Assembly: GCA_021734835.1 (NCBI GenBank)
Contig: JAIPIH010000001.1
Coordinates: forward strand, 248,001 to 312,000
DNA: 64,000 nucleotides
Direction of reading: 5' to 3'
Source of the DNA: Candidatus Cloacimonadota bacterium
GTDB lineage: Bacteria > Cloacimonadota > Cloacimonadia > Cloacimonadales > TCS61
Shown piece after piece: positions 1 to 64,000 of the stretch. The position numbers and the translations under genes are program-made. Each line of letters opens with the position of its first letter. Position 1 is the stretch's first letter. The notes below the pieces were generated by a model. That model was given only the letters and a program-made list of their open reading frames with translations, was not told the DNA's origin and made no database searches.

Positions 1-480
1 ACCGGTAAAATGGTTTGGATAGAGATAATCTCTGACTCTCTCGGCTTTAAAAAGTAAAGAAGGGTAATAATTCAGCTGTTCAGATATATACACCATTTTT
101 TCATAAGATACGTTTTGAATTAATAAAATATCCTGATATGAGCGATAACGATTTTCATAAATAATTTTTTCAATTTCTTCTTTGGTTTTTTCAAAATTAG
201 CGCAAATTACTTCGATGACTTTCTCTTTATCTTTTATCTTACCCGGTCTTATATAGAGATTATAGGAGGCTTTATTAAGTACAATTGGCCGATATTTCCG
301 ATCGTATATTTCGCCGCGAATAGGATATACTGTCTGAATCCTAAAAATGTTCTTTTCAGCAATATTCTTATACTTATCTCCTTCAATGATCTGTAATTTA
401 AAAGTAAAAAAAAGCAATGATCCAAAAATAGATATTATTGCTAATTCAATATAATCTGAGCTTATAATTTTTTTAAACAT
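1..480 (-). CDS. mrdA: Penicillin-binding protein 2, N-terminal part (truncated by window edge)
   Basis: This frame stays open from an ATG at 480 to the left edge, giving 160 residues with no stop. An N-terminal membrane anchor (about residues 10-30) is followed by an RGEIYDRKYRPI segment at about 54-65, the start of the PBP dimerisation domain in class B penicillin-binding proteins. The catalytic transpeptidase domain lies outside the window. PBP2 cross-links peptidoglycan during side-wall elongation with MreBCD. The ATG overlaps the last 8 bases of mreD, as expected for translational coupling in a rod-shape operon. I prefer PBP2 over FtsI because of the mreBCD context; the visible residues alone would not separate them. 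Confidence 0.88.
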   Translation of the reverse strand, partial: MFKKIISSDYIELAIISIFGSLLFFTFKLQIIEGDKYKNIAEKNIFRIQTVYPIRGEIYDRKYRPIVLNKASYNLYIRPGKIKDKEKVIEVICANFEKTKEEIEKIIYENRYRSYQDILLIQNVSYEKMVYISEQLNYYPSLLFKAERVRDYLYPNHFTG

Positions 481-958
481 TGATGCTGATCTTTATTTTC
501 TCTGAAAGTGATAAAATATAGATAATTAGTATTGAAACAAAAGTATTATAAAAAATAGAAAGAAGAAGGTATAAAAAAAAAGATTCTAAATTCTGGGAGG
601 CAAATAGGTGGTATAAGTAAAAAATTATGTAATATAAAAAATTCAAGAATAAAATACTCAAACTCACAATGATAAACCGCTGCTTATTAATACTTGTTTG
701 AAATTTACAAACAAAGTAAACTATAATAATAAATGCAATTGAGTTTAGTCCAAGTAAAGGCGGGTACATAACATCAAGTGCGAGTCCCAGAAAAAAAGCA
801 ATTGGGAAAAGTGATTTAGCATTAATACGTATACCTGCAAAAGCAAAATAAGCAATAAAAAAATTAGGAATGATCGAATAAATAGTAAAATAAGGTGCTA
901 TAATAAGCTGGAGGTAGAGTATAAAAACCCCTAATAAGATCATTTTGAATACTTTCAT
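473..958 (-). CDS. mreD: Rod shape-determining protein MreD
   Basis: A 161-residue, very hydrophobic protein with about five membrane segments and almost no soluble loops, the usual size for MreD. Sequence conservation in this family is low, so the call rests on hydropathy, length and position between mreC and mrdA on the same strand. MreD is an inner-membrane partner of MreC and PBP2 in the elongasome. Its start overlaps the end of the CofE-like gene by 4 bases and its end overlaps the mrdA start by 8 bases, so it sits in one tightly coupled transcript. Confidence 0.85.
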   Translation of the reverse strand: MKVFKMILLGVFILYLQLIIAPYFTIYSIIPNFFIAYFAFAGIRINAKSLFPIAFFLGLALDVMYPPLLGLNSIAFIIIVYFVCKFQTSINKQRFIIVSLSILFLNFLYYIIFYLYHLFASQNLESFFLYLLLSIFYNTFVSILIIYILSLSEKIKISINV

Positions 959-1641
959 AATACTTTTCTAACCAGACAAATAGGAGTCAATTCATCACCT
1001 TGACCCTGTGGATTATCTTCCATAACTTTTTCCATAAAATGTTTATTAATGCCAGTGCTGCCACCGATCATCCAACAGCCGCCAATGTCATTTATATCCA
1101 TAACACAACATTCAAAACCAGTCTCTTCTTTGATCATTTGAGATACTTTTTCCGGATATCTGGGTCCTTTGATCACACAGTTTTCATATGGTGGGACAGG
1201 AGATGTTGTAGCAGCATCAATCAGAGCGGTTTGTTTCCCGGCAAGTCTGTAAAAATCACCTTTACCGCGTCTCCCTAAAAAACGTCCCAGTCCGCCAATA
1301 ATCGCTGCGAAAAGTACTCTTAAACTTCCACATTCATCAATGGCGCATTGCATACTTTCCGGAGATCTGAGGCCTATTCCGTAGTCAACTTTGGAGACAA
1401 ATCTCCATAAAAATTTTGCTAGCCAACCGATCTTCAATTCATTAATTGGGATAGCTCTGCCCTGTGTTATTGCCAGAGGGCTTTCACTAATTGTAATTAC
1501 ATCATTTTCTTTTATTTTATCGCGGATGCTGTCTTGCACTACAGACAAAATATCATCGCCAGTAGTTAAAATTTTCGTTTTGAGTGGAATTCTAATAAAT
1601 TTTGCACCGTCAACTTCAATTATCTTTGAGTTGTTTTTCAT
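955..1641 (-). CDS. CofE-like (F420-0:gamma-glutamyl ligase family) protein
   Basis: A 228-residue protein resembling the coenzyme F420-0:L-glutamate ligase family (COG1478/PF01996-type). Family-like segments include IPLKTKILTTGDDI near residue 18, ENDVITISESPLAITQGR at about 45-62, and an AGKQTALIDAATTSPVPPY-like stretch near 135-153. In methanogens and actinobacteria CofE adds glutamate to F420-0, but the family also occurs in bacteria without known F420 synthesis, where its role is unclear. No other F420 gene (cofC, cofD, fbiC) is visible here. It lies between mreC (26-base overlap) and mreD (4-base overlap), so it is co-translated with the cell-shape genes. An amide-bond-forming role linked to the envelope is possible but is only inference. 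Confidence 0.75.
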   Translation of the reverse strand: MKNNSKIIEVDGAKFIRIPLKTKILTTGDDILSVVQDSIRDKIKENDVITISESPLAITQGRAIPINELKIGWLAKFLWRFVSKVDYGIGLRSPESMQCAIDECGSLRVLFAAIIGGLGRFLGRRGKGDFYRLAGKQTALIDAATTSPVPPYENCVIKGPRYPEKVSQMIKEETGFECCVMDINDIGGCWMIGGSTGINKHFMEKVMEDNPQGQGDELTPICLVRKVL

Positions 1642-2398
1642 AGCCTTTGTCCTTATAATATTTAAGAATAACTACCTGATCTAACTCTGTAGGATTAACA
1701 AATGTTTTTATCTTGGCACTTATGTAAACATCTTCTGGATTTTCTACTAACCGAGTTACAACTCCTACCGGAAATCCTCTGGGAAATACATTTGATACTT
1801 GAGAAGTAACAATAATATCACCATTTTTAATATCAGAACCCGGTTTGATCGTTGTCATGTAGGAATTACCGAAAATATCTGATTTCATCATGCCTTGCAG
1901 CTGATTTCTTTTGGACATGACACCCAGCATAAATCGCGAATTATCCAGCGGTAATATAATGGAGTAATTAAGTGAAACGGAGATCACTTTCCCGACTATC
2001 CCTTCATTTGAAATCACCGGATTATCTAGGTGTACATCATCAACCAAGCCTTTATTTGTGATTATACATCTTTCTCTGAATTCACTCTTAAAGCCGACAA
2101 TATCAGCTAAAATATAGTCGAAATTGCCAATTGTATAATTAATATTTGCATTTTCAATTTTATGCAATTTGTTTTCTAAATCGGTTATAGTAATAGTATG
2201 CTTAGCGAGTTTTTCAGAGAGGATTTTATTTTCTTCTTTTAAATCGAATATGGAATTGAATTTCTGGATAGAGTTAACTAACGGGAAGTATAAATTTTTA
2301 CTGAAAAATTTAGCTTTCCGTGATCTGTCTTCAGTACTTCCTAAAAAAAGTAAAATTGCTAAAATAAGATAGATTAAGAAATGTAACTCTTTCTTCAC
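1616..2398 (-). CDS. mreC: Rod shape-determining protein MreC
   Basis: A 260-residue protein starting with GTG 4 bases after the mreB stop. It has a single N-terminal membrane segment (about residues 5-20), a short coiled coil (about 50-85) and a periplasmic beta-rich domain containing VDDVHLDNPVISNEGIVGKV, typical of MreC. MreC bridges MreB filaments to PBP2 across the inner membrane. Its length fits the family. Its end overlaps the CofE-like gene by 26 bases, which is unusually long for this operon and suggests strict co-translation. Confidence 0.92.
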   Translation of the reverse strand: MKKELHFLIYLILAILLFLGSTEDRSRKAKFFSKNLYFPLVNSIQKFNSIFDLKEENKILSEKLAKHTITITDLENKLHKIENANINYTIGNFDYILADIVGFKSEFRERCIITNKGLVDDVHLDNPVISNEGIVGKVISVSLNYSIILPLDNSRFMLGVMSKRNQLQGMMKSDIFGNSYMTTIKPGSDIKNGDIIVTSQVSNVFPRGFPVGVVTRLVENPEDVYISAKIKTFVNPTELDQVVILKYYKDKGYEKQLKDN

Positions 2399-2402
2399 GG
2401 GA

Positions 2403-3440
2403 TCAATCTTCTATTTTTTTAATTAATACTTCCCTGAATTCTTCCATATTGTCTAAAACGCGACCACAACCTTTTAACACACAAGTAAGAGCTTCTGACA
2501 TAACATGAACAGGCAGATCAACAGTTTCCTGGATCTTTTTATCCAAACCCTTCAGATTAGCACCACCACCTGTGAGTATTAAGCCCCGTTCAGCAATATC
2601 AGCAGCAAGTTCGGGAGCTGTTTTTTCGAAAAGACGCTTAATTGCGTCAATCATGGATTGGATAGTTTCTGACAGAGCTTCTCTGATCTCTTCAGAACTT
2701 ACTTCAACAGTTATCGGATACCCAGTAATTATATCTCTACCACGTACTTCCATTTTCAATTCTTTTTCTAAGGGATAAGCAGACCCAATCTCTTTTTTGA
2801 TCTTCTCAGCAGACTGAATTCCAACAAAAATATTATTTCTTTTCCGCAAGTAGGTTACTATTGCTTCATCCATTTTATCGCCACCTACCCGAATTGAAGA
2901 ATGGACTACAATATGTGAGAGTGAAATAATCGCAATTTCAGTAGTACCGCCTCCGATATCCATAATAAGATTTCCCTGCGGCTTTTGAATAGGCAGATCA
3001 GCACCTATGGCAGCAGCGATCGGTTCTGATACCAAGTGAACTTCCCGAGCTCCGGCATGCAGGGCGCTATCCCTAACAGCTCTTTTTTCAACTTCGGTAA
3101 TACCAGAAGGAACACACACTATAACCCTTGGTTTGATGAGTAATCGTTTTTTCTGAGCGCGCAGGATCAAATTTCTCAGCATGAGTTCTGTAACTTGAAA
3201 ATCAGCAATAACGCCATCTTTAAGCGGTTTGATGATATTAACTTCTTCTGGATTTTTCCCCAGCATATTTTTGGCATCTTCACCAATTGCAATTATTTTT
3301 TTATTATCTGTGGAAATAGCTACTACTGATGGTTCATCTATCACTATCCCGATTCCCTTCTTATAAACAAGTGTATTTGCTGTTCCCAGATCTATTGCAA
3401 TATCATTTGAAAAAAGTCCTATAAAATTTTTAAAAAACAT
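2403..3440 (-). CDS. mreB: Rod shape-determining actin homologue MreB
   Basis: MreB, a bacterial actin that forms membrane-associated filaments and positions side-wall synthesis. I start it at the ATG at 3440 because an excellent AGGAGG ribosome site lies just upstream and the protein then begins MFFKNFIGLF, as MreB proteins do. The frame is open to 3509, but that TTG is part of a likely promoter element. This gives 345 residues, the normal length. The phosphate-binding segments IAIDLGTANT (about 14-23) and MDIGGGTTEIAI are intact, as is the C-terminal LTGGGANLKGL. It is the first gene of the mreB-mreC-cofE-like-mreD-mrdA run. Confidence 0.97.
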   Translation of the reverse strand: MFFKNFIGLFSNDIAIDLGTANTLVYKKGIGIVIDEPSVVAISTDNKKIIAIGEDAKNMLGKNPEEVNIIKPLKDGVIADFQVTELMLRNLILRAQKKRLLIKPRVIVCVPSGITEVEKRAVRDSALHAGAREVHLVSEPIAAAIGADLPIQKPQGNLIMDIGGGTTEIAIISLSHIVVHSSIRVGGDKMDEAIVTYLRKRNNIFVGIQSAEKIKKEIGSAYPLEKELKMEVRGRDIITGYPITVEVSSEEIREALSETIQSMIDAIKRLFEKTAPELAADIAERGLILTGGGANLKGLDKKIQETVDLPVHVMSEALTCVLKGCGRVLDNMEEFREVLIKKIED

Positions 3441-3480
3441 CGACCCTCCTGATAACTCAGATAACTCAATTTGATGCAAA

Positions 3481-3509
3481 CTTAATTTTAAATGATACTG
3501 TTCTGTCAA
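3481..3509 (-). promoter_or_regulatory. Possible sigma-70 promoter of the mre operon
   Basis: On the minus strand a perfect TTGACA (3504-3509) is followed after 17 bases by ATTAAG (3481-3486), a weak -10 match. It lies about 40 bases upstream of the mreB start, in the short gap after the dehydrogenase gene. The -35 is convincing; the -10 is not. Confidence 0.35.
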
Positions 3510-3512
3510 GTC

Positions 3513-4613
3513 TTAATAGAACTTAAACAAATTCCTATAATCATCTAGTTCCAAATCATTTATCATAATCATTAAGTTTTTCTGAAGAGAATTATTTATT
3601 GGAATACCTTTTTTTCTTATTTCTAATTCTTTGTAATATTCCTTTTCACCAGCAATCCAGATCCGATCATTTCCCGGATGTTTTTTAGAGTTTTGCAGCT
3701 GAGTCATGATCTCACCTGTTATTCTTTTAAAATCAGCAAGATCAGTAAATTTCTCAATATCTAAAGCGATAAATATATGACCAAGCTTGTAGGGGATACG
3801 CTCATCATCCTGCCATCCTGAAAGCTGATGCATAAAGCTGCCAGATTGTAAGGCGGCTGAGAGAATTTCTACCATCACAGCCAAACCATATCCTTTATGT
3901 CCGCCTGTTTCTTCCGCCATTCCACCAAGACCAATCATTGAAGCTTTTCCCTTGACTAGATCAACTAGCAGTTTATGTGAATCAGTATAAGGGTTACCGT
4001 TTTCATCAATTGCCCAGCCCTCCGGTGTAGATTTATCTTCTCGAGCCAGCTGTTCTACTTTACCGCGTTGGGATATTGAAGTCGCTGCATCATAAATAAA
4101 ATCATAAGATTTATCGGAAGGAGCTCCGAAACAAATAGGATTTGTACCAAGTTGAGGACTAACTCCGAAAAGAGGCGCAATAGAGGGACGAGCATTGGTC
4201 ATGGATATGCCGATCATATTTTGTTTACAAGCCATTTTTGCGTAATAACCACAAATCCCGTAATGAGTGGAATTGCGTACAGTAACGCAGCCTATTCCAA
4301 ATTTTTTTGCTTTATCAAGAGCTGACTGCATTGCTTGCTTGGAAATAACATGTCCCATACCATGATTGCCGTCCCAAACTGCAACTGCATTGAAATCATT
4401 TATGATGTCTATTTTGGTAACGGGAGATTGAATTCCAGCTTTGATGCGGTCGTAATACATCATGAGCCTGCCAACACCATGAGACTCGATTCCTCTTAGA
4501 TCACTCTCTATCAAGACATCAGCGCATATTTTTGCATCTATTTCCGGTACTCCAAGCCTTACAAAAACCTGATTCATTAATTGGTAAACTTTTTCTACTG
4601 ATATTCTTTTCAT
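3513..4613 (-). CDS. Malate/L-lactate dehydrogenase (Ldh2 family)
   Basis: A 366-residue NAD(P)-dependent 2-hydroxyacid oxidoreductase of the Ldh2/MDH2 type (PF02615), a fold unrelated to the classical Rossmann LDH. Family marks are ESHGVGRL with the conserved His at 45, NSTHYGICGYYA with a second His at 117, LGTNPICFGAP and the glycine-rich GGHKGYGLAV near the C-terminal third. Members reduce malate, lactate, ureidoglycolate or sulfolactate, and the substrate cannot be fixed from sequence. It is on the same strand as mreB, 72 bases upstream, and may be separately transcribed. Length is normal for the family. Confidence 0.9.
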   Translation of the reverse strand: MKRISVEKVYQLMNQVFVRLGVPEIDAKICADVLIESDLRGIESHGVGRLMMYYDRIKAGIQSPVTKIDIINDFNAVAVWDGNHGMGHVISKQAMQSALDKAKKFGIGCVTVRNSTHYGICGYYAKMACKQNMIGISMTNARPSIAPLFGVSPQLGTNPICFGAPSDKSYDFIYDAATSISQRGKVEQLAREDKSTPEGWAIDENGNPYTDSHKLLVDLVKGKASMIGLGGMAEETGGHKGYGLAVMVEILSAALQSGSFMHQLSGWQDDERIPYKLGHIFIALDIEKFTDLADFKRITGEIMTQLQNSKKHPGNDRIWIAGEKEYYKELEIRKKGIPINNSLQKNLMIMINDLELDDYRNLFKFY

Positions 4614-4931
4614 TTTTTCTTCCTTCCACTCTCTCTTATATTATCAAAAGATCATAGTGTTTCATGTTGTCGAATCCTTATAATACTGCAATGGTATTTT
4701 AAGGGAAAATTTGTACAAGTTATTTATAAATTAATAACAAAAAACTCAAAAACATAATTATTGTGTGATCGTACATTTTACATTGACAACAATTTTTTCA
4801 TAATTATTTTACACATAATAAGATGTAAAAAACATTGATGAAAGTATCAGATAAAAATAGATGATAGTAATTTGAACAAAGATGTTTTAAAGTGCTTTTA
4901 CTCAAATTCTATTAACATTAAGGAGAAAACT
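4614..4931. other. Divergent intergenic region between dehydrogenase and corA
   Basis: About 318 bases of very AT-rich spacer between divergent genes. It holds a candidate corA promoter (4783-4810) and the ribosome site AAGGAG just before 4932. I see no RNA gene, no recognisable magnesium riboswitch and no repeat family member in it. Confidence 0.5.
4783..4810 (+). promoter_or_regulatory. Candidate sigma-70 promoter of corA
   Basis: TTGACA at 4783-4788, a 16-base spacer and TATTTT at 4805-4810. It is about 120 bases before the corA start, in the divergent spacer. Confidence 0.4.
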
Positions 4932-6014
4932 ATGAAGAAAAAAAAGAATAATAAATGGCATAAGTTATTTTATCAGGGAGAGATAGGGCTTCCACCGGGC
5001 ACGCCTGTTTTTGTAGGGAATAGAAAACAGGAAAACGTAAAAATCGACATTATTAATTATACTAAAGATGAATTTGAAGAGATCAATGATGCAGAACTAA
5101 AGGATTGTGAACCGCATAAAGACAGTCCCACTACTACCTGGATAAATATTTATGGAATTCATGATATTAATTTAATTCAGTCGATGGCTGATATCTTCGG
5201 ACTGCATCCTTTAACAACTGAAGATATCTGCAATGCTAGTCAACGTCCCAAAGTAGAGGAATTTGAGGAATATTTATTTTTTGCTTTCAAAATGCTTACT
5301 TATGATTCAGATGCAAATGCGATTAATAATGAAAATGTTAGTATTGTAATAGGCAGAAACTATGTCCTCTCTTTTCAGGAACATGAGGGAGATGTGCTCG
5401 ATCCTGTTCGGGAGAGGATTCGTAAAGCTAAAGGACGTATCCGGGGTGAGCGGATGGATTATCTGGCATATGCCATCATGGACAGTGTAGTTGATGAATA
5501 TTTTCTTTCGCTGGAAAAACTCGGTGATCATATTGAGGAGCTGGATGAAGATATCTTAGCAAATCCGGATGCAACGCATATGAAGGAACTGCATCGGCTT
5601 AAACGCGAGATTGTTTTTCTGAGGAAAGCGGTTTGGCCTTTAAGGGAAGAAATATCAACTATTGAAAAAAGTGAATCAAAACTTATTAGTAACTCGATCA
5701 GGATTTATTTACGAGACCTTTATGATCATACAATTCAGATCATCGATATGGTAGAAACTTATCGTGATATTGTAGGCGGTATGCATGACACGTTTCTTTC
5801 CAGTATAAGTAACCGTATGAATGAAGTTATGAAAGTGCTTACGATAATCGGAACTATTTTTATTCCGCTCACTTTTATTGCCGGTATTTATGGTATGAAC
5901 TTTGAAAATATGCCTGAATTAGGTTGGAAATATGGCTATTTTGGATTACTGGGAGTAATGTTGCTGGTTGGTATTATAATGGTTCTGTTTTTTAAAAAGC
6001 GTAAGTGGATATAG
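4932..6014 (+). CDS. corA: CorA-family magnesium/cobalt transporter
   Basis: A 360-residue CorA-type divalent metal channel. The start at 4932 follows a clear AAGGAG site; an upstream in-frame ATG at 4872 has none. A large acidic N-terminal cytoplasmic domain is followed by a long helix with a charged LHRLKREIVFLRKAVWPLRE segment. Two C-terminal membrane helices are linked by the signature YGMNF (GMN motif) and the loop ENMPE, and the protein ends in a basic tail FFKKRKWI. CorA forms a pentamer that admits Mg2+ (or Co2+/Ni2+) down the membrane potential. It stands alone between divergent and convergent neighbours. Confidence 0.95.
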   Translation: MKKKKNNKWHKLFYQGEIGLPPGTPVFVGNRKQENVKIDIINYTKDEFEEINDAELKDCEPHKDSPTTTWINIYGIHDINLIQSMADIFGLHPLTTEDICNASQRPKVEEFEEYLFFAFKMLTYDSDANAINNENVSIVIGRNYVLSFQEHEGDVLDPVRERIRKAKGRIRGERMDYLAYAIMDSVVDEYFLSLEKLGDHIEELDEDILANPDATHMKELHRLKREIVFLRKAVWPLREEISTIEKSESKLISNSIRIYLRDLYDHTIQIIDMVETYRDIVGGMHDTFLSSISNRMNEVMKVLTIIGTIFIPLTFIAGIYGMNFENMPELGWKYGYFGLLGVMLLVGIIMVLFFKKRKWI

Positions 6015-6162
6015 ATAAATTGATCACTCGTGATAGTTAGAAAAGCAATTGTTGTGTAAAACGTGTTGACCTTGAGCAGAGAGTCAATAAAAGATCAAAA
6101 CAGAAAGATTCTATTGAAAAAGAGTTTAGCCAAGTTATTAGATACTTACATTTGTTAAATAA

Positions 6163-8244
6163 TTAAAAATCGAACAATTTTTCTCGTTCAAAGTATTCCT
6201 TAAAATATACTTTATTCAAAATATTGTTTTTTTCAAGTTCCAATTTGTAATCTGCTTCAATTAGATCAAAAGCCAATATCCTGGCAGTATTAAGAAGCTG
6301 ACGATCACGAATTATATTCGCATGTTTAAAGATAGGTATTCCGGACTGTTGCGTTCCAAAGAAGTCGCCCTGTCCTCTAATTTCCAAATCTTTTTCAGCG
6401 ATTTTAAAACCGTCATTCGATTCAATCATGATATTTAATCTTTCTCTTCCTTCCTCGCTAATAGGCGGATAGACAATGAGATAGCAGTAAGACATATCAG
6501 AACCGCGTCCTACTCGACCCCTTAGCTGATGGAGCTGACTCAAACCAAATCTCTCGGCATGCTGAATGATCATCACACAAGCATTTGGTACATCTATTCC
6601 CACTTCGATCACTGTTGTAGAGACTAAAATATCGATTTGACCATTCTTAAAATTTTCCATGATCTTATCTTTTTCATTGTTTTTCATTTTTCCATGCAGC
6701 AGAGCAATTTTTCTGCTGGGGAAAATATGTTTTTTTAATTTTTCATACAGCGACTCAGCATCAAGCAGGTCTATCTTTTCCGATTCCTGGATGAGAGGAC
6801 AAACAATGTACGCTTGTCGGCCAAGATTTAACTGTTCATCCACTTTATCATAAACTACAGAATTTTTATTTGCATTATAATAACTTGTTTCAATTTTTTT
6901 CCGATTGGGTGGAAGCTCATCAATGATACTCACATCAAGATCTCCATAAACAGTTAGTGCCAAAGAGCGCGGGATAGGAGTTGCAGACAAATATATTAAA
7001 TCAGGATTATTATTTCTATGACTTAGTACAGACCTTTGCTGCACTCCAAATCTGTGCTGTTCATCAATCGCAAGAAATCCGGCATTCTTAAACTCGACAT
7101 CTTTTTGAATTAGGGCATGAGTTCCAATGATAATGTTAATTTCACCTTTCCTGATTTTTTCTTTAAGTTCTCTTTTATACTTACTGTTTCCTCCTTTTAA
7201 AAGAGCAATTTTTATCTCAGGCTGATTTGATAAAAGGTTGGAAATGCTTCTGTAATGCTGTTCTGCCAGAATTTCAGTCGGAGTCATCATTAATGACTGG
7301 AAACCGTTTTCAATAGCAAGCAGCATTGCGAAAACAGTTACAATTGTTTTCCCGGAACCGACATCACCCTGCAGCAGTCTATTCATCTGTTTTTTTGAAG
7401 TCATATCTTCCACAAATTCTCTAATGACTCTTTTTTGAGCGTTAGTCAGTTGGAATGGCAAAGAGTGCTTAAGTTTAGTAGTAAATGTTTTTTTTAGAAT
7501 AAACTGATTACCATTCAATTTTTTCTCATGTCCGTATTTACAACGAGCAAGCATAAGTTGAATGAAGAAAAGTTCTTCAAAAATGAATCGTATTTTGTCC
7601 TTGTGGATATCAGCTGGATGTTGTGTAAAATGTAGCTTTTGCATTGCTGTTTTACGATCGGTAAATGTAAATTTTTCCAAAATATATTGGGGTAGATTTT
7701 CAGAAATATCATCAGCATAAAGTTTAAATGCATTGTAAACAAGTTTTCGCATCACATTTATAGTTATCCCTTCAGTCAGATGATAAACCGGAAGCACAGA
7801 CCGGGTTTTCCAGAAACTTAACTTGAGTTCTTCATCATCCAGAACTTCTATTTGGGGATGTACTATTTGCGGAGAACCTCGAAATTCTGAGATAACACCG
7901 CTAACCCAGATCTGTTTTCCATTCTCAAATTGATTTAAAAACCAGTTACCGAATCGGAACCAGGTTAGAAATAAGTAGTCCTCACCGTCAGTTAAAACCA
8001 CATTGAGCTGGTTTTTTTTTCGAGAAAACTGCTTTTTTTCAACCGAAACGATAATGCCGACAAATGAACAATTCTGATCTAATTTCAGATCACGAATTTT
8101 ATATGCTGATCTGCGATTTATATAATCACGGGGAAAATGTTCCATCAGATCACGGATCGTGAAAATATTAAGTTTGTGGAGTAATTTGCTGCGATGTTCA
8201 CCAACGCCTTTTAAATATTTAATATCGTTTTCTAAATTACTCAT
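6163..8244 (-). CDS. recG: ATP-dependent DNA helicase RecG
   Basis: RecG, a branch-migrating helicase that regresses stalled replication forks and processes recombination intermediates. The protein begins MSNLENDIKYLKGVGEHRS from the ATG at 8244, which has an AGGGA site; an in-frame GTG 15 bases upstream is an alternative start. The N-terminal wedge/OB domain is followed by Walker A QGDVGSGKT, a DEQHRFGVQQR (DEQH) box, SATPIPRSLALT and the C-terminal QLRGRVGRG motif. About 693 residues is the expected size. It has no close operon partner: feoB ends about 115 bases upstream. Confidence 0.96.
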   Translation of the reverse strand: MSNLENDIKYLKGVGEHRSKLLHKLNIFTIRDLMEHFPRDYINRRSAYKIRDLKLDQNCSFVGIIVSVEKKQFSRKKNQLNVVLTDGEDYLFLTWFRFGNWFLNQFENGKQIWVSGVISEFRGSPQIVHPQIEVLDDEELKLSFWKTRSVLPVYHLTEGITINVMRKLVYNAFKLYADDISENLPQYILEKFTFTDRKTAMQKLHFTQHPADIHKDKIRFIFEELFFIQLMLARCKYGHEKKLNGNQFILKKTFTTKLKHSLPFQLTNAQKRVIREFVEDMTSKKQMNRLLQGDVGSGKTIVTVFAMLLAIENGFQSLMMTPTEILAEQHYRSISNLLSNQPEIKIALLKGGNSKYKRELKEKIRKGEINIIIGTHALIQKDVEFKNAGFLAIDEQHRFGVQQRSVLSHRNNNPDLIYLSATPIPRSLALTVYGDLDVSIIDELPPNRKKIETSYYNANKNSVVYDKVDEQLNLGRQAYIVCPLIQESEKIDLLDAESLYEKLKKHIFPSRKIALLHGKMKNNEKDKIMENFKNGQIDILVSTTVIEVGIDVPNACVMIIQHAERFGLSQLHQLRGRVGRGSDMSYCYLIVYPPISEEGRERLNIMIESNDGFKIAEKDLEIRGQGDFFGTQQSGIPIFKHANIIRDRQLLNTARILAFDLIEADYKLELEKNNILNKVYFKEYFEREKLFDF

Positions 8245-8359
8245 AATTCCCTGACTCACTCATCCTGAACTTTCTTAACAAAATCATAGATATCATTAAA
8301 AAGATGTGGTAAATAATATCAAGAGATTTATCCAGGTTAGCAAATAATTGAAAACAATT

Positions 8360-10075
8360 TTATATAAATAAATTCATTATTCCACCGACCAATAATGACG
8401 AAAATATCATAATGGCGGATGATTTTAACATATCTTTCAGGCCGAGTTCTTTCAACATTACAGTGAATGTTGCTATACAGGGGAAGTACATTGTAAGCAC
8501 AACTGAGGCAATAACTAGCTGACCCATGCTCATATTTAGCGGACTTAACATTCCGATAGCGACGTCCTTTCTGAGAAAACCTACTATCAGAGCTCCGACA
8601 GCCTCTTTCGGTAATCCGAGAATGCCTGTAATTATTGGAGCCGTTGAGTTCCCAATAAAATCTATAATATGAAGAGCATACAGGACATTCATGAAAAGTA
8701 CACCCAGAAGCATAAAAGGTAGCGCTTCTTTAATGAAATACCACACTCGCATTCGGAGTTTTTTCATTAACACTCTGATACTAGGTAAACGATAAGGCGG
8801 GATCTCGACAAATATTTCAGGGCTTTCACCTTTCATGACTTTATTAAGCAAAAATCCAAGTACCATCCATACTATAAATAGAGTACCAAATACCAGAGCA
8901 AAAGCAATAGCTCCAAATTTGCCAATCAATCCAATGATCATCGCCAATTGAGCAAAACATGGTACAGCTATTGCCATCATCGTGGTAGCTATAAATCTTT
9001 CACGTCTTGTGTCTAATATCCTGGTTGCCATTGCTCCAGGTACATTACAACCCAGTCCTAACAACATCGGTACAATCGCCAGACCATGTATTCCCAGCCT
9101 GTGCATCATGTTATCAACTAAAACTCCCAGACGAGGTAAGTAGCCTGAATCTTCCAGGAAACTCAAAACAAGATAAAAACCGATAATATAAGGTAAGACC
9201 ATAGCTATTGGTACAAATAATCCAGTTGTGAGCAGCCCGAGAGATTCAACAAAATCTATCTGTCCATTAACTAACTTTCCTATGATAATATTATGGATGA
9301 TACTGTGATCAGTTAAAAGTGATGACAACTTCATCACTACAGGTGCCCAAAGCCCGTTAAAGATAGGTTCTAAGATGTATGTGATCATAGTTTCTCCAAT
9401 GAACCTAATAATTGTAAAAGCGGCAAACAAAATAAACAGTGAGATTGGAATACCATAGAACTTATGGATAGAAGCATCACCCAACCTTTCAGCAAAAGTA
9501 TGATGCCGATGTTTTAATACCTGGACATCTTCAATGATCTGTCCAATTGCCTTCCATTTATCCTGAAAAGAGAATGAACTAATTGTGGAATTGTGAAATT
9601 GAGTGACTAATTGCTTGATACCTTCGCCGGTAATAGCAGTTGTTGTTACTATTGGAACTCCCAAAATTTCTTCCAATTTATTAACATTAATGTCGATGCC
9701 GGTGTGTTTTGTTTCATCCCACATATTTAAACATACAATTAGCGGGATCTTTTTCTTAACAAGTTCCAGAGTTAGAGCTAAATTTCTTTCCAGATTGGTA
9801 GCATCGATAATATTAACAAAGATATTTCCATCATTCTCTTTGAAATTAGTGATCATCTCAGAAGCAACTTGTTCTGCTTTCGATTCTGGACTCAAAGAAT
9901 AAGTGCCGGGGATATCTATCACTTCTGCATTTTGTGAATCAATTCGCATTTTACCAACAGTATATTCTACTGTCGTTCCAGAATAATTGGAAGCAACAAC
10001 ATGGACACCTGTAAGACGTGAGAAAACAACACTCTTACCTACATTAGGATTTCCAACTAACAGTATTTTTTTCAT
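8360..10075 (-). CDS. feoB: Ferrous iron transporter FeoB (short form)
   Basis: A 571-residue FeoB, the GTPase-linked Fe(II) permease. The N-terminal G domain has GNPNVGKS (about 8-15), DIPGTYSL (G3) and LNMWDE (G4). The membrane part carries GLGCNVPGAMATR and FPCIATF, the conserved cysteine-containing gate motifs, so both gate regions are present. It is shorter than the roughly 700-770 residues of well-known FeoBs. The shortening seems to come from a reduced helical region after the G domain (about 165-205) and short loops, not from truncation. The start directly abuts the feoA stop. Ferrous uptake suits an anoxic habitat. Confidence 0.95.
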   Translation of the reverse strand: MKKILLVGNPNVGKSVVFSRLTGVHVVASNYSGTTVEYTVGKMRIDSQNAEVIDIPGTYSLSPESKAEQVASEMITNFKENDGNIFVNIIDATNLERNLALTLELVKKKIPLIVCLNMWDETKHTGIDINVNKLEEILGVPIVTTTAITGEGIKQLVTQFHNSTISSFSFQDKWKAIGQIIEDVQVLKHRHHTFAERLGDASIHKFYGIPISLFILFAAFTIIRFIGETMITYILEPIFNGLWAPVVMKLSSLLTDHSIIHNIIIGKLVNGQIDFVESLGLLTTGLFVPIAMVLPYIIGFYLVLSFLEDSGYLPRLGVLVDNMMHRLGIHGLAIVPMLLGLGCNVPGAMATRILDTRRERFIATTMMAIAVPCFAQLAMIIGLIGKFGAIAFALVFGTLFIVWMVLGFLLNKVMKGESPEIFVEIPPYRLPSIRVLMKKLRMRVWYFIKEALPFMLLGVLFMNVLYALHIIDFIGNSTAPIITGILGLPKEAVGALIVGFLRKDVAIGMLSPLNMSMGQLVIASVVLTMYFPCIATFTVMLKELGLKDMLKSSAIMIFSSLLVGGIMNLFI

Positions 10076-10357
10076 TTATTCTACAATTACTTTTTTGGCT
10101 GCGCCATGTCCAATGGCAATTTGGGTTTGTCCTACTCTAATCGTTACAGGGCCTTCAAGCATTTGTGATGAAACCTTAGTTACTAATACTCCAACTCTAA
10201 TTCCAAGAGATTCAGTTTTTTGAATGAAATTTCTTCCGCCTTGTATTTCTATGATAGTTGCTGAAGTACCATTTTTCATGCTTTGTACTGTTCTACCGCC
10301 ATAGTTATCCTCTGCAGGAGTATTGCTGTGGCGTCGTCTAAAAAATTTACCGTTCAT
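10076..10357 (-). CDS. feoA: FeoA-domain protein
   Basis: A 93-residue protein whose C-terminal 70 residues match the SH3-like FeoA domain: a GTSATIIEIQGG strand, a LGIRVG turn and GPVTIRVGQTQIAIGHGAAKKV. FeoA is a small cytosolic accessory of FeoB and is needed for iron uptake in several bacteria. The N-terminal 25 residues are basic and variable. It overlaps the fur stop by 4 bases and is followed without a gap by feoB, so the order is fur-feoA-feoB. Confidence 0.9.
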   Translation of the reverse strand: MNGKFFRRRHSNTPAEDNYGGRTVQSMKNGTSATIIEIQGGRNFIQKTESLGIRVGVLVTKVSSQMLEGPVTIRVGQTQIAIGHGAAKKVIVE

Positions 10358-10794
10358 TGATCGGTACTTTTACGACAGTTCTCACATAAGCCACGAGCAC
10401 TAAGGTGATATTCTGTAATTTTAAAATTAGCATCCACAGCTAACTGATTAATCAATTTTTCAACTTTAATAAAACTTGCTTCTTTTATACTGCCGCAATT
10501 AGTACAAATAAAATGAAGATGATTTTCATGACCATAACTGTGCTCATAAATATCTTTTGAATCACAGCGTAATGAGAGTTTTATCAAACCCGATTCCAAT
10601 AAAAGAGGAATCGTTCTATAAATTGTAGCACGAGAAACGTTACTCTGTTTCTTTCTTATCTGTTCATAGAGATTATCTACATTAAAATGTTCGTGATTCC
10701 TAAAAATTGCTTTTAGAATAGTGAGACGAGGTTTTGTTAATTTTAAGTTTTTCGATTTTAAAAATTCACGATAAATCTGGATTTCTTTTTCCAT
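10354..10794 (-). CDS. fur: Fur-family ferric uptake regulator
   Basis: A 146-residue Fur-family metalloregulator. I start it at 10794 because AAGGAG lies 6 bases upstream; the frame is open further but with no ribosome site. It has the winged helix (LTKPRLTILKAIF, VSRATIYRTIPLL), a His-rich HENHLHFICTNCG metal and zinc segment and a second CENC pair near the end, so the structural zinc site (two CxxC) is complete. Co-transcription with feoAB argues for Fe(II) sensing rather than Zur or PerR function. A Fur-box-like palindrome precedes its promoter, which suggests autoregulation. Confidence 0.92.
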   Translation of the reverse strand: MEKEIQIYREFLKSKNLKLTKPRLTILKAIFRNHEHFNVDNLYEQIRKKQSNVSRATIYRTIPLLLESGLIKLSLRCDSKDIYEHSYGHENHLHFICTNCGSIKEASFIKVEKLINQLAVDANFKITEYHLSARGLCENCRKSTDQ

Positions 10795-10823
10795 ATCCAA
10801 CTCCTTTTTTAATACTGAAAACA

Positions 10824-10852
10824 AATAAATTTAAGGGGATAAAATGTGTCAA
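10824..10852 (-). promoter_or_regulatory. Candidate promoter of fur-feoAB
   Basis: On the minus strand TTGACA (10847-10852), a 17-base spacer and TTTATT (10824-10829). It lies about 30 bases upstream of the fur start and just downstream of the Fur-box-like palindrome. Confidence 0.55.
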
Positions 10853-10858
10853 GGTTTT

Positions 10859-10873
10859 TGAGAATGATTCGCA
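10859..10873. promoter_or_regulatory. Fur-box-like 7-1-7 palindrome
   Basis: TGAGAATGATTCGCA matches 11 of 14 defined positions of the 7-1-7 Fur consensus TGATAAT-N-ATTATCA. It ends 6 bases from the -35 element of the fur promoter. Function is inferred from the match and position. Confidence 0.45.
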
Positions 10874-10898
10874 AGTGCATAAAGCACAAAAATTGAGG

Positions 10899-11765
10899 TT
10901 ATGACTCTAAACCTTGGTTTGGCCTCTTGTTGTTGTAGATAAATACAAATATAGATATTGAAATGATAAACATTCCTCCCAGAATGCTCCATTTGTCAGA
11001 GATTTCGTTCCAGATCAGAAATCCAACTATTGCTGCAAAAATAATATTAGAATAATTATAAATTGCAATCTCAGAAGCTTTGCCAAAGCGGTAAGCATAA
11101 GTGAGAGAAAACTGTCCAATAGCAGCAAAAATACCGATAAGAAGCAGAAATAACCACTGCTCGATTGTAGGTGTTTGAAAATTTAGCATCAAAGGGGCAA
11201 GAATTATAAGAGATGTAAAAGAAAAGTAAAATACAATAGTGGCGGGATGCTCCCGATTTCTTAGAAAACGCACAAGTGTATAGGTTATTCCTGATACAAC
11301 AGCACTTCCAAATCCGGCTAGAGCAGGTAAGACACTGTAATCAAAACGAGGCTTGATTATAAGCAGAGAAGCAAGAAATACAAAGATCAAGGCGGGAATT
11401 TGGATTTTTGATATTTTCTCTTTAAGGAAGATCGCAGCGAAAATAGTTACGAAAAAAGGAAACAACTTATGTAGCATAGCTGAATCTGCCAGCACCAGGT
11501 TGCTGATAGCATAAAAGTAGAGTACCATACCAAGTACTCCAAGTAAAGAACGTATCAGCAGATATTTTTGGTTTTTCAATTGGCCAAAAGCAGATTTGTT
11601 TTGTCTTTTTAGAACGCCGAAAGCAATAACAACGGATATGATATTACGGAAAAAAACCTTTTCAAATATCGGTAGATCACCTGCCAATTTCACTGCTGCT
11701 GCACTGAAAGCAAAAGCAAGAGAGGAAATCAGCATCAATGATACGGCTTTTGATTTGGAGGTCAT
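10899..11765 (-). CDS. EamA/DMT-family transporter
   Basis: A 288-residue integral membrane protein with about ten helices in two repeated five-helix halves, the pattern of drug/metabolite transporters (EamA, RhaT-like). The first half includes EKVFFRNIISVVIAFGVL and the conserved end YFYAISNLVLADSAMLHKLFPFF. The second half has the matching SLTYAYRFGKASEIAIYNYSN. Family members export amino acids, nucleosides or other small metabolites; the substrate cannot be told. It lies between fur and deoB with gaps of about 100 bases on both sides, so no operon partner is implied. Confidence 0.88.
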   Translation of the reverse strand: MTSKSKAVSLMLISSLAFAFSAAAVKLAGDLPIFEKVFFRNIISVVIAFGVLKRQNKSAFGQLKNQKYLLIRSLLGVLGMVLYFYAISNLVLADSAMLHKLFPFFVTIFAAIFLKEKISKIQIPALIFVFLASLLIIKPRFDYSVLPALAGFGSAVVSGITYTLVRFLRNREHPATIVFYFSFTSLIILAPLMLNFQTPTIEQWLFLLLIGIFAAIGQFSLTYAYRFGKASEIAIYNYSNIIFAAIVGFLIWNEISDKWSILGGMFIISISIFVFIYNNKRPNQGLES

Positions 11766-11864
11766 ATTATCTCGGCTTTAGTAGGATTTTAAATTCTAAC
11801 ATCATAGTTATGATAATTTTGAAATGATGTACAAGTATATTATATTAAATACGCAAATTTTCTG

Positions 11865-13040
11865 TTATAAAAAAGAGATACCACGAGGATAAGCCTCTAG
11901 GTTAAAGAACTTTGCCAATGAAGCAGCAACATCAGAAAACTGATCTCGAACTCCTAGACGAAGTGATTTTATACCTTTTTGATAACAAAGCAGCGGTACA
12001 TATTCTCGTGTATGGTCAGTGCCATGAAAAGTTGGGTCACAACCATGATCAGCAGTTATGGTAAGAAGTTCATTTTCTCTTAAAATCTCTAATAGTTTGG
12101 CAATGTGAATATCAATTTTTTCAACTTCGTCACAATATCCTTTTGCGTCACGCCGGTGACCGTAAAGCATATCAGTATCTACATAATTCACAAATATCAA
12201 TTCATCTTTTTTAGCAGGATATGTTAGCAATTCTTCTGTTCTTTTCATACAGGCAGGATTACCTTTATCTTTGTATATATCATTAAGTCCTTTTTCAAGG
12301 AAGATATCACCGATCTTTCCTACTCCAATAGTGTTAACGCCATTTTTTTTCAACTTGTCGAGAATTGTTTCACCGGAATATTTCATTGAGTAATCGTGTC
12401 TTCCCTCCGTACGAACAAAGTTTCCTGGTTTACCTGTAAAAGGTCGCGCAATTACACGTCCAACCTTATAGCTATTACATAAAATTCTAGTTTTTTCACA
12501 GATGTTATAAAGTTCTTCAAGAGGAATAATGTCTTCATGAGCTGCAATTTGGAAGACAGAATCACCGGATGTATAAACAATAAGCTTTCCTGTTTTTATC
12601 TGTTCTTCGCCTAGTTCATTAATTATTTCAGTTCCGGATGCTGATTTATTTCCCAGTATTTCTTTACTGGTCAGCTTGACGAAATCTTTTATCAGTTTCT
12701 TCGGGAAGGATGGATAATATGGAGGGAAAACTTTAAAAGGTTCTTTTAAATGCAAACCTGCAAGTTCCCAATGTCCGGTAATTGTATCTTTACCTGGAGA
12801 AACTTCTTTCATAATCCCGAAACTAGCGAGAGGCGTTTGGACAGCTTCACAACCGGATAATTCATTTCCACGCAACAGTGAAGCATTACCCAAACCCAAT
12901 TTTCTCAAAACAGGCCATTTTTTACCTTGTACTGCCTGGCAAATATGCAAAATTGTATTGGAGCCTTCATCGTTATATTTAACCGCATCAGGAAGTGCTC
13001 CGATCCCAAAACTATCAATTACTATTATTACAGCTCTCAT
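11865..13040 (-). CDS. deoB: Phosphopentomutase
   Basis: A 391-residue phosphopentomutase of the alkaline-phosphatase superfamily. It interconverts (deoxy)ribose 1- and 5-phosphate in nucleoside salvage. The N-terminal VIIVIDSFGIGALPDA carries the first metal-binding Asp. The central SPGKDTITGHWELAG holds the phosphorylated Thr. The C-terminal ITADHGCDPTFHGTDHTRE supplies Asp and His metal ligands. Length and motif order match DeoB. No nucleoside phosphorylase or transporter is adjacent in this window, so it is not in a classical deo operon. Confidence 0.96.
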   Translation of the reverse strand: MRAVIIVIDSFGIGALPDAVKYNDEGSNTILHICQAVQGKKWPVLRKLGLGNASLLRGNELSGCEAVQTPLASFGIMKEVSPGKDTITGHWELAGLHLKEPFKVFPPYYPSFPKKLIKDFVKLTSKEILGNKSASGTEIINELGEEQIKTGKLIVYTSGDSVFQIAAHEDIIPLEELYNICEKTRILCNSYKVGRVIARPFTGKPGNFVRTEGRHDYSMKYSGETILDKLKKNGVNTIGVGKIGDIFLEKGLNDIYKDKGNPACMKRTEELLTYPAKKDELIFVNYVDTDMLYGHRRDAKGYCDEVEKIDIHIAKLLEILRENELLTITADHGCDPTFHGTDHTREYVPLLCYQKGIKSLRLGVRDQFSDVAASLAKFFNLEAYPRGISFL

Positions 13041-13122
13041 CTATCATACCAATTAACGATTAAGTAAAAATTGTTGAAATGCTTATAATTTCTCTTCAAG
13101 AAAAGAGCAGATCTGAGTATAC

Positions 13123-13926
13123 TCAAATATTGTATCCGGCTTTTTTAAGTACTTCAGAAACCAGTTTTTTCCAATTCTCAGATTTATCGATCTTGATGTA
13201 GGAAAAGCCATGATAATCTTCCGGGAGTTCTAAGTTACCGTCGTATAATCCACAGACATTGTCTCTACCGAGGAAACCGATGAATATTCCTAATTCAAGA
13301 ATTGTATTCTGATCGGCACGAAAATTCAATTTTTCCGGTTGTGTACCACCAATGTCATCCGGAGTAAGTAAGGCTATAGCAAACTTCACACCCAGGATAT
13401 TTTGGATTTCATCAATAAGTGTTTTACCACCGGCAGCAAGGTCTTTTAAAATAATGGGTTCCAGACCTAAATCAGCAATGAAATTCAGCACTATAGTTTT
13501 GGTAGAACAATTTGTACCATGGATAAAAAACAATTTATTAACAGTATCTCTTTCTCTCGTTACTTTGTTGACTTTAAACATATCCAAACTTAATCTAATG
13601 GATGAGAGTTTATCAATTTTATTTGAGATATCTTTATGCAGTTTATCAATTTTTTCAGAAAGTTTTAGATCTGATATCAGAACTCTTCCAATAGACCAAC
13701 TAGCAGAAGAATAGTCTTTACAGACTTTATTGTTTTTGAAGATAGATTTGAGGAGATTATAATTATTCAAATTCCAGGCGTTAAATTTCTTCTCCGCATT
13801 CTTCCATTGCTGGATGTTAATTATTTTGATTTCTTTGAATGTTTCTCCGATTACAATCTGGTCTTCGATAAGTTTATCAGCTTTTTCAGGTGGGATATTT
13901 AAGATAAAATGCTTATTTTTTTTCAA
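13123..13926 (-). CDS. TIR-like (PF10137-type) nucleotide-binding protein
   Basis: A 267-residue protein from a TTG start preceded by a strong AGGAGG site. Residues 131-267 resemble the TIR-like domain seen in CBASS and Pycsar effectors (PF10137, CAP12/PycTIR type): FFIHGTN (about 133-139), LGLEPIIL (153-160), ALLTPDDIGG (185-194) and RADQNTILELGIFIG (203-217) with the conserved Glu at 211. Such domains cleave NAD when activated. Residues 1-130 are lysine-rich, mostly helical and not recognised; they may be a sensor or oligomerisation part. No cyclase, Argonaute or other defence gene is adjacent. A stand-alone NADase-type effector is possible but unproven. Confidence 0.75.
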   Translation of the reverse strand: MKKNKHFILNIPPEKADKLIEDQIVIGETFKEIKIINIQQWKNAEKKFNAWNLNNYNLLKSIFKNNKVCKDYSSASWSIGRVLISDLKLSEKIDKLHKDISNKIDKLSSIRLSLDMFKVNKVTRERDTVNKLFFIHGTNCSTKTIVLNFIADLGLEPIILKDLAAGGKTLIDEIQNILGVKFAIALLTPDDIGGTQPEKLNFRADQNTILELGIFIGFLGRDNVCGLYDGNLELPEDYHGFSYIKIDKSENWKKLVSEVLKKAGYNI

Positions 13927-14023
13927 TCAGCCCTCCTGTTAGATCAAACAAACTATTAATCAGTTTTACGAGTTGATTAATGTGAAAATACTCATCCGCT
14001 TTTTAATTAAAGGCTATTACCCG

Positions 14024-14440
14024 TTATTCTTCCTTTTTTTCCTTCACTTCACTTTTTTCAGGTTTTTCTTCCGGCTTTACAGATGTTTTTTTATGTTCAT
14101 CGATCACATCTTTAGTTCCTTCCACTATACCAGAGAACACTTCTTTAACAAAACTAGCTACTTTGGGAGCATGTTCTTTGAAAGAATCACTTATTGTAAT
14201 AGAGGCTTTTTTAACAAATTCTTCTGTAGGAGGCTTAACTTTTTCAAATCCTTCTTTAGCTCCTTCTAAAGCTTCTTTGGCAAGTTTCTGAGCTTTTTCT
14301 TTATTATCGAGGTCTTCTTTTTTCACGGTAGCGATAATCTCTTTAGTGACATTCCCAACGGCTTTAATAACATCTTCGCCTGCATGAGCAGCTTTTATCA
14401 CGGCATCATGTACTATTTTGCTTACTTTTTTTTCTGTCAT
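14024..14440 (-). CDS. Small lysine/glutamate-rich helical protein (in frame with cca)
   Basis: A 138-residue, highly charged, predicted all-helical protein rich in Lys, Glu and Ala, with a very acidic/basic tail (PEEKPEKSEVKEKKEE). I propose a separate gene starting at the ATG at 14440 because a GAGGAGG site (14445-14451) lies 4 bases upstream. The upstream cca frame, however, runs into it without a stop. Repeated amphipathic helices (VHDAVIKAAHAGEDVIKAV and similar) recall phasin-like or DUF-type helical proteins, but I do not recognise a named family and give no function. Confidence 0.65.
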   Translation of the reverse strand: MTEKKVSKIVHDAVIKAAHAGEDVIKAVGNVTKEIIATVKKEDLDNKEKAQKLAKEALEGAKEGFEKVKPPTEEFVKKASITISDSFKEHAPKVASFVKEVFSGIVEGTKDVIDEHKKTSVKPEEKPEKSEVKEKKEE

Positions 14441-15784
14441 TGTTCCTCCTCGTTTAATGGCATTTAATATCTTGTTTTTATTCCAAGAGGGATGATCTAT
14501 CCATATCTGTCGAGCTTGATCCAGAATTATACCGATTTCCTTTCCCTCTTTTACCTTGAAATGTAATATAATATCATTGCCGGTTATTGGCAACGATTTT
14601 CCTTTAATTTTTTTTAAATTAGAGGAAATTCTTTTTTTTAGGTTGGGAATTTGCTCTTGTAGGCAATATTTTGTAGCTCGTGAAACATTGTCGGCATTAA
14701 TCAGAATTAACAACTGATCTAATTCTGTATCAAGTTGCAGGATCAATCTCCGGACAGCACTATCGGAAAAATTTGTGAGTTTATTCCCAAATGATTTCAG
14801 GCGCATATGATTTTTAATCAAGATAGCCACTTTGTAAATTATGTAATTAGGATATTTCAGTTTCCTCAATATTTTACGTGCTCTTTTAGCACCCGCTGCT
14901 TCATGATAGTAGAAGTGAATTTCCTTTTTAGTTTCTGTTTTCGTATAAGGTTTTGCAATATCATGCAGAAGTGCTGCTAATCGTATAACTAAGTCTGCCG
15001 GAGTATTTTGTAAAACCTGCAGAGTATGTTCAAGCATATCTTTATCATGATATTTATCCTGTTCAGTACCATCCAGTTCCTTCAAATCAGGAATAATGAA
15101 GTTCAACAATCTGGTTTCTTTTAATAATCTGATTCCTGTTGCCGGATTTTGCGAAAGTAATATTTTAGAAAACTCATCTCTTATCCTCTCTTTTGAAATA
15201 TTTTCCAAAAGTTGAGAGTTTTCTATAATTTTTGTAAAAGTTACAGTTTCGATAGTGAAATTAAGCTGAACAGCGAAGCGGACAGCTCTTAACATTCTGA
15301 GTGGATCATCCTGAAATATAGTTTCAGGGTTTGCTGTTGCACGTATTATTTTGTTTTGAATATCAGAGATACTTCTTTGAGACATATCCAAAATTTTCCC
15401 ATTCATAATATCCATAATAAGTGAATTGATCGTAAAATCACGTCTAATAATATCTTCATTAATTGTTCCTGGAAGAACTTCAGGCTTTCTGGATTTTTCT
15501 TGATACTTTTCGCTACGAGCCATCACAAATTCTATTTTATGATCCTGGATAGTTACCTGAGCAGTTCCAAACTTATTAAAAATTACAGGACGAGAGCAGA
15601 TGTGTGTGTTAAATAAAAATTGTGCTAATTTAATGCCGCCTTGTGGTAAGGTAACCACAATATCTAAGTCTTCACTTGTATTACCCATAATTTTATCACG
15701 GACAAATCCACCCACAACAAACGTGTTATCAGCAAACTCAGTATTCCGGATAGAGTTGGCGATAGTTTTAATTATATTATCCAT
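14024..15784 (-). CDS. cca: CCA-adding enzyme / poly(A) polymerase with HD domain, reading into downstream protein
   Basis: The first 448 residues are a class II tRNA nucleotidyltransferase. The head has VVGGFVRDKIMGNTSEDLDI with the two catalytic carboxylates (about 24-43), then RRDFTINSL and the DDPLRMLRAVRF motif. An HD domain with LAALLHDIAKP follows, which in related enzymes has phosphohydrolase activity. The enzyme repairs or builds the 3'-CCA end of tRNA. Normal homologues end at about the ...NKNKILNAIK segment (near 14465). Here the frame continues through a Shine-Dalgarno-like stretch into a second protein of 138 residues. This may be a real fusion, a lost stop codon or a one-base error. 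rsmE ends 6 bases upstream. Confidence 0.85.
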   Translation of the reverse strand: MDNIIKTIANSIRNTEFADNTFVVGGFVRDKIMGNTSEDLDIVVTLPQGGIKLAQFLFNTHICSRPVIFNKFGTAQVTIQDHKIEFVMARSEKYQEKSRKPEVLPGTINEDIIRRDFTINSLIMDIMNGKILDMSQRSISDIQNKIIRATANPETIFQDDPLRMLRAVRFAVQLNFTIETVTFTKIIENSQLLENISKERIRDEFSKILLSQNPATGIRLLKETRLLNFIIPDLKELDGTEQDKYHDKDMLEHTLQVLQNTPADLVIRLAALLHDIAKPYTKTETKKEIHFYYHEAAGAKRARKILRKLKYPNYIIYKVAILIKNHMRLKSFGNKLTNFSDSAVRRLILQLDTELDQLLILINADNVSRATKYCLQEQIPNLKKRISSNLKKIKGKSLPITGNDIILHFKVKEGKEIGIILDQARQIWIDHPSWNKNKILNAIKRGGTMTEKKVSKIVHDAVIKAAHAGEDVIKAVGNVTKEIIATVKKEDLDNKEKAQKLAKEALEGAKEGFEKVKPPTEEFVKKASITISDSFKEHAPKVASFVKEVFSGIVEGTKDVIDEHKKTSVKPEEKPEKSEVKEKKEE

Positions 15785-15790
15785 AATTTT

Positions 15791-16522
15791 TTAGTAATAA
15801 TCAGAGGCTTCTTTCAATAAATAACCGACTACCAGTGAAACGCTGGCTATGGCAGCAGTTTCAGCCCGTAAAATGTGATTCCCCAGGGTAAAAGTGCTAA
15901 CTTGATACTTTTGTAGATCAGTAACCTCTTCTTCGTCAAAACCTCCTTCAGGACCGATTATTATACAGATTTGTTTGCCGGTTTGGTTCTTAATGATTTC
16001 TAATAAATTTTTATGCACACCAAACTCAACCGCAGTAAACAACTCAAAATCCTGCAGCCTTGGAATTAACTCAAATAAGGGGTATACTGGATGGATCTCT
16101 GGGAGAAATGCATTATCGCATTGTTTTAAGGCTGATATTGCAACTTTTTGAAATTTTACGAGTGTCTTATTTGATGGTTTACGCACAGTTCTCAAGGAAG
16201 TAAATGGAAAAAATTCCTTTACACCAAGTTCAGTAAGTTTTTCAATAATAACGTTATCATGTTTGTTTTTCAAGAGCGGAAAAGCAACAACGATTTTAGG
16301 ATGTGATGCTTCCAACGTCATGCTCTTAATTATGGTTGCAGTTAGTTCTTTACTGCTTATTCCCGTGATTTTACAATTAGCTAATAACCCTTTACCGTTG
16401 GAAAGAGTAATTTTATCGTTTATTTTCTTGCGGAATACATGGATAATATGATGAAACTCACTTCCGGAAATAATTATTAAATCATCTGTTAAATTCAATT
16501 CCGGTGTGTAAAAACAAGGCAT
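15791..16522 (-). CDS. rsmE: 16S rRNA m3U1498 methyltransferase RsmE
   Basis: A 243-residue SPOUT-class RNA methyltransferase. It has an N-terminal PUA-like domain with FHHIIHVFRKKINDKI and a C-terminal knotted domain with IIGPEGGFDEEEV and LGNHILRAETAAIASV, the S-adenosylmethionine-binding trefoil-knot motifs of RsmE. It methylates N3 of U1498 (E. coli numbering) in the decoding region of 16S rRNA. The ATG follows a GGAG site. It is immediately upstream of cca on the same strand, so the two RNA-modifying genes probably form one transcript. Confidence 0.95.
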   Translation of the reverse strand: MPCFYTPELNLTDDLIIISGSEFHHIIHVFRKKINDKITLSNGKGLLANCKITGISSKELTATIIKSMTLEASHPKIVVAFPLLKNKHDNVIIEKLTELGVKEFFPFTSLRTVRKPSNKTLVKFQKVAISALKQCDNAFLPEIHPVYPLFELIPRLQDFELFTAVEFGVHKNLLEIIKNQTGKQICIIIGPEGGFDEEEVTDLQKYQVSTFTLGNHILRAETAAIASVSLVVGYLLKEASDYY

Positions 16523-16812
16523 AATCTCTCCTGCTTGATCTATTTGATCTTACCATAAAAAAATATTGCTGATAATTTATGTCAATTAATCTATTAATCT
16601 ATTCAGGAATCTGGAAAAAATATTGCAAAAAGTAGTTTTTTAAAAAATTTTTGTTGCCAAAAAAGTTTATTGTAAATTAATCACAATTAAATGCTACATA
16701 AAACTAATATACAAATATTGTCTAAATATTTAAATAGCTTTATATAGCTTTTGTTTGAATTTTTTAATAGAATTAACATTTAATTAAACATTGTAGCTTT
16801 ACGGAGTTGATT

Positions 16813-18246
16813 ATGAGTAATGTGTTGCCGTTGATCGTCATTATATTCGCTGTAGTAGCCTTGATAATTGTAGTTGGATTTATTATTGGTACTGTAGCCC
16901 ATAATATGAAGGCAGAAACAGAAAAGGTGACTGATCAGCCAAAAGTTGAAAAACACCAAGAAACGCTGCAGCCTGAGTTTGAAGAGCTATTTTCGCTCCA
17001 GATCATGGCCAGTAGCAAGTATGATAATTTGAAAGATCTGCAGGAAAAACTTCAAACGGCAAAATATGATACAGAAATTTCTAAGTTAATGCGAGAGGGT
17101 TCAATAATATATCGATTACGACTGAAAGGTTTATATAACGAACATGATGCGATAGAACTGGGAGAGGAATTAAAAAATAAGTACAAATCAATAGAAAGTT
17201 ACTGGCTGGAAGAACAGCAAACAAGGCTGGCAAAAACAAAAAACAATAATGTAGAAATAAAAGACCGTACCAGGCCGATTAGCAGCTCTGCGTCGGTTCA
17301 GCAAAAAATTAATACCGGATATGAAGAAGATATCGAGATAACAAAGCAGAAAGTAGATTTTGGAACAGAATGCGAAGTGCAAATACTGGCAAGCAGTGTA
17401 TATTCCAAAATTGAAAAAGTCAAAACCGATTTAGAAGAACTAGGTTATAACACTAAGATCCAAACTTTTACTCAAGGTGATAAAATCATTTACAGATTAC
17501 GTTTGAGAGGACTGTATGAAGTTGAGGAAGGAAAAAGATTAGGTAATGAAGTAGTGAAGACCTCACCAGCTATTTCTGCTTTTTGGCTGGATAAAATCGT
17601 TGATGGTGAAAGTGTAGGACAAATAAGTAGTACCGAAAAACCAGATAAAGCATCCTCAAACCCGATAACCACAACACCTTCTTCGGAGGGTGATTATGAA
17701 GTTCAGATTTTGGCTAACGCAAAAAGGAATTTTGTTGAAGACAAAAAAAACATTTTAGAAAATGCCGGCTTCAATGCCAAAATCGTAACTACAAATAAAG
17801 ATGGAAAGATATTTTACAGATTAAGACTATTAAAGTCGTACTCAAGAGATAAAGCTACGCAGATCGGAAACAAATTAAAAAAGGAAGTGGACTTTGTAAA
17901 AGATTATTGGATCGTGCCAAAATCAACTGTTACAAAATCTTCATTTAAACCGGTAAAACCAAAAGTTCAAATTGAAGATAAATCCTTAACAGAACCTATC
18001 CAATATTCTATGAATCCAAAATATAATCCTAAAGAGAAAAGCGCACAAAAGACAATGACCTGTACTTCTAATGATATTAATATACGCATTGGTCCCGGCA
18101 CTTATTATGCTGTTGATCCGATCGGTAAATTAATGAAAGGAGTAACAGTATTTATTGTCGAAGAAAGAGAAGATTGGGTTAAATTTACGATCACTCCCAA
18201 TGATGATTCCTGGTCAGGTTGGGTTCACAAAAAGTATTTGAAGTAA
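16813..18246 (+). CDS. Membrane-anchored protein with three SPOR repeats and a C-terminal SH3 domain
   Basis: A 477-residue protein with one N-terminal membrane helix (about 5-28), a linker, three similar repeats of about 75 residues and an SH3b-like domain. Each repeat has an x-VQI-LA-type start, an I-YRLRL core and an aromatic YW/FW end (near residues 57-130, 190-260 and 295-370), the pattern of SPOR domains that bind denuded glycan strands at division sites. The C-terminus (about 415-477) has NIRIGPGTYY and WSGWVHKKYLK, typical of bacterial SH3. The ATG at 16813 has a GGAG site. A cell-wall or division role is likely; three SPOR copies in one protein is uncommon. Confidence 0.75.
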   Translation: MSNVLPLIVIIFAVVALIIVVGFIIGTVAHNMKAETEKVTDQPKVEKHQETLQPEFEELFSLQIMASSKYDNLKDLQEKLQTAKYDTEISKLMREGSIIYRLRLKGLYNEHDAIELGEELKNKYKSIESYWLEEQQTRLAKTKNNNVEIKDRTRPISSSASVQQKINTGYEEDIEITKQKVDFGTECEVQILASSVYSKIEKVKTDLEELGYNTKIQTFTQGDKIIYRLRLRGLYEVEEGKRLGNEVVKTSPAISAFWLDKIVDGESVGQISSTEKPDKASSNPITTTPSSEGDYEVQILANAKRNFVEDKKNILENAGFNAKIVTTNKDGKIFYRLRLLKSYSRDKATQIGNKLKKEVDFVKDYWIVPKSTVTKSSFKPVKPKVQIEDKSLTEPIQYSMNPKYNPKEKSAQKTMTCTSNDINIRIGPGTYYAVDPIGKLMKGVTVFIVEEREDWVKFTITPNDDSWSGWVHKKYLK

Positions 18247-18263
18247 TATTTTATAAAATATAA

Positions 18264-18293
18264 AAGCCCTGAATTAACAGGGCGTTTTTTTCA
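18264..18293. terminator. Bidirectional intrinsic terminator
   Basis: GCCCTG (18266-18271) and CAGGGC (18278-18283) form a 6-base stem with a 6-base loop, followed by seven T residues on the plus strand. On the minus strand the same stem is followed by a TTTTATATTTT tract. It sits between the convergent SPOR and carboxyltransferase genes. Confidence 0.85.
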
Positions 18294-20198
18294 TTATTTG
18301 ATTTGCGGTTCAATATAGCAGAGTATATCACCTTTCGACACAGAATCACCTGCTTTCTGATCAATAATTTTGATCAGTCCATCACAAGGTGCTCCCAAGT
18401 TGTTAAACATTTTCATTGCTTCTAAAACCACAACAGTTTCACCTTTTTTCACTTCATCTCCAACTTTTTTCTTATATTCAATGATCATACCGGGAATAGG
18501 AGCCAGCAAATTACTGCCTTTATCCGAGGAAGGTTTTGCCTCTTTCTTTTTAAAACTAAATCCCGTTTGCTTCATATGCTGATCAGCTACTTCAACGTTA
18601 AAATGTTCACCATCTACATAAATATCAAAAGATCTGGTGTTTGCCTTTTTGCTGTGTTTATCTGTTAATTTACCGTTCAGAGCTTTATCAACTAGTTGCT
18701 GTTCTTTTTCAACATCAGCCATTGTCTTGGGTTTTACTTCATCCGGTACTGCTTCGATCCCGTATTTCCAATTAAGGAATTTTCTTCCAGTTACAGGATA
18801 GAGGGCACATAAAACCAAGTCATCGAGATCTTTTGCTAAGTCTTTAAAATCTTTTTTAACTTTTGGAAGTTCAGGCTCAAGTATATCACCTGGTCGGCCT
18901 TTGATAGGAGTTTCGCCTCTTGGATAGTTCTTCAGAGCTTTCTTCTGAACCTTTTTATCGATTGGGTGAGTAGTTTTACCGTATAGACCATAACACAAAT
19001 CTTTTACCTGCTCCGTGATATTGGTGAATTCTTCCTCTTCATCGAATAATACGTTGTTTACGGTTTGGATACCGACAATTTGACTAGTCGGCGTAACAAG
19101 AGGAATTTGACCTAGTTTCTTGCGAACTTTTGGCAATTCTTCAAAGACCTCATCCAGTTTATCAAGAGCATCCATTTGACGTAATTGATTAACAAGATTG
19201 GAAAGCATACCACCCGGAGTTTGATGTAATATCACATTTGTATCAATTATAGCATTTTTAGTATCATTCAGAAGATGTTTATATTTCGGAATAACTTTTT
19301 CCATCTCTTTATCAATAGCTGCAAGTTTGTTGATATCCAGCCCACTATCGCGATTTGTACCTAAAAGTGATATCACTAATGGCTCTACCGCAGGATGAGA
19401 AGTACGATAAGCATAAGGAGCCATGCAAGTATCAATAATATCTACTCCTGCTTCAATAGCTTTGAAGAGTGTCAGATCACCCATTCCAGAAGTGAAATGA
19501 GTATGTAAATGAATTGGGATTTCGGTTTGTTTTTTCAGTGCTTTCACAAGATTATAAGCATCATAAGGTGCAATCAATCCGGCCATATCTTTGATGCAGA
19601 TAGTGTCTGCTCCCAGCTTTTCCAATTGCTTTGCTTTATCTAAGTAATAATCAAGATTATAAGTCTCACCACCCATTCGTGGCTCTGTAAGTGAGTAACA
19701 GATTGTACCTTCGAAATGTTTTTTATTTTTTTTAATAACTTTAATAACAGTTTGAAAATTACGAAAATCATTAAGAGCATCAAAAACTCGGAAAATATCG
19801 ATTCCGTTATCGCAGGCTCTCTGAACAAAAGCTTCCACAACGTCATCCGAGTAGTTTCTATATCCCACCAGATTTTGCCCTCGTAACAACATTGAGAACG
19901 GTGTCTTTTTAATGTGTTTTTTTAAAGTTCTGATTCTTTCCCAAGGATCTTCATTCAAAAAACGATGCATAGTATCAAAAGTGGCACCACCCCATACTTC
20001 CAACGAATAGAAACCAACTTCATCCAACATCTTGGCGATCGGCAACATATCTTCTGTTCTGCCTCTGGTCGCGAACAGGCTTTGATGACCATCGCGAAGA
20101 CTTACATCTTGTATTTTGATCGGATTTTTAGCTTTAGGGCGTTTAGGATCATAATTGATCTTTGTCATTTCCAAAACGCCATGTTTATCGTATGTCAT
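18294..20198 (-). CDS. oadA: Biotin-dependent pyruvate/oxaloacetate carboxyltransferase (OadA/5S-like) with biotinyl domain
   Basis: A 634-residue protein with a TIM-barrel carboxyltransferase (IQDVSLRDGHQSLFATR near 30; LHTHFTSGMGD, with His metal ligands; the TPGGMLSNLVNQL segment) and a C-terminal biotinyl domain with VLEAMKMFNN, whose Lys is biotinylated. It matches oxaloacetate decarboxylase alpha, pyruvate carboxylase subunit B and the 5S subunit of methylmalonyl-CoA:pyruvate transcarboxylase. A small subunit and an MmdA-like 12S homologue lie directly upstream, so a transcarboxylase-type complex moving CO2 between methylmalonyl-CoA and pyruvate/oxaloacetate is the best guess. A strong GGGGGAG site precedes the ATG. 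Confidence 0.88.
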   Translation of the reverse strand: MTYDKHGVLEMTKINYDPKRPKAKNPIKIQDVSLRDGHQSLFATRGRTEDMLPIAKMLDEVGFYSLEVWGGATFDTMHRFLNEDPWERIRTLKKHIKKTPFSMLLRGQNLVGYRNYSDDVVEAFVQRACDNGIDIFRVFDALNDFRNFQTVIKVIKKNKKHFEGTICYSLTEPRMGGETYNLDYYLDKAKQLEKLGADTICIKDMAGLIAPYDAYNLVKALKKQTEIPIHLHTHFTSGMGDLTLFKAIEAGVDIIDTCMAPYAYRTSHPAVEPLVISLLGTNRDSGLDINKLAAIDKEMEKVIPKYKHLLNDTKNAIIDTNVILHQTPGGMLSNLVNQLRQMDALDKLDEVFEELPKVRKKLGQIPLVTPTSQIVGIQTVNNVLFDEEEEFTNITEQVKDLCYGLYGKTTHPIDKKVQKKALKNYPRGETPIKGRPGDILEPELPKVKKDFKDLAKDLDDLVLCALYPVTGRKFLNWKYGIEAVPDEVKPKTMADVEKEQQLVDKALNGKLTDKHSKKANTRSFDIYVDGEHFNVEVADQHMKQTGFSFKKKEAKPSSDKGSNLLAPIPGMIIEYKKKVGDEVKKGETVVVLEAMKMFNNLGAPCDGLIKIIDQKAGDSVSKGDILCYIEPQIK

Positions 20199-20211
20199 TT
20201 ATCTCCCCCAA

Positions 20212-20379
20212 TTATCTCTTAAATTCTCTCATTTGGATCATAACATTATTAAGCATAGTATTTTTTCTACCGGAAAGAACCCATTTGTTAGGTTTTTCTT
20301 GTTGCTTTTCAGCATCTTCTTGTTGTATATACTGGATAACTCCGGCAATAGCAGCTTTAAGTTTGCGGTTTCTCGACAT
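20212..20379 (-). CDS. 55-residue carboxyltransferase small subunit (MmdE/OadG-tail-like)
   Basis: A small protein with its own AGGAG site seven bases before the ATG at 20379, lying between the MmdA-like gene (stop 11 bases downstream of this start, overlapping) and the OadA-like gene. It begins MSRNRKLKAAIAGVIQYIQ and later has a NKWVLSGRK turn and a basic end. The AAI-x-V-x-x-Y start and Trp-x(2-3)-Gly-Arg turn resemble the C-terminal tails of OadG/MmdD and the 55-residue MmdE subunit of Veillonella methylmalonyl-CoA decarboxylase, which stabilises the complex. Short length limits certainty, but the context and ribosome site make the gene real. Confidence 0.75.
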   Translation of the reverse strand: MSRNRKLKAAIAGVIQYIQQEDAEKQQEKPNKWVLSGRKNTMLNNVMIQMREFKR

Positions 20380-20389
20380 ATCAAATCTC

Positions 20390-21946
20390 CTAAACTGGTA
20401 TATTACCATGTTTTTTTGCTGGAAGAGCTTCTTTCTTAGTACTCATTATTTCTAAGGCATCGATCAGTCTTTGACGAGTTTCAGAAGGCTGGATCACTGC
20501 ATCAATATAACCTCGCTCTGCTGCAATGTATGGTGTGTTGAATTTTTGTTCATAATCTTTGATCTGTTCTTGCCTTTTTGATTCAGGATCAGTAGCTGCT
20601 TTTTGAGCTTTTCTATAACTGGAGACAACATTAACCGAACCTTTCGCTCCCATTACAGCAATTTCAGCCGAAGGCCAGGCAAAAGACATATCATTACCAA
20701 GATGTCTGGAACTCATAGCAATATAAGCTCCGCCGTAGCTCTTTCTGGTTGTTACATTCAGTTTTGGTACAGTTGCCTCGGAGTAACTCCAGAGTAATTT
20801 TGCTCCGTGTCGGATGATGCCATTCCATTCCTGTTCCTGTCCCGGTAAATATCCAGGAACATCTACAAAGGTTATCAAGGGTAGATTAAATGCATCACAG
20901 AAGCGGATGAAACGCGATATTTTATCAGAGGCATTGATGTCGAGACAACCGGATAAGACCAAGGGCTGATTTGCAATTATCCCAACCGACCGTCCATTCA
21001 AGCGAGCCATTCCTATAACTGCATTTTCAGCGTATAGTTCATGAATTTCAAAGAACTCTCCATGATCAACTATCGCCCGGATAACATCCTTCATATCATA
21101 ACCGGCTTTAGGATTGTCAGGAATAATACCATCAAGTTCTGGGCATTTTCTGGCAGGATCATCACCGATTTGCATTAAAGGCGGATCTTCCATATTATTG
21201 TTTGGAATATAACTCAAGAGCATTTTAACATGATCGATAGCATCTTCGTCGCTTTCACAGGCAAAATGGGCATTACCACTTTTAGTATTATGAGTAATTG
21301 CTCCTCCCAGCTCTTCGAATGTAGTTTCTTCACCTGTTACAGTTTTTATGACCTGCGGTCCCGTTATGAACATATGAGCTGTATTTTTTACCATCAGAAT
21401 AAAATCTGTCATTGCAGGCGAATAAACTGCGCCGCCCGCGCAGGGTCCCATGATGAGTGAGATCTGTGGAATTACACCAGAAGCTCTTGAATTACGGAAG
21501 AAAATATCTCCATATCCCTTTAAAGAATCTATTCCTTCATCTACCCGCGCACCGCCGCTATCATTCATTCCCACAATTGGAATACCTGCCTTTAAGGCCA
21601 TGTCCATTACTTTTGTGATCTTAGCCGCATGTTGTTCGCCGAGTGAACCACCCAGAGATGTGAAGTCTTGTGCATAGGCTACAACATGCCGGCCATTAAC
21701 TCTGCCGTGACCTGTTACAACACCATCAGCAGCTATCTCCGTAGAGGGCATATTAAAATTAGTTGAGCGATGTTTGACATGCATATCAATTTCGTGAAAT
21801 GTTCCCGCATCGAATAATAGTTCCAATCTTTCACGAGCGGATAACTTTTTTTTATTATGCTGCTTGGCAAGACGGGTCTTTCCCCCCATATCTTTTATCT
21901 TAGTTTCTCTTTTTTTTAATTCTTGTAATTTTTCGGAAATCGTCAT
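20390..21946 (-). CDS. Acyl-CoA carboxyltransferase (MmdA/PccB/12S-like), copy 1
   Basis: A 518-residue two-lobed crotonase-fold carboxyltransferase. It has KKLSARERLELLFD near the start, [14 protein letters not shown] (about 128-141), [16 protein letters not shown], and in the second lobe FVDVPGYLPGQEQEWNG and RKSYGGAYIAMSS. The end KHGNIPV is typical of MmdA, propionyl-CoA carboxylase beta and the transcarboxylase 12S subunit. It transfers CO2 between an acyl-CoA and enzyme-bound biotin. A second paralogue lies at 35345-36895. This copy sits with OadA-like and small subunits, suggesting the transcarboxylase role; the exact acyl-CoA is inferred. Confidence 0.9.
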   Translation of the reverse strand: MTISEKLQELKKRETKIKDMGGKTRLAKQHNKKKLSARERLELLFDAGTFHEIDMHVKHRSTNFNMPSTEIAADGVVTGHGRVNGRHVVAYAQDFTSLGGSLGEQHAAKITKVMDMALKAGIPIVGMNDSGGARVDEGIDSLKGYGDIFFRNSRASGVIPQISLIMGPCAGGAVYSPAMTDFILMVKNTAHMFITGPQVIKTVTGEETTFEELGGAITHNTKSGNAHFACESDEDAIDHVKMLLSYIPNNNMEDPPLMQIGDDPARKCPELDGIIPDNPKAGYDMKDVIRAIVDHGEFFEIHELYAENAVIGMARLNGRSVGIIANQPLVLSGCLDINASDKISRFIRFCDAFNLPLITFVDVPGYLPGQEQEWNGIIRHGAKLLWSYSEATVPKLNVTTRKSYGGAYIAMSSRHLGNDMSFAWPSAEIAVMGAKGSVNVVSSYRKAQKAATDPESKRQEQIKDYEQKFNTPYIAAERGYIDAVIQPSETRQRLIDALEIMSTKKEALPAKKHGNIPV

Positions 21947-22032
21947 TGATCTCTCCCTATAATCATTATTAACTAATAATCACTAATTAATGCAAAAAAT
22001 ATAGTTGAGTGTTCAATGTAAAGTAAATTTCT

Positions 22033-23274
22033 TCATTCAGTTTTAAGTCTGGGTACTGAAATACGAGCATTATTGATCAGAGCTATTTTTGCATCTTTGC
22101 CTTTGATTTTGATAGCTTCATCAACAGCTATCTGCAAGGAATTGAAAGGTTCAATGAAAATTTTTCTAAGAACATCATCATCTATTTCACTAACTAACCA
22201 TAATTTATTTCTTCTCATGAAAGATACAAATTTCGCTGCTTTATGATATCCTAATTTATAGTTTTTCTCAACTTTTTGAAATACTTCTTCCGGTGAGTTA
22301 CAGGTTGCCATCAGATCATAAAAAGTTCTGTTGCCAATTCCCTGTTTACAGCGTGAAACCAGGATGAAGATACCACCATCATTAAGGATAGAATTACAAT
22401 TTTCAAGATCCTTTTGTGACTGATAAAGATCCAGGTCTAAAGGTGGTTGATCAATAGCAATTATTATATCAGCTTTTTGTTTCACTTCAGGAGAATATAC
22501 TTTCTTAACTTTTTTGGCTGCTGCTTTGAGCGTAGAATGAATATTTCCGCTGGTTGTAAAAAATATTTTATCTTCGCTATTGAGAACTGAGAGTAGGCAG
22601 AAAATATCAGTTTTTATCATTTTAACTGCCTCTGCCATATCCTCATGGATCGGATTCCCCTCTAATTTTAAAATTTGAGCTGATTTCTTTAAGGCAAGAG
22701 AATGATTTTTTTCTATTGTTTCAAAAGCTGCAATACCGGGAAGAAGACTTTTTCGTCCTCCTGTATAACCTGCGAAATAATGCGGTTCAACAGAACTGAT
22801 GATAATTATCCCATCTGCATTTTTTATTTCAGAGTTGAACTTTACCTTAGTACCTCGCGTTGTCTGTCCAAGTTCCAGCATGACGTCATTTTTTGCATCA
22901 TGGCAAATTATTCTATCCTTCAATAGAGGATAAAATGAACCAAAAATCCTGACAAATTCTTCTTCAGTTGGTTTTTTATGAGTACCCAATGCTACGATAA
23001 ATTTATAATCTTTGTTTTTCAGATACTCTTGGAGAGTGGCGATAACAAGTGAAGTAGGTGTATTTCTGGAACCATCGTTAACAATTATCAGGATTTTCTG
23101 CTTATCTTTTAAAAAAGTTTCCAGATCAACTGAGTCTAGAGGTGATGTTAAAGATTTGCGGATCAGATCTTCCTGATTGAAAACAGGCACTTCTTTGAAA
23201 GTAATTATTTCAACCTGATCAGAAGGAATTTGCAATTCAACCTGCTGATTATCCAGTTTTATTTTATAATTCAT
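22033..23274 (-). CDS. LarA-like nickel-dependent lactate racemase family protein
   Basis: A 413-residue homologue of LarA (DUF2088 family), which racemises lactate or other 2-hydroxyacids with a nickel-pincer nucleotide cofactor. The cofactor-site residues known from Lactobacillus LarA appear to be kept: NDGSR (67-70, Asp-x-x-Arg), GTHKKPTEEE with His99, EPHYFAGYTGGRKSLLPGI with His165 and Lys175, and His191. Spacing His165-Lys175-His191 equals that of LarA His174-Lys184-His200. The cofactor-making genes larB, larC and larE are not in the window. The substrate is unknown, as paralogues act on several 2-hydroxyacids. Confidence 0.87.
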   Translation of the reverse strand: MNYKIKLDNQQVELQIPSDQVEIITFKEVPVFNQEDLIRKSLTSPLDSVDLETFLKDKQKILIIVNDGSRNTPTSLVIATLQEYLKNKDYKFIVALGTHKKPTEEEFVRIFGSFYPLLKDRIICHDAKNDVMLELGQTTRGTKVKFNSEIKNADGIIIISSVEPHYFAGYTGGRKSLLPGIAAFETIEKNHSLALKKSAQILKLEGNPIHEDMAEAVKMIKTDIFCLLSVLNSEDKIFFTTSGNIHSTLKAAAKKVKKVYSPEVKQKADIIIAIDQPPLDLDLYQSQKDLENCNSILNDGGIFILVSRCKQGIGNRTFYDLMATCNSPEEVFQKVEKNYKLGYHKAAKFVSFMRRNKLWLVSEIDDDVLRKIFIEPFNSLQIAVDEAIKIKGKDAKIALINNARISVPRLKTE

Positions 23275-23372
23275 AATTTCATAAACTGAAAAATGATTTG
23301 ATTGTCAATTATTTGTTTAAGGTAGAGCCTATCGTTTTTCGATACATCACGCTTTATTAAATCAATTGGGCA

Positions 23373-24269
23373 TCAAAAAAAATAGATAAGCAAAGGAACA
23401 TAGATGATTCCCAACAATAATGAGATAGAAACCAGACTGGCAGCAAACTCTTTATCAAGTTCTTCTAAAGAGGCAAAAACAAGTGTATTGTAACCGACCG
23501 GAGCTCCACAAAAGATCACAATTAACGTTCGCATTATGCCATCAATTTTCAAAAGATTTACTGCTGTTAGACCGATCAACATTCCTAAGCCGATCCTTAG
23601 TGAAAATACGGTTAGCATTTTACCAAGATTGGTAATTTTGGGATTGAAATAAATTCCGAGTGAGAGGATTATAAGGAAAATAGTTGGTTTTCCTGCTATT
23701 TCCAAAAAGTTCAGGGCTGTAGGCTGTAATTCAATTTTTAGTAGATTGAAGAGAATCCCCAGTATTAATCCCCAAATAGGCGGTAGCAGTAAAAATTTTA
23801 TAATTGGTATTTTAGATTTAACCTTTTTGCCAAATTTGATGGCAAAGTAATAAGTAAAAGTAAATATCATAATTGTATTACCAAAATCGAAGATAGTATA
23901 TATTGCTAAACCCTGATTTCCGTATGCTGCTAATACGAAAGGTAAAGTGAAACCAGTGTTCATGATCAATGTTCCAATCAAAAATGTACCGCGGGTAGCT
24001 TTTGGCATCTGGAATTTTGCACTGATCGGAAATGAAACAAGAAAAATGATCAGCACAACTGCAACAGCAATAATAGGGAGAAAAAAGAATTTCACAGATA
24101 AGACAGCAGTTGAACCGGAAAGAAAGGTTAAAGCCGGTAGTGTTACATAGAAAACAATTTTCAAGAGAGTGTCAGCAGTTTCACTGGTAAAGAGTTTGAT
24201 CTTTTTTAATAAATATCCCAGAAAAAAAATGATGATTATCGGGATCACCTTGCTCCAGAATCCATCCAT
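23373..24269 (-). CDS. AEC-family (auxin efflux carrier-like) permease
   Basis: A 298-residue integral membrane protein with about ten helices in two five-helix halves. Features include KVIPIIIIFFLGYLLKKIKL at the N-terminus, TLPALTFLSGS, the amphipathic GTLIMNTGFTLPFVLAAYG crossing and GAPVGYNTLVFASLE in the second half, as in AEC/MdcF-type carriers of malonate, malate or amino acids. I use the ATG at 24269 because GGGAG lies 6 bases upstream; the frame extends to 24317 without a ribosome site. It follows the DnaJ terminator and precedes the LarA-like gene by about 100 bases. An organic-acid substrate would fit LarA, but this is only a guess. Confidence 0.88.
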   Translation of the reverse strand: MDGFWSKVIPIIIIFFLGYLLKKIKLFTSETADTLLKIVFYVTLPALTFLSGSTAVLSVKFFFLPIIAVAVVLIIFLVSFPISAKFQMPKATRGTFLIGTLIMNTGFTLPFVLAAYGNQGLAIYTIFDFGNTIMIFTFTYYFAIKFGKKVKSKIPIIKFLLLPPIWGLILGILFNLLKIELQPTALNFLEIAGKPTIFLIILSLGIYFNPKITNLGKMLTVFSLRIGLGMLIGLTAVNLLKIDGIMRTLIVIFCGAPVGYNTLVFASLEELDKEFAASLVSISLLLGIIYVPLLIYFF

Positions 24270-24393
24270 AATATCTCCCAAAAAAATAACAAGATCCTCA
24301 GGAAGATATATTGTCAAATTAAAAAACAGAACTGATCAATTTATGACAGGTGCTATCAAATAAATTTCATGAAAAGATCAGTCATTTTTTTAC

Positions 24394-24425
24394 AAAAAAA
24401 CAGCCCGCTAATAATTCAGCAGGCT
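24394..24425 (-). terminator. Intrinsic terminator after dnaJ
   Basis: On the minus strand AGCCTGCT (24418-24425) pairs with AGCGGGCT (24402-24409) through eight base pairs including one G-U, with an 8-base loop. A run of seven T residues follows (24394-24400). It closes the hrcA-grpE-dnaK-dnaJ transcript. Confidence 0.9.
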
Positions 24426-24449
24426 ATTAATTGTTACAGAGATACAGAT

Positions 24450-25607
24450 TTAAATAAAAAATTCCTTTAATTTACTGAAGAAACTTTTGTCCGGATTTAA
24501 TTTTTTTTCTGAATCGTATATTGATAATTTGTTTAAGAGGCCTTTCTCATCAGAATTAAGTTTTGTGGGTGTGATCACCCGAACTTTGATGAATAGATCT
24601 CCGTGATAGGAAGAGTTTACATGGGGAAGACCTTGAGAACGTAAGCGGAATATTTTACCAGATTGTGTTCCGGCAGGAATTTTCATTTTAACTTTTCCGG
24701 AAAGTGTAGGTACTTTAATTTCAGAACCTAAAGCTGCTTGTGAAAAACTTATTGGGAATTCGCAGATCAGGTCAGCGTTACGACGCTCAAAAATATTATG
24801 TTCTTTTTCCTGGATATGAACCAGGATATCGCCATGTTCACCACCGCGTTTTCCGATGTTACCCTGACCACGAAGTCTGATATATTGTCCTTCAGCAACT
24901 CCGTGTGGAATTTTAATACTAATTGTCTTGGCTTTTTTATTTCTGCCAGTTCCCCGGCATTTTGGGCAACGGTTTTTAATAATTTTACCCTGTCCATGAC
25001 AAGAAGGGCATTCCACAATAGTTTGCATTTGTCCAAATAATGATCTTGTAGTCTGACGTACCTGACCTGAGCCCTGGCATTGACCGCAGGTTTCCACAGA
25101 ACCGTCTTGTGAACCGGAACCTTTACATTCCTCACAGGTATCATGAATATTTATTTTGATCTTTTTACTAATTCCTTTTGAGATCTCCTCAAGTGTAAGT
25201 GAAAGTGATATCTGCAGATCTTCACCACGGTTGTTTGGTCTGCGGGATCTTCCACCACCGCCGAATCCTGAACCGAAGAGTCCTTCAAATATGCTACCCA
25301 GTCCGCCGCCGCCAAAGATGTCGGAAAAATCGGAGGCGTGAGTAAAATTTTCCCAGGTGAAACCGTGACCACCAAAAGCACCTTCTAATCCGGCATGTCC
25401 GTATTGATCATATTTCTGTTTTTTAGTTGGATCGCTTAAAACTTCATAAGCTTCCGAAGCTTCTTTGAAACTTTCTTCTGCAACTTTGTTTTCCGGATTT
25501 TTATCGGGATGAAATTTCATCGCCAATTTGCGGTATGCTTTTTTGATTTCTGTCTGGTTGGCATTTTTATCAATACCCAGAACTTCGTAGTAATCTCTTT
25601 TAGCCAT
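24450..25607 (-). CDS. dnaJ: Chaperone DnaJ
   Basis: A full 385-residue type I DnaJ. The J domain (1-70) has the HPD tripeptide in [11 protein letters not shown] Gly/Phe-rich linker follows, then four zinc-finger CxxCxGxG repeats: [24 protein letters not shown] and CPKCRGTG. The C-terminal substrate-binding and dimerisation domains complete it. It stimulates DnaK ATPase and delivers unfolded clients. It is the last gene of the heat-shock operon, about 80 bases downstream of dnaK, and is followed by a clear terminator. Confidence 0.98.
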
Positions 25608-25687
25608 TATTATCCTTATAATGATTCAACCTTGCGAAGAAACTTCTCCGCAAGGTAAAATCTTAGTTATTTACATTTATTTATCAA

Positions 25688-27670
25688 TTATTTCTCATCA
25701 TCATCTACAACTTCATAATCAGCATCCACAGGGCTATCTTCTTCTTCATTGCTTTTCGGTTGTTGTTTTTGACCGCCCATTTTACCCGGATCAAATTCGG
25801 CATTTCCCATATTAGGATCAGTTCCACCCTGACCTTGTTGTTTTTGCATTTCAGCATAAACAATCTCGCCGATCTTTTGAGCTTTCTTAGCAAGTTCATC
25901 ACGGGCAGCTTCATATTCTTCTTTAGAAGCTTGTTTTTTATTTAGTTCTTCCAGTTTACTTTTAGCTTCCTTGATTGCATCTTCTACAGTTTTCTTCTCA
26001 TCACCCTTTAATTTATCTGAATGTTCTTCCATGCTTTTTTCTGTGGAGAAGATCAGAGTATCTAACTCGTTGCGAGCATTAATTGACTCTTTGGTCTTTT
26101 TATCGTCATCAGCATGAGCTTCAGCATCTTTAACCATTCTCTCGATTTCACTTTCATCCAGCGATCCAGTACGTTCAATCTTTATAGACTGCTCTTTTCC
26201 TGTACCTTTATCTTTGGCAGAAACATGCAGGATCCCGTTAGCATCTATATCAAAAGTAACTTCAATTTGTGGAACTCCACGCGGTGCTGCCGGTATTCCG
26301 GTAAGCTCAAAATTTCCAAGCCTTCTGTTATCTGTAGCCATTGAGCGCTCACCCTGTAATACAACAATAGATACAGCAGGTTGATTATCTGATGCAGTTG
26401 AAAATACCTGACTCTTCTTAGTCGGAATAGTTGTATTTCTTTCGATCAATGAAGTCATCACACCACCTAGAGTTTCAATACCCAGGGAGAGAGGAGTAAC
26501 ATCCAGAAGCAGAATATCGTTAAGGTTTTCATCACCAGAAAGAATTCCGCCTTGGATGCCTGCGCCAACTGCAACGACTTCGTCCGGATTCACACTTTTA
26601 TTGGCTTTTTTGCCGAAGAATTTTTCAATAGCTTCTATTACCGCAGGCACTCTTGTACTTCCACCTACAACTAATATTTCATCAATATCTTTTGCTGTTA
26701 ATTTAGCATCTTTAAGGGCAATTTTACATGGATCGATAGAACGAGCGATAAGATCGCCTACCATTCTATTGAATTGAGAAAGAGACAGATCGAGATTCAA
26801 ATGTTTAGGTCCGGAAGCATCAGCCGTAATGAATGGCAGGTTGATGTTTGTAGTCTGAGTTCCGGATAGTTCTATCTTGGCTTTTTCAGCAGCCTCTTTT
26901 ATCCTCTGCAGCGCCATAGCGTCACTGGCAAGGTCGACCCCTTCCTGTTTTTTGAATTCACTCAAAATCCAATCCATGATTTTTTTATCAAAGTCATCTC
27001 CACCAAGATGTGTGTCGCCATTTGTAGAAAGAACTTCTACAACGCCTTCAGCAACTTCCAGAATTGAGATATCAAAGGTTCCACCACCTAAATCGTAAAC
27101 TGCAACTTTTTCTTCTTTTTTATTATCAAGTCCGTAAGCCAGAGCAGCAGCAGTTGGTTCATTAATAATTCTTTTTACTTCCAGTCCGGCAATTTTACCA
27201 GCATCTTTAGTTGCCTGTCTCTGAGCATCATTGAAATATGCAGGTACAGTTATCACAGCTTCAGTAATTTTTGTTCCTAAATGGGATTCTGCAGTCTCTT
27301 TCATTTTTGTAAGTATCATGGCAGAGATTTCTTGAGGTGTGAAATCTTTGTTTTCTACGTCGATATGGACTGTAGCTTCACCAAATTTACCACCTTTAAC
27401 CTGATAATTCACATTTTTAATCTCAGATTCTACTTCATTAAGCTGTCTTCCCATAAATCTCTTGATTGATGAGACAGTATTCTTCGGATTAGTTACAGCT
27501 TGTCGTTTTGCAACCTGCCCGACCAATCTTTGCTTGTCTTTTGTAAATGCAACTACAGACGGGGTAGTTCTAGATCCTTCAGCGTTTTGGATTACGGTTG
27601 GTTTTCCACCTTCCATAACGCTAACGCAGGAGTTTGTTGTTCCAAGGTCAATACCAATTATTTTACCCAT
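25688..27670 (-). CDS. dnaK: Chaperone DnaK (Hsp70)
   Basis: A 660-residue Hsp70. The start is the ATG at 27670, five bases after a GGAGG site; the frame extends four codons further without support. The ATPase domain has [27 protein letters not shown] and [10 protein letters not shown]. The interdomain linker [14 protein letters not shown] leads to the peptide-binding domain, and the lid ends in an acidic, disordered tail ([13 protein letters not shown]). It binds and releases unfolded proteins with DnaJ and GrpE. It lies between grpE (15 bases) and dnaJ, downstream of two CIRCE-like sites. Confidence 0.98.
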
Positions 27671-27684
27671 AATATCCTCCAATA

Positions 27685-28245
27685 TTATTTATTTTTATTT
27701 TTCTTTTTTAGTTTTGTTTCCTCAGGTTTTTCTCCATTGGAAACAGCGACGCGTGCCGGTCTAATGACTTTAGAGTTCATTTTATAGCCATTTTGGATGA
27801 CAGCAGCGACTTTATTTTCTTTCAGATCAGATGGGATATGAGCCAGAGCTTCATGCAGCTGCGGATCAAATTCCTTACCAATAGCATCGATCTTTTCCAC
27901 ACCTTCTTTTTTCAGAACTCCATCCAGTTGTTGGAAAATGAGATCAATTCCCTTTTCATATGATTCCCGATTTTTTTCTACTTCCGGATGCAGTGCACGT
28001 TCAAAATTGTCTAGCACATCGCATAGTTCCAGGACTATTCTTTCAGTTGCATTTTTGATCCAGGCAGATTTTTCGGTACTGCTTCTACGTCTGAAATTTT
28101 CAAATTCAGCTGCATTTCTGATCCATTTGTCCTTCAACGCAGCATTTTCAGTCTGAAGTTTTTCGTATTTTTCTTCTAAAGTAATGACTTTTTCCTTTTT
28201 TTCGTTTTTACTTTCAGTTTCTTTTTTCGTTGTTTTTTTGGTCAT
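27685..28245 (-). CDS. grpE: Nucleotide exchange factor GrpE
   Basis: A 186-residue GrpE. It has a lysine/glutamate-rich N-terminal arm, a long coiled coil ([25 protein letters not shown]) and the C-terminal beta-wing with [13 protein letters not shown] and [20 protein letters not shown], the family signature. It releases ADP from DnaK and acts as a thermosensor in some bacteria. Its ATG overlaps the hrcA stop in an ATGA arrangement, so the two genes are translationally coupled. The very lysine-rich end (KLKKKNKNK) is unusual but short. Confidence 0.96.
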
Positions 28246-29288
28246 TTTTTAGTTACCACCATTCCTTTTTTTGTGGTTTCAGTTATCATTTCAGCAATAT
28301 CCCGAATGATCGCGATATTTTTTTTATAATCCATTCTGGTAGGTCCCAGAACTCCCAAGAACCCCGGAATTCCGAAGATCTGATATTTGGCAAAGATCAA
28401 GGCATAATTAGCTAATTCAGTTTGAGCCAGATCCTCACCCATTAAAATATTGTAGTTGTTATCATTGTTTTTTTGCATGAGGTTTATCAGATAATCTTGT
28501 CTCTGCATAAAGTTCAAAAATGATAAAATCTCTTTTTTATCGTTGAATTCAGGTTGCTCAAGAAATGAGATGTTACCATCAAAATGAATATAATAACTAC
28601 TAATCTCAGAAAAAGCATTTTGCAGTTCTTCCAAGAATTGTTTTAATATGATATTCTCTTCTGTAACTTTCTCGGCAATTTCGTCGATTACCGTATTCTG
28701 AATATCGAAAATGCGCTGCCCAACCAAAGAATCATTAATATAACGGACAATTGCCTTCAATTGAAAAAGTGAAATATTATGATCACATTTTAAAATCACT
28801 GTTTTATCGAGACCTGAATCCAGACTTACAACAAAAAGTAATTTATCCTGAGAAATTTTAAAGACTTCAAGATGTTCCAAATATCCGTAAGATATTTCAG
28901 GTTCTGCTACGAAACTCAACTGATCTGTTTCACGAGCAAGCAATTGCATAATGTAATGAAGTGCTAACGGAATATCTTTATAATATTTTATTAGAATATC
29001 CCGCAGGATATTCAAATTACTGAATTTTTGTTCTGATTCCTGGCCGAGGCTTTCTTTAATATAATTTCTATAACCCTGAATCGTTGGTATTCTGCCGGCA
29101 GAAGTATGAGGTTGATAGATCAAATTTGATTTCTCAAGTTTATTCATATCTATCCGTATAGTCGCAGGGCTGGCATTTTCAATGTATTTATCGCTTATCA
29201 GTTTTGAGGATATCGGCTCACATGAGCTGATATATTCTTCCACTACATGTTTCAGAACCTGCTTTCTGCGCAACTCATTCTTCTTCAT
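28242..29288 (-). CDS. hrcA: Heat-inducible transcription repressor HrcA
   Basis: A 348-residue HrcA with an N-terminal winged helix (RRKQVLKHVVEEYISS, ASPATIRIDMNKLEKSNLI, then HTSAGRIPTIQGYRNYI), a central GAF-like dimerisation domain and a C-terminal GPTRMDYKKNIAIIRDIAE segment. HrcA binds CIRCE inverted repeats and is kept active by GroE. I start at the second Met (29288), which gives the usual MKKNELRRKQVL N-terminus. Two CIRCE-like sites lie upstream, so it represses its own operon. It leads hrcA-grpE-dnaK-dnaJ. Confidence 0.96.
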   Translation of the reverse strand: MKKNELRRKQVLKHVVEEYISSCEPISSKLISDKYIENASPATIRIDMNKLEKSNLIYQPHTSAGRIPTIQGYRNYIKESLGQESEQKFSNLNILRDILIKYYKDIPLALHYIMQLLARETDQLSFVAEPEISYGYLEHLEVFKISQDKLLFVVSLDSGLDKTVILKCDHNISLFQLKAIVRYINDSLVGQRIFDIQNTVIDEIAEKVTEENIILKQFLEELQNAFSEISSYYIHFDGNISFLEQPEFNDKKEILSFLNFMQRQDYLINLMQKNNDNNYNILMGEDLAQTELANYALIFAKYQIFGIPGFLGVLGPTRMDYKKNIAIIRDIAEMITETTKKGMVVTKK

Positions 29289-29306
29289 ATTTAACCTCAA
29301 TTTTTT

Positions 29307-29333
29307 TTAGCACTTTTTCTTGCTAATTGCTAA
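29307..29333. promoter_or_regulatory. CIRCE-like operator, downstream copy
   Basis: Left arm TTAGCACTT (29307-29315), a 9-base spacer and right arm AATTGCTAA (29325-29333). The left arm differs from the CIRCE consensus TTAGCACTC at one position; the right arm matches seven of nine positions of GAGTGCTAA. It lies between the predicted promoter and the hrcA start, in the 5' leader. Confidence 0.6.
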
Positions 29334-29341
29334 CTGATGAC

Positions 29342-29369
29342 AAATTAATTTGGAATAATCAAATGTCAA
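29342..29369 (-). promoter_or_regulatory. Candidate promoter of hrcA-grpE-dnaK-dnaJ
   Basis: On the minus strand TTGACA (29364-29369), a 16-base spacer and TAATTT (29342-29347). It is bracketed by the two CIRCE-like sites. Confidence 0.55.
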
Positions 29370-29377
29370 ATAAATTT

Positions 29378-29404
29378 TTAGCAGACAAAGCAAGGGAGTG
29401 CTAA
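29378..29404. promoter_or_regulatory. CIRCE-like operator, upstream copy
   Basis: Left arm TTAGCAGAC (29378-29386), a 9-base spacer and a perfect right arm GAGTGCTAA (29396-29404). The left arm keeps seven of nine consensus bases. It ends 8 bases before the -35 element on the minus strand. Confidence 0.7.
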
Positions 29405-29575
29405 TAATAGATCAGATATTATGTTTTGTTTAAGCTCTTATCTTAAATAAATAAACTATGATTGCAAAATCAGGCGATTAATTATAATGAAAAGTAATAA
29501 TTAATTCTCTTTTTATTTATGTTGACGGCTTAAAGCTGTTGAGCTAGCTTTTGGTAAATTAGCTCAGGGGAATTT

Positions 29576-30607
29576 ATGAAAATAGTAAAAAAGATTTTAT
29601 TTTTTATATCGCTCTTTCTGCTCTACATAATAATCCGAGAATTTATTGATCTATATACTTCCATACAGAATATAAACATATATGCTGGTTATGGTTTTCT
29701 TATAGTACTAGCATCAGTTACAATCTACTTTGTGATAATTCCGATATTCAAAATTATTAGGATCCCCAGAAATTACGGACCAGCTCGAAGTTTGGAAACG
29801 GAAAAGAGTTTGATCTCTAAAAGAATGATCAAATTCAGGAATAACAAATTTCTTCTGGAAAGCGGTTTCGATTTTTCTGAACTTGATGATAGTAAAGAAT
29901 CCTACTTAAAAATTGTCAAAGTGTTGGAAAAAGAAGTAGATAAAATTCGCCGTAGACATGTTTCGCAACTTTTTTATAGTACAAGCATTGCTCAGAACGG
30001 ATTTTTGGATGCACTCTTCATATTATCTGCCAGTATTAACCACATCAAAGAAATATTTATATTATACAATGGCAGAGTATCCAATCGTGATCTGCTGACG
30101 ATTGCTAAAAAAGTATATTATTCCATGGCGATTGGAGGATCGGAAGGTGCAGAATATGCTACTGAAGAGGTTTTCTCCAAGCTGGCAACTGATAGTTTAA
30201 AAAGTATTCCGTTCATCGACAAGATCCTTTCATCAATTGTGGACGGACTTGTTAACGCAACATTATTGACCAGGATATCCTTTATTACAGAAAATTATTG
30301 TAAGCTCACTTATCTAAAATCGGATAGAGATATATATCCTTCTCCTGCCTTTGTAATAAATTCAGCAAAAAATATAACGGCAGATATGGTTGAGAGAACC
30401 TTTAAATCTATCCGAAAGATGACATTTGAGAAATCAGTGAATTTTGCCTTAGTAGCCGCCAATCCGATAGGTTATGTATTAGGGAAGACAATTGATCGAT
30501 CTGGTAAATTTGAAGCTGAAAAAAAAGAAAAGTTGAAAGAACACGCCAAATTAGTAGGAAATCCATTGATATTTGGTTTAGAAAAATTAATTAAAAGTTT
30601 AAGGTAG
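29576..30607 (+). CDS. DUF697-like membrane protein
   Basis: A 343-residue protein with two N-terminal membrane helices (about 5-20 and 38-58), a charged cytoplasmic middle part and a C-terminal half rich in Gly/Ser/Ala with AKKVYYSMAIGGSEGAEYA, SIPFIDKILSSIVDGLVNA and LLTRISFITENYCKLTY. This resembles the DUF697/YcjF-type domain, usually found near or fused to small GTPases. No GTPase domain is visible in it or beside it, and the function is unknown. A GGGGAATTT site precedes the ATG. It diverges from the heat-shock operon, with the two start sites about 290 bases apart. Confidence 0.6.
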   Translation: MKIVKKILFFISLFLLYIIIREFIDLYTSIQNINIYAGYGFLIVLASVTIYFVIIPIFKIIRIPRNYGPARSLETEKSLISKRMIKFRNNKFLLESGFDFSELDDSKESYLKIVKVLEKEVDKIRRRHVSQLFYSTSIAQNGFLDALFILSASINHIKEIFILYNGRVSNRDLLTIAKKVYYSMAIGGSEGAEYATEEVFSKLATDSLKSIPFIDKILSSIVDGLVNATLLTRISFITENYCKLTYLKSDRDIYPSPAFVINSAKNITADMVERTFKSIRKMTFEKSVNFALVAANPIGYVLGKTIDRSGKFEAEKKEKLKEHAKLVGNPLIFGLEKLIKSLR

Positions 30608-30687
30608 CGCTAATGCAATCTCAGTATAAAATTTTTCGAGTTCGAATGATCTCAACCTAAGTCTTATTAATTTGAAAATTATATCCA

Positions 30688-33054
30688 TTATTTATTTTTA
30701 ACGAATTTATCAAACCATTCAATCATTTCAGCCAGGACATGCAAGCCGGATTCTCTAGCTCTGTAGGAATGTCCTTCGAAAGGCATGATAACTAATTTAG
30801 CTGTACCGCTGTTACCTTGAAGAGCTTGAAAGAAGCGTATTGACTGCATCGGATATGTTCCTGCATTCGGGTCGTCATCTCCGTGGATCAGAAGTATAGG
30901 TTCAGTTATTTTTTCAGCATGAGCGAATGGAGAGACCTCCAGATAAAATTCTTTAGCCTCCCAAAAAGTCCGTCTTTCATTCTGAAATCCGAAGGGTGTA
31001 AGAGTGCGATTATAAGCACCGCTTCTGGCAATGCCGGCAGTGCAAATGTTGCTGTGTGCCAGTACATTAGCCACCATAAACGCGCCATAACTGTGACCTG
31101 TGATCCCGACTCTGTCAGGATCTATTATTCCCCTTGAATTAAGATAGTCAATCGCAGCCTGAACACTGTTCACAGTTTGTTCTATAAATGTTTCGTTAAC
31201 AGTTTCCGGATCACCAACAATGGGAATTGATGCTTTTGTGAGAACTGCATAACCCAGTAAGGCAAAATAGCGGATAGAAGCACCTCTGAATCTGTTGAAT
31301 TTATTGGAAGTTGTTTTTACTTGACCGGCAGTGGTGCTGTCGGCATATTCCTGAGGGTAAGCATTGAATACAAGCGGAAGTTTGGCACCTTCTTTAAAAT
31401 CAGCTGGCAGATAAAGCTCGCCTGAAAGCGGAATCCCGTCTTTTCGTGTAAAAGTGATCATTTCTTTTTTCAATTCTGTGAGTTGTGTAAAATTATTGGG
31501 ATAATCCGTAATTGCCGAGTATTGTTTTGTTTTGAGGTCTACAAAGAAATAATTCGGTGGTTCTTTCTGAGATTGACTACGAATAATAATTTTATTAAGA
31601 TTTTTATCTACGAAATTTTTCATAGTTTCGTGATGATCCTCACGACAGCGAAAGAGAATTTCAATCTGTTTTGTGATCAGATTGAATTTTGATAGAAATG
31701 GATAGTTTCCTTGCGGAGTAGCGCCAAGATCATTCTGATAGAAAATCCAATCTCCATCTTTGATAAATACGTTTCCCCCATTGTTAGTTTTTTTCAGCAC
31801 TAACTTACCCGGATGATTATATACGTCGCGCTTGCTGAGACCATGGATAAGAACCGGAGCTTTCCCTTTCTGACATAACCAGCCTTTTTCCCATAATCTA
31901 TCACGATCATATTCATAATAGATAAACTCATCTTCATCCTGAGACCAAGTAATAGAAGAAAAGCGATGTTCAATTTTAAGCAACTCTTTGGGAGAAGCTG
32001 TTCCTGGAAAATTCTGCTGCATGATCTTATCACGGTATTCTGCTATTATTTTCGGATCACCATTATCTAAGGCTTCCACCCAAATAAGTGATGCTGCTTT
32101 AAGCGGTTGCCATTCGAAACTTCTCGGTCCGATTACTCTACCACCCATGGGGATTTCATCTTGTAAAGGACGTGAATGCAGCAGGTGAATCAACTTTCCG
32201 GTTTTATTTAACACCTGATATTCTTTGGCAAAACGATAATAGGGCAACATATATGAATATGGACGATGTATTCGTTCTACCAGCAGATATTCATTATCCG
32301 GTGAAAGTTTTACATCTTCGTAAATGCCAATATCGCCAACTTTTATTAATTTGCCCGTCTGGGTATCTAAAATTACCAGTTGCGAAGTAAAATAATAATC
32401 AAACAGTTTTTCATCATAAACATTAGTTAACAGATGCTGATAAGTGAGAGAGGTATTTTTTTTGCCATAATTTTCTTCAATTATCGGAGTTTCAGGGACA
32501 ATTGGTTTTGCCGGCTCCTGTTTGCGTTTTTTATTTATTATCTTTAGTAAAATACTATTATTATCATTCAACCAGCAGATAATGCCATCTTTCCACATAT
32601 CATTGATAAAAAAACCTGATTGAACTTTACATATACCTGTTTCCAGATCTGCTATGAGCAATTGCACGCCGTTAATAGTTTCATTCAATAAAGCAAGTTT
32701 TTTATTATCCTTGGAAATTTTTATTTTTCTTATCTTTGCATCTGCGGGAAGATCCAGAGACAAACGGTTTTTTGTTGTGAGATTCAATATGTTAATTCCG
32801 GTAATGGGATACGAATCCAAAGGAGCATTTAACCTTTTTGAGAATTTTTTTCCTGCCAATTTTAAGGAAGGATCACTTAATTGTTGAAGATTTTGATGTA
32901 ATTGATAAGTCATCTCAAGTCCAAAATTCTCAAACTGCACAAATTTGATATATGGGTTACCAAGTGTATCATAAATATCAACAATATTTTTAGCAGGTAG
33001 TTTATACGAAGTTTGCGCATTTAACATTAACAGTGCCCCCGATAAAATAATCAT
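30688..33054 (-). CDS. Secreted S9-family serine peptidase (acyl-aminoacyl/dipeptidyl peptidase type)
   Basis: A 788-residue prolyl-oligopeptidase-type enzyme. The N-terminal part forms a beta-propeller-like region with repeated TGKLIKVGDIGIYEDVKLSPD blocks. The C-terminal alpha/beta hydrolase has GITGHSYGAFM (nucleophile Ser), LLIHGDDDPNAG (Asp) and PFEGHSYRARE (His). A short hydrophobic leader ending LMLNAQTS looks like a signal peptide. The start is uncertain: the ATG at 33054 has no ribosome site, while open codons upstream (from 33093) would add the usual Lys-rich signal-peptide start but lack a standard initiation codon. It likely degrades peptides in the periplasm or outside the cell. 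Confidence 0.88.
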   Translation of the reverse strand: MIILSGALLMLNAQTSYKLPAKNIVDIYDTLGNPYIKFVQFENFGLEMTYQLHQNLQQLSDPSLKLAGKKFSKRLNAPLDSYPITGINILNLTTKNRLSLDLPADAKIRKIKISKDNKKLALLNETINGVQLLIADLETGICKVQSGFFINDMWKDGIICWLNDNNSILLKIINKKRKQEPAKPIVPETPIIEENYGKKNTSLTYQHLLTNVYDEKLFDYYFTSQLVILDTQTGKLIKVGDIGIYEDVKLSPDNEYLLVERIHRPYSYMLPYYRFAKEYQVLNKTGKLIHLLHSRPLQDEIPMGGRVIGPRSFEWQPLKAASLIWVEALDNGDPKIIAEYRDKIMQQNFPGTASPKELLKIEHRFSSITWSQDEDEFIYYEYDRDRLWEKGWLCQKGKAPVLIHGLSKRDVYNHPGKLVLKKTNNGGNVFIKDGDWIFYQNDLGATPQGNYPFLSKFNLITKQIEILFRCREDHHETMKNFVDKNLNKIIIRSQSQKEPPNYFFVDLKTKQYSAITDYPNNFTQLTELKKEMITFTRKDGIPLSGELYLPADFKEGAKLPLVFNAYPQEYADSTTAGQVKTTSNKFNRFRGASIRYFALLGYAVLTKASIPIVGDPETVNETFIEQTVNSVQAAIDYLNSRGIIDPDRVGITGHSYGAFMVANVLAHSNICTAGIARSGAYNRTLTPFGFQNERRTFWEAKEFYLEVSPFAHAEKITEPILLIHGDDDPNAGTYPMQSIRFFQALQGNSGTAKLVIMPFEGHSYRARESGLHVLAEMIEWFDKFVKNK

Positions 33055-33172
33055 ACAACAGATTTTTTTCTTTAATAATCTCCAATAAGGCTTTCATGCA
33101 GTTATTTCCGAAGATCTAGTTTTACACAATTCGACCAGAGATCAGTTCTGTAAAAAGTTGGTTTTCAAGTAT

Positions 33173-34318
33173 TTAATTACCTAAAATCCCCAGCAGAACA
33201 CCTGCAGCAACGGCAGAACCAATCACGCCGGCAACGTTAGGTGCCATGGCATGCATGAGAAGAAAATTACTGCGATCATATTTTTGTCCCATAGCATGTA
33301 CCACTCGTGCACTGTCAGGAACTGCACTTACTCCTGAAGCTCCTATCATTGGATTTAATTTATCTTTCAGGAATAAATTCATAACTTTAGCAAAAATAAC
33401 ACCAGTTGCAGTTGCAATTGCAAACGAAAATGCTCCCAAAGCAAATATCTTGATCGAACTGGCTGTAAGAAAGCCCATATTTACACCGTTCACCATTCTA
33501 ATCGCTTGGGTTGAAGCGCCAACACAAAGACCTAAAACTATTGTAATAATGTCTATAAGTGAATTGGAAGCAGTTCTGGCTAAACGTTCTGTAACACCGC
33601 TCTCTTTAAGCAGGTTACCAAAAAAAAGCATTCCCAAAAGTGATGATGCACCCGGAGCGATGAGGATAGTTACCAGAGCAGCAATAATAGGAAAAAGTAT
33701 TTTCTCGCGTTTTTTAACTATACGGGAAGTTTTCATACGGATGAGTCGCTCTTTTTTAGTAGTTAGCAGTTTAATGATAGGTGGCTGAATAACCGGAACA
33801 AGAGCCATATAGGAATAAGCTGCTATTGCGATGGGACCAAGCAGATGTGGAGCAAGTTTGGTAGACAAGAATATCGAAGTAGGCCCGTCAGCTCCACCGA
33901 TAATACCAATAGCACCTGATTCCAAGACGTTGAATCCCAGCAGTAAAGAGCCAATAAAAGTTGCAAATATTCCGAATTGTGCTGCTGCCCCGAGTAAGAT
34001 CAATTTAGGGTTAGCTATCAAAGTTGAAAAATCTGTCATTGCACCTATCCCGAGGAATATAAGAGGAGGATATAATCCGAATTTTACACCTGTATAAAGT
34101 TGATTCATCACAGAGCCTGTGGAATAAACTCCATAAATTTCTGTTCCGGGTAGATTTCCTAAGATAACTCCAAAACCAATTGGGATTAGGAGTAATGGCT
34201 CATAATGTTTAGTAATTCCCAGATAAATGAAAATACTGCCAATTATGATCATGATCAAATAGGGAATTTGCAGTTGCGCCAGACCTGTAGTACCGAAAAA
34301 ATGTAGAAATTCTGTCAT
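33173..34318 (-). CDS. mmdB: Sodium-translocating decarboxylase beta subunit
   Basis: A 381-residue membrane subunit of biotin-dependent sodium pumps (MmdB/OadB/GcdB). It contains GIIGGADGPTSIFLSTKLAP with the key Asp of the cation channel, a second region with GASGVSAVPDSARVVH, and GLYPPLIFLGIGAMTDFS near residue 80. It decarboxylates carboxybiotin and couples this to Na+ export. Its ATG overlaps the stop of the biotin carrier gene by 4 bases. Together with mmdA, mmdD and mmdC upstream it makes a complete pump. Substrate assignment to methylmalonyl-CoA rests on the MmdA-like alpha subunit. Confidence 0.95.
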   Translation of the reverse strand: MTEFLHFFGTTGLAQLQIPYLIMIIIGSIFIYLGITKHYEPLLLIPIGFGVILGNLPGTEIYGVYSTGSVMNQLYTGVKFGLYPPLIFLGIGAMTDFSTLIANPKLILLGAAAQFGIFATFIGSLLLGFNVLESGAIGIIGGADGPTSIFLSTKLAPHLLGPIAIAAYSYMALVPVIQPPIIKLLTTKKERLIRMKTSRIVKKREKILFPIIAALVTILIAPGASSLLGMLFFGNLLKESGVTERLARTASNSLIDIITIVLGLCVGASTQAIRMVNGVNMGFLTASSIKIFALGAFSFAIATATGVIFAKVMNLFLKDKLNPMIGASGVSAVPDSARVVHAMGQKYDRSNFLLMHAMAPNVAGVIGSAVAAGVLLGILGN

Positions 34319-34752
34319 GCTTTAGACTCTCCTATTTCCATGAGTATTTGACCTTCCTGCACAGAATCTCCTTCCTTCACATGCAATCTTTTCACAACTC
34401 CGTCAGCATTAGAAGTGATTTCGGATTCCATTTTCATTGCTTCTAAGATCAGCACCGGATCGTCAACTTTAACTGATTCTCCCTCATTAACCAATAAGCG
34501 AAGAACAAGACCCGGGATAGGAGCTGAGATGTTTCCTTGAGCAGTCATGGGAGATTTTGTTTTTGAACTTACCGCATCCAGAACAGGTTTAATTTTTTCC
34601 TCACGCTCTATTTCCGGTTTACGGCGCTCGGTCTTCTCTAGCTCTATCTCATAATCAATACCATTAACTTCAACTATGATTTCAAATTGCTTATACTTTT
34701 TTATTTTAGCTACATATTCTTCATTGTTGATCTTCATTTTATAGGTTTTCAT
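34315..34752 (-). CDS. mmdC: Biotin carboxyl carrier protein of the decarboxylase
   Basis: A 145-residue carrier with an N-terminal beta segment, a flexible charged linker (about 45-70) and a C-terminal biotinyl domain with ILEAMKMESEI, whose Lys carries biotin. It shuttles CO2 from the carboxyltransferase (MmdA) to the membrane subunit (MmdB). The linker is richer in Glu/Lys than the Ala/Pro linkers of many MmdC proteins. It overlaps both neighbours by 4 bases, so it is translated together with them. Confidence 0.93.
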   Translation of the reverse strand: MKTYKMKINNEEYVAKIKKYKQFEIIVEVNGIDYEIELEKTERRKPEIEREEKIKPVLDAVSSKTKSPMTAQGNISAPIPGLVLRLLVNEGESVKVDDPVLILEAMKMESEITSNADGVVKRLHVKEGDSVQEGQILMEIGESKA

Positions 34753-35336
34753 CTATTACCTCGGATATCACTTCTCTCTGTTAAATATTTGTTTTCCATC
34801 ATTGCTGCTGATCGCCACAAACTTACTGAATCTCGTTTCCAAGTAAGTTCAATATTATTTTTTGCTTCAGCATCGTGAAGATACATTGCTGTGATGGCTG
34901 CAATTATCTCTTTGCTATCGAAATCTCGCCGCAAAGCTGAAACTTTTCCATGCGAAGTTTTTAGGGAAATTATCTTCTTTTTTTTATGGATGCCAATATG
35001 CTGTAAGGAAGAAATAATGATACCAACTATTATTAAACTTAAGAATACAATTCCCATACCGACAAAAATTATTCCGGAATAAAACGAACTCTTCTTCTGA
35101 TTATAATTATCAACTGCTGTTTTGATTTCGGTGCTGGAAATTCCCAATTCTGCAAGGTGGATATCATAAGATGGAATATTCTCCAGCTCAAGGAGTTGAA
35201 CCATTTTTTTAACCGGAATATTATACTTTACAGCTAATTCAGCGATTGTAGTTTCCCCAGTAATTTCTACTTGCTGCTGTGTTGCAAACCCCAAAGTATA
35301 AAACAAGCATAATATTAAAATAAATAAATTTTTCAT
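34749..35336 (-). CDS. mmdD: Decarboxylase gamma/delta subunit (OadG/MmdD-like) with N-terminal extension
   Basis: A 195-residue protein. A hydrophobic leader (about 1-18) is followed by a soluble stretch (20-82) with GETTIAELAVKYNIPVKKMV, then the single membrane helix expected for OadG/MmdD (about 87-112), a basic cluster HKKKK and a C-terminal tail with IIAAITAMYLHDAEAKN and a Trp/Arg segment. OadG-type subunits anchor the carboxyltransferase to the membrane pump. The extra N-terminal domain and leader place residues 20-82 outside the membrane, which is unusual because OadG normally begins at the membrane helix. It overlaps mmdC by 4 bases. Confidence 0.8.
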   Translation of the reverse strand: MKNLFILILCLFYTLGFATQQQVEITGETTIAELAVKYNIPVKKMVQLLELENIPSYDIHLAELGISSTEIKTAVDNYNQKKSSFYSGIIFVGMGIVFLSLIIVGIIISSLQHIGIHKKKKIISLKTSHGKVSALRRDFDSKEIIAAITAMYLHDAEAKNNIELTWKRDSVSLWRSAAMMENKYLTERSDIRGNR

Positions 35337-35344
35337 TTGTTATC

Positions 35345-36895
35345 CTAAAGTGGTATATTACCGTGTTTTTTAGGCGGATTTGAAACACGTTTTGTTGCCA
35401 GCATCTCGAGTGAGCGAATAATACGGAATCTTGTTTGGGCGGGTTCGATGACATCATCTATATAACCTTTTTTTGCAGCCACATACGGATTTGCAAATTT
35501 ATCCCGATATTCTTTTTCTTTTTCGGCAGTAATTTTTTGTGGATTTTCAGCTTGAGCTACTTCTTTACGGAAGACTATCTCAACAGCACCTTTCGGACCC
35601 ATAACAGCAATTTCGGCAGTAGGCCAGGCATAAACAATATCAGCGCCCATACTACTGCTGTTCATTACGCAATACGCACCACCGTATGCTTTGCGCGTTA
35701 TCACTGTTATTTTAGGAACTGTTGCCTCGGCAAATGCATAGAGCAGCTTCGCACCATGGCGGATTATACCGTTTTGCTCCTGATTGCTGCCGGGTAAAAA
35801 ACCGGGAACATCTTCCAAAGCTACTAGAGGAATATTGAACGAATCACAGAAACGAACAAAACGCGCAGCTTTGATAGAAGCATTAATGTCCAGAACCCCG
35901 GCCAAAACTTTAGGTTGATTGGCAACAATACCTACACTGTGACCATTCAATCTGGCAAATCCCACTATAATATTCTGGGCAAAGTTGCGTGAGGTTTCTA
36001 AAAATTCTTTATTATCCACAATACTGGTTATAACATCCAAAACATCATAGGGTTTATTGGGATTTTCAGGAATTAATGAATTGAGCTCTTCGCAGTATCT
36101 GTCGATGTGATCATTGGGAGCTATATAAGGAGGCGTTTCCATATTATTGGAGGGTAGATAGCTTATCAGGCGCTGGATCAAAAAAAGTGTCTCTTCTTCA
36201 TTTTTACTCATATAATGAGCTACACCGCTTTTACTAACGTGCATCTTCGCTCCACCCAGTTCCTGAGTGCTGATATCTTCATTGAGCACAGTTTTAACTA
36301 CTTTAGGTCCCGTTACGAACATATAGCTTGTTTCATTGTTCATAAAAATAAAGTCGGTGATGGCTGGAGAATAAACAGCGCCGCCCGCGCAAGGACCCAT
36401 AATTGCAGTTATCTGTGGAATTACTCCGGAGGCTCTCACATTGCGTAAAAATATTTCGGCATAACCGGCAAGCGCATCAACACCTTCCTGGACCCGGGCA
36501 CCTCCGGAATCGTTTAAACCAATGATTGGAGCGCCTATTTTCATCGCCATATCCATAACTTTACATATTTTCTCGGAATGAGTTTTGGAAAGTGATCCGC
36601 CGGTTACAGTAAAATCCTGAGCATAGACATACACAATTTTCCCATTGATCGTAGCACAACCAGTTACGACTCCATCACCCATTATCGCAGGTTTTTTATC
36701 CATCCCAAAATCTTTACAGCGGTGTTCGATGAACATATCGAATTCTTCAAAACTATCTTCATCAACTAATATTCTTATTCTTTCCCGGGCTGTAAGCTTA
36801 CCTTTGGAATGCTGAGCTTTAATTTTTTTCTCACCACCCCCGAGTTTTGCTTTTTCCTGTTTTTCCCGCAATTCAGCGATCTTATCCTGTTCCAT
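35345..36895 (-). CDS. mmdA: Methylmalonyl-CoA decarboxylase alpha / carboxyltransferase (MmdA/PccB-like), copy 2
   Basis: A 516-residue acyl-CoA carboxyltransferase with [48 protein letters not shown] and, in the second lobe, [18 protein letters not shown] and [13 protein letters not shown]. The start at 36895 follows GGAG by 6 bases; the frame is open to 36961. Beside mmdD, mmdC and mmdB this is the alpha subunit that moves the carboxyl group of (S)-methylmalonyl-CoA to biotin. It is clearly related to, but distinct from, the copy at 20390-21946. Confidence 0.92.
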
Positions 36896-37123
36896 TATAC
36901 TCTCCATGCTCAATCTAATATTATTTGCTAACCTACATAATAGTAATTGAATAATAGTCAATCTTAATTAAGAAAACACGGATGAAGAAATTTGATAAAA
37001 CCCTTTTCAAGTCAGCAAAACCTAAAGAAAAATTATTATTCTTGACGGAATTAAGATAAATTCCAGTTTTTAGAATGCTAAATAAAAAACAAAAATTTTC
37101 AAATTAATATTAAGGTGAAGAGA

Positions 37124-38497
37124 ATGGTACCTATTAAAGACAGATTACCAAAGTTCAAAGATATGGGTCTTAGCTATTTTACACTTAGATTCAGAAACGA
37201 GCTTGAAGCTGAATTCTTGGATGATCATTTCAAAAAATCGATCTATCAGGTAAGAGTGTCATTTTTTTTAGTAATATTCATGTATGGTTTTTTTGGACTT
37301 CTAGACTTGAATCTTGCTTCTGAAGTGAGAAACTTGATGTGGCTTATAAGATTTTCAGTGATAGTGCCGATCGGATTACTAGTATTGATCACTTCTTTTT
37401 CCACTGAGTTTAAAAAATATCACGACTATACCATGTCACTTACTCTCATCCTTTTCAGTATAGGTATTTTACTGATGATGATCATTGCACCCAAACCTTT
37501 GGACTTTACATATTATGCTATCTTAATGGTTACTTTCATCTTTGTTTATACTTTTATCGGTATCCGTTTTTTAGCAGCTTCTATTACCGGACTTATTATT
37601 TTGTTAGCTTATTGTTTAACATCTCACTTTTTTTTGGAAACACCGGCAGCAGACATTGCCAAGAACAATTTTATCTTCTTTAGCACTAACATAATTGGTA
37701 TGTTCGCTTCTTACAGTATGGAGTTTTATTCCCGACGCGATTTCTATATAGCTAAAATATTAGAAAGTAATCAGCACGAAATGTTAAAATTGAACGAGGA
37801 GCTGGAAGATCGTATAAAACAACAAACTGCCGAACTGGTTGAAATCAATAAAGGCCTCATTAAAGAGATTGCATTCAGAGAAAAAGTAGAAAAAGAACTT
37901 TTATCTTCCAATACAAAACTTAATAAACTTCTCAACGATACAGTAAGCGGACTGGTCTCTGCTATTGAATACAGAGATCCCTATACAGCCGGGCATCAAC
38001 GAAGAGTAACCCAATTGGCTGTTGCTATCGCGGAAGAATTGCATCTTACTGAGGATCAAAGAGATTGTATCCGAATTGCAGCGATGATCCACGATATCGG
38101 TAAGATAAATATTCCAGTTGAAATTCTCAGTAAACCCGGATACATCAATAAATATGAGTTGGAACTGATGCAAATTCATCCTCAAGCCGGATATGACATT
38201 TTAAAAGATATTGATTTCCCGTGGCCCATAGCAGAAACAGTTCTTCAGCATCATGAAAGGTTGGACGGTTCCGGATATCCAAATGGATTGAAAGGCGATG
38301 AAATTCTAGAAGAAGCAGCTGTGATCTTAGTAGCGGATGTAGTGGAAGCGATGTCTTCCCACCGACCTTACAGGCCTTCGATGGGTATTCAAAAGGCTAT
38401 TGAAGAACTTCAAAAAAATCAGGGTATACTTTATAATAAAGAAATCGTTCAAGCTTGCTTGAAATTGTTCAAAGAAGATAATTTCAAGTTTAATTAG
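37124..38497 (+). CDS. Membrane HD-GYP domain protein (putative c-di-GMP phosphodiesterase)
   Basis: A 457-residue protein with about six N-terminal membrane helices (about 45-205), a coiled coil (about 220-265) and an HD-GYP output domain. Catalytic motifs are present: HQRRVTQLAVAIAEEL, AAMIHDIGKINIP (HDxGK) and LQHHERLDGSGYPNGL (HHE...GYP). Such enzymes hydrolyse cyclic di-GMP or related dinucleotides. The ATG at 37124 is preceded by AAGGTG; the upstream GTG is part of that site. No GGDEF protein is visible in the window, but a PilZ protein lies at 44284-44688. Confidence 0.9.
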   Translation: MVPIKDRLPKFKDMGLSYFTLRFRNELEAEFLDDHFKKSIYQVRVSFFLVIFMYGFFGLLDLNLASEVRNLMWLIRFSVIVPIGLLVLITSFSTEFKKYHDYTMSLTLILFSIGILLMMIIAPKPLDFTYYAILMVTFIFVYTFIGIRFLAASITGLIILLAYCLTSHFFLETPAADIAKNNFIFFSTNIIGMFASYSMEFYSRRDFYIAKILESNQHEMLKLNEELEDRIKQQTAELVEINKGLIKEIAFREKVEKELLSSNTKLNKLLNDTVSGLVSAIEYRDPYTAGHQRRVTQLAVAIAEELHLTEDQRDCIRIAAMIHDIGKINIPVEILSKPGYINKYELELMQIHPQAGYDILKDIDFPWPIAETVLQHHERLDGSGYPNGLKGDEILEEAAVILVADVVEAMSSHRPYRPSMGIQKAIEELQKNQGILYNKEIVQACLKLFKEDNFKFN

Positions 38498-38539
38498 GAT
38501 ATATTTTTAGAGAAAGCGTAGAGATTATTTCCGCGGAAA

Positions 38540-39124
38540 TCATTTATGTTCACCTTCATTCCATTCATTATAACTATCCAGCAAACTGTGCGTATTTGTC
38601 ATATCATTTTGCAGTTGTGTGGTAAAAGTGAACTCGGAGGTACCAGGTGCCCAGACTAACATGGGAATTTCGTATTTCTCTTCTTCTCCGCCAATGTATT
38701 CACCATTTGATTCGTAATATATCTCGGATAATGAACCTAGATAAAACATGATCGGAGCCTGTTTGGATCTTTGATAATGATAAAATCCTATCTTTTGAAA
38801 ATCCTTGAAAGTGAACTCAACCTTCCCGTTCAGAACACCGTAAGCTCTATAAATTTTTTTTGAGGTAACTTCAAGTCCGGGGTTATTGGTTTCAAAAGTA
38901 TTACCCTGGATATAACTACTGATAAGATCTTCAAAATCTTCCGGGCTGGCATCCTCTCCTTCAGATTCGGCTGAAACAATATTGATGAATTCTATGCTGC
39001 CGTTTCCTGACCCGTCCGGATTGATCCTAAAGACATACTCCTTGAACTCAGCTGTTAAACATCCACTTAACATAAAACTGATTAACAACAATAATAAAAT
39101 TCCCAAATTATTTTTTTTAAACAT
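38540..39124 (-). CDS. Predicted lipoprotein of unknown function
   Basis: A 194-residue protein with a lipoprotein signal peptide: basic MFKKNN start, hydrophobic core and lipobox LSGC with the lipidated Cys at 22. The mature part is beta-rich (EYVFRINPDGSGNGSIEF) with acidic linkers (SEGEDASPEDFEDL). I do not recognise a family. The N-terminal strand pattern resembles Gram-negative lipoproteins with GxGxGxF repeats, but that is not enough for a function. It converges with the HD-GYP gene and diverges from typA. Confidence 0.75.
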   Translation of the reverse strand: MFKKNNLGILLLLLISFMLSGCLTAEFKEYVFRINPDGSGNGSIEFINIVSAESEGEDASPEDFEDLISSYIQGNTFETNNPGLEVTSKKIYRAYGVLNGKVEFTFKDFQKIGFYHYQRSKQAPIMFYLGSLSEIYYESNGEYIGGEEEKYEIPMLVWAPGTSEFTFTTQLQNDMTNTHSLLDSYNEWNEGEHK

Positions 39125-39239
39125 GATCCCTCCCTACTACATGACTTAAAAGCAAGTCCATTAAAGAAATAAAACTTAATAACTGTCAATTTAAAGGTGA
39201 ATAATAATATTATGTTTTATCGAAATGCATGATTCATGG

Positions 39240-39268
39240 TTGACATATCAACCCTTTTACAATAACCT
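39240..39268 (+). promoter_or_regulatory. Weak candidate promoter of typA
   Basis: TTGACA at 39240-39245, a 17-base spacer and TAACCT at 39263-39268. It is about 125 bases before the typA ATG. The -10 is poor. Confidence 0.3.
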
Positions 39269-39394
39269 AAATAAAAAAAGATAAATACATTGCCTTAATA
39301 ACTCCAAAAAAAAATTAGTCATTAGGTAAGGTCTCTAATTATTTTTTACCATTAATTAGTTCAAAATAATGTAGTTATCGATTTAGGAGAAATA

Positions 39395-41203
39395 ATGCAG
39401 AAGATAAAAAATATCGCGATCATTGCACATGTGGATCATGGCAAGACCACGCTGATCGATGCTGCTTTGCAGCAGTTGGGTGTGTTCCGAAGCAATGAAA
39501 AAGTAGATGAGCGAGTGATGGACTCCAACGATCTGGAGCGGGAAAGAGGAATCACCATCTTTTCCAAAAACGCTTCCATATTTTATAAAGATTACAAAAT
39601 AAACATTGTTGATACGCCCGGTCATGCTGATTTCGGTGGCGAAGTTCAGCGCATCATGAAGATGGTGGACTGCGTGCTGCTGCTGGTGGATGCATTTGAG
39701 GGACCGATGCCGCAGACCAAATACGTTTTGAAGAAATCTCTGGAGTTGGGTTTAAGTCCGATCGTGGTTATAAATAAGATAGACCGTCCCAACTGCCGTC
39801 CGAAAGAAGTTCTGGAGATGGTTTTTGATCTATTTATCGAACTTAATGCTAATGATCATCAACTTGATTTTCCAGTGATATATGCTTCCGGACGTGACGG
39901 GATCGCCAGTTATGAGCCGGATGAAAAAGGTACAGATCTTGTGCCTTTATTTGAAACAATTATTAAAAATGTTCCAGACTCAACTGGTGATATCGATAAG
40001 CCCTTGCAGATGTTGGTATCAGCAATTGAATACGATAATTATATAGGCAAAATAGGCTCAGGTAAGATCAATAGTGGCTCAATTTCGCAGGGCGAAGAGA
40101 TCGTTCTTCTAAAACGGGACGGAGAACGGCTTTTATATCGGATTTCCAAAATCTTTCAATATGTGGGATTGAAGAAGCAAGAAGTGGCAAAAGCTTTTGC
40201 CGGCGATATAGTTTCACTGGCTGGTATGGAAATGGTGGATGTGGGAGAAACAGTTGCCGATAAAGAACATCCTTTCCCTCTTCCTCTGATTGAGATCGAT
40301 GCTCCTACTTTGGCGATGAAATTCCGTGTTAATGATTCTCCCTTCGCTGGAAGGGATGGGAGATATCTCACATCACGTAAAATTTTGGAAAGGTTGAAAA
40401 GTGAATTACAGAGTAATGTGAGTTTGGTGCTGGAAGAGACATTATCACCAGAAGAATTTATTGTGAAAGGCCGCGGCGAACTTCAACTTTCTATTTTGAT
40501 AGAGAACATGCGCCGTGAAGGTTATGAATTTCAAGTTTCTAAACCGAAAGTGATATTCCGCGAATTAAAGGGAAAACGGACAGAACCTGTGGAGTTGGTG
40601 CTTGTGGATACTGATAATGAATTTGTAGGAACGGTTATCGAGATGCTCTCCTTGCGAAAAGGTGAAATGTTGGATATGGTTCAAGGAACAGACGGTTATA
40701 CTAGGCTGGAATACAAAGTTCCTGCTCGTGGTTTGATCGGTTTCCGCAATGAATTTCTTACTTCTACCCGAGGTACAGGTATTATCAATCATAGCTTTTA
40801 TGAATACGAATATTACAAAGGTGAGATAGAGCGTAAAACACGCGGCAGCTTGATTGCCCTGGAAAATGGAATTGCCACAGCTTATTCTTTGAATGCTTTT
40901 GCTCCCCGCGGGACGATGTTCATTGATCCGGGAACAGAGGTTTATGAAGGGATGGTCATTGGTGAACACAGTCGCGAAAATGACCTGGTATTGAATATTG
41001 TTCGCGGCAAAAAACTAACTAATGTCCGTGCTGCAGGTTCAGATGACTCTGTGAAACTGGCACCTTGCCGTAAATTTTCCCTGGAGCAGGCTTTGGAATA
41101 CATCGAAGATGATGAACTTTTGGAGATTACTCCGAAGAATATCCGCTTCCGAAAGAAAGCACTAAAAGCGACCGATAGACAACGTTTGAAAACTAAGGAA
41201 TAG
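39395..41203 (+). CDS. typA: Ribosome-associated translational GTPase TypA/BipA
   Basis: A 602-residue translational GTPase. The G domain has AHVDHGKTTL (11-20), ERGITIFSKNASI, DTPGHADFGGEV and VINKIDRPNCRP. Domains II, III and V follow, then the TypA-specific C-terminal domain with GTGIINHSFYEYEYYKG and SLENALEYI-like SLEQALEYIEDDE. TypA binds 70S ribosomes and aids 50S assembly and stress adaptation. AGGAGAAATA precedes the ATG. Length is typical. The codon use in this gene looks less AT-biased than in its neighbours, consistent with high expression. Confidence 0.96.
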   Translation: MQKIKNIAIIAHVDHGKTTLIDAALQQLGVFRSNEKVDERVMDSNDLERERGITIFSKNASIFYKDYKINIVDTPGHADFGGEVQRIMKMVDCVLLLVDAFEGPMPQTKYVLKKSLELGLSPIVVINKIDRPNCRPKEVLEMVFDLFIELNANDHQLDFPVIYASGRDGIASYEPDEKGTDLVPLFETIIKNVPDSTGDIDKPLQMLVSAIEYDNYIGKIGSGKINSGSISQGEEIVLLKRDGERLLYRISKIFQYVGLKKQEVAKAFAGDIVSLAGMEMVDVGETVADKEHPFPLPLIEIDAPTLAMKFRVNDSPFAGRDGRYLTSRKILERLKSELQSNVSLVLEETLSPEEFIVKGRGELQLSILIENMRREGYEFQVSKPKVIFRELKGKRTEPVELVLVDTDNEFVGTVIEMLSLRKGEMLDMVQGTDGYTRLEYKVPARGLIGFRNEFLTSTRGTGIINHSFYEYEYYKGEIERKTRGSLIALENGIATAYSLNAFAPRGTMFIDPGTEVYEGMVIGEHSRENDLVLNIVRGKKLTNVRAAGSDDSVKLAPCRKFSLEQALEYIEDDELLEITPKNIRFRKKALKATDRQRLKTKE

Positions 41204-41349
41204 ACAGATCCCGTAAAAATCCACTGAATTTTCATCCCGGCTGTAGAGTAGTAAGCGACCGCTAATATCTTTTTATCTCTTAGGGAATAAATAGTTTGAC
41301 TAAATATTTACCTATATTCCGCTGTCCGGCTAAGATAGAAGAGGTAAAT

Positions 41350-43629
41350 ATGATTGAAGAATCCGGATTTGGAACTAATTCTAAGAACAGTCATTTACTA
41401 GAAGCAACACCGATTGCCTATCAATCTCTTGATAATGAGGGTCGCATTTTAGAAGTGAATGAAGCTTGGCTGCAAGAACTTGGTTACAGAAAGGAAGAGG
41501 TTCTAGGCAGGTGGTTTTTTGAATTTATATACCCTTCAGCAATCGAAAGATTTAAGCAAACTTTTAAAGAATTTCAACAAAGTGAGAAATTGATAAATAA
41601 GATTGAATTTCCACTTTTGAAAAAGAGTGGAGATATCATCCATGCTGATTACACGATCAGACTGGAAAAAGACAACGAGGGAAATTTCAGTCGTTCACAC
41701 TGTATCTTTAATGATGTTACAGAGCAGATAAGAGCGGAAAAAACACAATCCGTTTTACATAGAATTTTAGAAGCTGCTTTAAAAACAGAAAATCTTTATC
41801 AGCTTCTGGATGTCGTACGCGATGAATTATCGCAGTTTATTAATGTGGATAATATGTATCTTGCCTTATATGAGGCGGAAGATGATACCTTGTACTTTCC
41901 CTATCAGCATGATAATAAAGTTGTTTATCCTTCTCTCCCTGCCCATAAGAAATTAACTGGCTACGTCATTAAAACCGGAAAATCCCTTTATGCGGATGAA
42001 AAAACCCAAAAGATTTTGTATGATCAAGGTAAAATAGGAAAAGCCGATAAAGGTACGGAAGCAAAAATATGGATCGGTGTTCCCCTCAAATCAGCAGAAA
42101 AGACAATAGGAGCGATTTGCCTGCAAAGCTATGATAATCCTAAGGCTTATATGAAAGAAGATATGCATTTTCTGGAAATCATCTCAGATACTATAGCTTT
42201 GGCGATAATCCGTAAACAAAGTGATGATGCACTTATTGAGAGCGAATTGAAATTTCGTACTTTGTATGATAATACTACTGTTGGTCTTTACCGAACCACA
42301 CCAGACGGAAGGGTCATTTTAGCTAATTCGGCTACTTTAAAACTTTTAGGATATGATTCTTTTGATGAAATGGCTGCCAGAAACCTGGAAGAAGAAAGTC
42401 ATTATCAGAACTACAATCGAGAGGAATTCAAAAACAAGTTGGAAAAGGACGGCATTGTTACAGGTTTGGAATCTGTTTGGAAAAATCGGTTTGGAGAGAA
42501 GCTCTACGTTCGGGAGAGTGCCAAAGCAGTTTGCGACGATAATGGCAAAATCATCTATTATGATGGAGTTTTTGAAGATATTACCGACAAGCGTCAAATG
42601 CAGAAAGCGCTTCTGGAAAGTCAGGAACGTCTCTCACTAGCTTTAGAAAGTGCAGGTTTGGGACTTTGGGATAAGAATTATCAAACTGGTAAAGTTTATC
42701 GAAACGAGATTTGGGCAAAAATGCTGGGTTATGATTTAGAAGAGATTGAAGAAAACTCGGAGTTTTTCATTAATTTGATCCATCCTGATGATCTGGAACA
42801 CTTTAAAGAGCTATACGAAAAGGCTGAAAGAGGTGAAAGCTTCAAGTTCGAATTAGATCATAGGATCAGAACCAAAGACGGGAAATGGAAATGGATATAC
42901 GATTGGGGAAGAATTGTGGAGAGGGATAAGAAAGGAAATCCGCTTCGTGCGATCGGAACGCACTTAGATATTTCCCACCTTAAAGAAACAGAATCGGAAC
43001 TGCGTAAACATCAGGAACACATAAGCCTGATCAATAGTATTTTAAGACACGATATTTCCAATACATTTTCTGTGATCAAGAGTGCCTTGAACATTTACCG
43101 TAAAAATCAGCAAGAGAATATATTGGATGAAGCTGATATCCAAATTAAAAAAGGAATATCACTGATCAACAGGATGAAGGACCTGGAAGAATTTTTCCTT
43201 TCACTTTCCGGATTATTAAAAATGAGATTATCTACGATAATAAATGATATCGCCTTTTCTTATTTTGATCTGGATATTGAAGTTAACGGAGATGCGGAAA
43301 TCCTAGCCGATGAAGCTCTGGTCTCTGTTTTTGATAATCTATTTTCCAATGCTGTAAAACACGGGAAAGCAGATAAAATAAAGATAGATATTACCAAAAA
43401 AAATAATCTTTGTACAATTAGTGTAGCCGATAATGGAGTAGGAATACTCGACGAGATCAAAGAGCAGATATTTGATAAAGCCTTTAAATCCGGGAAGAGT
43501 GGTAACACCGGCTTGGGACTTTATATCATCAGGAAAACGATCGATCGCTACAACGGTAAAATCTATGTTGAAGATAATCTCCCTCGAGGTACTAAATTCA
43601 TTATAGAATTAAAGGGGGCAATAAGTTAG
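41350..43629 (+). CDS. Cytoplasmic sensor histidine kinase with PAS and GAF domains
   Basis: A 759-residue kinase with no membrane segment. Order: PAS (about 15-130), GAF (about 145-295), PAS (about 305-425), PAS with PAC (about 430-565), dimerisation helix with LRHDISNTF (phospho-acceptor His at about 573) and a C-terminal ATPase domain with NLFSNAVKHG, VADNGVGI and GLGLYIIRKT. It probably senses cytosolic ligands or redox state. The start at 41350 follows GAGG by 5 bases; the upstream TTG at 41296 lacks a site. No response regulator is adjacent, so it is an orphan kinase in this window. Confidence 0.92.
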   Translation: MIEESGFGTNSKNSHLLEATPIAYQSLDNEGRILEVNEAWLQELGYRKEEVLGRWFFEFIYPSAIERFKQTFKEFQQSEKLINKIEFPLLKKSGDIIHADYTIRLEKDNEGNFSRSHCIFNDVTEQIRAEKTQSVLHRILEAALKTENLYQLLDVVRDELSQFINVDNMYLALYEAEDDTLYFPYQHDNKVVYPSLPAHKKLTGYVIKTGKSLYADEKTQKILYDQGKIGKADKGTEAKIWIGVPLKSAEKTIGAICLQSYDNPKAYMKEDMHFLEIISDTIALAIIRKQSDDALIESELKFRTLYDNTTVGLYRTTPDGRVILANSATLKLLGYDSFDEMAARNLEEESHYQNYNREEFKNKLEKDGIVTGLESVWKNRFGEKLYVRESAKAVCDDNGKIIYYDGVFEDITDKRQMQKALLESQERLSLALESAGLGLWDKNYQTGKVYRNEIWAKMLGYDLEEIEENSEFFINLIHPDDLEHFKELYEKAERGESFKFELDHRIRTKDGKWKWIYDWGRIVERDKKGNPLRAIGTHLDISHLKETESELRKHQEHISLINSILRHDISNTFSVIKSALNIYRKNQQENILDEADIQIKKGISLINRMKDLEEFFLSLSGLLKMRLSTIINDIAFSYFDLDIEVNGDAEILADEALVSVFDNLFSNAVKHGKADKIKIDITKKNNLCTISVADNGVGILDEIKEQIFDKAFKSGKSGNTGLGLYIIRKTIDRYNGKIYVEDNLPRGTKFIIELKGAIS

Positions 43630-43648
43630 CCTGGCTTATTCAAGTTAA

Positions 43649-44260
43649 TTAAATTGCTTTCCATTCTGCTACAGTGATAGTCTTGGTGTTATCCATTATC
43701 TTACCAACAAATCGGTTTCCTTTTGGAATAATTCCCACACCTTTAGGAGTACCTGTCATCACCACATCACCGTCATTTAAATTGATAAAAGTTTGTAATT
43801 CCGACAAGATAGCCTTTGGTTTGTAGATCATTTGTTGTAGCTCTCCCGTCTGCACTATTTTATCATTTATCTTAAGTTCAAGTGTTAGGTTTTCACTGAT
43901 TTTATCGATCATTTTAAATTCACTAAAGATGGCCGCACCATCGAAGGCTTTAGCCCGTTCCCAGGGGAGTCCTTTTGCTTTTAAACTATTCTGTAGTTTT
44001 CTTTTAGTTAGATCCAAACCAAAACCAACAGCAGAGAATCTGCCCTGCGAGTAAACAAAGCAGATCTCCGCTTCATAGTGAATAGGTTCTTGCCGGAAGG
44101 AAATCAATTGAGTTGATATAGCAGAATTAGGCTTGATAAAAACAACCATAGAAGCGGAAACTTCATTACCTAGCTCCCTGATATGTTCAACATAATTTCT
44201 ACCGATGCAGATGATTTTGGAAGGTTCAACTTCCACACTTTCAACACGTATTTTATTCAC
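43649..44260 (-). CDS. Fumarylacetoacetate hydrolase (FAH) family protein, FAHD1/YcgM-like
   Basis: A 203-residue single-domain FAH protein starting with GTG after AAGGAG. Motifs of the short YcgM/FAHD1 group are IICIGRNYVEHIRELGN, FIKPNSAI, HYEAEICFVY (metal ligands), LPWERAKAFDGAAIF and MTGTPKGVGII. Relatives act as acylpyruvases, oxaloacetate decarboxylases or oxaloacetate tautomerases using Mg2+. A role on oxaloacetate would fit the biotin carboxyltransferase genes elsewhere in the window, but that link is inference. It is convergent with the kinase gene and co-directional with the PilZ gene upstream. Confidence 0.88.
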   Translation of the reverse strand: MNKIRVESVEVEPSKIICIGRNYVEHIRELGNEVSASMVVFIKPNSAISTQLISFRQEPIHYEAEICFVYSQGRFSAVGFGLDLTKRKLQNSLKAKGLPWERAKAFDGAAIFSEFKMIDKISENLTLELKINDKIVQTGELQQMIYKPKAILSELQTFINLNDGDVVMTGTPKGVGIIPKGNRFVGKIMDNTKTITVAEWKAI

Positions 44261-44283
44261 AAAGAACTCCTTCTAAGGTTAGA

Positions 44284-44688
44284 TCAACGCGGAAATTTAG
44301 TAGCGTTTTTTTGTACCCATTCTGTAGCAGCTTCATCACCTGATAAGAATCTTCCCTCTTTTTTAAGCACCTTTTTTTTATAATGTTCTATTTGGCAAAC
44401 CTGTTCTACCATACGTACCCCGAATTCTGTATGTTCATCAAAACATACTCCGATCTCAAAGTGATCTCTCTTTTTCTCGTACCAGGCTACAACTCCGGTT
44501 GCTGTGAAATCAGGTTTTCTTATCTTTATTTTAAGATGTATTCTGGTTCCAACTTCGATTTGAGTTTTAGAGTTGAAGCTGAGACCGCCATGACATACAT
44601 TTTTCAGAAGCTCTCTTGAATAATCTGCTGCCTGCTCTGGCTTATACTCGATCGGGATATCGGATGGATGCCGCATAAATTTTCTCAT
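44284..44688 (-). CDS. PilZ-domain protein
   Basis: A 134-residue protein with the PilZ fold. A basic RKFMRHP segment near the start is followed by NVCHGGLSFNSKTQIEVGTRIHL, equivalent to the (D/N)xSxxG c-di-GMP-binding motif, with Cys replacing the usual Ser, and later FTATGVVAWYEKK and FEIGVCFDEH. It may bind cyclic di-GMP. The ATG at 44688 lacks a strong ribosome site; ATG at 44676 is an alternative. It ends 23 bases before the FAH gene starts. Confidence 0.75.
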   Translation of the reverse strand: MRKFMRHPSDIPIEYKPEQAADYSRELLKNVCHGGLSFNSKTQIEVGTRIHLKIKIRKPDFTATGVVAWYEKKRDHFEIGVCFDEHTEFGVRMVEQVCQIEHYKKKVLKKEGRFLSGDEAATEWVQKNATKFPR

Positions 44689-44744
44689 AAGGTAAATTTG
44701 CTCAGTCCCTCCGTTAACTATTTCCTAATTTTCCTCGCATTTCT

Positions 44745-47700
44745 TTATTTTAAAAGGAGCATTTTTCTGCTATTTTGAAAATCTCCACACTTCATTTTAT
44801 AGAAGTAAATACCGGAAGCCGCTTGTTTATTATTATCATCTTTCCCATTCCAAACTAAAGTGTGAACTCCGCTCGAGAAAATATCATTTACCAGCATTTT
44901 CACTTTCTGTCCTTTAATATTGAAGATCTCAACGCTGACTAATGAGGCAGGCTGAGCAACAGAAAAAGAAATATTTGTGCTAGGATTGAAAGGATTCGGA
45001 TGGTTTCCGTTTAAGGCTGTAATGAGTGGGATCGTGTTTTCATCTGAATCCACAGTTGTATATTGAACGATTTCAGATGCTTCTGATTCCATATCTTGCT
45101 GATTAACTGTTGTCAGGTAGAATTTGTAAGTTGTAAAAGGAATATTTTCATAGGCATAAGTTATAGTAGTACCGTAGGATTCTGTCAGCAGTTCGAAGCT
45201 TTCATCATTTACTGCAGAGTAGATATTGAAATGATCAAAATCGTTTATGGTCGGCATCTCCCAGCTAAGATAAATTAAATTATTATTTTCTTCCAAAGTT
45301 AGATTTCCCGGAGCAGGTGGTGTTTGGGGAACAGCACCGTAAGTTATTGTTCCAAAGCCGTCTGGCGCAAAGAGATTTGTATTGTCCAAGGGCCACCAGC
45401 CGTCAAAAGCACTTGCATCTGGTGTGTTGTCGTCCAGCACAAAAATTGCCAGTCCGGATTGATTCTCCGCACTCGGATTGATCTCCCAAGTTTCACTACC
45501 GATCGGGATCATAAATTCATAAACCAGATACCCAGCTGCGACAGATACTTCCAGCTGTGGGTCGGGAAGGTAAAAGATATCGCCTACACCGCCGGTATTG
45601 TAAATAGGTCTGAATTTCAGTTGATTTCCTGAGCTGTAATAAGCTGCCCAGAAGTTTCCTTCATTTGCTTCTGTATCCAGCGAGAAGATACCGTCATTGT
45701 TATCATCCATATAGAGTGCCACTTCATCATGATCTTCTAGAACAGTATCGTTATAATTTATATAAGCAACATAAAGTTCTGTCATATCGTCATTCATTTT
45801 GAAATAACCTATCACACTTCCCACGGGTTGAACTGTGTTGTCGTATGCTCCCCAAAAGTCGGAAGTATCCAATCTAAAAGCATCATCCCATTCACCTTCA
45901 GTTATAATGCCGTCAATAGTTGGTGTATTTCCTTCATACACACTAATTTCATCAACAATAAATCCAGTACTTATCCAGCCGATCGCTTCATTGGAATAAG
46001 GGCTTTGAAAACTACCTCCGATAATCGCAGTAACTACATAGTAATAATCTTTTAACGGTAAGGCTGTTTGATCGCTGAAAGCGTTAACATCAGAAGCTAC
46101 AGAGGCAAAAGGCTCTTCCGGATAGGGCATTAATTGATATTGCTTTCGGTAGATATTATAGCCGTCAATTGTTCCAGATGCCGGCTCTTCCCAGCTCAAC
46201 TCCACACTCAAACCGGAGGCTTGTGATGCTGTTAAATTCAGAGGGGGTGAACCGAAAGTGTCCAGAGTAACTTCTCCAAGATCATTAGTTTGATTATCAA
46301 CTACTGAGACATCTTCAATATTTACCGGAACATAACCAACTTTAGAAAATTCCACTGTATAAGTTCCGGCAGGTATATTACTGATAGTGAAATTACCTTC
46401 AACATCGGAGTAAGCAAAATAATCGATGAGATCTGTAACCACAATTTTAGCACCGGAATTATCTTCTTCACCTTCCAGATTGACCAAACCGGAAATGTGT
46501 CCGCCACCAAGATCACATTCAACACTGTAAACCAGACCGCCGCTCCCCATGATCCTGGCATGCACAGCCTTGCCTCCAACAGTACAGAAAGAGCCGTCGG
46601 TAGCCACATCCAAGGCATACATAGAACCGGGTGTATTAATTTCATATATAGGGATATTGCTTTCTTTTCGAAAAAGGAAAAAATCTGCTGCATTGTTGTT
46701 GATTGGTCCGTATCCAGCGGCCCCGATAAGAGAACCGTCATTACTCATATCTACTTGTGTAACGTAATCTCCGCAGTTTTGATAAGTCCAAAGTGGTATG
46801 GGATAATCTGAATTGAAGACAAAGATCTCTCCATCATAATTGTCATTTGGTAAAAAAATCAGGGTTCCAACTGCTATTGTACTCCCGTCACCGGAAATAC
46901 TCATTCCACCAACCCAAGTTGATGTACCGTTACCACTTACATTGCAAGTCCATTTTTCCTCATAAGTTTCCTGATCGGGATTATATTCATAAACCTGAAC
47001 CATTCCGGAATAATCTCCGTTCACAATTAGAGAAGCATCATCACTGATCGCAGGCGAATTCTGATTGTATTCTGGCCCCTGAAAGATCACAGTTCCGTCA
47101 TCTGAGTCTAAAACCCACATATTACTGTTACCACCGCCATATTGTGTGAAGATCAAGGTTGATCCATCTCCGCTGAGGTCAAGAGTTTGAGCACCACCTT
47201 CAAAATCAGCAGTCCAAAGTGGTGAAGAGTTATCTATTTCAAATTTTTCTACTATTCCTGTAAAATGAATATCGTCATAATAGGCAATATAGACATATAA
47301 GCCGTCCGGAGAAAGCTGCAATCCAGTGATATTATACCCAATAGTATGTTGCCAGACTGGATTTGCGGAATTTGGATCGAATATTTTGATATTATGTCCG
47401 TCTCCAACAGCCAGCAGAGTGCCCTCTTCCAACATATCTATGGGATAACCAAAATCAAGATCAGATACCGAATGTTCCCAAAGCGGTGTGGAATTATCAT
47501 GGAATAATGATACTCTCTCATTATTTAAATGCCATTGCACAAAGGAATTCTGTAGAGTAGGAGCAACACATATTTCTCCGGCAATCGCCCCGGCATCGGA
47601 TGTCTGCCAAAGAGTGGAAAGTCTGCTGTCACGACTAAAAGAATGTGCAGCAGAAATTTTCTGATCCGGCTTATTTGTAGGAGACATTTCTGTAGTAATA

Positions 47701-47798
47701 CCATTTTCCTGAGTAGTAAAAGTCTGCATTTCTAATCTTGCTGTGAGCAAATTTATAAAGACCGAAATTAGAATCAAAACAAAAAATAACTTTTTCAT
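44745..47798 (-). CDS. Secreted multidomain protein with propeller, Fn3/CBM9-like domains and Por-type sorting domain
   Basis: A 1017-residue secreted protein. A signal peptide (MKKLFFVLILISVFINLLTA) is preceded by AAGGAG at the chosen start. About residues 60-440 form WD/PQQ-like propeller repeats (LSPDGLYVYIAYYD, LSGDGSTLIF and similar). Next come a carboxypeptidase-regulatory-like domain (about 440-510), an Fn3 domain, a CBM9/DOMON-like domain beginning PTIDGIITEGEWDDA, a second Fn3 domain and a C-terminal sorting domain with HPNPFNPSTNI, SGIYFYKM and the end KMLLLK. This tail directs export by the type IX system and attachment to the cell surface. A polymer-binding or adhesive role is possible; no enzyme domain is seen. 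Confidence 0.85.
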   Translation of the reverse strand: MKKLFFVLILISVFINLLTARLEMQTFTTQENGITTEMSPTNKPDQKISAAHSFSRDSRLSTLWQTSDAGAIAGEICVAPTLQNSFVQWHLNNERVSLFHDNSTPLWEHSVSDLDFGYPIDMLEEGTLLAVGDGHNIKIFDPNSANPVWQHTIGYNITGLQLSPDGLYVYIAYYDDIHFTGIVEKFEIDNSSPLWTADFEGGAQTLDLSGDGSTLIFTQYGGGNSNMWVLDSDDGTVIFQGPEYNQNSPAISDDASLIVNGDYSGMVQVYEYNPDQETYEEKWTCNVSGNGTSTWVGGMSISGDGSTIAVGTLIFLPNDNYDGEIFVFNSDYPIPLWTYQNCGDYVTQVDMSNDGSLIGAAGYGPINNNAADFFLFRKESNIPIYEINTPGSMYALDVATDGSFCTVGGKAVHARIMGSGGLVYSVECDLGGGHISGLVNLEGEEDNSGAKIVVTDLIDYFAYSDVEGNFTISNIPAGTYTVEFSKVGYVPVNIEDVSVVDNQTNDLGEVTLDTFGSPPLNLTASQASGLSVELSWEEPASGTIDGYNIYRKQYQLMPYPEEPFASVASDVNAFSDQTALPLKDYYYVVTAIIGGSFQSPYSNEAIGWISTGFIVDEISVYEGNTPTIDGIITEGEWDDAFRLDTSDFWGAYDNTVQPVGSVIGYFKMNDDMTELYVAYINYNDTVLEDHDEVALYMDDNNDGIFSLDTEANEGNFWAAYYSSGNQLKFRPIYNTGGVGDIFYLPDPQLEVSVAAGYLVYEFMIPIGSETWEINPSAENQSGLAIFVLDDNTPDASAFDGWWPLDNTNLFAPDGFGTITYGAVPQTPPAPGNLTLEENNNLIYLSWEMPTINDFDHFNIYSAVNDESFELLTESYGTTITYAYENIPFTTYKFYLTTVNQQDMESEASEIVQYTTVDSDENTIPLITALNGNHPNPFNPSTNISFSVAQPASLVSVEIFNIKGQKVKMLVNDIFSSGVHTLVWNGKDDNNKQAASGIYFYKMKCGDFQNSRKMLLLK

Positions 47799-47930
47799 AA
47801 TACTTTCTCTCCTTTGTAAATAATTTTTCTTTCTGAAATCTTGATCAACTTCAAATTCTGTCAATTAAAAAGGCTATTCTTTGGCAAGATTGTAACAAAC
47901 TTATATTACTTGCGTCATTCCTAGAAATGT

Positions 47931-49247
47931 TTACTCTTCTTTCTGATCCTTCCGTAATTTTGCCCACCACTCCAAGCGTTTTTGTATCTCCTTTTCAAAG
48001 CCAAATTTAGAGGGAATATAATAATTTTTTTCTTTCATTTTATCGGGAAAGTACTTTTGATAGTTGTAGGCATTTTCGTGCATATGATCATAGGTGTAAG
48101 CTTTACCGTAATCCAACTCTTTCATTAATTTCGTGGGAGCATTTCTGATATGCAGGGGAACACCAAAATGGCTGGTTTTCTCTGCATCGGCGGCAGCTTT
48201 TTTATAGGCATCATAAAGGGCGTTGCTTTTTGGTGCGGTGGCTAAATAGACCACCAGTTGCGCTAAGGCAACATTTGCTTCCGGCATTCCCAGAAAATGA
48301 CATGTTTCTTTTACTGCAATTGCTTGAACCAGAGCATTTGGATCGGCAAGACCCACATCTTCGGAAGCAAATCGCACCAAACGCCGCGCAATATAAAGTG
48401 GATCTTCTCCAGCTTCCAACATTCTTGCCAGCCAGTATAAACCTGCCTGTGGATCGCTACCGCGCAAAGATTTATGTAAAGCAGAGATCACATTATAATG
48501 CTCTTCCCGATCTTTATCATAAAACATAGCTTTTCGGCTGAGAATGTGTGAGATGAAAGATACATCGATCAGCTTTTCATCCTTTATATTCTGCAAAATG
48601 ATTTCCAGATAATTAAGAGCTTTACGGGCATCACCACCACATAATTCTGCCAGATAGGGAAGACTCTTTTCAGCAAAATCGATCTTTAAGGAAAGTGCCT
48701 TGATAGCTCTCCGGATTATTTTGATGATATCCTCATTTGTCAGCTGTTGTAAGACGAAAATATTACAGCGGGAAAGAAGCGCTGATATTACTTCGAAAGA
48801 GGGATTTTCGGTTGTTGCGCCGATCAGTATTATAGCACCCGATTCCACATAATGCAGAAACGCATCCTGTTGAGATTTATTGAACCTATGGATCTCATCG
48901 ATGAAGAGAATAGTGCCTTTATTCTTTTCTTTCAGGTTGTACTCAGCTTCTTTCATCACTACTTTCACATCCTTGATGCTGGAAAGCACTGCACTGAACG
49001 ATATAAATCGGAGTGATGTTTTACGTTGGATCATGCGAGCAATAGTCGTTTTCCCTGTTCCGGGCGGTCCCCAAAGGATGAAAGAATTGTAAGTATCATT
49101 TTCGATCATATTCCGCAGTTGTGAACCAGGCTCCAGAAGTTTCTGCTGTCCCCAAATATCTTCTATTTCCTGCGGTCGTATCTTCTCTGCTAACGGAATA
49201 TTTGTGGGTTTATTTTTTGCTTCAAAAAGTGATATTTGATCTGACAT
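47931..49247 (-). CDS. rarA: Replication-associated recombination protein RarA (MgsA)
   Basis: A 438-residue clamp-loader-like AAA+ ATPase. It has [15 protein letters not shown], Walker [11 protein letters not shown] (59-68), Walker [17 protein letters not shown], sensor-1 [12 protein letters not shown] and the RarA C-terminal region with [21 protein letters not shown] and HLGVP-like [16 protein letters not shown]. RarA acts at stalled replication forks with SSB and RecA. Length is typical. It precedes the sorting-domain protein on the same strand but is unlikely to share function. Confidence 0.96.
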
Positions 49248-49368
49248 ATTTTCCTCTAATTACACGTATTTAATCTTTGTTAGGTTTAACTACGAAATTT
49301 TCCTGTCAAATGTTTCATAGAAAATTTTGAATTACAAACTTAAAATCAAATCGAATAATCGAGGATAC

Positions 49369-50268
49369 CTAATTAACTATAAAATCTATTCTGTTGGGCA
49401 GGATTTCAATAGTAAAATTAAACTGATCTTTCAGCGTAGGAAGCTCACCATCAAAATAGAGTGGAAGAGCTTTATCTGAGCTTATTTCAATTTTTCGTGT
49501 TTGATGAATTACAACTTCAGGTTCTTTAAGATGTTTTCCTTTTATAGCAGATGGTAATAATTTTAAAACGCGCCTCCGATTTACAGTACTGATAAAACAT
49601 ATATCCAGAAGTCCATCATCGACCCGTGCCTCCGGAGTTAGCAGAAATCCACCCCCGGCAGATTGTCCATTTCCGACTGATAAAAGCAGAAAGGGTTCAT
49701 TTATAATGCCAGTATCAATTTTTATTTCAGCTTTGAACATTTTAAGTGAGATGAGAGCTTTTAAAACTGCTGCTAAATATCTTGGAAGTCCATTTAAATG
49801 TTTAATCCGATTGGAAATAATAGCAACTCTGGCATCAAAACCAATTCCAAGTGAGTTGATAAAATATTTATCCTCAATTTTACCGATATCCACTTTTTGT
49901 TTCTTATATTTTTGGAGTGTGTTTACCGCTTTATTTATGTTCGATGACAAGTGGAAATTTGTTGAGAAATCATTGCCACCGCCTTCCGGAACACAACCTA
50001 TACAAACTTCATCAGCTTTTCCGGACAGCATCACACCATTAACAATCTCGTTAAGAGTACCGTCTCCGCCTACAGCAATAATATTATGAGATCCGTTCAA
50101 AATAGCATCCTTGGTTAACTTGGTTCCGTGCCCGGGACTCTTGGTCAATTCAATTTCAAAATCAAATTTATGCTGATTTAAAGAAGTAACTAACTCATTG
50201 ATCTTCTTTCCAGTTCTGCCTCTTCCAGCAGTTGGATTAACTATAAAAAACCATTTTTTATCACGCAT
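49369..50268 (-). CDS. Diacylglycerol/lipid kinase (YegS/DagK family)
   Basis: A 299-residue member of the YegS/BmrU/DagK family. The N-terminal nucleotide-binding part has FIVNPTAGRGRTGKKI and NIIAVGGDGTLNEIVNG (the GGDGT motif). The middle has GCVPEGGGNDFSTNFHLS, and the C-terminal beta domain has VGNGQSAGGGFLLTPEARVDDG. It phosphorylates diacylglycerol or a related lipid with ATP, in membrane lipid recycling. It lies 6 bases downstream of the RsmI-like gene and probably shares its transcript. Confidence 0.93.
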   Translation of the reverse strand: MRDKKWFFIVNPTAGRGRTGKKINELVTSLNQHKFDFEIELTKSPGHGTKLTKDAILNGSHNIIAVGGDGTLNEIVNGVMLSGKADEVCIGCVPEGGGNDFSTNFHLSSNINKAVNTLQKYKKQKVDIGKIEDKYFINSLGIGFDARVAIISNRIKHLNGLPRYLAAVLKALISLKMFKAEIKIDTGIINEPFLLLSVGNGQSAGGGFLLTPEARVDDGLLDICFISTVNRRRVLKLLPSAIKGKHLKEPEVVIHQTRKIEISSDKALPLYFDGELPTLKDQFNFTIEILPNRIDFIVN

Positions 50269-50274
50269 ACAGTC

Positions 50275-50955
50275 TCACTTCTTTTTTTTTAAAATAAAGA
50301 CAAACTCACCTTTTGGAAGATCCTGCGTCATAGTTACCAGCTCCTGCAAATTTCCCCAGAATAACTTCTCCTTCGGCTGAGTAAGTTTATAAGCGATTAT
50401 CGCCTGCCTATTTGCTCCCAGAATTGCTTTCAGATCACGTAGAAGTTGTTTTAGACGGTAGGGTGTTTCCAAAAAGATCAGATCATAATTAGCTGGCAGA
50501 TCACGGATAGCTTTTTTGCGCTGGTCTTTGTTAGCCGGGAGAAATCCATAGTACAAAAACTGTTCTAATTTTAGTCCGCTTATCATCAAGGCAGCCATTA
50601 TTGAGGATGCTCCGGGCACAGAAACAACTTTGATACCGTTTTGGTTACATTGCCAGACAAGATTATTACCCGGATCTGCAAACAGAGGAGTACCTGCATC
50701 ACTTATCATCGCAGCTGATGTTTCATTCATTAAAAATTTGTTAAGTATCACTTGTGTTTGCTCTGTTTCGTTATGCTCATTCAAAAGTTCTAAAGGCTTT
50801 TTTAGATCATAACTTTTAAGTAATCTGCTGCCTACTTTACGCTCTTCACAGATCACAAAATCAACATCTTTTAAAACCTTTAAAGCTCGCAGTGTAATAT
50901 CGTCTGGATTGCCTATATGAGTTGCAACTACATACAGTTTACTCTTTGATGACAT
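50275..50955 (-). CDS. rsmI: RsmI-like SAM-dependent methyltransferase
   Basis: A 226-residue tetrapyrrole-methylase-fold protein like RsmI, which 2'-O-methylates C1402 of 16S rRNA. It has LYVVATHIGNPDDITLRAL, SDAGTPLFADPGNNLV, VVSVPGASSIMAALMISGL and a FLPANK segment. Two usual RsmI motifs are altered: TPIGN is THIGN, and the EDTR segment reads CEERKVGSRLL. This may be a divergent subfamily with another substrate, so the symbol is tentative. It overlaps the YfhO-type gene by 17 bases and precedes the lipid kinase. Confidence 0.8.
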   Translation of the reverse strand: MSSKSKLYVVATHIGNPDDITLRALKVLKDVDFVICEERKVGSRLLKSYDLKKPLELLNEHNETEQTQVILNKFLMNETSAAMISDAGTPLFADPGNNLVWQCNQNGIKVVSVPGASSIMAALMISGLKLEQFLYYGFLPANKDQRKKAIRDLPANYDLIFLETPYRLKQLLRDLKAILGANRQAIIAYKLTQPKEKLFWGNLQELVTMTQDLPKGEFVFILKKKK

Positions 50956-53350
50956 ACACTATTTTCCCCTGATAATTTGAACGGATATAAATGTAAATTC
51001 CCACTAAGAAAATTACAATTGCCAGTATCAATCCGATAAGACTTAAGGTTAAACTTATTGAATAGATCTTAGGTTCAAATCTCATTTCTACTGTATGTTC
51101 ACCTTTAGGAACAATAACACCGCGTAAGATATAATTGGTTGCATAAATTTCAGTTTCTTCTCCATCAATATAGGCTTTCCAACCGGCTGGGTAATAGATC
51201 TCACTGATAGTTAAGAACGAGGTCGTATCGGTAACCACATTGAATTTTAATTCATGAAGATCAAAGCCTGCTGGTGTAACTAAAGAGTTTAAAGGAGCGA
51301 ATGTAGTTGGAACGCTCTTCTCCACGATTGCTGTTTCAGCTGGTGAAAATTCCGGATCATTAAGTTTCTTCCAGATCGCTTTTTTCTCCTTTATCAATTC
51401 AGTATTTTTTACAAACCAGGCACGCGGTAGATAGGTGTTATTCAGATAAATAGTTTGCTTCTGCTTCCGGTCATAATAAGCATATTCCAAATTATCAATA
51501 GGCAGCTTCTGATTAAAGATCACATATTTTGCATTCAGCATATTCACGATATTCCAGTTAATAGGAATACGATCTAGAAATTCAGCATTCAGACAGTTTT
51601 CAATAATTTCCTGATATCGTTTTAATTTAGCTCCATGATAACCACCAATAGTCTGATGATAATATGCCCAGCTGTTCTGTCCGAATTCTCTGGCCAGCGG
51701 ATAGATCCTGAAATTCTCTTCATCATTCAATAAAAATTTATCTGCTTCAGTACGTTTATATTCATTCTCAATTCTCTGTTCAGGAACTATGTTTTGCAGG
51801 AATCGGCTGTCAACAAGCAGCAGATCAGTAATAACAAGAATTGCAATGAGAATAAGAAATGCATATTTTCCCAGCTTTTTTCTACCTGCCAACAGAGTTA
51901 ATCCCATTGCTGCAATTAAAAAAAGTCCGGTTTGAATACCATCATTTACCAGCTTATCCAACCGCATTGTCTTTAGCTGTTTTAACTGTCCTGCATTGTA
52001 TTTGGAAGCATCAGCTGCGTGCCGCAATCCAAAATTCTCAAATGTGCTGCTGAAAGCTAAAAAGGCTATGAACAATACAACTACTACTATCAATGCTCTT
52101 TGGAAATGATCAAAGAATTTTTTATTATCTTCCTTTATTTTTGCTAAAATTGTTTTTATACCGAATCCTGCCAGAATAACTGTAGAGAACTGTACGATCA
52201 CCAGTATCATTGCCGGTACGCGGAATTTATTGAAGCCCGGCATAAATTTAAGCAGGAAGTTAGAAAGGAACGGCAGGTGCCTTCCAAAAGATAATAAAAG
52301 AGTAACAATTGAAACAGATAATAAAACTTTAACTAATCTATTTTTATTGTAGAAAATGGCAATAACTGCAAATAGTAAAATAATTATTCCCATATACATT
52401 GATGTTTGTGTGAACGGCATCCAGCCCCAATAAAATGGTGAAACTCCCCCATACAAACTGGGGTTTATAAATGTGAACATCTCTAAAGGGTGGAACGACC
52501 AGCTGGTTGCATAGCTTTTGCTTAACCCTGTCTCGCCTCCCCTTATGGTGAAATGTCCATATTCATAAGTGGAAAAATATGGTTGAGCGATGGCCATGAA
52601 GGCAATAAGAAATGCCGCAAAAAGAAGAGCTGAAAATATAAGATGAGATCTCAGATCTCTATCTTTAATTGCCCAGATAGTTTGAGCTATCCAATAGATC
52701 AAAAGCATTAAACAAGTGTAGTAAGAGATCTGCGGATGATTAGCTCGCAGCTGAACTATTAATAAGATAGCAGTTCCGCCTAAAGCTAACAGGCTACGTC
52801 TTTCCTTTAAATAATGAACGGCGAACATAATCCAGGGGATATAAACTATAGCTTTGAATTTTGTATTATGTCCGATCTCCAGAAGTCCAAGAAAATGGCA
52901 CGAAAGCGGTAAAGCAATGGCACTTATAAAAGCTATGATCGGGTCAAATTTAAGATAGACCATAAACAGATAAACACCCAGTGCCATTAGGAAGAGCATT
53001 AAAATTCGCCAGTTCATAACCTTATTTGTAAGTTTAAACAGATTACCGAAAAATGGATATTTTGCGCCGAATGAGATCAAATAGGCAGGCATTCCGCTGA
53101 AAACATTAGGATTCCACATTGCCTGATCTTTGTGCTCTTTGTTGTAATCTAACAAAACTTGAGCTGAAGAGCGCCATTGTATTGAATCACTGGCAGGTGG
53201 TGCATAATTCTGGAAAGCTATCTTGAAAAAGAAGACAGATAAAATTATGAATAATAAACCTATAAATATAACGTGTTTATACTTTCCATTGAAAATTTTC
53301 TCTAAAATACTAACCTGTTTAACTGCAGGTTTTTTATTCTTTTTTGCCAT
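50939..53350 (-). CDS. YfhO-family polytopic membrane protein
   Basis: An 803-residue protein with about a dozen membrane helices in the first 520 residues and a large C-terminal extracytoplasmic beta-rich domain (about 540-770) before a last membrane helix. Segments such as WNPNVFSGMPAYLISFG, FTLRG-like HFTIRGGETGLSKSYATSWS and a FRVPAMILVIVQF turn match the YfhO/GT-C-like family (PF09586). Gram-positive YfhO is linked to glycosylation of lipoteichoic acid; in Gram-negatives the role is unclear, perhaps lipid-linked sugar transfer to secreted surface proteins. It is the first gene of the yfhO-rsmI-lipid kinase run. Confidence 0.85.
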   Translation of the reverse strand: MAKKNKKPAVKQVSILEKIFNGKYKHVIFIGLLFIILSVFFFKIAFQNYAPPASDSIQWRSSAQVLLDYNKEHKDQAMWNPNVFSGMPAYLISFGAKYPFFGNLFKLTNKVMNWRILMLFLMALGVYLFMVYLKFDPIIAFISAIALPLSCHFLGLLEIGHNTKFKAIVYIPWIMFAVHYLKERRSLLALGGTAILLIVQLRANHPQISYYTCLMLLIYWIAQTIWAIKDRDLRSHLIFSALLFAAFLIAFMAIAQPYFSTYEYGHFTIRGGETGLSKSYATSWSFHPLEMFTFINPSLYGGVSPFYWGWMPFTQTSMYMGIIILLFAVIAIFYNKNRLVKVLLSVSIVTLLLSFGRHLPFLSNFLLKFMPGFNKFRVPAMILVIVQFSTVILAGFGIKTILAKIKEDNKKFFDHFQRALIVVVVLFIAFLAFSSTFENFGLRHAADASKYNAGQLKQLKTMRLDKLVNDGIQTGLFLIAAMGLTLLAGRKKLGKYAFLILIAILVITDLLLVDSRFLQNIVPEQRIENEYKRTEADKFLLNDEENFRIYPLAREFGQNSWAYYHQTIGGYHGAKLKRYQEIIENCLNAEFLDRIPINWNIVNMLNAKYVIFNQKLPIDNLEYAYYDRKQKQTIYLNNTYLPRAWFVKNTELIKEKKAIWKKLNDPEFSPAETAIVEKSVPTTFAPLNSLVTPAGFDLHELKFNVVTDTTSFLTISEIYYPAGWKAYIDGEETEIYATNYILRGVIVPKGEHTVEMRFEPKIYSISLTLSLIGLILAIVIFLVGIYIYIRSNYQGKIVYVIKE

Positions 53351-53468
53351 AACTTATCCTCAATTAATTATTTATTATTCTTAAAATTATTCTCGTTGAA
53401 TTGAAGTCAAATGAAAAGTGATTTTCTCATTGTAAAGCGATCAGCTTGAACGCTTCTGTTGAGTAGGA

Positions 53469-53486
53469 ACGATTACCCTTAATCGT
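53469..53486. repeat. Palindromic module A
   Basis: ACGATTA-CCCT-TAATCGT, a 7-base stem with 4-base loop, followed by CCGC. An 18-base identical copy lies at 56204-56221. Confidence 0.8.
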
Positions 53487-53512
53487 CCGCAATTCTTGGG
53501 AAGTTATTTATT

Positions 53513-53533
53513 GGTCATTTAGGGGAAATGACC
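53513..53533. repeat. Palindromic module B, copy 1
   Basis: GGTCATTT and AAATGACC arms (8 base pairs) around a 5-base loop AGGGG, followed by CTTA. Confidence 0.8.
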
Positions 53534-53566
53534 CTTAGATTCTGAAATAAGCTAACATTGTTTATC

Positions 53567-53587
53567 GGTCATTTAGGAGAAATGACC
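53567..53587. repeat. Palindromic module B, copy 2
   Basis: Same arms as copy 1 (GGTCATTT / AAATGACC) with loop AGGAG. It is preceded by TATC, as is the related copy at 56247. Confidence 0.8.
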
Positions 53588-53593
53588 TTACCC

Positions 53594-53622
53594 GTCATCT
53601 CGAGCTTGTCGAGAGATCTCAG
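53594..53622. repeat. Repeat module C, copy 1
   Basis: A 29-base unit beginning GTCATC and ending ATCTCAG with a TCTCGA/TCGAGA hairpin inside. It matches 21 of 29 positions with 56275-56303 and ends exactly before the stop codon of the gene at 53623. Confidence 0.7.
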
Positions 53623-55926
53623 TTACTTCAACAATAGCATCTTTTTTGTTAGAACCCTTTCATTAGTTTCTAATTTATAAAAATAGACTCCGCTGGAAAC
53701 CTTCCTGCCCTTATCATCTCTACTATTCCAGATCATTTCACTTCTACCAGGACTCATGTAGCAATCCAATAAGGTTTTTACTTTCTGTCCTTTGACATTG
53801 TAGATTTCTAATTTAACGTTTCCCGATTCCGGTAGATCGAAAACTATCTTAGTCTCAGGATTGAACGGATTTGGATAATTTTGTAATTTAAAATTCGTAA
53901 TTGGTAATTCGTTATTAATTACATTTACTGAATCTGCTCCAAACTCATAACAACCCATATCTATGATAGCAATTCCGTTCTCATCACCATCCCACACTCT
54001 TTGATTATGCAGTAGATCCCAGGGTGGTAAAAATAAACCGGTTGTGTCCGGTGTTCCGGTATCTACGCATGGAGACCCCGCTGTTAGTTGGTAGGGATTT
54101 TCACCAACTCCTGCAAATTGCGGATCTTCATCTATATTGCCTTCTCCCCAATTGATGATGTTAGCATTATTCTCGTTGTAAATTCCTGCTTCACCATTCT
54201 TAATATTACAGTTTTCCATATCGAGTTCATAAGTGTAGCCATACTGTGTATCATCTGCCAAATAAATTTCATAGTCAGTATTATTATGCATTATTGTATT
54301 TCTTAATGTTAAATTACTAAAAGCTTTTATTGTATTATTTTCATTATAGTTGTCTACAATTGTACTATTATTTATCTCTATATTTCCATCACCACCCGAA
54401 ACAATAACAAATTCATCATGACTGCTGTTACCGGAAATCAGACAATTATTCATAGTTATGTGATCATTATGACCATATTCCGTTACTAAACGACTTACAC
54501 AAGAAGCATCGTCATAAGATGTACAATTTGAGATAACAGTATTTTCAACATTGAAATGATCATAAGCATTTAAATGTAAACCTGTTGATCCTGGATAGAT
54601 AGGATTATAAACTAAAGAATTATTACTGATAACACAATTCCTTAATATTCCGGTATTTTCAAACAAAGCAAACCCAGCAGTTATCTTAGCAGTATTATTT
54701 GTAACGATAATGTTATCGTAAAGATTTTCAACATACTCATCTTCTATTACACACCTAATATTAGAATTTCCATCTATTGTAATATTAGTAACTTTTAAAT
54801 AATTAATGCTTCGAAAATTCAAGATACAATTTGCTTCAAAATCAAAATCATTTTGAATAGTAAAGTTTGATATTTCAGCAAATCCATCTAAATTAAGCCC
54901 CAAAATTGTAATGTTCATAGAGTCATTATTTAAAATAGTTGTTCCCATATATTCACCAATAATCGAAACATACTCTTTACAACCAATGGGAAAAATTTGT
55001 TGATTTATCTCATGTGAGTATGTACCAGCTGCGACATGAATTGTATGGGGATTTTGTTCATCTGCCTGTATTTTTCGAACAGCCCATGAGATATTTTTAA
55101 GCGGTTCGTCGGGAGTCAGTCCACTATTCTCATCATCGCCGTCAACCGTTACATAAAGATCCTGTGATACCAATTCCATCCAATTGTGTTGAATATCAAA
55201 GGAAAATAATGCTTCATCCAAATACTCAGCAAAAAACCTATCGGGATTGAAGACAGTGAATGTATCAACTATAACATTGACATTAACTTCATAACTAGCA
55301 CATAAATCTGCTCCTTTACCGGCATTATTGTTAAAAATATTACACCGATTATCTGGATCAAAGGTAATATCACTATCATAATCCCAAAAAGCAGCACCTC
55401 CTAATCCAGCAGAATTTTCATTAATTCTAAGACCTGCAAAAGTGAGATCAACTCTACATGTGTAGATTGCACCTCCTCTAGTAGAAAGATTTTTTTTAAA
55501 ATAACAATTCATTATTGTTCCGTATTCTATGTATATAGCATAAATTCCACCGCCATTATATGCATCTGAAAATGTACCATAACCATTTTGAATGGTAAAA
55601 CCACGGATTATTACATCAATATCTATATATTGCAAAATGATACAACTGTTCTGACGTTGACCATCAATGATCGTTGTAGCAATGTATTGCGGGTCACCGG
55701 TTATCATTTCCAGACTGGCAAGAGTAATATTCTTATCATCAATGTTCAGATTTTCATAATACATGCCGGGATAAACAAGGACAGTATCAGAATCTACAGA
55801 AGAGTTGATACCTTCCTGGATGGTTGTGAAGTTTCCTGTGCCGTCTTGTTTGATGTGCCAGATAGTGGAATTTAACAACGAACTAAACAAACAAAACGAA
55901 CAAAGGATAAGTAATTTAATTTTCAT
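53623..55926 (-). CDS. Secreted parallel beta-helix protein with Por-type sorting domain
   Basis: A 767-residue secreted protein with a signal peptide (MKIKLLILCSFCLFSSLLNS) and a strong AAAGGGGG ribosome site. The bulk is a right-handed parallel beta-helix: a GNFTTIQEGINSS start, many short NCYFKKN/NISKN-type turns and a second helix segment starting YVTVDGDDENSGLTPDEPL, as in DUF1565/pectate-lyase-like proteins. Near the end GSPCVDTGTPD and WDGDENGIAIIDMGCYEFG are common in such repeats. The sorting domain has NYPNPFNPETKI, SGVYFYKLE and the end KKMLLLK. It may be a surface polysaccharide-binding or lyase protein; no catalytic residues can be assigned. Confidence 0.85.
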   Translation of the reverse strand: MKIKLLILCSFCLFSSLLNSTIWHIKQDGTGNFTTIQEGINSSVDSDTVLVYPGMYYENLNIDDKNITLASLEMITGDPQYIATTIIDGQRQNSCIILQYIDIDVIIRGFTIQNGYGTFSDAYNGGGIYAIYIEYGTIMNCYFKKNLSTRGGAIYTCRVDLTFAGLRINENSAGLGGAAFWDYDSDITFDPDNRCNIFNNNAGKGADLCASYEVNVNVIVDTFTVFNPDRFFAEYLDEALFSFDIQHNWMELVSQDLYVTVDGDDENSGLTPDEPLKNISWAVRKIQADEQNPHTIHVAAGTYSHEINQQIFPIGCKEYVSIIGEYMGTTILNNDSMNITILGLNLDGFAEISNFTIQNDFDFEANCILNFRSINYLKVTNITIDGNSNIRCVIEDEYVENLYDNIIVTNNTAKITAGFALFENTGILRNCVISNNSLVYNPIYPGSTGLHLNAYDHFNVENTVISNCTSYDDASCVSRLVTEYGHNDHITMNNCLISGNSSHDEFVIVSGGDGNIEINNSTIVDNYNENNTIKAFSNLTLRNTIMHNNTDYEIYLADDTQYGYTYELDMENCNIKNGEAGIYNENNANIINWGEGNIDEDPQFAGVGENPYQLTAGSPCVDTGTPDTTGLFLPPWDLLHNQRVWDGDENGIAIIDMGCYEFGADSVNVINNELPITNFKLQNYPNPFNPETKIVFDLPESGNVKLEIYNVKGQKVKTLLDCYMSPGRSEMIWNSRDDKGRKVSSGVYFYKLETNERVLTKKMLLLK

Positions 55927-56166
55927 TTAACCCCCTTTAATTCCCTACTTTTACATAGAGAGGTTTATAGGTATTTATTATCGTCCGATGTGTTTCGCAA
56001 AGCGAAGCCAAATCTAAACGATGAGATTGTATCGCAGTATAATGTTTTATGAGTAGATTTGTTAACTACCAACATTATATCTCCTTTGTTCAAATATTGT
56101 GTAGATTGCGTTTTTTATTTTCAATCGCAAGCCACATTTGCGAAGCCGACTCATTACTCACCCCAA

Positions 56167-56196
56167 CCCCTCTCTTAAACCAAGAGAGGGGCTTTT
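56167..56196 (+). repeat. Strong hairpin with T-run (repeat or terminator)
   Basis: CCCCTCTCTT (56167-56176) pairs with AAGAGAGGGG (56182-56191), a 10-base stem with 5-base loop, followed by CTTTTT. It could end transcription on the plus strand, but no plus-strand gene precedes it. The flanking ACTCACCCCAACC makes a dispersed repeat more likely. Confidence 0.6.
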
Positions 56197-56201
56197 TGTA
56201 G

Positions 56202-56223
56202 GGACGATTACCCTTAATCGTCC
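56202..56223. repeat. Palindromic module A, copy 2
   Basis: GGACGATTA-CCCT-TAATCGTCC, a 9-base stem; its core is identical to 53469-53486. Confidence 0.8.
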
Positions 56224-56246
56224 GCATCATTTGCAAATCAACTATC

Positions 56247-56267
56247 GGTCAATTCGGTGAATTGACC
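56247..56267. repeat. Palindromic module B, diverged copy
   Basis: GGTCAATTC and GAATTGACC arms (9 base pairs) with 3-base loop, preceded by TATC and followed by CTA. Compensatory changes relative to the 53513 and 53567 copies keep the stem. Confidence 0.8.
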
Positions 56268-56274
56268 CTATTAT

Positions 56275-56303
56275 GTCATCCTCAGTTTGACTGGAAATCT
56301 CAG
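56275..56303. repeat. Repeat module C, copy 2
   Basis: A 29-base unit starting GTCATC and ending ATCTCAG; 21 of 29 positions match 53594-53622. Confidence 0.65.
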
Positions 56304-56393
56304 ATTCCCTCTTTCACGGAAATGGCATCAATTTTTTTATTTAATGAACAATATCCTTGCGAAGGTCAAAAACACCCCACGGCTAAAGCCGCA

Positions 56394-56409
56394 CCCCTCT
56401 CAAGAGGGG
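56394..56409. repeat. Short perfect hairpin
   Basis: CCCCTCT-CA-AGAGGGG, a 7-base stem with a 2-base loop, preceded by a CGGCT-AA-AGCCG hairpin at 56380-56391. It has a stem like that at 56167 but lacks a T-run. Confidence 0.6.
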
Positions 56410-56457
56410 AATTAACCTTCGTAAGGTAATTCACAATTTACAATTCATCATTTATAA

Positions 56458-59028
56458 TTACTTAAGCATCAGCATCTTCTTCATTATTGTTTCATCTTTC
56501 GTTGATAATTTGTAGAAGTATACTCCTGATGAAATATTCTTTTCGTTATTGTCTTTACCATTCCAGACAGCTTCATACAAACCTGCCGGTTGCTCTCCAT
56601 TAACAAGAGTTTTAACTAATTGTCCTTTGATGTTGTACACGTTTAATTCAGCCATACCGTCATTTTGAAGAGAATACGCAATAGTTGTAGATGGATTGAA
56701 AGGATTAGGATAATTCTGATCTAAAGATGTTTTAGTTACTTCAGGAACATTATTCCCAGGTTCGTTAAAGGAAACAATATAATAATTGTTTTGGTTTTCA
56801 GAAAAATCTATTCTTGCTTTTATACCTGGATCATCTTGATTTTCTTTTAGTGTGTAGGAATCTATAATTGAATTTTCTGATCTTGAACCATAAGAAAGCT
56901 GGAATTCTACTGAACCCGGATCAAAAGTAACAGTATCATTATAAACATATGCTCGAATTTGGACCAATGAGTCTTCAATTACTTCTGCTCCTTTACACTC
57001 ACCTTCAACGAAAATACCTAATTCTGTTGGATTATCCAGAGCTTCAAGATCAAGTTCTACATACACGGGAATGTAATCTACTTCTTCCGTATAGGCAAAA
57101 TCCTGAGCTTTAGGGAGTGTTATTTTAGGTACAGTACCACCACCATCTTCTCCCCAGAAGAAACTTCCATTTCCTGTACAATTAACAATGACCAGATCAC
57201 CATAATTTAATGTAGGAACCCTCGGTATCTTACCTACTCCCAGCCAACTATTATCAGCTAATTTTATATATGTAAAAGTTCTTGTTGTTATCCTATTTAT
57301 CTTATCAAGTACTTCCGCCAGAGCATCAAAGGGATTCATGCTTTCTTCTAGGAAATACCCGAGCCAGTTCTCTCCACCTGCTACAAGGTTTATTGTTTGT
57401 TCAGGGTACTCCAGGAAACCGGTAATTTCTATTGTCGCAGCTTCATTCATTTCTAATTTATAACCTTTTACACTGGTGAATTCCTGTTCAGCATGATGCC
57501 AATAAGTGGTATAATAAATGTTATTTACACCGCCTTGAGTTTCGACTAGTTCAAGTGCGGCAGGAATGGGTGGCAGCATTATATCGTAGAGTACATTAGA
57601 AGCAATATCTTCCTCTGCATAGATATCATCCAGAACAGGGAAACATTTCCAGTTAATGCCCTCGTTGGCATCAATTAGTTCAACGGTATCAATTGTATGA
57701 TCAATTGCTCGTACTGCACCGATATCAGAAGGGGTGCCGTCTGAATCGGTAATTGATGGATCACCAGCATCAATACAGGGTGATTTGACAGTAGAATTCC
57801 AAAGAGGTTGGTAAGTTTGATAATCAATTTGGGAATTAGTATCAATTAAACAACCCGTACCAATAGTAACACCATTTCCAAGATTACCACTTTGATAAGT
57901 GCTACAATAGTTTAGTGTTACATCACCAGATGAAATATAGTCACAATCGTTATTAAGAAAAATGCAATTTGTTAATATTAGCTCTCCATTAATGTTATCA
58001 TTAATGACTTGTGTGATGTCTTGATTTTCAATAAAGGAATTATTTGTCATTAGAACATCACCAGTGTTGTAAATAATATTACATGGTTGATCAGGGGCAT
58101 AATTATAACCAAAAATATTGTCCTTTATTTCGCCGGAACTACTATAAACGCCTATTATTGTGGGATCATAAGTCTGACAATTCGTAATCAATTCACCACA
58201 AGTATTGGAAGTAAATTTATTTCCAATTACTGAATTATTTTCCCCGTAGCCTAGATATAAAGCAGAAGCACCATGGTTTGTACGATTAAAATAGAAAAAA
58301 TTATTTTCGATTATTGTATTATTGCATTCACCAAAAACAGCACCAGCACCTATACCTGAGTACGTATTTACTCCAACATTTGCAAAAGAACTTCCAGTTC
58401 TATTATTATACACTATATTATTTGAAAATAACACATTATCACTAAAACTTACAATAATAGCTCCTCCATGAAAGGCAATGTTGTTATTAAATGTACAATT
58501 CTTTACTTGTGCACCATTTGCATATAATATTTGAACAGCTCCTCCATTTTCTGGTCCAGGCCAATAATTATTACATGGGTATTCTCCTGCCGAGCAATTA
58601 TTAAAAACAATACCATCTAAAATGGGATTACCATTTTCAATTGCGATTGCACCACCACCCCTAAAATTGAATCCACTAATTGTTTGTGCATTGTTTATTG
58701 TTATATCTTGAATGATGTCTTCTTCTGTTCCATTTTCAATAAAAAAAGCTCTGCTTTGATCATCACAATCTATAACGGGGCTATTTAGTCCATAAATACG
58801 AATGGTCTTACTTGTACCATCCCAATAGATATTAGTATTATTAACACCTGTATAATCACTAGCAGTACCAATTACACAAATTGAGGCACTTGTTTGAACT
58901 GCATTAACAGCACTCATTATGTCTGTAAAATCTCCAGGACCACTTTGATTAACTACATACGACTCATCATATGCGAATAATCTGCAAATTGTTAAAATAA
59001 CAATTGCAAGTAAAATATATCTTTTCAT
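56458..59028 (-). CDS. Secreted beta-helix protein with Por-type sorting domain
   Basis: An 856-residue protein with a signal peptide (MKRYILLAIVILTICRLFA) and an AAGGAG ribosome site. Residues about 25-420 form a parallel beta-helix with many N-rich turns (VKNCTFNNNIAFHGGAI, NNIVYNNRTG and similar), ending in SPCIDAGDPSITD and SDGTPSDIGAV as in other right-handed helix proteins. A middle region (about 450-640) of unknown type is followed by a cohesin-like or Fn-like stretch and a C-terminal sorting domain with NYPNPFNPSTTI, SGVYFYKLS and the end KKMLMLK. Surface location by type IX secretion is likely. It is related in plan to the gene at 53623 but not a simple duplicate. Confidence 0.85.
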   Translation of the reverse strand: MKRYILLAIVILTICRLFAYDESYVVNQSGPGDFTDIMSAVNAVQTSASICVIGTASDYTGVNNTNIYWDGTSKTIRIYGLNSPVIDCDDQSRAFFIENGTEEDIIQDITINNAQTISGFNFRGGGAIAIENGNPILDGIVFNNCSAGEYPCNNYWPGPENGGAVQILYANGAQVKNCTFNNNIAFHGGAIIVSFSDNVLFSNNIVYNNRTGSSFANVGVNTYSGIGAGAVFGECNNTIIENNFFYFNRTNHGASALYLGYGENNSVIGNKFTSNTCGELITNCQTYDPTIIGVYSSSGEIKDNIFGYNYAPDQPCNIIYNTGDVLMTNNSFIENQDITQVINDNINGELILTNCIFLNNDCDYISSGDVTLNYCSTYQSGNLGNGVTIGTGCLIDTNSQIDYQTYQPLWNSTVKSPCIDAGDPSITDSDGTPSDIGAVRAIDHTIDTVELIDANEGINWKCFPVLDDIYAEEDIASNVLYDIMLPPIPAALELVETQGGVNNIYYTTYWHHAEQEFTSVKGYKLEMNEAATIEITGFLEYPEQTINLVAGGENWLGYFLEESMNPFDALAEVLDKINRITTRTFTYIKLADNSWLGVGKIPRVPTLNYGDLVIVNCTGNGSFFWGEDGGGTVPKITLPKAQDFAYTEEVDYIPVYVELDLEALDNPTELGIFVEGECKGAEVIEDSLVQIRAYVYNDTVTFDPGSVEFQLSYGSRSENSIIDSYTLKENQDDPGIKARIDFSENQNNYYIVSFNEPGNNVPEVTKTSLDQNYPNPFNPSTTIAYSLQNDGMAELNVYNIKGQLVKTLVNGEQPAGLYEAVWNGKDNNEKNISSGVYFYKLSTKDETIMKKMLMLK

Positions 59029-59115
59029 TTTATTTTCTCCTTATTACTTTTTTACTTTCATCTCATTCTTCATTTTTCTCAAGTACCGTGACTTTAGATT
59101 AGGTGTTAGTTTTAC

Positions 59116-59151
59116 TCACACGAACTTATTCTTACAGATAATGAACAACAT
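59116..59151 (-). CDS. Possible 11-residue leader ORF upstream of beta-helix gene
   Basis: An ATG at 59151 follows AAAGGAGG by 5 bases, a near-ideal ribosome site. It encodes MLFIICKNKFV and stops with TGA, 88 bases before the next gene's start and in the same frame. It could be a leader peptide, a small membrane peptide or an accidental site. Confidence 0.3.
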   Translation of the reverse strand: MLFIICKNKFV

Positions 59152-59280
59152 ATCATCCTCCTTTATGTGAAAAAGAAAACCACTAACTTGTCAAATAGTT
59201 TATTTTTTTTCATTTTATGCTTTCCTACTTATATATGTTCAAAAACTCAAAATTGTGACGAAGCCGCTCAAAAAAATTTT

Positions 59281-59335
59281 GAAGATCTTTAATCATCTTC
59301 ATTTATATGCATTATAACTTATTATATTGCATATA
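59281..59335. repeat. Two adjacent inverted repeats upstream of uvrB
   Basis: GAAGAT/ATCTTC (59281-59286 and 59295-59300, 8-base loop) is followed by TATATGCA/TGCATATA (59304-59311 and 59328-59335, 16-base spacer). Perhaps a protein-binding site or hairpin; no known operator fits. Confidence 0.4.
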
Positions 59336-59566
59336 GTTAAGCTAGTCTTAAAGCTGAAATAAAAAAAATCATTTTTTTTGCATTTTTTTTGTGTTCGTAA
59401 AAATTATTAACTATAGAGTTAAAGAAATGAATATAAACTTGCTGACATTCAAGCTGAGATTATCGAAAATGTGATTAATCTCCTGCATGAACTTTTTTAT
59501 GAAAAACCTTGCCTTTCCCAGGAAGTTATTTAATTTATTTCACATGTTTTATCAGGAAAATAAATA

Positions 59567-61555
59567 ATGCAAGAATTTAAATTGGTTTCGGGTTATCAGC
59601 CCAGAGGTGATCAACCTCAGGCAATATCTGCCTTAGTCGAAGGTATTGATAATAAGGAAAGATTTCAAACACTTCTTGGTGTAACAGGCTCAGGGAAAAC
59701 CTTTACTGTAGCTAACGTTATCAAAGAAGTAAACAAACCCACGCTGGTTATTTCCCATAACAAAACTTTAGCAGCTCAACTTTATGGTGAATTCAAAACA
59801 CTCTTCCCAGAAAATGCAGTTGAGTTCTTTATAAGTTATTACGATTATTATCAACCTGAGGCGTATATTCCGGGTCAGGATGTTTATATAGAAAAAGATT
59901 CAGATATAAACAGTCAGATAGAAAAACTACGCTTAAGAGCCACTATGAGTTTAATGGAACGCCGTGATGTGATAATCGTTGCCAGCGTATCCTGTATTTA
60001 CGGATTGGGCACACCCCAGAATTATCGTGATGCTCTGGTCCGCATAAAAGTTGGTGATATTATTGAGCGTGATGAACTGCTGAAAAAACTTATAGATATC
60101 CATTACGGCAGGAACGATATTGCTTTTGAACGAGGAGCTTTTCGAGTTAGAGGTGATATTGTCGATATCTATCCAGCTTATCTGGAGAATTCCATTCGAA
60201 TTGAGTTCTTTGGTGATGTAATTGAAAATATCTCACGGATAAATCCCTTGAACAATAGAATCTTAGAAGAAGTAGATGAATATCCTATTTATCCGGCAAA
60301 TCACTTTATCACTTCTAAAGATACATTAAAAAAAGCGACAGAGCAAATTAAAGCAGAATTAAAAGACAGAGTTAAATATTACGAGAAGAATGGTAAACTG
60401 CTTGAAGCTCAACGTCTTACGCAGAGAGTAAATTTTGATCTTGAAATGCTGAATGAACTGGGATTTTGCTCAGGAATAGAGAATTATTCAAGGCATCTCA
60501 CCGGTGGGAAAAAGGGAGATCCTCCCTACTGTTTGTTAGATTATTTTCCCGATGATTTTTTAATGGTCATTGATGAATCTCATGCATCTATTCCACAAAT
60601 TCATGGTATGTATGGGGGAGATTATACCAGGAAGAAAAATCTGGTAGATTATGGTTTCAGACTTCCCTCCGCTTTTGATAACCGTCCCTTAAAATTTGAA
60701 GAATTCGAAAAAAAAATAAACCAGGTAATTTTTCTTTCAGCTACTCCGGCTGATTATGAATTAGAAAAAACAGATGGTGTCTTTGTGGAGCAGGTTATTC
60801 GTCCCACCGGATTAATGGATCCTGTGATTGAAGTGAAACCAATTGATACGCAGGTTGATGATCTGATTAAACAGATAAACGAAAGAACTGGGCGAAAAGA
60901 AAAAATATTAGTAACTACACTTACTAAGAGAATGGCTGAAGATCTATCTGAATATCTAAGTAAAGCAGGGATAAGAACAAGATATATGCATAGCGAGATC
61001 GGTACAATGGAGCGTTCTAAGATCATAAGAGATTTTCGTATGGATGAGTTTGATGTTCTGGTGGGAATTAATTTACTACGTGAAGGATTGGATCTGCCCG
61101 AAGTTTCTTTAGTCGCTATTCTGGATGCTGATAAAGTCGGGTTTCTCAGATCAGCCAGATCACTGATCCAAACTGCTGGAAGAGCTGCTAGAAATACTAA
61201 CGGGAAAGTTATTTTTTATGCGGCACATATATCTGCTGCTATGCAGGAAGCGATCTCCGAAACAGAGAGAAGAAGAAAAAAACAGATGAGCTATAACGTA
61301 AAAAATAATATCACTCCAACATCTATCCAAAAAAGCATCGATGATATAATGCTCTCAACTAAAGTAGCCGACGGCTATAAGAAAAAAGAAGAGAAAAAAT
61401 CTGATAAAGATAAATTCAAAGAATATCTCGAACTAGATTCAATTGAGGATGTAGTTGAATTATTAACTAAAGAGATGAATGAAGCAGCAGAGAACCTTGA
61501 TTTTGAGAGAGCGGCAGAACTTCGGGACAGAATATTTGAGCTGCAGGATCTTTAA
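59567..61555 (+). CDS. uvrB: Excinuclease ABC subunit B
   Basis: A 662-residue UvrB, the damage-verifying helicase of nucleotide excision repair. It has LLGVTGSGKTFT (36-47, Walker A), the beta-hairpin segment YYDYYQPEAYIP, VIDESHASIPQ (DESH box), FLSATPADYE, INLLREGLDLPEVS and QTAGRAARN. The C-terminal UVR domain NEAAENLDFERAAELRD binds UvrC. Length is normal. It diverges from the beta-helix gene and is followed 29 bases later by the fumarase genes, which are likely read through from it. Confidence 0.97.
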   Translation: MQEFKLVSGYQPRGDQPQAISALVEGIDNKERFQTLLGVTGSGKTFTVANVIKEVNKPTLVISHNKTLAAQLYGEFKTLFPENAVEFFISYYDYYQPEAYIPGQDVYIEKDSDINSQIEKLRLRATMSLMERRDVIIVASVSCIYGLGTPQNYRDALVRIKVGDIIERDELLKKLIDIHYGRNDIAFERGAFRVRGDIVDIYPAYLENSIRIEFFGDVIENISRINPLNNRILEEVDEYPIYPANHFITSKDTLKKATEQIKAELKDRVKYYEKNGKLLEAQRLTQRVNFDLEMLNELGFCSGIENYSRHLTGGKKGDPPYCLLDYFPDDFLMVIDESHASIPQIHGMYGGDYTRKKNLVDYGFRLPSAFDNRPLKFEEFEKKINQVIFLSATPADYELEKTDGVFVEQVIRPTGLMDPVIEVKPIDTQVDDLIKQINERTGRKEKILVTTLTKRMAEDLSEYLSKAGIRTRYMHSEIGTMERSKIIRDFRMDEFDVLVGINLLREGLDLPEVSLVAILDADKVGFLRSARSLIQTAGRAARNTNGKVIFYAAHISAAMQEAISETERRRKKQMSYNVKNNITPTSIQKSIDDIMLSTKVADGYKKKEEKKSDKDKFKEYLELDSIEDVVELLTKEMNEAAENLDFERAAELRDRIFELQDL

Positions 61556-61584
61556 TTGCATTATTAAAAGTGAGGAAATCTGAT

Positions 61585-62430
61585 ATGCGTGAAATAAATG
61601 TTAATGATCTGATCCCGCTGGTTAAGAAATTATCTATCGATGCTAATTATTATATTGGTGAAGATATTATTAACAAGATCAAAGAATTTCGGGAACTGGA
61701 AGAATCTCCTACTGCTGTGGAAATACTGGATGTCATGTTAGAAAACTATAAACTAGCTGCTGAAGAGAGAATGGCTGTCTGCCAGGATACCGGCAGCGCT
61801 GTAGTTTTTGTCGAGTTAGGGCAGGATGTTCATTTGACAAGAGGTGATTTCTCAGAAGCGATTAATGAGGGTGTAAGGCAGGGTTATCATTCAGGTTATT
61901 TACGAAAATCAATTGTAAATGATCCTATTATTGAGCGTATAAATACAAATGATAATACCCCGGCGATTATTTACACTGATATCGTTCGTGGTGATAAGAT
62001 CAAAATAACTGTTGCTCCCAAAGGTGGCGGCAGTGAAAACATGAGTGAAATTAAAATGATGACCGCTGCTGTCGGTCTGGAAGGTGTTATTGAATTTGTG
62101 GTAGATCGGATCAAACGATCAGGCGGAAATCCCTGTCCTCCGGTGATTATTGGCATTGGTTTAGGTGGTAATTTCGAGCAAAGTGCCTTACTCTCAAAAA
62201 AAGCTCTGTTACGCAGATTGGACGAAAGAAACCCTGATCCTAAATGGGATAAAATAGAGAATGAGATCTTACAAAAAGTAAATAAGTTGGGAATAGGACC
62301 TCAGGGCTTAGGCGGGACAACAACCGCTTTAGGTGTAAGTATTTTAACCAAGCCATGCCATCTAGCCTCGATGCCTGTTGCGGTTAATGTGCAATGTCAC
62401 GCAGCTCGTCATAAGAGTATTATTATTTAA
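61585..62430 (+). CDS. Class I fumarate hydratase, alpha subunit
   Basis: A 281-residue alpha subunit of the two-subunit, oxygen-sensitive fumarase/tartrate dehydratase family. Motifs: AVCQDTGSAVVF (first Fe-S Cys), APKGGGSENMSEIKM, GGNPCPPVIIGIGLGG (second Cys) and TKPCHLASMPVAVNVQCHA near the end (further Cys). It hydrates fumarate to malate with a [4Fe-4S] cluster. The ATG at 61585 follows GAGGA; the frame opens at 61570. The beta subunit follows directly. Tartrate or methylfumarate specificity cannot be excluded. Confidence 0.93.
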   Translation: MREINVNDLIPLVKKLSIDANYYIGEDIINKIKEFRELEESPTAVEILDVMLENYKLAAEERMAVCQDTGSAVVFVELGQDVHLTRGDFSEAINEGVRQGYHSGYLRKSIVNDPIIERINTNDNTPAIIYTDIVRGDKIKITVAPKGGGSENMSEIKMMTAAVGLEGVIEFVVDRIKRSGGNPCPPVIIGIGLGGNFEQSALLSKKALLRRLDERNPDPKWDKIENEILQKVNKLGIGPQGLGGTTTALGVSILTKPCHLASMPVAVNVQCHAARHKSIII

Positions 62431-62440
62431 GTGAGGAATT

Positions 62441-62995
62441 ATGATCAAAACTGTTCAGTTAACAACTCCACTTGATGATAAAATACTGGAAACACTTAAA
62501 ATTGGAGATAAAGTGTTGATCAGCGGGAAGATCTATACTGCACGTGATGCAGCTCATAAAAGACTTTACGAGCTAATAAAAAATGGCGAAGAACTTCCAT
62601 TTGATATGACAGGTCAAATAATTTATTATACAGGCCCTGCTCCAACCCCACCGGGAAAATCTATCGGATCTGCCGGACCAACAACCAGCTACAGAATGGA
62701 TAAATATACTCTGAGTTTGCTTACCTTAGGTTTGAAAGCTACGATCGGTAAGGGACAACGCTCGGAAGAGGTCATAAATTCTATGATTCGGAATAAAGCT
62801 GTTTATTTTGTTGCTATCGGTGGAGCAGCCGTTGTAATTGCCAAGGCGATAAAGCAGTCGAAAATAATTGCTTATGATGAACTGGGAACTGAAGCGATTC
62901 GCGAATTAGAAGTCGAAAATTTCCCTTGTTTTGTCGCGAATGATATTGATGGGAATGATATTTTTATGACAGAGGTTAAAAAGTATCAAAAATGA
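62441..62995 (+). CDS. Class I fumarate hydratase, beta subunit
   Basis: A 184-residue beta subunit with KVLISGKIYTARDAAHKRL, IYYTGPAPTPPGK, GSAGPTTSYRMDKYT and IGKG, typical of the C-terminal swivelling domain of class I fumarases. It completes the active site with the alpha subunit encoded 10 bases upstream. GTGAGGAATT precedes the ATG. Together they provide the fumarate/malate step expected in a methylmalonyl-CoA or reductive TCA branch. Confidence 0.93.
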   Translation: MIKTVQLTTPLDDKILETLKIGDKVLISGKIYTARDAAHKRLYELIKNGEELPFDMTGQIIYYTGPAPTPPGKSIGSAGPTTSYRMDKYTLSLLTLGLKATIGKGQRSEEVINSMIRNKAVYFVAIGGAAVVIAKAIKQSKIIAYDELGTEAIRELEVENFPCFVANDIDGNDIFMTEVKKYQK

Positions 62996-63028
62996 AAAAA
63001 CAATGATGAAAAATTGAATGGAGATGAT

Positions 63029-64000
63029 ATGAAACACTTAATTATTATTTTTATGATAATGTTAGTAAATGTATTAAACGGAATAAATATCGGTTCGTTC
63101 CCGGAGTTTCAAAACCACATAAAAGATGAATCTGCTCAAGTAGCTGATATGAAGCTGCACAAGCAACTAAAACAAGCAAGGATCAGCCGTGAATATGAAG
63201 TTGGAGATCAGGAAACTTACTGGCGTTATGACCTGACAATTATGCCTCCAGGCTGGCTTCAAACTCCTGCAACCTGTCGAGCTGTTGGTGAACATTGTTA
63301 TGTGTTTGTTGCAGATGAAGACTGGCAGGTAAATATGGACGAAGCAGATGTGCAAGTAGTATTAAATTATTTGGAATATGAAACAATGAATGGGGATGAT
63401 TATGGTGCGGTAGAGATGGATACTCTGCATTTTGGCAATATGCCGGATGAACTGGATAATGATCTAAAACTTATAGTTTTTTACTCAGCTCTTGGTTCTT
63501 ATAACGGAAGTACTTTTGACGGATATTTCAGTAGTTATAATCAAGTTACAGAAGCGGAAGCTCAACAGATGAATCCTCCTGGACACAGTAATGAATGCGA
63601 GATGATCTATATGACCTGTTATCCTTTAGATCCCACCGATCCAATAAGAATATCTGTTCTGGCACACGAGCTTGAACATCTTATTCACTGGGGTGGCGAT
63701 ATCAACGAAAATTTATGGGTGGATGAAGGTTTAGCAGAGCTGGCAATGGTCTATTTTGGTTTGCCGGATCCTATCTCGCAGTTTAACTCAAATCCCGATA
63801 ACTCCTTGATAACCTGGAATCAAGATTGGGCAGATTATGTTAAAACTATGTTGTTCTTCACTTATTTTGCCGAGCAGTTTGATGACGGTACGATTATCAG
63901 CGATATTGTCAGCGAATCTGCAAACTCTATATCAGGAATTTCTGCTCAACTGATCGCTCATGGATATACGATCCCATTTGTGGGAATATTCAATAACTGG
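63029..64000 (+). CDS. Secreted HExxH zinc metallopeptidase, N-terminal part (truncated by window edge)
   Basis: This frame runs open for 324 residues to the right edge. It starts with a signal peptide (MKHLIIIFMIMLVNVLNG). A propeptide-like part precedes a protease domain with LAHELEHLIHW (HExxH) and, about 19 residues after the second His, WVDEGLAELA, whose Glu is the third zinc ligand in gluzincins. An acidic calcium-like region (NGDDYGAVEMDTLHFG) lies upstream. The pattern recalls peptidases of the M30/thermolysin-like clan. Since the C-terminus is missing, a Por-type sorting tail cannot be checked. It follows fumarase by 33 bases with a GGAGATGAT site. Confidence 0.85.
   Translation, partial: MKHLIIIFMIMLVNVLNGINIGSFPEFQNHIKDESAQVADMKLHKQLKQARISREYEVGDQETYWRYDLTIMPPGWLQTPATCRAVGEHCYVFVADEDWQVNMDEADVQVVLNYLEYETMNGDDYGAVEMDTLHFGNMPDELDNDLKLIVFYSALGSYNGSTFDGYFSSYNQVTEAEAQQMNPPGHSNECEMIYMTCYPLDPTDPIRISVLAHELEHLIHWGGDINENLWVDEGLAELAMVYFGLPDPISQFNSNPDNSLITWNQDWADYVKTMLFFTYFAEQFDDGTIISDIVSESANSISGISAQLIAHGYTIPFVGIFNNW

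Follow-up and report, generated by a model that had tools for sequence, protein, structure and literature searches.

Why should a chaperone operon carry two imperfect copies of one operator-like repeat, one on each side of a single promoter, and how might the second copy have arisen? The question is raised by a 64 kb stretch of Candidatus Cloacimonadota DNA (hereafter the window) on contig C53; the genome measures 2.67 Mb and is 86.85% complete. Its minus strand carries, in this order, hrcA (28242..29288), grpE (27685..28245), dnaK (25688..27682) and dnaJ (24450..25607), the proteins of the last three being identified in this analysis, and sites resembling CIRCE, the operator of the repressor HrcA, precede these chaperone genes. 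HrcA and CIRCE form a widespread heat-shock switch, according to the available part of one paper (PMC8762339). The hrcA product scores 238 bits against NCBIfam TIGR00331 (cut-off 197), so that the genome encodes HrcA, and its top two named matches are Candidatus Cloacimonadota MAGs at 72 and 70% identity. The open frame of hrcA begins with TTG at 29300, but the ATG at 29288 is the more likely start, judging from the MKKN common to most relatives. No CtsR was found in this genome at its 86.85% completeness, and none of its matches to the sigma-32 model reaches the cut-off, which is what other sigma factors would be expected to give. A lactate-racemase-like gene (22033-23274; Lar_N, LarA_C) lies near the operon, and two gene sets on either side of the operon (18294-21946 and 33173-36961) resemble, by eye, parts of a biotin-dependent carboxyltransferase or decarboxylase.

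Read on the hrcA strand, the distal dyad (29404-29378) is TTAGCACTC-CCTTGCTTT-GTCTGCTAA, with a perfect left arm and a right arm bearing two mismatches, while the proximal dyad (29333-29307) is TTAGCAATT-AGCAAGAAA-AAGTGCTAA, with two mismatches in one arm, one in the other, and both outer six-base cores perfect. Against the CIRCE consensus of HrcA, TTAGCACTC-N9-GAGTGCTAA, the distal site therefore has two mismatches and the proximal three; the 9-9-9 architecture is that of the known operator, as is its location at hrcA-grpE-dnaK-dnaJ, the first gene of which encodes HrcA, but here the site is doubled, with both copies imperfect, the first lying ahead of the −35 box and the second at the start. 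Between them lie, on the same strand, a −35 box TTGACA (29369-29364), a spacer of 16 and a −10 box TAATTT (29347-29342), followed by GTC (29339-29341). TAATTT fits TATAAT at only three of six positions and a generic promoter scan does not list this promoter; it is called here because TTGACA and the TAnnTTGTC that follows it are conserved in relatives. The distal dyad is complete and, on the upstream side, stops 8 bp short of the −35 box. We infer a transcription start at about 29335; counted from there, the distal dyad would occupy about −69 to −43, and the proximal dyad would extend over start and leader from about +3 to +29. The dyad centers are 71 bp apart. A scan for CIRCE with up to three mismatches returned these two dyads and nothing else in the 64 kb, and nothing in 100 dinucleotide shuffles; the initial annotation had described two 9-9-9 repeats flanking a TTGACA-16-TAATTT promoter of this operon, and both were found at the positions it gave. 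In the whole 2.67 Mb genome the scan found five places including these two, against one for the reversed control pattern.

Comparison within the genus covered nine genomes, this one and eight relatives, anchored on TTGACA (a tenth, G009, gave no hrcA match). All six bases of the −35 box are invariant, as are 18 of 18 bases in the arms of the distal dyad and 12 of 12 in the cores of the proximal one, while the spacers are invariant at one of nine and none of nine positions, respectively; in the upstream flank one of 40 far bases and two of 15 near ones are invariant. The second repeat, like the first, is thus conserved, and the earlier proposal that two CIRCE-like operators bracket one promoter is supported by sequence, position and conservation alike. 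The accompanying description of a different degenerate arm in each copy was right only in part: the distal GTCTGCTAA is invariant in the genus and is therefore a fixed variant of the arm. The invariant outer core, TTAGCA-N15-TGCTAA, agrees with the reduced consensus TAGCA-N15-TGCTAA that the available part of PMC8762339 credits to De Barsy 2016. Proximal sites in the genus relatives carry three to six mismatches (three in the window), and wherever a proximal site was found in the genus the distance between centers is exactly 71 bp.

Beyond the genus, the position of the distal arm proved to take one of two values. An HrcA similarity search of 60 genomes (own included) gave matches in 57, at 58 places; once three places had been set aside (C-terminal parts alone in G046 and G048, and an additional, distant copy in G037), 55 promoters remained, own included, to which 35 were added because they matched a distal-arm/promoter pattern with an allowed gap of 9-30. 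The left arm stands either 11 bp or 25-27 bp from TTGACA, and no other distance was seen. The longer distance, with a complete or nearly complete dyad as in the window, occurs in 19 promoters (18 from the set of 55, one from the added 35; in L029 and L036 the left arm carries two mismatches). The shorter, with a distal half-site, occurs in 69 (35 from the first set, 34 from the second; L039, L050, L059 and L064 have two or three left-arm mismatches) and is exactly 11 bp in every one, a value not imposed by the search, since the pattern allowed gaps of 9-30. Altogether, 53 of the 55 promoters found through HrcA have a complete or half distal dyad at one of the fixed distances. L063 lacks TTGACA and has two degenerate dyads 57 bp apart, and L027 (a promoter of the window's family, in G023, a genome 61% complete) retains TTGACA and TTGTC, with both CIRCEs gone. 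Four of the 55 (L021, L027, L035 and L040) have a broken proximal site or lack it altogether.

Because the half-site stands exactly 11 bp from TTGACA, the −35 box itself occupies the position of the second arm, giving the composite TTAGCA(C/G)TC-N9-G(A/T)TTGACAA. On one reading of its origin, taken up below, repressor and sigma factor would read the same bases, and HrcA would compete directly for the −35 box. The pattern with the 9-30 gap matched 81 of 124 phylum genomes, against three for its reverse; G106, one of the 81, looks like a chance match, as do additional hits in G074 and G091. The composite, sought with no proximal site required, gave 65 matches in 63 of the 124 genomes and none when reversed; by coordinates, 63 of the 65 are known hrcA promoters, G014:C203 repeats the same bases at a contig end, and G052:C320 stays outside the 63. 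The base two before TTGACA is G in 17 of 17 half-site promoters of the window's family versus five of 19 complete-dyad promoters (Fisher p 3e-6, uncorrected for kinship and with few independent contrasts), which is suggestive of G as a mark of the shared arm. In the second, distant HrcA copy (L066, G037:C61; 28% identity), which belongs to another lineage and is transferred or contaminating, a perfect CIRCE encloses TTGAC.

Elsewhere in this genome, at genes named by eye, CIRCEs stand singly. The one at htpG (L001) immediately precedes TTGACA, that at groEL (L002) follows TTGACA, and a third (L004) has hsp20 on one side and a nitroreductase gene on the other. The positions seen at htpG and groEL indicate that each of the two positions at hrcA is also used singly. 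A CIRCE core followed by TTGACA at 5-13 bp is present in 31 of 40 family genomes and in none when reversed; the 30 such loci examined comprise 12 at htpG, nine at hrcA, eight between hsp20 and a nitroreductase gene or clpB, and one near hsp20 alone. The short core pattern was found in at least 58 of 60 genomes, versus two for its reverse, among the matches listed. A further inverted repeat, GACAA...TTGTC, spans the hrcA promoter itself (29339-29369; TTGACA-N16-TAnnTTGTC) and is conserved in the order. In this genome the same element also directly precedes the tmRNA gene (L068 857-887). It has matches in 38 of 40 family genomes, about 100 in the family versus about 20 for the reversed control, which in the own genome alone has two as well. 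The conservation of this repeat, and its survival in L027 where both CIRCEs are gone, brought up the idea of a second regulator reading it; its recurrence upstream of the tmRNA gene and across the family makes that less likely, although the matches of the reversed control detract from this argument, and the repeat is probably a feature of the promoter.

These arrangements suggest a model in which two HrcA operators block an autoregulated hrcA-grpE-dnaK-dnaJ promoter from both sides, a reading that we consider likely. At normal temperature, one HrcA dimer would occupy the stretch immediately before the −35 box (about −69 to −43), crowding that box and the region of the alpha subunit, and a second, at about +3 to +29, would bind start and leader and so cover the start; each would exclude RNA polymerase. 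Heat would leave HrcA inactive and both sites would be released. In the window's lineage the upstream site, being nearer consensus, is probably the stronger of the two, and two imperfect sites could sum to firm but graded repression; such graded or dual repression, which the initial annotation had also raised, is plausible and is the form of control we favor. Two sites cannot always be needed, since the proximal one is missing in some relatives, and sites with mismatches, the proximal one included, may go unbound by HrcA. By the limit applied in another phylum, to Mycoplasma gallisepticum, where the available part of the source accepts a CIRCE as functional only up to two mutations (PMC5138195), the distal dyad has two and the proximal three.

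The sister families f12 and f13 bear on the origin of the second site and on the most serious alternative. From their 18 genomes 12 were searched and ten had HrcA; all ten hrcA promoters have one proximal CIRCE with zero to two mismatches, and no second dyad with up to six mismatches was found in the 260 bases examined in each, where two stray arm-like 9-mers, with two mismatches apiece, lie beyond 200 bases. All 19 promoters of the 25-27 bp type fall within the window's family, and the TTGACA promoters of other families are all of the 11 bp type. One proximal CIRCE in the sister families and a half-site across the order suggest that this order probably acquired the second operator, which in the lineage of the window grew into a full dyad beside a weaker proximal one. 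Operator turnover would carry this further: in the lineage of the window, repression would fall to the distal dyad alone, the older proximal site weakening with its core under weak selection. Besides the sister-family promoters, such turnover would account for the family genomes in which the proximal site is absent or broken (G027, G033 and G035), and for proximal mismatches in the family having a median of four beside a complete distal dyad (n=19) versus two beside a half-site (n=17; Mann-Whitney p 8e-5, uncorrected for kinship). However, 12 of 12 invariant core bases around a spacer with none of nine, as seen in the nine genus genomes, is not what decay predicts, and too few independent changes underlie the mismatch contrast. 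On a tree of 45 HrcA proteins six changes of layout are required, two of them forced by supported branches; with only two supported independent pairs the contrast cannot reach 0.05. A trade-off between distal and proximal sites is suggested, not proven. We therefore regard repression by the distal dyad alone as unlikely, though the strongest of the alternatives.

The simplest reading of the order of events, by our inference, runs from a proximal operator to a half-site sharing the −35 box and then to a complete dyad further upstream in parts of the family. More specifically, the second operator may have arisen with a true CIRCE outer arm and the promoter's −35 box as its inner arm; in part of the window's family the outer arm would later have come to lie 14-16 bp further upstream, completing the dyad and freeing the −35 box, while the proximal site weakened and in a few was lost. 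To this detailed course we give an even chance.

Looping, which the initial annotation had offered as one possible use of two sites, would have HrcA at both sites join and bend the promoter into a closed loop. Placement on either side of the promoter and centers exactly 71 bp apart wherever the genus shows a proximal site would suit it, but a constant 71 bp also follows from fixed promoter geometry, and across lineages the centers are 55-58 bp apart in 69 promoters and 70-74 bp in 16, so that helical phase is not kept. A loop of about 71 bp is stiff. Among solved structures, a search by sequence found a single HrcA, 1STZ. Looping is accordingly disfavored, and we hold it to be very improbable.

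Upstream, a divergent open reading frame (29576-30607) starts 172 bp beyond the distal dyad. It is membrane-protein-like, with a DUF697 match below the Pfam cut-off, and compared with the genus relatives it is inserted between hrcA and a peptidase gene (30688-33054). Near hrcA, a homologue was seen outside the own genome only in G016, G032 and G023, many other loci having no more than 500 bases upstream, too short to exclude one, and none was found in the roughly 1.5 kb upstream of hrcA in the eight genus relatives. In six of these eight the nearest listed upstream frame on the hrcA strand resembles, by eye, the peptidase gene; L018 has another divergent frame and L019 none listed. That the distal dyad serves the divergent gene rather than hrcA, as its location between the two genes might suggest, is hardly credible and is rejected, because all eight relatives keep the dyad with no homologue of that gene in the roughly 1.5 kb upstream, and its left arm stands 25-27 bp from the TTGACA of hrcA in 19 of 19.

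Repression of hrcA from both sides thus remains the favored reading, and parts of it have parallels. In the available portions of the papers concerned, two CIRCEs stand at the promoter of Lactobacillus plantarum hrcA, likewise a chaperone operon and with no half-site sharing the −35 box mentioned there (PMC3842655), and at that of Lactococcus lactis dnaK (PMC1676014); in L. lactis, one arm change raised groESL expression more than twofold (PMC4585701). As far as the available text describes it, Myxococcus xanthus likewise has doubled sites, at groESL1, and a CIRCE overlapping the −35 region, at groEL2, but differs in that one of the two groESL1 sites is not bound (PMC9040617). Spiroplasma melliferum dnaK and clpB also have two copies, more mutated, with one repeat spoiled, which the accessible part of that study takes as decaying (PMC5138195), whereas the arms and cores studied here do not vary within the genus. 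HrcA of Campylobacter jejuni covers 30-40 bp over the start, according to the part available (PMC7464140). No literature joining Cloacimonetes or Cloacimonadota with CIRCE or HrcA was found, nor any joining Cloacimonadota with a promoter, sigma factor or transcription start, in searches confined largely to freely available papers.

Doubled CIRCEs were therefore already known, and in the literature covered here they are mentioned in passing; what is new is the conserved bracketing, the half-site that shares the −35 box, and a site that has probably moved from one place at the promoter to another. Related lineages offer comparable states: a proximal site alone, a proximal site with a half-site sharing the −35 box, a bracketing pair, and, in a few, a lost proximal site. 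With several promoter states at hand, the movement of a repressor site without loss of control becomes testable, as does the question whether two imperfect operators equal one good one. If the proposed history is true, living lineages would record the stepwise migration of a repressor site across a promoter.
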